Positions 1 to 15,868 of a stretch of DNA of 15,868 nt are shown in pieces. The DNA is taken from positions 1-15,868 of the forward strand of contig DAOVRJ010000024.1 in the NCBI GenBank assembly GCA_030628225.1, given 5' to 3'. Each line of letters begins with the position of its first letter. Position 1 is the first letter of the stretch. The notes under the pieces were generated by a model. That model did no database searches. It saw nothing but the letters and a program-made list of their open reading frames with translations, and was not told where the DNA came from. This DNA is from Candidatus Zixiibacteriota bacterium (lineage in GTDB: Bacteria > SM23-81). Both the position numbers and the translations under genes were made by a program.

Positions 1-59
1 TCGAACCAGTGACCTCTTGCATGTCAAGCAAGCACTCTAACCACCTGAGCTAATCGCCC
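1..59 (-). tRNA. tRNA-Val (anticodon GAC), 3' end cut by the window edge
   Basis: Read on the minus strand from base 59, the sequence begins with acceptor strand GGGCGAT, then T8-A9, a D-arm (GCTC ... GAGT), and an anticodon stem CTTGC/GCAAG closing a 7-base loop TTGACAT. The anticodon is therefore GAC, which reads valine GUC/GUU codons. A variable loop AGGTC and the T-stem/loop start (ACTGG-TTCGA) follow before the window ends. The 3' half of the T-arm, the acceptor strand and any encoded CCA lie outside. A strong promoter sits about ten bases upstream of the mature 5' end. The identity is secure from the anticodon loop; only the 3' boundary is unknown. Confidence 0.95.
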
Positions 60-75
60 AATTTTCTTCTAAATA

Positions 76-103
76 ATTATAATCGATCTGGGATAAATGT
101 CAG
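76..103 (-). promoter_or_regulatory. Proximal sigma-70-type promoter of tRNA-Val
   Basis: On the minus strand a -35 element CTGACA (98-103; 5 of 6 consensus) and a perfect -10 TATAAT (76-81) are separated by 16 bases. Transcription would begin near base 69, leaving about a 10-base 5' leader before the tRNA at base 59, which is typical for a stable-RNA gene. No start site has been measured. Confidence 0.72.
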
Positions 104-166
104 ATCTTTGTTGAGAATCTGTCGAAAATAAGAAAATAGGCTGATTCGACTCTTTACAGCTTATTC

Positions 167-195
167 AATTTAGTCAACTTTACAGAAAATGTCAA
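167..195 (-). promoter_or_regulatory. Distal sigma-70-type promoter upstream of tRNA-Val
   Basis: On the minus strand a perfect -35 TTGACA (190-195) is followed after 17 bases by -10 TAAATT (167-172; 4 of 6 consensus, keeping the key A2 and T6). It points toward tRNA-Val and would start about 100 bases upstream of it, giving a tandem arrangement with the proximal promoter at 76-103. No coding sequence lies between the two, so the tRNA is the only evident target in this window. Confidence 0.6.
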
Positions 196-323
196 GCTTT
201 TTTTGAGCCGATCCCACACCTGTCCTTGCTCTTTGTGCCATATTGAAGGGTACCTTGAGGAGAAATTTGATCCCCCTACAAGATGTTGGAGAGGAGAGTA
301 AAACATGGAGCAGAAAAGAAGAT

Positions 324-2861
324 CTATGAATCCAGTATTTTTCGAACCACTCGGGCCAGATTCCCCATGGTATAGGGCTTTTTTACAAAAGCGGCAGCGC
401 CCTCCTTCAGCAGCCGTGTTGTTGCCCCGTCGCGACTGTAACCACTGGAAAGAATGATTTTTACGTCCGGGTTTATCTTTTTTAGCTCTGCATACGTCTC
501 CTCGCCGCTCATCTGGATCATGATCATATCCAGAATGACGAGGGCGACATCAGTTGATCTCTGCTCGTACAGCCGAATGGCCTCCTTACCCGAGGAAGCT
601 ACTATTATCTGATATCCCAATGATTTCAGGACATCTTTAGCTAAATGGCGAATCACCTCTTCGTCGTCCACAACCAAAATGGTCTCGTGTCCTGCGGGAA
701 GATCCTCGCTTTTTGTTCTTCTTTTAGACTTCGCCGTGCACACCTTTTCTTTGGAAGCGGGGAGGTAGATGCGAAAGGTCGAACCATGGTCAGGGGTGCT
801 GGAACAGACAATATTACCACCGTGGCTCTTGATGATTCCATAAGCCAACGCCAAACCCAACCCAGTTCCCTTGCCGACCTTTTTCGTTGTGAAAAAAGGG
901 TCAAACATCTTTCTCATGGTGACCTCATCCATGCCCAAACCAGTATCGTTGATCGTGATCTGGACGTATTGACCCGGAGGAAGATTCAACTGATACGGAG
1001 AATAGCCGCCTTTTTTAAAAAAGACATTCCGGGTCTCCAGATTCAGTATGCCCCCCTTTCCCTCCATGGCATCGTTGGCGTTGAGACATAAGTTGAGAAT
1101 GGCCTGCTGAATCTGAGTTACATCTGCTTCCACACAGTAAAGATTCGGACTTAGTTTCTGCTTCACAACCACATTTTCGTTGATGGTTCTACCCATTAAC
1201 TTCAGTACTTCAGAGATCAGCGCGTTGACATCCACGGTTTGATTCTGATAGGTTGCCCGTCTGGAAAAGCCCAGAAGCTGCCGTGTCAGGTCTGCTGCTT
1301 TTTCCGATGAATTTTGAATCAAGTTCAGAGATCTCCATATTTTCGAGTCTGGTTGGACGAGTGATTTGGCATAGGAAGCATATCCCAGAATGCCTGATAG
1401 AAGATTATTAAAATCGTGAGCCACCCCTCCAGCCAGCCGACCTATGGCCTCCAGTTTCTGGGATTGGATCAGCTCTTCCTGCAGCTTTTTTCTCTCGGTG
1501 ATGTCCCGAATTACCCCGGTATACCCAATTACAGTACCATCGGGTCCCTTCAGCACGGTGCATGTCTCCAAAACGTCCAGAATCTCGCTGTCGGCAGTCC
1601 TGATCTGAGCCTCCATATCTTTGATGAACCCTGCCTGGCGAATGTGCTTGTTCAGGGTCGCCCTCTCAGCGGGGTTCACAAACATGGAATCCAGGCGCTG
1701 GCCGACGATCTTTTCTCTCTCCAGGTTAAGGATCTTTTGGCATACCGGGTTAATTTCCAATATTTTGCCCTTTATATCAGCGATATATAATATGTCCATG
1801 CTGTTTTCAAAAATCCCCCGGTATCGCCCCTCTGACTTCTTCAACAAACTCAACAACCGAGCGTTTTCCACGATGTCCGAAATCTGGTTGGCAAAGATGA
1901 TCAGCAGCTCTAAATCTCTTTGATGGAATTCTCTCTCCCCCTCCCGGTTCAGGGTCATCACCCCAACGACCTTCTCTTTGTTGATCAAAGGGGCCGAAAG
2001 CAGACACTCGGGTGCCTCGGGCGTTCCGGGGATCTGAACGCAGATGTCCCTGTCCCTCTCGGCATGATTGACTATCTGAGCAACGCCGGACTCAACCACC
2101 TTTCCACTCAACCCCTCACCCAATTTCAGCTCAAAGGCCAACACCTCATCTGCCAACGCTGCTTCATTGCAGAATATGGGCTTCAGCTTCCGGCCAGTGG
2201 CATCCAACAGATAAATAGTGCAGCCATCGGCCTCGGTTAGCTCTTTGGCTTTATCACCGATTATCCTTAGAGTTGTCTTGCTGTCCAATGAAGAGGTGAG
2301 CGCGTTGGTTGTCTCCAGCAGGGCCCGAAGTCTCCTCGTCTCCTCGCCAAGCTCGCGCTCCAGGGTGTTTCTGGGGATCCCGGTATGTTCTGCTGGTACG
2401 CCAGTGGGCTTTCCATCTGAACTCTTGGATTCCTCTCCCAAATGGAATTTCCCGGTGAGATTCTCCATTCTCTCGATGGCGGCGACAACCTTGCCCTGGG
2501 CATCTCTGACGGGCAGGGCTATAGCCCGGACTTTCCTGATCCCATTCCCATTCCTGATCTTAAGGATGACCCTGTGCTTCCTACCATCTTGAAATGTTTT
2601 TACGACCGGACAACGAGGGCAGGCGTTTTGGCGGGCAGGATCTGGGAAGACCTGGTAGCAGAGGGATGAACGTTTCCCGTTTACATGGGGAAACCATTCC
2701 CGCATCTTGCCATTGAGCTCCAGAATTTCCATTCGTACGCTGAGAATGCAAAAACCCTCTTCCAAGCTATCTGCAGAATAACGGTTTTGGGAACGTAGTT
2801 CTCTTATCTTCTGGCTGGAAGCATTACGTCTGTTTCTGGAAGACATTCGCTTAATCCGCAT
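324..2861 (-). CDS. Soluble hybrid sensor histidine kinase (PAS-GAF-PAS-HisKA-HATPase-REC)
   Basis: 845 aa with no transmembrane segment or signal peptide, so a cytosolic sensor. Domains in order are a divergent PAS with Cys68, Cys81 and Cys84 (about 30-137), a GAF domain (about 180-335), a second PAS (about 345-455), and HisKA with H-box AHDFNN (His482). The ATPase follows with N-box NLCLNANDAM (590-599), G1 DTGLGMD, F-box DPFFTT and G2 GKGTGLGLAL (664-673). A C-terminal receiver (about 725-845) has the acidic pair D732/D733, phospho-acceptor D778 and Lys828. His482 is expected to phosphorylate D778. No DNA-binding partner is adjacent, so the output is unknown. The ATG at 2861 has no good Shine-Dalgarno; ATG 2846 is the alternative, and an in-frame stop lies not far upstream. 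The gene is separated from the protease gene by a terminator, so it is probably transcribed alone. The signal sensed is unknown. Confidence 0.93.
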   Translation of the reverse strand: MRIKRMSSRNRRNASSQKIRELRSQNRYSADSLEEGFCILSVRMEILELNGKMREWFPHVNGKRSSLCYQVFPDPARQNACPRCPVVKTFQDGRKHRVILKIRNGNGIRKVRAIALPVRDAQGKVVAAIERMENLTGKFHLGEESKSSDGKPTGVPAEHTGIPRNTLERELGEETRRLRALLETTNALTSSLDSKTTLRIIGDKAKELTEADGCTIYLLDATGRKLKPIFCNEAALADEVLAFELKLGEGLSGKVVESGVAQIVNHAERDRDICVQIPGTPEAPECLLSAPLINKEKVVGVMTLNREGEREFHQRDLELLIIFANQISDIVENARLLSLLKKSEGRYRGIFENSMDILYIADIKGKILEINPVCQKILNLEREKIVGQRLDSMFVNPAERATLNKHIRQAGFIKDMEAQIRTADSEILDVLETCTVLKGPDGTVIGYTGVIRDITERKKLQEELIQSQKLEAIGRLAGGVAHDFNNLLSGILGYASYAKSLVQPDSKIWRSLNLIQNSSEKAADLTRQLLGFSRRATYQNQTVDVNALISEVLKLMGRTINENVVVKQKLSPNLYCVEADVTQIQQAILNLCLNANDAMEGKGGILNLETRNVFFKKGGYSPYQLNLPPGQYVQITINDTGLGMDEVTMRKMFDPFFTTKKVGKGTGLGLALAYGIIKSHGGNIVCSSTPDHGSTFRIYLPASKEKVCTAKSKRRTKSEDLPAGHETILVVDDEEVIRHLAKDVLKSLGYQIIVASSGKEAIRLYEQRSTDVALVILDMIMIQMSGEETYAELKKINPDVKIILSSGYSRDGATTRLLKEGAAAFVKKPYTMGNLARVVRKILDS

Positions 2862-3015
2862 AAAGGGTGTAAATGACGATACTTTTTGCCCTTCCTTGGT
2901 TCAAAATGCCAATTCTTTTCTTGTTTTGCAAAGCTACCTTTAAAAACCGCTGCCTTTTTCGCCTTTAGGCTTGCTGTTCACCATTTCCTTAGTCTACAGA
3001 TATAATAAAAGTAGC
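2862..3015 (-). other. Leader region of the histidine kinase gene, no confident promoter
   Basis: This stretch between the protease terminator and the kinase start holds no gene. It contains short self-complementary segments, for example GCAAGC near 2965-2970 against GCTTTGC near 2927-2933 on the minus strand, with AAAAA/TTTTT between them, so an RNA leader could fold. It does not match a riboswitch class I can recognise. A purine-rich AAGGAAGG lies too far upstream to serve the annotated ATG. I could not find a convincing -35/-10 pair. Confidence 0.25.
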
Positions 3016-3072
3016 AAAAAAGAGGCCACCTCGACCCAAAAAACTGTCCAAATACCCTGGGTCGAAATGGCC
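3016..3072 (-). terminator. Rho-independent terminator of the oligoendopeptidase gene
   Basis: On the minus strand arm 3058-3072 (GGCCA-TT-TCGACCCA) pairs with arm 3024-3038 (TGGGTCGA-GG-TGGCC), giving 8 plus 5 base pairs around a 2x2 internal mismatch and a 19-base loop. A T-rich run including six consecutive T residues (3016-3021) follows. It lies about 85 bases past the stop codon of the protease gene and ahead of the kinase gene, separating the two transcription units. Confidence 0.72.
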
Positions 3073-3157
3073 ATGTATCAATCAGACAACCTGGCATCCC
3101 GTTTCACAGACACCAGCCGGCTTTCCTGGAAAATACCATCTCTGTTGCCATTATCAG

Positions 3158-5062
3158 CTACAAATTCTCCAGCTCCTTTTCCAGACGCGTCACCAAATCG
3201 TCAAGCTGGTCGATGACCGCCTGGAAGGTGGCCGGCTGCGTAAGATCAACTCCGGTCTTCTTGAGCTGCTCCATGGGATAGTCGTTGCCACCGGATTTCA
3301 GAAGCGTCAGATAGCGATCCAGAGCGGCCTTGCTGACCTTTTTATCTTTGGATGTAATCTCCTTGACCAGTATGGCTGACGAGGCAAAACAGGTTGCATA
3401 TTTATACACATAGAACGGACTGCCATAGAAGTGAGAGATGCGCGCCCAGGTGGAGCCGTACAGGTCCCCCTCCAGCGATAGCGTATCCCCGTAGTATTCT
3501 TTCAACAGGCCGGTATAGAGCTCGCTGAGGACTTCGGCCGTGATCGGCCGACCTTGTTCCACCAGCTTGTGTGCCTGCCATTCATAATCGGCGAACATGA
3601 CCTGAGTATAGAAGGTGCCCACGATGTTGTCGATGGCCTGCTGTAACAGGGTAATCCGTTCTTGGGGATCTTTGGTGTGTTCGAACATGTAATCCAGCAT
3701 AAGCGCTTCGTTCAAGGTTGAAGCTACCTCAGCCACGAAAATGGTATAATCGGAGGTGGCAAAAGGCTGATTTTCCTGCGAGAGCATGGTATGCATGGTG
3801 TGCCCCACCTCGTGAGCTGTGGTAAAAACACTCTCCAAAGTCTCATTGTAGTTCAAAAGCAGATAAGGATGGACACTATATACTCCGGCGGAAAAGGCAC
3901 CGTTATATTTCCCTTCATTCTCATAGACATCGATCCAACGATTGCCGAAAACGCCTCGTATCATCTTCTGGTACTCTTTTCCCAATGGTTGCACAGATGT
4001 CACAACCCAGTCGATGATATCATCATATTCGTATATCTTGTCGAAATCCACCAGGGGAATAGAGCCGTCATACAGGTGATATGTCTCCAGGCCAAGAACA
4101 TCTTGGCGCAGCTGCCTATACCGCCTGACCGGCTCTGTGCCGGCCTTAACCATGGATACCAGGTTCTCGAACACCTCTGTGGGAACATTGTCATCGTCCA
4201 GGGCGGCTTCCAGGGTGGAACTATAGTTGCGAGCTTGGGCCAGGGCCCAGTCGCGCTGCAGAACACCATCGTAGATGGCAGCATACGTGTTGGCATTGGC
4301 AGCGTAAATGCCGTAAAAAGTTCTATGGGCCTTGGCTCGATCGGCCTGGTTACGGTTTGTGTTGAGGATGTTGCGGTATTGCCCGGGTGTTAAAGTAAGA
4401 CTATCGCCGTCGGAAAGAGCCGTCTTGGGAAATTTAATGTCAGCTGTGGACAACTTTGAGAAAACAGATGAGGGACTGCCATTAAACCGGTTAAAATAGG
4501 ATAGCAACTGCTCTTTTTCTTCATCCAGGACGTGTTCCTGTTGACGGTAGAGATTCTCGATGTTGTACCTATATGGCGCCAGATCTTCGGTGTCGCTGAG
4601 CCAATTCTCCATCGTCTCCCAGGGAATGGAGAGCAATTCCGGGTTGAACCAGGCGGTGGCGATACCAAATTGAGACATCAGAATCTGCACCTGCTGCAAA
4701 CGAGCGGCCATCTCGTTATCTCGGGTGTCCACGTAATGCGCCAAACCCGGGTATCGATAGACCTTGTAAAGGAGCATGCCCAGCTTGTCATTCAACTTAA
4801 AGGCTTTCAGCAGCTGCTCAGGTCCCTGGGTTAAGCTCCCCTTTAGGCCAGAATACTCCTCTATTAGCACCTCCAGCTGAGCCAGTTCTTCTGTCCAGGC
4901 TTCCCAATCTGGATAGATGTCGTTTAGATTCCACTTGTACTTGTCGGGAATCTCATTGCGGTCCAGCGTGTTAGGCTTGGCGATGGCATTCCCCGACATA
5001 GCTGCCAGCAGTGCGGCCACGAACACGATGACGAGAGATAAACGGCAATGGTAAGGTTGCAT
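3158..5062 (-). CDS. pepF: M3-family oligoendopeptidase F with signal peptide (exported zinc metallopeptidase)
   Basis: 634 aa zinc metallopeptidase of the PepF type, cleaving short peptides. The catalytic motif is HEVGH (His417-Glu418-His421) in TTAHEVGHTMH, and Glu447 in AEVASTLNE is the expected third zinc ligand. The upstream family signature GAFSAGVYSVHPYLLLNY (388-405) is also present. The length fits the usual ~600-residue family plus a leader. Residues 1-28 look like a Sec signal peptide: basic start, hydrophobic core LVIVFVAALLAAM, then AIA before Lys29. Most PepF proteins are cytosolic, so a periplasmic or extracellular location would be distinctive here. The start at 5062 is preceded by an AAAGGAG Shine-Dalgarno. 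The gene is flanked by terminators on both sides, suggesting an independent monocistronic unit. Family assignment is firm; export is inferred from the leader. Confidence 0.93.
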   Translation of the reverse strand: MQPYHCRLSLVIVFVAALLAAMSGNAIAKPNTLDRNEIPDKYKWNLNDIYPDWEAWTEELAQLEVLIEEYSGLKGSLTQGPEQLLKAFKLNDKLGMLLYKVYRYPGLAHYVDTRDNEMAARLQQVQILMSQFGIATAWFNPELLSIPWETMENWLSDTEDLAPYRYNIENLYRQQEHVLDEEKEQLLSYFNRFNGSPSSVFSKLSTADIKFPKTALSDGDSLTLTPGQYRNILNTNRNQADRAKAHRTFYGIYAANANTYAAIYDGVLQRDWALAQARNYSSTLEAALDDDNVPTEVFENLVSMVKAGTEPVRRYRQLRQDVLGLETYHLYDGSIPLVDFDKIYEYDDIIDWVVTSVQPLGKEYQKMIRGVFGNRWIDVYENEGKYNGAFSAGVYSVHPYLLLNYNETLESVFTTAHEVGHTMHTMLSQENQPFATSDYTIFVAEVASTLNEALMLDYMFEHTKDPQERITLLQQAIDNIVGTFYTQVMFADYEWQAHKLVEQGRPITAEVLSELYTGLLKEYYGDTLSLEGDLYGSTWARISHFYGSPFYVYKYATCFASSAILVKEITSKDKKVSKAALDRYLTLLKSGGNDYPMEQLKKTGVDLTQPATFQAVIDQLDDLVTRLEKELENL

Positions 5063-5159
5063 ATTCTCTTCTCCTTTGGCAAAAGGGTTCCTGGTTCATT
5101 CTACAAGAAAGTCTGTGCTGAACCGGGCGGACGATCGATTAGCATAACTTAAATTTACG

Positions 5160-5193
5160 AAAAAACCACAGCGGATGTTTCATGAAACCCCGC
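5160..5193 (-). terminator. Rho-independent terminator at the end of the nine-gene redox operon
   Basis: About 55 bases after the NfnB-like stop codon, the minus strand forms GCGG-G-GTTTCATGAAAC-AT-CCGC (5171-5193). The outer GCGG/CCGC pairs enclose the perfect palindrome GTTTCATGAAAC. TGTGG and then six T residues (5160-5165) follow. It separates the operon from the downstream protease gene. Confidence 0.65.
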
Positions 5194-5247
5194 TTCATTG
5201 ACGATGAGTCTTTCCTCCAGCACCAGCTACTCACTCTCTGTTTTCGA

Positions 5248-6651
5248 TTAAAGAGAACTGAGGTGCTCATGGATAGATCTGGCCGCCTTGCGCCCGGCCC
5301 CCATGGCCAGGATGACTGTTGCGGCACCGGTGACCACATCTCCCCCGGCCCAAACTCTCTCCCGGGAGGTCTTTCCGCTTTCCTCGTCGGCAACGATGTT
5401 GCCTCTCTTGCCCACCTCCAATCCTGGGGTGCTGGCCGCTATGAGCGGATTTGGGCTGTTTCCGATTGCGCATATGGCAGCATCCATGGGCAGGATAAAC
5501 TCAGAGCCCTCGATGGGCACCGGCCTTCTCCTTCCGGAAGAATCTGGCTCACCCAGCTCCATGCGCAGGCATTCGATCTCCTTGATCCATCCATTCTCGT
5601 TCCCGATATATCTGATGGGCAGGGTGAGAAAATCAAAGATCACCCCTTCCTCCTCGGCGTTCTCGACCTCCTCCTCCCTTGCCGGCAGTTCCTGCCTCGA
5701 TCTTCTGTAGATGATCCTGGCCTCTGCTCCCAACCTCAAGGCCGTTCTGGCGCAGTCCATGGCCACGTTCCCGCCGCCGACAACTGCCACGCGTTTGTGC
5801 TCCTTTATGGGAGTGGGAAACCGGGGGAAGAGATAGCCTTTCATCAGGTTCATTCGTGTCAGATACTCATTGGCCGAATAAACGCCATTCAGATTTTCTC
5901 CGGGAATGTCCATGAACCATGGCAATCCTGCGCCGGAGCCAATAAATATGGCGTCAAATTCCTGCAGAAGACTATCCACCGTTCTGGTCTTGCCCACCAC
6001 AAAGTCGGTGATTACCTCAACGCCCAGCTTTTTGAGATAGTCCACTTCTCTGCTCACGATGGCCTTGGGAAGCCGAAATTCCGGGATACCGTAGATCAGC
6101 ACCCCACCCATCTTGTGCAGCGCCTCGAAGATAATCACCTGGTGTCCCAATTTGATCAGGTCACCAGCCACAGTGAGCCCCGCCGGGCCTCCACCCACCA
6201 CGGCGACCTTCTTTCCCGTGGCAGCAGGGCTTTTCGGTATCTCCAACTCACCCTGTCTTGCTTCCCAGTCTGCCAGAAATCGCTCCAGCCGACCTATGGC
6301 AATCTGCCCTCCCTTTTTCAACAAAATGCAAGTTTCTTCACATTGCTCCTCCTGGGGACAGACACGTCCGCAGATCGCCGGAAGAAGGTTTTTCTCCTTC
6401 AACACACTGACGCCGGAGCTGAAGTCCCGCTCGGCAATACATCGAATGAACCCGGGAATATCAATCTCCACCGGACATCCCAATACACACTTTGGCTTTT
6501 TGCAGTTCAAACAACGCCTTGCCTCCTCCACGGCATGTTCAACGGAATACCCCAATGCTACCTCGCTGAAATTGTGCCGACGCACCTCTGCAGCCTGTTT
6601 GGGCATTTCCCTTCTATTTAAGTCCATCTTTTTCCGCTTCGGAACCGGCAT
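5248..6651 (-). CDS. nfnB: NfnB / glutamate-synthase-small-subunit-like FAD, NADPH and [4Fe-4S] flavoprotein
   Basis: 467 aa, the usual length for NfnB/SudA/GltD-family proteins. The N-terminal domain has two cysteine groups (C47, C50, C55, C59 and C94, C98, C104, C108) for two [4Fe-4S] clusters. A first Rossmann fold with VVGGGPAGL (151-159) binds FAD, and a second with VVGGGNVAMDCA (290-301) followed by YRRSRQELPAR is typical of NADPH binding. A C-terminal AGGDVVTGAATVILAMGAGRKA closes the FAD site. In NfnAB this subunit carries the bifurcating FAD, oxidising or reducing NADPH with electrons split to ferredoxin and to NfnA. No glutamate synthase large subunit is nearby; the neighbours are an NfnA-like gene 11 bases upstream and NuoEFG-like genes, so a transhydrogenase role fits better than glutamate synthesis. 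The start ATG has AGGGA eight bases upstream, embedded in the preceding stop codon region. Confidence 0.93.
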   Translation of the reverse strand: MPVPKRKKMDLNRREMPKQAAEVRRHNFSEVALGYSVEHAVEEARRCLNCKKPKCVLGCPVEIDIPGFIRCIAERDFSSGVSVLKEKNLLPAICGRVCPQEEQCEETCILLKKGGQIAIGRLERFLADWEARQGELEIPKSPAATGKKVAVVGGGPAGLTVAGDLIKLGHQVIIFEALHKMGGVLIYGIPEFRLPKAIVSREVDYLKKLGVEVITDFVVGKTRTVDSLLQEFDAIFIGSGAGLPWFMDIPGENLNGVYSANEYLTRMNLMKGYLFPRFPTPIKEHKRVAVVGGGNVAMDCARTALRLGAEARIIYRRSRQELPAREEEVENAEEEGVIFDFLTLPIRYIGNENGWIKEIECLRMELGEPDSSGRRRPVPIEGSEFILPMDAAICAIGNSPNPLIAASTPGLEVGKRGNIVADEESGKTSRERVWAGGDVVTGAATVILAMGAGRKAARSIHEHLSSL

Positions 6652-6662
6652 ATCGCTTTTCC

Positions 6663-7505
6663 CTACCGCTTGACCACGTGTTCTTCACACCTGCTTGTTC
6701 TCATAGATGTAACTTCTTCTGGCATGTAGGTCCTTCGCCGCTGCAAAAGTTCAGCCCAATCCACCTGGTGTCCATCAAAATCCGGTCCATCCACACAGGC
6801 AAATTTTGTGGAGCCTCCCACAGTGACGCGACACACTCCACACATCCCTGTGCCGTCAATCATGATTGGATTCAAGCTAACGACCGTTTTTATGCCCAGA
6901 GGCCGGCTGGCATCTGATCCTTTCTTCAAAAGGAAGGTACATCCATTGATGATCATCCGGTCTACGGGCTCATCCAATGATTTTATAATCTCGGGAAGCC
7001 TGTCCACGTGTCCCCGGTAGCCCTTTGTTCCATCCCGGGTGATGCTTACGATCCTGTCGGATACCTGCTCAAGTTTCTCCTCCCAGTAACAGAGATATGA
7101 GCTTCTGGCCTCTATTACAGTGATCACCTTGTTTTCTTTCTCCTTGAGCCCTCGAGCAATGGGGAAAATGCTCCCGATACCATAGCATCCGCCAAGACAC
7201 AGGACAGTTCCGAATTTTTCGATTTCCGTGGCATTGCCCAGAGGACCCACCACCGTGGGAAGGTTTTGGCCACCTCTCAGCGAGGCCAGTTTTCCAGTAG
7301 TATTGCCCACGTTCATGAAAATAATGGTCAGCGTCCCCTTTTCCCTGTCCCAGTCAGACACAGAGAGGGGTATTCTCTCCCCCTCCTCCTCGGCTCGCAC
7401 AATCACGAACTGACCCGGTCTTATCTCGCTGGCGATGGCCGGAGCTTCCAGTGTAACAAGGTGTATATTGGGAACGATCATCTGGGTTTCTAATAATTTA
7501 AACAT
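6663..7505 (-). CDS. nfnA: NfnA-like FAD/[2Fe-2S] NAD(P)-binding subunit (ferredoxin-NADP reductase / PyrK superfamily)
   Basis: 280 aa, full length for NfnA/SudB. The FAD-binding barrel carries RIPLSVSD (44-51). A nucleotide-binding domain starts at LGGCYGIGSIFPIA (104-117). The C-terminal cluster motif is DGTGMCGVC with Asp217, Cys222, Cys225 and later Cys237; Asp217 occupies the position of the first cysteine in PyrK relatives, matching the unusual Asp-plus-three-Cys [2Fe-2S] ligation known for NfnA. It binds NAD(H) in classical NfnAB. Its ATG overlaps the stop of the NuoG-like gene by 8 bases (ATGTTTAA), indicating translational coupling. In this operon an NfnA unit sits beside a NuoF-type NAD(H) site, so which pyridine nucleotide it uses is open; it may be mainly an electron relay between NfnB and the NuoG-like subunit. 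Confidence 0.92.
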   Translation of the reverse strand: MFKLLETQMIVPNIHLVTLEAPAIASEIRPGQFVIVRAEEEGERIPLSVSDWDREKGTLTIIFMNVGNTTGKLASLRGGQNLPTVVGPLGNATEIEKFGTVLCLGGCYGIGSIFPIARGLKEKENKVITVIEARSSYLCYWEEKLEQVSDRIVSITRDGTKGYRGHVDRLPEIIKSLDEPVDRMIINGCTFLLKKGSDASRPLGIKTVVSLNPIMIDGTGMCGVCRVTVGGSTKFACVDGPDFDGHQVDWAELLQRRRTYMPEEVTSMRTSRCEEHVVKR

Positions 7506-10029
7506 CTTTTTTTCTCATTATCACCGGATGCGGGTTCGGCTCAATGAATTCGCCATTGCGGAGCGTGGCATACAACATTCCCCTCTGCTGACCGCTGACA
7601 ATTCTGGCCAACAGGCTTTTCTGGAAGTGTTCCCAGGAGACAACTACTTCATCCCCTGTGGATATGCCGAGCTTTTTGGCATCCTCCGGACTTACGTCGA
7701 CTGTTTCCTCGGCAAACAACATCCTTGCTCCCTCCACCCAGTCGGTGAGCGGAAAACCACGATAAATGTGCTCAACGGTGGACACATTCATCATGAACGG
7801 CGGCTTCTTGTCAGCCCTCTTCTTCCCCGCTGATTTTCGCCGCACAACCCTCAGCTCTCCCTCGATCAGCAGGGGACTTGCTTTGCGTCTGGGTTTAGCG
7901 AAATTCCCAAATCCCGCCACAAAGCGAGAGATCTCTTTATGGATCTGGCGGACGTTGCCGAAATCAAACCCTTTTTTGCCCAGTTTTCGGGCGATCCGGC
8001 ATAGTATCTCCCAATCGGGCAATGCTTCCCCGGGAGGATGCACTGCTTTTCTCACCCGCTGAATTCTCCCCTCCCCGTTTATGGACGTTCCATCCGTCTC
8101 CGTAAAAGCGGCCGCAGGAAGAACAAGATCAGCCTGGCCAGGTGAACCGGAAGGATAGATGTTCTGGAAAATGGTGAAGTCAGAATGGGGCTCGCGGTTT
8201 GGGGGCACAACTCCTATGAGGTACAACACTTTCAGCTTTCTTCCCCATAAAAGCGCCTCTGCGCTCCGTCTAGAGGGGAAAGTAGGTATATCCGCACTCC
8301 ATCTCTCGCTTAAATCGTCAGCTCTCCCTTTGTCCGTAGAGGAAAAACCGCCGGGCAGAAGTTCGGGGTAAGCCCCCATGAGAACAGAACCATACAAATT
8401 GCTCTGAGCTGGCAGTGGTAGAACCCCAGCACAAGTATTTCGCGCTAATTTCCCGATGGCCTCGAGGATCTGCGGACTTTCTCTGCGCTGTAGAAATTCC
8501 GACCCCACAAGGATCACAGGCGAACAGGCCTCCCCCAGCATCTCGGCCACCTGGGAAAGCTCATCGGCAAGATCGCCTCTTTTTCTCCTGGATGCGGACA
8601 TCATTGTCCGCCTGCCCTTCTTCTCCGTCAACTTCACAAGAGAACGCAGAAGATGAACCATCTCGTCAGGAGCTGGCTGAAGCCATTTTTCGGCGATCAT
8701 GGTCAGATTATTATTCCTGGGGTTTATGGTAATGACTTTTGCACCTCTCCCAATAGCCTTGCGAAGCTGCACACCTACCACCGATCTTCCGAATCTCGTA
8801 TCCAGCCCGACGCAAAGGATGAGGGAAGCCTTGCTCAAGTCCGCAAGAGGAACACTCATCCTCATCAGATTCAGGTAAGCGTTGAACCCAGGCCCATAGA
8901 ATTTTCTTGCAGTGGTATCGATGTTCACAGAACCCATCACTACGCGGGCAAATTTTTGGGCCACATACAAATCCTCGTTCGTGCAGTTGGGCGAAACAAG
9001 CAAGCCGAATCGCTCCGCGGGGCAGTCGGATAGCTTTTTCGCGGCCAGTTCGATGGCTTGTTCCCACGAGATCTGTAGCTCAGCTCCGTTTTGAGTTCTG
9101 TACGGTTTCCTTAAACGCCGGTGGTTGTTGACCAATTCTGTCACACAGAACCTTCCCTTCACGCAAAGTTGCCCATCATTCACCAACGGATCTTCTGCCG
9201 GCAGGCTGCCGATAACCTTCTCTCCCTTTATCAAAAGTCGCACCTGACACCCCACCCCACACAGGGAGCAGGTCGTAACCTCTTCCCTTTCCGCTTTCCC
9301 CTCCCATTTCCGGGCTTTTTCGGAAAGAGCACCGGTCGGGCAAACGGAAACACACGCTCCACAGAACTCACAGCCAGCTTGCCAGTGAGTTCTGTTATAC
9401 GCGGGACCAATAACCGTTTGGCGCCCTCTCTGCTTGAAGGCCAAGACATCGGCCATTCGTATCTCCTGGCACATGCGAATACATCTTCCACATAAGATAC
9501 AAAGGTTGTAATCCCGGTCGTAGAAAGGATCCTCTTTTTCAACCCGCAACTGTCTATAGTATATAGGATAATCGATCTCTTTCAGCCCCAGATATTCCAC
9601 AACGTCCTGCAGCTCACATTGTCCATCATTTGGACAATACCGACATCCTGTGATCACGCCCGCCTTACGGATGGTGCCCATATATTCCCGGCACTCATCC
9701 TTTTGGCCACAGATTAAACAACTGGAGGTGTGCTCGCTTAAAATCAGCTGCAATATTTCCCTTCTCTCATTTTGAACCTGGGCGGTGTGAGTTCTGATGA
9801 CCATCCCCTCCTCCACCGGGGTTGTGCAGGCTGTGGGAAAACCGCGCATCCCCTCCACCTCCACGATGCACATGCGACACCCTCCAAAAGGAGTTAGTGC
9901 CTCGTGGGCACAGAGGGTGGGGATGTATATGCCATTGCATTCGGCAGCCTGTAAGATGGTCAGCTTCCGCTTCACCTGGAGGACCTTGTTGTCCATGGTG
10001 ATCTTGACGGTCTTACTGCGTTTGCTCAT
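7498..10029 (-). CDS. NuoG / formate-dehydrogenase-alpha-like iron-sulfur subunit with a degenerate molybdopterin active site
   Basis: 843 aa. The N-terminus carries a [2Fe-2S] domain (C40, C51, C54, C68) and a NuoG-type His-Cys3 site (H100, C104, C107, C113). A further C129-x2-C132-x5-C138 set and a two-[4Fe-4S] ferredoxin unit (C177, C180, C183, C187; C220, C223, C226, C230) follow. Next comes a molybdopterin-oxidoreductase body with its own [4Fe-4S] site (C254, C257, C261, C289) and LCVKGRF. Where formate dehydrogenases have Cys/Sec-His (as in CARLCHSP), this protein reads ARKFYGP (F377-Y378) with no in-frame TGA, so formate oxidation is unlikely. The pterin half keeps the NuoG-like FTETDGTSINGEGRIQ motif and a C-terminal molydop-binding domain. 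I chose ATG 10029, which has a GGGAAG site six bases upstream and overlaps the NuoF-like gene by 17 bases; a longer frame from 10224 only adds sequence opposite that gene. It is predicted to wire the NuoEF and NfnAB modules together. Confidence 0.92.
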   Translation of the reverse strand: MSKRSKTVKITMDNKVLQVKRKLTILQAAECNGIYIPTLCAHEALTPFGGCRMCIVEVEGMRGFPTACTTPVEEGMVIRTHTAQVQNERREILQLILSEHTSSCLICGQKDECREYMGTIRKAGVITGCRYCPNDGQCELQDVVEYLGLKEIDYPIYYRQLRVEKEDPFYDRDYNLCILCGRCIRMCQEIRMADVLAFKQRGRQTVIGPAYNRTHWQAGCEFCGACVSVCPTGALSEKARKWEGKAEREEVTTCSLCGVGCQVRLLIKGEKVIGSLPAEDPLVNDGQLCVKGRFCVTELVNNHRRLRKPYRTQNGAELQISWEQAIELAAKKLSDCPAERFGLLVSPNCTNEDLYVAQKFARVVMGSVNIDTTARKFYGPGFNAYLNLMRMSVPLADLSKASLILCVGLDTRFGRSVVGVQLRKAIGRGAKVITINPRNNNLTMIAEKWLQPAPDEMVHLLRSLVKLTEKKGRRTMMSASRRKRGDLADELSQVAEMLGEACSPVILVGSEFLQRRESPQILEAIGKLARNTCAGVLPLPAQSNLYGSVLMGAYPELLPGGFSSTDKGRADDLSERWSADIPTFPSRRSAEALLWGRKLKVLYLIGVVPPNREPHSDFTIFQNIYPSGSPGQADLVLPAAAFTETDGTSINGEGRIQRVRKAVHPPGEALPDWEILCRIARKLGKKGFDFGNVRQIHKEISRFVAGFGNFAKPRRKASPLLIEGELRVVRRKSAGKKRADKKPPFMMNVSTVEHIYRGFPLTDWVEGARMLFAEETVDVSPEDAKKLGISTGDEVVVSWEHFQKSLLARIVSGQQRGMLYATLRNGEFIEPNPHPVIMRKKDV

Positions 10030-11917
10030 CGGCAACTTCCCGCCGGGATCTGATAACGATAGCGTCTCCGGCAATGGCGTCGAAACGACAGATTTCGTAA
10101 CAGGCTCTGCATTTGATACACTTGGTCGGATCCAGGTTGTGCGGTTCCGCCCGGGGACCGGTGATGGCGCCCGTGGGACACACGCTGACACAACGCTGAC
10201 ACCCGGTACACTTTCCGGGAACAACCCGGTATTCGACGAGCTCCCGACATACCGCTGCCGGGCAGTATTTCTCCTTGATATGCAGGAGATATTCCGGGCG
10301 GAAATAGCGCAGGGTCGTCAAAACCGGATTTGGAGCAGTCTGTCCCAACCCGCAAAGAGAGCCTCTTTTTATGGTTTCACCTAAAGTCTGAAGCTTAGAT
10401 AGATCTTCCGGCCGTCCCTGTCCTTTTGTGATCCTCTCCAGAATCTCCACCAGATGCCGCGTTCCCACACGACAGGGAGAGCACTTGCCACAGGACTCCT
10501 GTTGCGTAAAATCCAGGAAATAGTGGGCCACATCCACCACACAGGTGTCCTCATCCATCACGATGAGGCCACCGGAGCCCATAATTGACCCAGCCGCCGT
10601 CAGAGACTCGTAATTCACCGGCGTGTCCAAGAACTCCTCGGAAAGACATCCCCCTGAAGGTCCACCCGTTTGGACCGCTTTGAAAGGCTTCCTGGTACCT
10701 CCTCCTATGTCGAAGATGATCTGCCTTAGCGTCATTCCCAGGGGCACCTCGATGAGCCCGGAGCGGCGTATTTTCCCGACCAGGGAGAAAGTCTTTGTGC
10801 CGTGATTCCCCTGGGTACCAAACTGCTTGTACCAGGTGGCCCCGTTGCGCAAAATGTTCGGAAGAGTACCCAAGGTCTCCACGTTGTTGATGATTGTAGG
10901 CTTGCCATGAAGACCGGCGACGGCAGGAAAGGGAGGCCTGGACTTGGGCATGCCCCTTTTGCCCTCTATGGAGCTGATCAGCGCTGTTTCCTCTCCGCAG
11001 ACGAAGGCCCCTGCCCCCTCTTTAATGACTATGTCGAAATCAAATCCTGATTTCTGGATGTTCTTGCCCAACAACCCATATTCACGCATCTGAGAGATGG
11101 CTCTCTTTAAACGGGCAATGGCCAATGGATATTCCGCCCTTATGTAGATGTATCCTTGACTGGCACCAATGGCATAGGCAGCAATCAGCATCCCCTCCAG
11201 AACCGAGTGCGGATCGCCCTCCAACAAAGATCGGTTCATGAAGGCACCCGGGTCCCCCTCGTCGGCATTGCAGATCAGGTACTTGGTCTTTCCGGGAGAG
11301 CTTCTGCATATCTGCCATTTCTTGAAGGTGGGAAATCCGGCGCCGCCCCTGCCGCGCAACCCCGCTTCCTGGACCTCGCAGATGACCTTTTGCCAACCTT
11401 TATGGAAGGCGTTAATGATGCCCAGATAGCCATCGTTGGCCAGATAGTGGTCAATCTGCTGGGGATCTATGAACCCGCAGTTTCTGAGCACCACCCTCTC
11501 TTGCGGTTTCAACATGGGAAGATCGAAGAAACGAGGAATTCCGTTCGTGAATTCGTCGCTCTCATCTCCGAAGTGCCCCACGGCAAGCTTGGTCTGCGGA
11601 TCGTTCTTGATCAGTAAGGATTCAATTATCTTTTTGGCCTTCTCTGAGTTGACATTAGCATAGCTTATTCGAGGGCGCCCCGGCATAGTGATGTCCATAA
11701 GCGGTTCCAGATAACAGGGTCCAATACACCCCACCTGGACGATCTTAGCCTTCAGTCGCTTTTCCCGGAGGATCTTCTTGACCGACTCCAGCACTTCCAG
11801 GGCGCCAGCGGCCCTGCCGCAGGTAGCGGTACCCATATAGATGATGGGGATCTTGCTGTTTTTCAACAAGTCCCACTTCCGCCGAGCTTCTTGTTTTGCT
11901 TTTTGGAGACTATTCAT
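10013..11917 (-). CDS. NuoF/HydB-like NADH-binding FMN subunit with N-terminal [2Fe-2S] and C-terminal 2x[4Fe-4S] domains
   Basis: 634 aa, the extended HydB-type layout rather than the ~430-residue complex I NuoF. An N-terminal thioredoxin-like domain has C33, C64 and C68. The FMN/NADH core has GLRGRGGAGFPTFKKWQ (186-202), ICNADEGDPGAFMNRS (215-230) and GAGAFVCGEETALI (301-314), followed by an SLBB region. The N3-type [4Fe-4S] cluster is C476, C479, C482 with C522. The C-terminal ferredoxin unit carries two clusters (C570, C573, C576, C580; C600, C603, C606, C610). In electron-bifurcating hydrogenases this subunit binds NAD(H) and is proposed to host the bifurcating FMN. Its ATG overlaps the NuoE-like stop by 8 bases. 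Here it replaces the usual [FeFe]-hydrogenase partner with a NuoG-like gene. Family identity is firm; the partner set makes it part of a transhydrogenase-like complex by inference. Confidence 0.94.
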   Translation of the reverse strand: MNSLQKAKQEARRKWDLLKNSKIPIIYMGTATCGRAAGALEVLESVKKILREKRLKAKIVQVGCIGPCYLEPLMDITMPGRPRISYANVNSEKAKKIIESLLIKNDPQTKLAVGHFGDESDEFTNGIPRFFDLPMLKPQERVVLRNCGFIDPQQIDHYLANDGYLGIINAFHKGWQKVICEVQEAGLRGRGGAGFPTFKKWQICRSSPGKTKYLICNADEGDPGAFMNRSLLEGDPHSVLEGMLIAAYAIGASQGYIYIRAEYPLAIARLKRAISQMREYGLLGKNIQKSGFDFDIVIKEGAGAFVCGEETALISSIEGKRGMPKSRPPFPAVAGLHGKPTIINNVETLGTLPNILRNGATWYKQFGTQGNHGTKTFSLVGKIRRSGLIEVPLGMTLRQIIFDIGGGTRKPFKAVQTGGPSGGCLSEEFLDTPVNYESLTAAGSIMGSGGLIVMDEDTCVVDVAHYFLDFTQQESCGKCSPCRVGTRHLVEILERITKGQGRPEDLSKLQTLGETIKRGSLCGLGQTAPNPVLTTLRYFRPEYLLHIKEKYCPAAVCRELVEYRVVPGKCTGCQRCVSVCPTGAITGPRAEPHNLDPTKCIKCRACYEICRFDAIAGDAIVIRSRREVADEQTQ

Positions 11918-12362
11918 ATTTTTCCAAGACTTCTTTCAGACGAATAACGGTCATTCGACTGTAGATATCATCGTTGATCTGGATCACCGGGGCCAGCGCA
12001 CAGCACCCCAGGCAGGCCACTCGCTGGAGATCGAACCTCTTATCTTCGGTTGTTTGCCCCGCTGAAATAGCGAGCTCCCTCTCCAGGACATCGCCAAGGA
12101 TCTGCCCTCCGCGCACATGGCAAGCGGTTCCCATACAGACCTTAATGGAGTTTCTGCCCGGCTCCGTGAATCGAAACTGGGAATAAAAAGAGGCTACCCC
12201 AAAGATCTGATTTTCCGAGATCTTCAAAAACTGGGAAATAGCCTCTATAGCGCCCTTCGTGATATACCCGGCCTTTTCTTGAACCCTCTGCAGAATGGGA
12301 ATTAAATCCCCTTGCTCACCTGCAAATCCAGAAAATATGTCGCCCCATTCTCTATCTATCAC
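11910..12362 (-). CDS. NuoE/HydC-like thioredoxin-fold [2Fe-2S] subunit
   Basis: 150 aa, normal for NuoE/HydC. The cluster motif is CMGTACHVRG followed by CLGCCALAP, giving the C-x4-C and C-x3-C pairs (C76, C81, C117, C121 from the GTG start) of the complex I 24-kDa subunit. The helical N-terminal part includes LIPILQRVQEKAGYI. It docks on the NuoF-like subunit and carries the [2Fe-2S] cluster near FMN. Two starts are possible. ATG 12377 has no Shine-Dalgarno at proper distance, whereas GTG 12362 has GGGAG eight bases upstream; I prefer the GTG. It overlaps the following NuoF-like gene by 8 bases (ATGAATAG) and follows the hydrogenase-like gene closely, so it is co-transcribed with the regulatory genes upstream. 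Confidence 0.92.
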   Translation of the reverse strand: MIDREWGDIFSGFAGEQGDLIPILQRVQEKAGYITKGAIEAISQFLKISENQIFGVASFYSQFRFTEPGRNSIKVCMGTACHVRGGQILGDVLERELAISAGQTTEDKRFDLQRVACLGCCALAPVIQINDDIYSRMTVIRLKEVLEKYE

Positions 12363-12404
12363 AGAACATGCTCCCATTCAGCTTTAAAAATAATCGCCCT
12401 TCTG

Positions 12405-13673
12405 TTATTTCTCCTCTGCCTTTCCTGCCAGAAAGACGCAATCAGTTAGCTTTACCTCTCCTCTGACAAAGTCCTCAGCAAAAGCCAGGCAGGTCGGCGA
12501 GCCGCAGCAGCCGCAGTCTGTCTGGCGGAGCTTCTGATAGACTCTCTCTTTCTCCTTCATCCTCTTGATGGAGGTCTCCAGATCTGTGTCGAAGAATGTT
12601 GTCGGACGAGGCAAAACCGGATTTTCCAGAACATAATACCCTTTTTTCAGCTTTCTGTCCACATCCTCATCGTTAATTTCAATGTGCTTTTGATATTTTT
12701 CCCGTTGCTTAATACTGTTGGCTCGAGCCACATAGGGGTTTTCCACGTTAAAAGACCCGCCCAGGCAACCCAGCATACAGGACATGGCCTCCACAAAATC
12801 GATATTGCGCAGTCGCGAGTTCTCCACATCGTCGAGTATTTTCATCACGTGATCCAACCCCGAGACGGCCAGCCAATTCTCCATCTCTGCCGACTTGGCT
12901 AGACCTCCCAGGTTGGTCCAACCTGTATCGAAGAAAAAATCCTCAGGCACCTGTTTTTCGTCAAATGTTTCCTTTATGGCCACGACATGTGGCAACAATA
13001 CAGGGTAAATGTCCTTTATGGCCATGGCGGCATCAAACCAGGACCTGGCTTTTTCGGCCGGTTGCTTGATGGAGACGATCTTGGCCGGGCAGGTGGCTGT
13101 GTATATGATGCCGATGTCCTCCGCCTTCAGCTTTAATTTTGCTGGAAAGCTCCTTCTTATCTCCCGGGCGGTAACCTCCCGGGGCGCATCCAGCGGCAGA
13201 AGTAGTTCCACCAGATCGGGATATTTCACCTGGATCAAGCGGAGTATAGATGGACAATGAGAAGATATGAGCGGAAGCCGACCTCGATATTCCTCCATGA
13301 ATTTTACCAGCACCCTGGACAGACCCGCCGAGGAGATACCAACATCAACGACCTCGTCGAAACCGAGCTCTTTTAGAGCCAGATGAATGATGTAAGGATG
13401 AATGCTGGCATCGAATTGTGAATACAGCACCGGGGATGGCACAATCACCTTATATTTGAAATGGGAGATCTCCCCAATGGGATCAGAAATGGGAATGATG
13501 GCCCCTTCGGGGCAAACGGATATGCAGGTTCCACAATCGATACAGAGCTCTTGGGAGAAAACCGCCTGGCCCCCTCGAACGCGGATGGCCTGTGTGGGAC
13601 AGTGGCGCATGCAAGTCATGTGTCCGCGACACCTGTCCAAATCCACTCTGTGAGCATGATAATATTGCACCAA
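12405..13673 (-). CDS. [FeFe]-hydrogenase-like iron-sulfur protein, probable redox sensor (HydS-like), with C-terminal RnfB/CODH-type FeS domain
   Basis: 422 aa. Two N-terminal [4Fe-4S] motifs come first. The first is degenerate (C15, His18 where Cys is usual, C21, C25); the second is complete (C44, C47, C50, C54). The central part is homologous to the H-cluster domain: SSHCP (C140) for the usual TSCCP, TATCPAK (C195, K198) for MPCxxKK, and EAMSCMLGC (C299, C303) for ExMACxxGC. All four cluster-ligand cysteines remain, but the proton-relay Cys before C140 is His139 and the flanking motifs are eroded. C387, C390, C395 and C412 form a PF04060-type FeS domain. Catalytic H2 turnover looks unlikely; related short hydrogenase-like proteins accompany bifurcating hydrogenase operons and are thought to sense redox state. 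A TTG (13673) or GTG (13670) start is used; the GTG is better spaced (8 bases) from the GGAG site. It sits between the ATPase and NuoE-like genes. Confidence 0.88.
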   Translation of the reverse strand: MVQYYHAHRVDLDRCRGHMTCMRHCPTQAIRVRGGQAVFSQELCIDCGTCISVCPEGAIIPISDPIGEISHFKYKVIVPSPVLYSQFDASIHPYIIHLALKELGFDEVVDVGISSAGLSRVLVKFMEEYRGRLPLISSHCPSILRLIQVKYPDLVELLLPLDAPREVTAREIRRSFPAKLKLKAEDIGIIYTATCPAKIVSIKQPAEKARSWFDAAMAIKDIYPVLLPHVVAIKETFDEKQVPEDFFFDTGWTNLGGLAKSAEMENWLAVSGLDHVMKILDDVENSRLRNIDFVEAMSCMLGCLGGSFNVENPYVARANSIKQREKYQKHIEINDEDVDRKLKKGYYVLENPVLPRPTTFFDTDLETSIKRMKEKERVYQKLRQTDCGCCGSPTCLAFAEDFVRGEVKLTDCVFLAGKAEEK

Positions 13674-13705
13674 TTTATCTCCGTTCCCCCATAAAAAATA
13701 ATCCT

Positions 13706-14503
13706 TTAGATAAAATACTTCATTTTCAGCGTGGTGCCCTTTCCAACCTTGCTTTCGATCTCCAGCTCATCTGAGTTCTTCTTTATGTTAGGCAGCCCCA
13801 TTCCGGAGCCGAATCCCATTGCTCTCATCTCCTCGGTGGCGGTCGTATAGCCGCGCTGCATGGCTAAGTCCACATCGGGGATACCCTTACCATCATCATC
13901 GATCACCACCTCGATGACCTCTGGAGTCACCGTTAGAAAGACTTTGGCCCTCTCAGCATGCATGACCACGTTCATCTCGCCCTCGTAAGTCGAGATGGCC
14001 ACGCGGCGAACTAGCTTGGGATCAAATCCTATTTTTTTCAGAACAGACTTAATCTCTGTGGAGGCCATCCCGGCATTGGCAAAATCGTTCCCCTCGACGT
14101 AGAATTCATGACTCAGCAGAATTTTCTGCGCCTCTTCTTCAGCGGGTCCGGTTTTCCGCCGCAGGGCTCCTCCTCTTTCCATGGCGTCTATCCTGATGCA
14201 AGCATCGTACATATCCAGCTCCGTGGAAAGCAGGATAAGGCTCTGCTCTCTGGCGAACTTTTCCGCACCATCCTTGGGTATTTTGCCCCGAACAAACACA
14301 ACCCCCTCGAACTCCGCCATGTGAGCGGAGATGATGGCCTGCCGGGTGGCCAGCCCGGTTAGCAAAATCGAATTGGGTTTTCCGAAGGCCAAGACATCGC
14401 TCATCAGGTCAGATGCATACACGTGTTCAACCACGGCATCTAGTTTGTCTTCCCCCTCGATGACTGTGGCCTGCAAGGCATCTTTGATCACTTTTATCTG
14501 CAC
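13706..14503 (-). CDS. DRTGG domain fused to an RsbW/RsbT-like histidine-kinase-type ATPase
   Basis: 265 aa. Residues about 1-105 form a DRTGG-like domain (SDLMSDVLAF, then FEGVVFVRGKIP). Residues about 130-265 form a GHKL ATPase of the anti-sigma/Ser-kinase type, with N-box STYEGEMNVVMHA (Glu174, Asn178), G1 DDDGKGIPD and G2 MGFGSGMGLPNI. There is no H-box, so it would act by binding or phosphorylating a partner protein rather than by autophosphorylation. I chose GTG 14503 because the domain begins there (MQIKVIKDAL) and a GGAG lies upstream. The frame stays open to ATG 14644, but that adds a Trp-rich stretch overlapping the DRTGG gene. No sigma factor or STAS anti-anti-sigma gene is in the window. 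Such DRTGG and ATPase genes recur next to hydrogenase-like operons of anaerobes, pointing to regulation of the downstream complex. Confidence 0.85.
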   Translation of the reverse strand: MQIKVIKDALQATVIEGEDKLDAVVEHVYASDLMSDVLAFGKPNSILLTGLATRQAIISAHMAEFEGVVFVRGKIPKDGAEKFAREQSLILLSTELDMYDACIRIDAMERGGALRRKTGPAEEEAQKILLSHEFYVEGNDFANAGMASTEIKSVLKKIGFDPKLVRRVAISTYEGEMNVVMHAERAKVFLTVTPEVIEVVIDDDGKGIPDVDLAMQRGYTTATEEMRAMGFGSGMGLPNIKKNSDELEIESKVGKGTTLKMKYFI

Positions 14504-14597
14504 AGCGGTTGTTTTTCTCCATAATTCGGTATCGATCGTAAAGTGACCTGATCTGCGCGGACCGAAGTTTAGCGTTTCTAGCAATTCTCCCGGCTGG

Positions 14598-14933
14598 CTA
14601 CGCGGCCCCCAAACCCAACCCATAAAGCTTTCCCACCAGCTCAAAAGTTGGCAACTCTATTGAGAGAATAGCGATGTTGAACTTGCTGGCCAGATCGATC
14701 GTCTCCTGCGGAACCTGTTTGCCGCTGGTGATAATAACCGCCGAGACATCCACAAGATTAGCCGCCGGGACGATGCTTTTGTGAGTCTGGACCGTCAACC
14801 ACAGGTCCCCTGATTTGGCACCGGCCATCACATCGCTGACCATGTCCGAGACGAAAACACCATGCACCTCTCGGTCCTCAAACTCGCTGAGAGATCTCAA
14901 ACCTATTTTTTCAACCAATTCATTGATGGTCAT
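14598..14933 (-). CDS. Stand-alone DRTGG-domain protein
   Basis: 111 aa, made of a single DRTGG-type domain (the fold also found N-terminal to HPr kinase and in phosphotransacetylases). The recognisable parts are VHGVFVSDMVSDVMAG (24-39), LTVQTHKSIVPAA, VSAVIITSGKQVP and IAILSIELPTFELVGKLY. It aligns along its length with the N-terminal domain of the next gene (SDMVSDVM versus SDLMSDVL; IAILSIELPTFE versus LILLSTELDMYD), so the two are tandem paralogues. DRTGG domains are presumed ligand or regulatory domains; the ligand is unknown. A strong GGAGG site lies upstream of ATG 14933. The gene is 44 bases after the zinc-ribbon-like gene and on the same strand as the whole operon. Confidence 0.85.
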   Translation of the reverse strand: MTINELVEKIGLRSLSEFEDREVHGVFVSDMVSDVMAGAKSGDLWLTVQTHKSIVPAANLVDVSAVIITSGKQVPQETIDLASKFNIAILSIELPTFELVGKLYGLGLGAA

Positions 14934-14977
14934 GAAAACCCTCCTCCACCTTTGTGTAAATCCAAAAAACCTCGCTA

Positions 14978-15529
14978 TTAAAACAGGGGCTTTCTCTCCG
15001 TAACCGCTTCTTGGGAAAGCATTCCCACGTCATGAATAAAATCACCCTTACAGCGAGAGAGGTCTTCGATCAAATGAAATGGCACAATCTTAATCTTCGA
15101 GCGAGAGGTATCCCTCCTCTGATTGAAATAATCAGTGAGAATATCCAGCCTATACGCCGGAATTGGCTCTGTCAGTGCCTTGGGGAGGAAACCAAATGCC
15201 ACCAGAAGGAAAGTTCGCTCTGCCTCATATTTCCTTTGCAAGCGTTCCACTTCACAATCGGCCAAACATCCGCTGCAGTGCAATAAACCCATCAGGTCTC
15301 TGAATTTTTCCACATGATCGCACTCTGTGCAGCGCAGGTCAAATCTGAAGGATTGGGCGTTTTCCATCCGGCTCCAGTAATGGTCTCCCTCACGATATCT
15401 ATCCCCCAGAATAGGAGTGTCCTCTAAAGAGAAATATGTTCTTAGCCCATTACAGTGAAAGCACTTCTCGAAGACAACAAAACCAAACTGTATGTTCGTC
15501 ATCTCCCACTGGTGCTGACATTCAGACAT
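14978..15529 (-). CDS. Hypothetical Cys-rich (zinc-ribbon-like) protein, first gene of the operon
   Basis: 183 aa of unrecognised function. The N-terminal half holds C4-x-H6, C23-x2-C26, C67-x2-C70, C85-x2-C88 and C92, a pattern suggesting one or two zinc ribbons (or a small iron-sulfur site). The fragments QFGFVVFEKCFHCNGLR and FRFDLRCTECDHVEKFRDL look like paired treble-clef/ribbon knuckles. The C-terminal ~90 residues are charged and without motifs; there is no signal peptide or membrane segment. ATG 15529 is chosen because AGGGAG precedes it by about nine bases; an in-frame TTG start at 15592 would fall inside the predicted promoter's -10 region. It leads the regulatory and redox genes and may be a DNA-, RNA- or protein-binding accessory factor, but nothing in the sequence proves this. 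Confidence 0.8.
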   Translation of the reverse strand: MSECQHQWEMTNIQFGFVVFEKCFHCNGLRTYFSLEDTPILGDRYREGDHYWSRMENAQSFRFDLRCTECDHVEKFRDLMGLLHCSGCLADCEVERLQRKYEAERTFLLVAFGFLPKALTEPIPAYRLDILTDYFNQRRDTSRSKIKIVPFHLIEDLSRCKGDFIHDVGMLSQEAVTERKPLF

Positions 15530-15592
15530 TTTAATCTGCTCCCTTTTGAAATGACCTTCTGCGAATGTCGGACCTTGAACTGGACCTGGCAA

Positions 15593-15621
15593 ATTATGAA
15601 GTGAAAGACGAGATCAGCCAA
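15593..15621 (-). promoter_or_regulatory. Candidate sigma-70-type promoter of the nine-gene operon
   Basis: On the minus strand TTGGCT (15616-15621; 4 of 6 consensus) and CATAAT (15593-15598; 5 of 6) are spaced by 17 bases. Transcription would begin near 15586, giving a ~57-base leader before the ATG at 15529. It is the best pair I found upstream of the first gene, but only moderately convincing. Confidence 0.4.
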
Positions 15622-15838
15622 CGCCCAAAAGAAACAACTTTGGACAGTTCGAAATCATGGGGATCTTGCTTGAACGATATAAAACAATACTCAGCCGCTG
15701 AATGGGATCCAGCGGCCTCTGACGCTGACATCTGCATGGCATTGCTGCATATTAACGATCCGGTGCCCTCCCGCTCACATACTATATACCCCCTGGAAAC
15801 ATCTTCCCAGAAGAGCTGAGTCAGAGAGCGAAAAAAAA
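15622..15838 (-). other. Intergenic region between the tRNA at the right edge and the operon promoter
   Basis: Together with the promoter and leader this makes a 309-base gap (15530-15838). I see no convincing gene in it. It holds the inverted repeat at 15694-15716, a duplicated ATGCAG (minus strand, near 15732-15752), and a run of eight T residues directly after the tRNA CCA on the minus strand. A plus-strand open frame (15565-15819) has no ribosome binding site and reads against every other gene. Confidence 0.4.
15694..15716 (-). repeat. Perfect inverted repeat (7-base arms, 9-base loop) upstream of the operon
   Basis: GCCGCTG (15694-15700) and CAGCGGC (15710-15716) pair perfectly across a 9-base spacer. 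On the minus strand it is followed by TGAG and then a T-rich stretch (TTGTTTTATAT). It could be a weak terminator for the tRNA transcript or a dimeric operator about 75 bases upstream of the predicted operon promoter. Confidence 0.5.
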
Positions 15839-15868
15839 TGGGGTGGATGAAGGGAATTGAACCCTCGA
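15839..15868 (-). tRNA. 3' end of a tRNA, probably tRNA-His, cut by the window edge
   Basis: Read on the minus strand, the end shows a T-arm (GAGGG-TTCAATT-CCCTT), a 3' acceptor strand CATCCAC, discriminator C, and encoded CCA (15839-15841). A C73 discriminator with this GUGG-type acceptor end is characteristic of bacterial tRNA-His, which pairs C73 with an extra G-1. The anticodon lies outside the window, so the identity is inference. Eight T residues follow the CCA immediately and may help termination. Confidence 0.75.

What the first reader, a model, noticed from the sequence alone, without database searches (positions are those of the whole stretch)
5248..12377. Five-gene NuoEFG + NfnAB operon: a likely split Sporomusa-type (Stn) electron-bifurcating transhydrogenase
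Seen: NuoE-, NuoF/HydB-, NuoG-, NfnA- and NfnB-like genes in one tightly overlapping run, with no hydrogenase catalytic subunit and no complex I membrane genes. Known: NfnAB bifurcates between NADPH, NAD(H) and ferredoxin; HydABC couples a NuoEF module to [FeFe]-hydrogenase; the Sporomusa Stn complex combines NuoEF-like and NuoG/Nfn-like parts, with some of them fused. Inferred: these genes make one soluble complex with an NADH/FMN end, an NADPH/FAD end and a ferredoxin outlet. A separate-polypeptide version carrying a full-length NuoG/FDH-like subunit would be a distinct architecture.
Basis: partly seen in the sequence, partly recalled or inferred. Interest (0 to 1): 0.85.

Follow-up and report, generated by a model that had tools for sequence, protein, structure and literature searches.

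The report
Two electron-splitting enzymes wired together
Five neighbouring genes very probably make a single enzyme that joins two known electron-splitting machines (the NADPH enzyme Nfn and the NADH/ferredoxin core of bifurcating hydrogenases); it recurs in several bacterial phyla, and its NfnA part has lost the residues of its normal NAD-binding pocket.

Summary
In detail: NuoE-NuoF-NuoG-NfnA-NfnB lie at 12377-5248 on the minus strand, overlapping or 11 bp apart. Synteny, fusions and co-evolution support one complex. In 386 genomes sampled across Bacteria, 15 carry a NuoG with a 27-residue, three-Cys insertion, and the same 15 carry a remodelled NfnA next to it. A 16th insertion-like NuoG (G354) lies beside an ordinary NfnA. 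In a 132-genome phylum, every exception is a contig end, except one locus with an interrupted NuoG. NuoG and NfnA are fused in two genomes. In a third the order is NfnB-NuoE-NuoF-NuoG-NfnA.

"Split Stn" is wrong as a family label. Stn has no NfnA, its GltD domain lost the bifurcating features that this NfnB keeps, and grouping StnC with this NuoG is rejected (p-AU 0.0015).

New here: every operon NfnA except that of G354 has lost the conserved NAD(H)-pocket residues (GGG to GGC, GAR to EAR, usually TDD to TRD, GP to GC). No standalone NfnA fetched shares the Cys pair. Nearly all other cofactor motifs are intact.

Best reading: NADPH is oxidised at NfnB, NfnA acts as a relay, NuoG carries electrons, and NAD(H) and ferredoxin react at NuoEF. 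Complex: about 0.85. Electron route: inferred. Verdict: new variant of a known kind; interest 0.62.

The parts
5248..6651 (-). NfnB-like (GltD/NfnL) NADPH- and FAD-binding subunit with two [4Fe-4S] sites; 467 aa
   Evidence: PF14691 + PF07992; T. maritima NfnB 4ylf_B 594 bits; Cys ligands, the CPQE Glu ligand and GIPEFRLPK kept
6663..7505 (-). NfnA-like (FNR-type flavin + [2Fe-2S]) subunit of the remodelled subfamily; 280 aa
   Evidence: PF10418, NF004862; best fold 5jca_S NfnI; 2Fe-2S ligands D217/C222/C225/C237 kept; subfamily split 100/99 without the signature columns
7185..7187 (-). NfnA Cys107, replacing the third Gly of the NAD(H) loop GGGxG
   Evidence: C in 31 of 32 operon NfnA, G in 22 of 22 standalone
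7110..7112 (-). NfnA Glu132, replacing Gly of GAR
   Evidence: E 31/32 against G 22/22
7035..7037 (-). NfnA Arg157, replacing Asp of TDDG
   Evidence: R 23/32; D or N 22/22 standalone
6939..6941 (-). NfnA Cys189, replacing Pro of GPxxMM
   Evidence: C 31/32 against P 22/22
7498..10029 (-). NuoG/FdsA-like connector: [2Fe-2S], several [4Fe-4S] sites, degenerate molybdopterin domain; 843 aa
   Evidence: PF13510, PF10588 (2 stretches), PF04879, PF00384; all FeS ligands invariant in a 20-sequence alignment
9616..9732 (-). NuoG double Cys motif H100-x3-C-x2-C-x5-C + 27-residue insertion adding C129-x2-C-x5-C138-EL
   Evidence: invariant in the family, absent from NuoG/FDH homologues without adjacent NfnA
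8899..8901 (-). NuoG Phe377 at the position of the catalytic Sec/Cys of formate dehydrogenase (next residue Tyr instead of His)
   Evidence: alignment with HDCR FdhF 7qv7_S and relatives
10013..11917 (-). NuoF/HydB/StnB-like (BfuB) subunit: FMN/NAD(H), N-terminal thioredoxin-like domain, C-terminal 2x[4Fe-4S]; 634 aa
   Evidence: 740, 733 and 704 bits to the three solved Nfn-Bfu/Stn B subunits 9n5u, 9bov, 8oh5, with cluster motifs conserved
11910..12377 (-). NuoE/HydC/StnA-like (BfuC) [2Fe-2S] thioredoxin-like subunit; 155 aa
   Evidence: PF01257; 9n5u_C and 7t2r_C best
12405..13673 (-). associated upstream gene: ferredoxin + divergent [FeFe]-hydrogenase-like domain + FeS domain; probably the same transcript, role unknown
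   Evidence: PF02906 84 bits, PF04060; co-conserved in relatives; only PF02906 match in the genome
13706..14644 (-). associated upstream gene: DRTGG + HATPase (anti-sigma/kinase-like)
   Evidence: PF13581, PF07085; co-conserved
14598..14933 (-). associated upstream gene: DRTGG-domain protein
   Evidence: PF07085; co-conserved

Best explanation
The five genes encode one soluble, five-subunit NADPH : NAD(H) : ferredoxin oxidoreductase. NADPH reacts at the FAD of NfnB. NfnA, whose conserved NAD(H)-pocket residues have been replaced, no longer serves as the NAD+ site; its [2Fe-2S] cluster and flavin act as a relay to (or from) NuoG. NuoG, with an extra inserted Cys motif, wires NfnAB to NuoEF. NuoEF is a complete HydBC/BfuBC core where NAD(H) reacts at FMN and ferredoxin at the C-terminal clusters. 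In the cell it most likely runs as NADH + 2 reduced ferredoxin -> 2 NADPH or the reverse, as Nfn and Stn do. Shown by sequence: gene content, conservation, fusions, intact cofactor motifs, the altered pocket. Inferred: physical assembly, electron route, direction and substrates.
For: Synteny in Zixibacteria, Calditrichota, KSB1 and Thermodesulfobacteriota. In 386 genomes the insertion-type NuoG and the remodelled NfnA occur in the same 15 genomes and adjacent, with a clear score gap (428 bits and above against 384 and below); 192 of the 386 have some NfnA. In a 132-genome phylum, 21 of 22 genomes with both have them about 2.5 kb apart on one contig, the 22nd is split over two contigs, and the genomes with only one are explained by contig ends or an interrupted NuoG. 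NuoG-NfnA fusions in G260 and G210. G387 has NfnB-NuoE-NuoF-NuoG-NfnA. Pairwise identities track as two modules, NuoE-NuoF 0.905 and NuoG-NfnB 0.956 / NuoG-NfnA 0.909 / NfnA-NfnB 0.898; G058 has distant NuoEF (56%) but close NuoG-NfnAB (81-84%). Cofactor motifs intact. NfnA subfamily 100/99 without signature columns. Altered residues sit at the C-terminal ends of successive strands of the NAD domain in a pLDDT 88.9 model.
Against: No physical or biochemical data; no multi-chain model could be run. Co-evolution figures share phylogeny and are not independent tests. NfnAB and BfuBC each can do this reaction alone, so combining them looks redundant. The low-potential (ferredoxin) ligands of both modules are kept, which a simple relay does not need. 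Electrons from the normal high-potential NfnA branch would be too weak to be split again at NuoEF. In G354 an insertion-like NuoG sits next to an ordinary NfnA.
Confidence: 0.6

Rival explanations
1. Same complex, but NfnA uses a new high-potential partner: Cys107, Cys189 and Glu132 in the old NAD(H) pocket form a redox-active disulfide, a metal site or the binding site of an unknown acceptor (as in P. furiosus Xfn/NfnII, which does not use NADH), while the low-potential NfnB branch feeds NuoG and NuoEF.
For: Two new near-invariant Cys and one Glu at strand ends in the nucleotide domain; Xfn precedent with a changed loop GAYTGI (5vj7_B; PMC6405883).
Against: Distance between the two Cys not measured; no extra gene for a new substrate is conserved in all loci.
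Confidence: 0.22
2. Two independent enzymes sharing an operon: a BfuABC enzyme with an unknown third substrate and an ordinary NfnAB.
For: Each half is complete by cofactor motifs.
Against: NuoG-NfnA fusions; NuoG insertion and NfnA remodelling co-occur; NfnA has lost its NAD(H)-pocket residues; the own genome also has a separate ordinary NfnAB (L120); NuoG lacks a catalytic Cys/Sec.
Confidence: 0.1
3. A split version of the Stn/Nfn-Bfu transhydrogenase (family member by descent).
For: Same module set (NuoE, NuoF, NuoG-like, GltD-like); the NuoG insertion lies where GltD is inserted in StnC; best BfuB hits are Stn/Nfn-Bfu.
Against: Stn has no NfnA (PMC10482914); NfnB is canonical; StnC as sister of this NuoG rejected, p-AU 0.0015 and 0.007.
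Confidence: 0.06
4. A bifurcating formate dehydrogenase (FdsA-like NuoG) with NfnAB attached.
For: NuoG's best solved relatives are formate dehydrogenases.
Against: Catalytic Sec/Cys-His replaced by Phe-Tyr and not conserved among relatives; the pterin domain is eroded or shortened in Syntrophorhabdia-type and fused loci.
Confidence: 0.02

Closest known systems
Stn / Nfn-Bfu transhydrogenase (StnABC, PDB 8OH5; T. sibiricus Nfn-Bfu 9N5U)
   Same: HydBC-like core, NuoG-like FeS connector with inactive FdhF-like domain, GltD-like NADPH flavoprotein; probably the same net reaction
   Different: Stn fuses GltD into NuoG and has no NfnA; its GltD lost bifurcation; its NuoG part is not sister to this one
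NfnAB (PDB 4YLF, 5JCA)
   Same: NfnB nearly unchanged; NfnA fold, flavin motif and [2Fe-2S] ligands
   Different: NfnA's NAD(H) pocket residues replaced; tied to NuoEFG
P. furiosus Xfn (NfnII, PDB 5VJ7)
   Same: an Nfn whose NfnA nucleotide loop is altered and which does not use NADH
   Different: stand-alone; different loop (GAYTGI), no Cys pair; no NuoEFG
Bfu family, Type 2/3 enzymes (HydABC relatives; PMC9304861)
   Same: complete BfuBC core with an added input module feeding BfuA
   Different: no NfnAB-fed member is named in the text of that survey
Hydrogenedentota sub-type I BfuABC (PMC11406978)
   Same: two possible bifurcating flavin centres in one enzyme
   Different: a hydrogenase whose BfuB carries the extra FAD domain; no NfnA/NfnB subunits

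Membership tests
Stn / Nfn-Bfu (Type 1) | BfuBC (StnAB) core with FMN, B1-B4 and A1 clusters | tested here: met
Stn / Nfn-Bfu (Type 1) | GltD domain fused within the NuoG-like subunit | tested here: not met
   NfnB is a separate gene
Stn / Nfn-Bfu (Type 1) | No NfnA homologue | tested here: not met
   NfnA 7505-6663 present and conserved
Stn / Nfn-Bfu (Type 1) | NuoG part shares descent with StnC | tested here: not met
   p-AU 0.0015 and 0.007 against; StnC represented by aligned pieces of 9bov_A
NfnAB | NfnB two [4Fe-4S] sites with Glu ligand, FAD and NADPH motifs | tested here: met
NfnAB | NfnA [2Fe-2S] with Asp + 3 Cys and FNR-type FAD motif | tested here: met
NfnAB | NfnA NAD(H)-binding motifs | tested here: not met
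   C107, E132, R157, C189
NfnAB | NAD+-dependent NADPH:ferredoxin activity | not testable with these tools
   needs purified enzyme
Bfu family | Conserved BfuBC core incl. N-terminal and C-terminal BfuB clusters | tested here: met
Bfu family | Bifurcation at FMN-FeS | not testable with these tools
   needs enzyme kinetics/spectroscopy
Bifurcating formate dehydrogenase | Catalytic Sec/Cys + His in the pterin domain | tested here: not met
   Phe377-Tyr378
HydABC [FeFe]-hydrogenase | H-cluster catalytic subunit fused to the NuoG-like FeS domain | tested here: not met
   no H-cluster domain in NuoG; PF02906 only in the divergent upstream protein

The most novel reading that the evidence does not exclude
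One complex holding two different bifurcation sites in series (the b-FAD of NfnB and the FMN-FeS centre of NuoF), linked through an NfnA whose NAD(H) pocket has become a new Cys/Cys/Glu redox or binding site, so that NADPH electrons are split twice or a new acceptor is used.
Probability: 0.22. Interest if true: 0.85.

Novelty: new variant of a known kind. Interest (0 to 1): 0.62.

Why it matters
Nfn and the HydBC/Bfu core are two unrelated solutions to electron bifurcation. A conserved enzyme that joins them makes it testable whether a bifurcating flavin can feed another bifurcating centre, and what NfnA does when its NAD(H) site is gone, a question left open by P. furiosus Xfn. It also gives a sequence signature (NuoG double Cys motif, NfnA GGCYG/EAR/GC) that separates this complex from ordinary Nfn, which automatic annotation of these uncultured lineages would otherwise read as complex I plus Nfn.

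Tried and rejected
Split Stn by descent: rejected by tree, missing NfnA and intact NfnB. Active formate dehydrogenase: rejected. HydABC missing its hydrogenase: no HydA in the assembly. Two separate enzymes: disfavoured by fusions and co-occurrence. NfnA+NfnB concatenated FastTree gave the operon type in two groups, but a careful NfnA tree without signature columns puts it on one side of a branch, 100/99. A first NuoG tree used a too loose motif label and was redone. The NuoG AlphaFold model is poor in the FeS domain (pLDDT under 50 at residues 99-137 and 158-235), so the insertion could not be placed in 3D. Model coordinates are not exposed, so the Cys107-Cys189 distance was not measured. Paper searches for a prior description found none, but only open-licence papers are held and supplements were not readable, so the 57-clade tables of PMC9304861 may include this gene set.
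Full report
Observation. On the minus strand of the window, NuoE (12377-11910), NuoF (11917-10013), NuoG (10029-7498), NfnA (7505-6663) and NfnB (6651-5248) overlap or are separated by 11 bp. Pfam and NCBIfam identify each part. The run goes on upstream with a divergent [FeFe]-hydrogenase-like FeS protein and two DRTGG/HATPase proteins, which are co-conserved in Zixibacteria, Calditrichota and KSB1 relatives but not in the Syntrophorhabdia-type loci. The assembly (2.3 Mb, 306 contigs, 92% complete) has no other PF02906 protein, a separate ordinary NfnAB on contig 240 and a further NuoF-like protein fused to GltD on contig 220.

Parts. NuoF matches StnB, T. sibiricus BfuB and NiFe-BfuB over its full length, including the N-terminal thioredoxin-like motif, the NuoF cluster and two C-terminal [4Fe-4S] sites, the features that separate bifurcating BfuB from complex I NuoF (PMC9304861). 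NuoG is closest to NAD-dependent formate dehydrogenase alpha subunits and NuoG, but Phe-Tyr stands where formate dehydrogenase has Sec/Cys-His, and relatives vary or shorten this domain. NfnB is canonical: 594 bits to T. maritima NfnB against 291 to StnC, with the Cys ligands, the CPQE glutamate and the FRLPK arginine kept. NfnA keeps its [2Fe-2S] and FAD motifs.

Two diagnostic changes. First, NuoG has a 27-residue insertion after H-x3-C-x2-C-x5-C that adds a second C-x2-C-x5-C-EL motif. All its Cys, the His and Lys122 are invariant in a 20-sequence alignment reaching down to 32% identity, and NuoG/FDH homologues not followed by NfnA lack it. In StnC the whole GltD domain sits at the same point (aligned pieces 3-122 and 568-672 of 9bov_A). 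Second, NfnA has replaced its NAD(H)-pocket residues: Gly107 to Cys, Gly132 to Glu, Asp157 mostly to Arg, Pro189 to Cys, Gln64 to mostly Met. Cys107, Glu132 and Cys189 are each present in 31 of 32 operon NfnA and 0 of 22 standalone; a wider check found the Cys pair in 22 of 23 loci next to NuoG (repeat fetches of some genomes included) and 0 of 32 without it. NfnB shows hardly any such change. In a good AlphaFold model (pLDDT 88.9) these residues lie at the C-terminal ends of successive strands of the nucleotide domain; closest folds are NfnI, T. maritima NfnA and Xfn.

Co-occurrence. A NuoG profile over 386 genomes sampled across the domain found 16 insertion-type NuoG, each with NfnA next to it or fused to it. 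A profile of the remodelled NfnA over the same genomes gave 15 hits at 428-495 bits and then a gap to 384. The 15 are the same genomes; the 16th NuoG (G354) has an ordinary NfnA and a truncated GltD fused to NuoG. In a further phylum of 132 genomes, 25 have the NuoG and 24 the NfnA. Of the 22 with both, 21 have them about 2.5 kb apart on one contig and G452 has them on two contigs. The three NuoG-only genomes stop at contig edges or have a partial NuoG, and the two NfnA-only genomes carry a NuoG cut by the contig start (G437) or interrupted (G489). Relatedness makes these counts non-independent, but I found no clean counter-example.

Physical coupling. In G260 and G210 NuoG and NfnA are one polypeptide, and in G210 NuoE and NuoF are also fused. 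In G387 the order is NfnB-NuoE-NuoF-NuoG-NfnA, all five kept although NfnA and NfnB are apart. Pairwise identities fall into two modules, NuoE-NuoF (r 0.905) and NuoG-NfnA-NfnB (0.909, 0.956, 0.898), with lower cross values (0.73-0.84). In G058 NuoEF is distant (56%) while NuoG-NfnAB is close (81-84%): NuoG goes with NfnAB at least as much as with NuoEF.

Descent. A careful NfnA tree without the signature columns puts the operon type on one side of a 100/99 branch from standalone NfnA. The operon NuoG forms a group (91/80) with NuoG-GltD fusions as nearest relatives (98/94); holding StnC with it is rejected (p-AU 0.0015; 0.007 with the GltD fusions included). StnC was represented only by the aligned pieces of 9bov_A. 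The resemblance to Stn is therefore most likely convergent assembly of the same modules.

Mechanism. What is shown is a conserved gene set with intact cofactor sites at both ends and a changed middle. I infer one complex (about 0.85). In Stn the FAD of GltD passes electrons through FeS clusters and NuoG to FMN, where NAD+ and ferredoxin are reduced (PMC10482914). Here NfnB can donate in the same way, but NfnA is present and has lost its NAD(H)-pocket residues, so I think NAD(H) reacts at NuoF and NfnA is a relay to NuoG. The alternative is an Xfn-like NfnA with a new partner at the Cys pair (PMC6405883). The two modules are thermodynamically redundant if both bifurcate: splitting the normal high-potential branch again cannot reduce ferredoxin (my estimate from the potentials in PMC9304861). 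This is the open point that experiments must settle.

Novelty. Type 1 Nfn-Bfu and Stn are known (PMC9304861, PMC7483475), and a two-centre enzyme has been postulated for Hydrogenedentota hydrogenases (PMC11406978). I found no description of NuoEFG joined to NfnAB or of the remodelled NfnA, within an open-access library without supplements. I file it as a new variant of the Bfu kind fed by a modified Nfn.

Noticed in passing
own genome contig 220 (L121:5710-8397, minus strand): NuoF/BfuB fused to a GltD flavodomain (897 aa ORF, cut by the contig end) followed by a 227-aa NuoG-like protein: a different NADPH-linked Bfu design, resembling the extra-FAD BfuB described for Hydrogenedentota (PMC11406978).
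   Followed up: partly
L109 (G260): NuoE, a NuoF-GltD fusion (1051 aa), a NuoG-NfnA fusion and NfnB side by side, so this locus codes for two GltD-type flavoproteins.
   Followed up: partly
window 12405-14933: Divergent [FeFe]-hydrogenase-like protein plus HATPase and DRTGG genes, co-conserved upstream of the operon; Cys remain at all three H-cluster motif positions (SSHCPS, TATCPAK, SCMLGC). Possibly a redox or H2 sensor system.
   Followed up: partly
L106 and L107 (G316, G182): NfnB has CPQS instead of CPQE, losing the Glu ligand of the proximal cluster thought to matter for bifurcation.
   Followed up: no
L113 (G354): Insertion-like NuoG fused to a truncated GltD (536 aa), followed by an ordinary NfnA and NfnB: a possible intermediate or independent assembly.
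   Followed up: partly
L114, L116, L118 (G034, G201, G061): NuoG N-terminal FeS domain fused directly to GltD without a neighbouring NuoEF; nearest relatives of the operon NuoG.
   Followed up: partly
own genome contig 240 (L120): A second, ordinary NfnAB (46% and 66% identical) in the same genome.
   Followed up: yes
window 14978-15592: 204-aa protein with no Pfam or NCBIfam match, conserved at the start of the upstream run in Zixibacteria-type loci.
   Followed up: no
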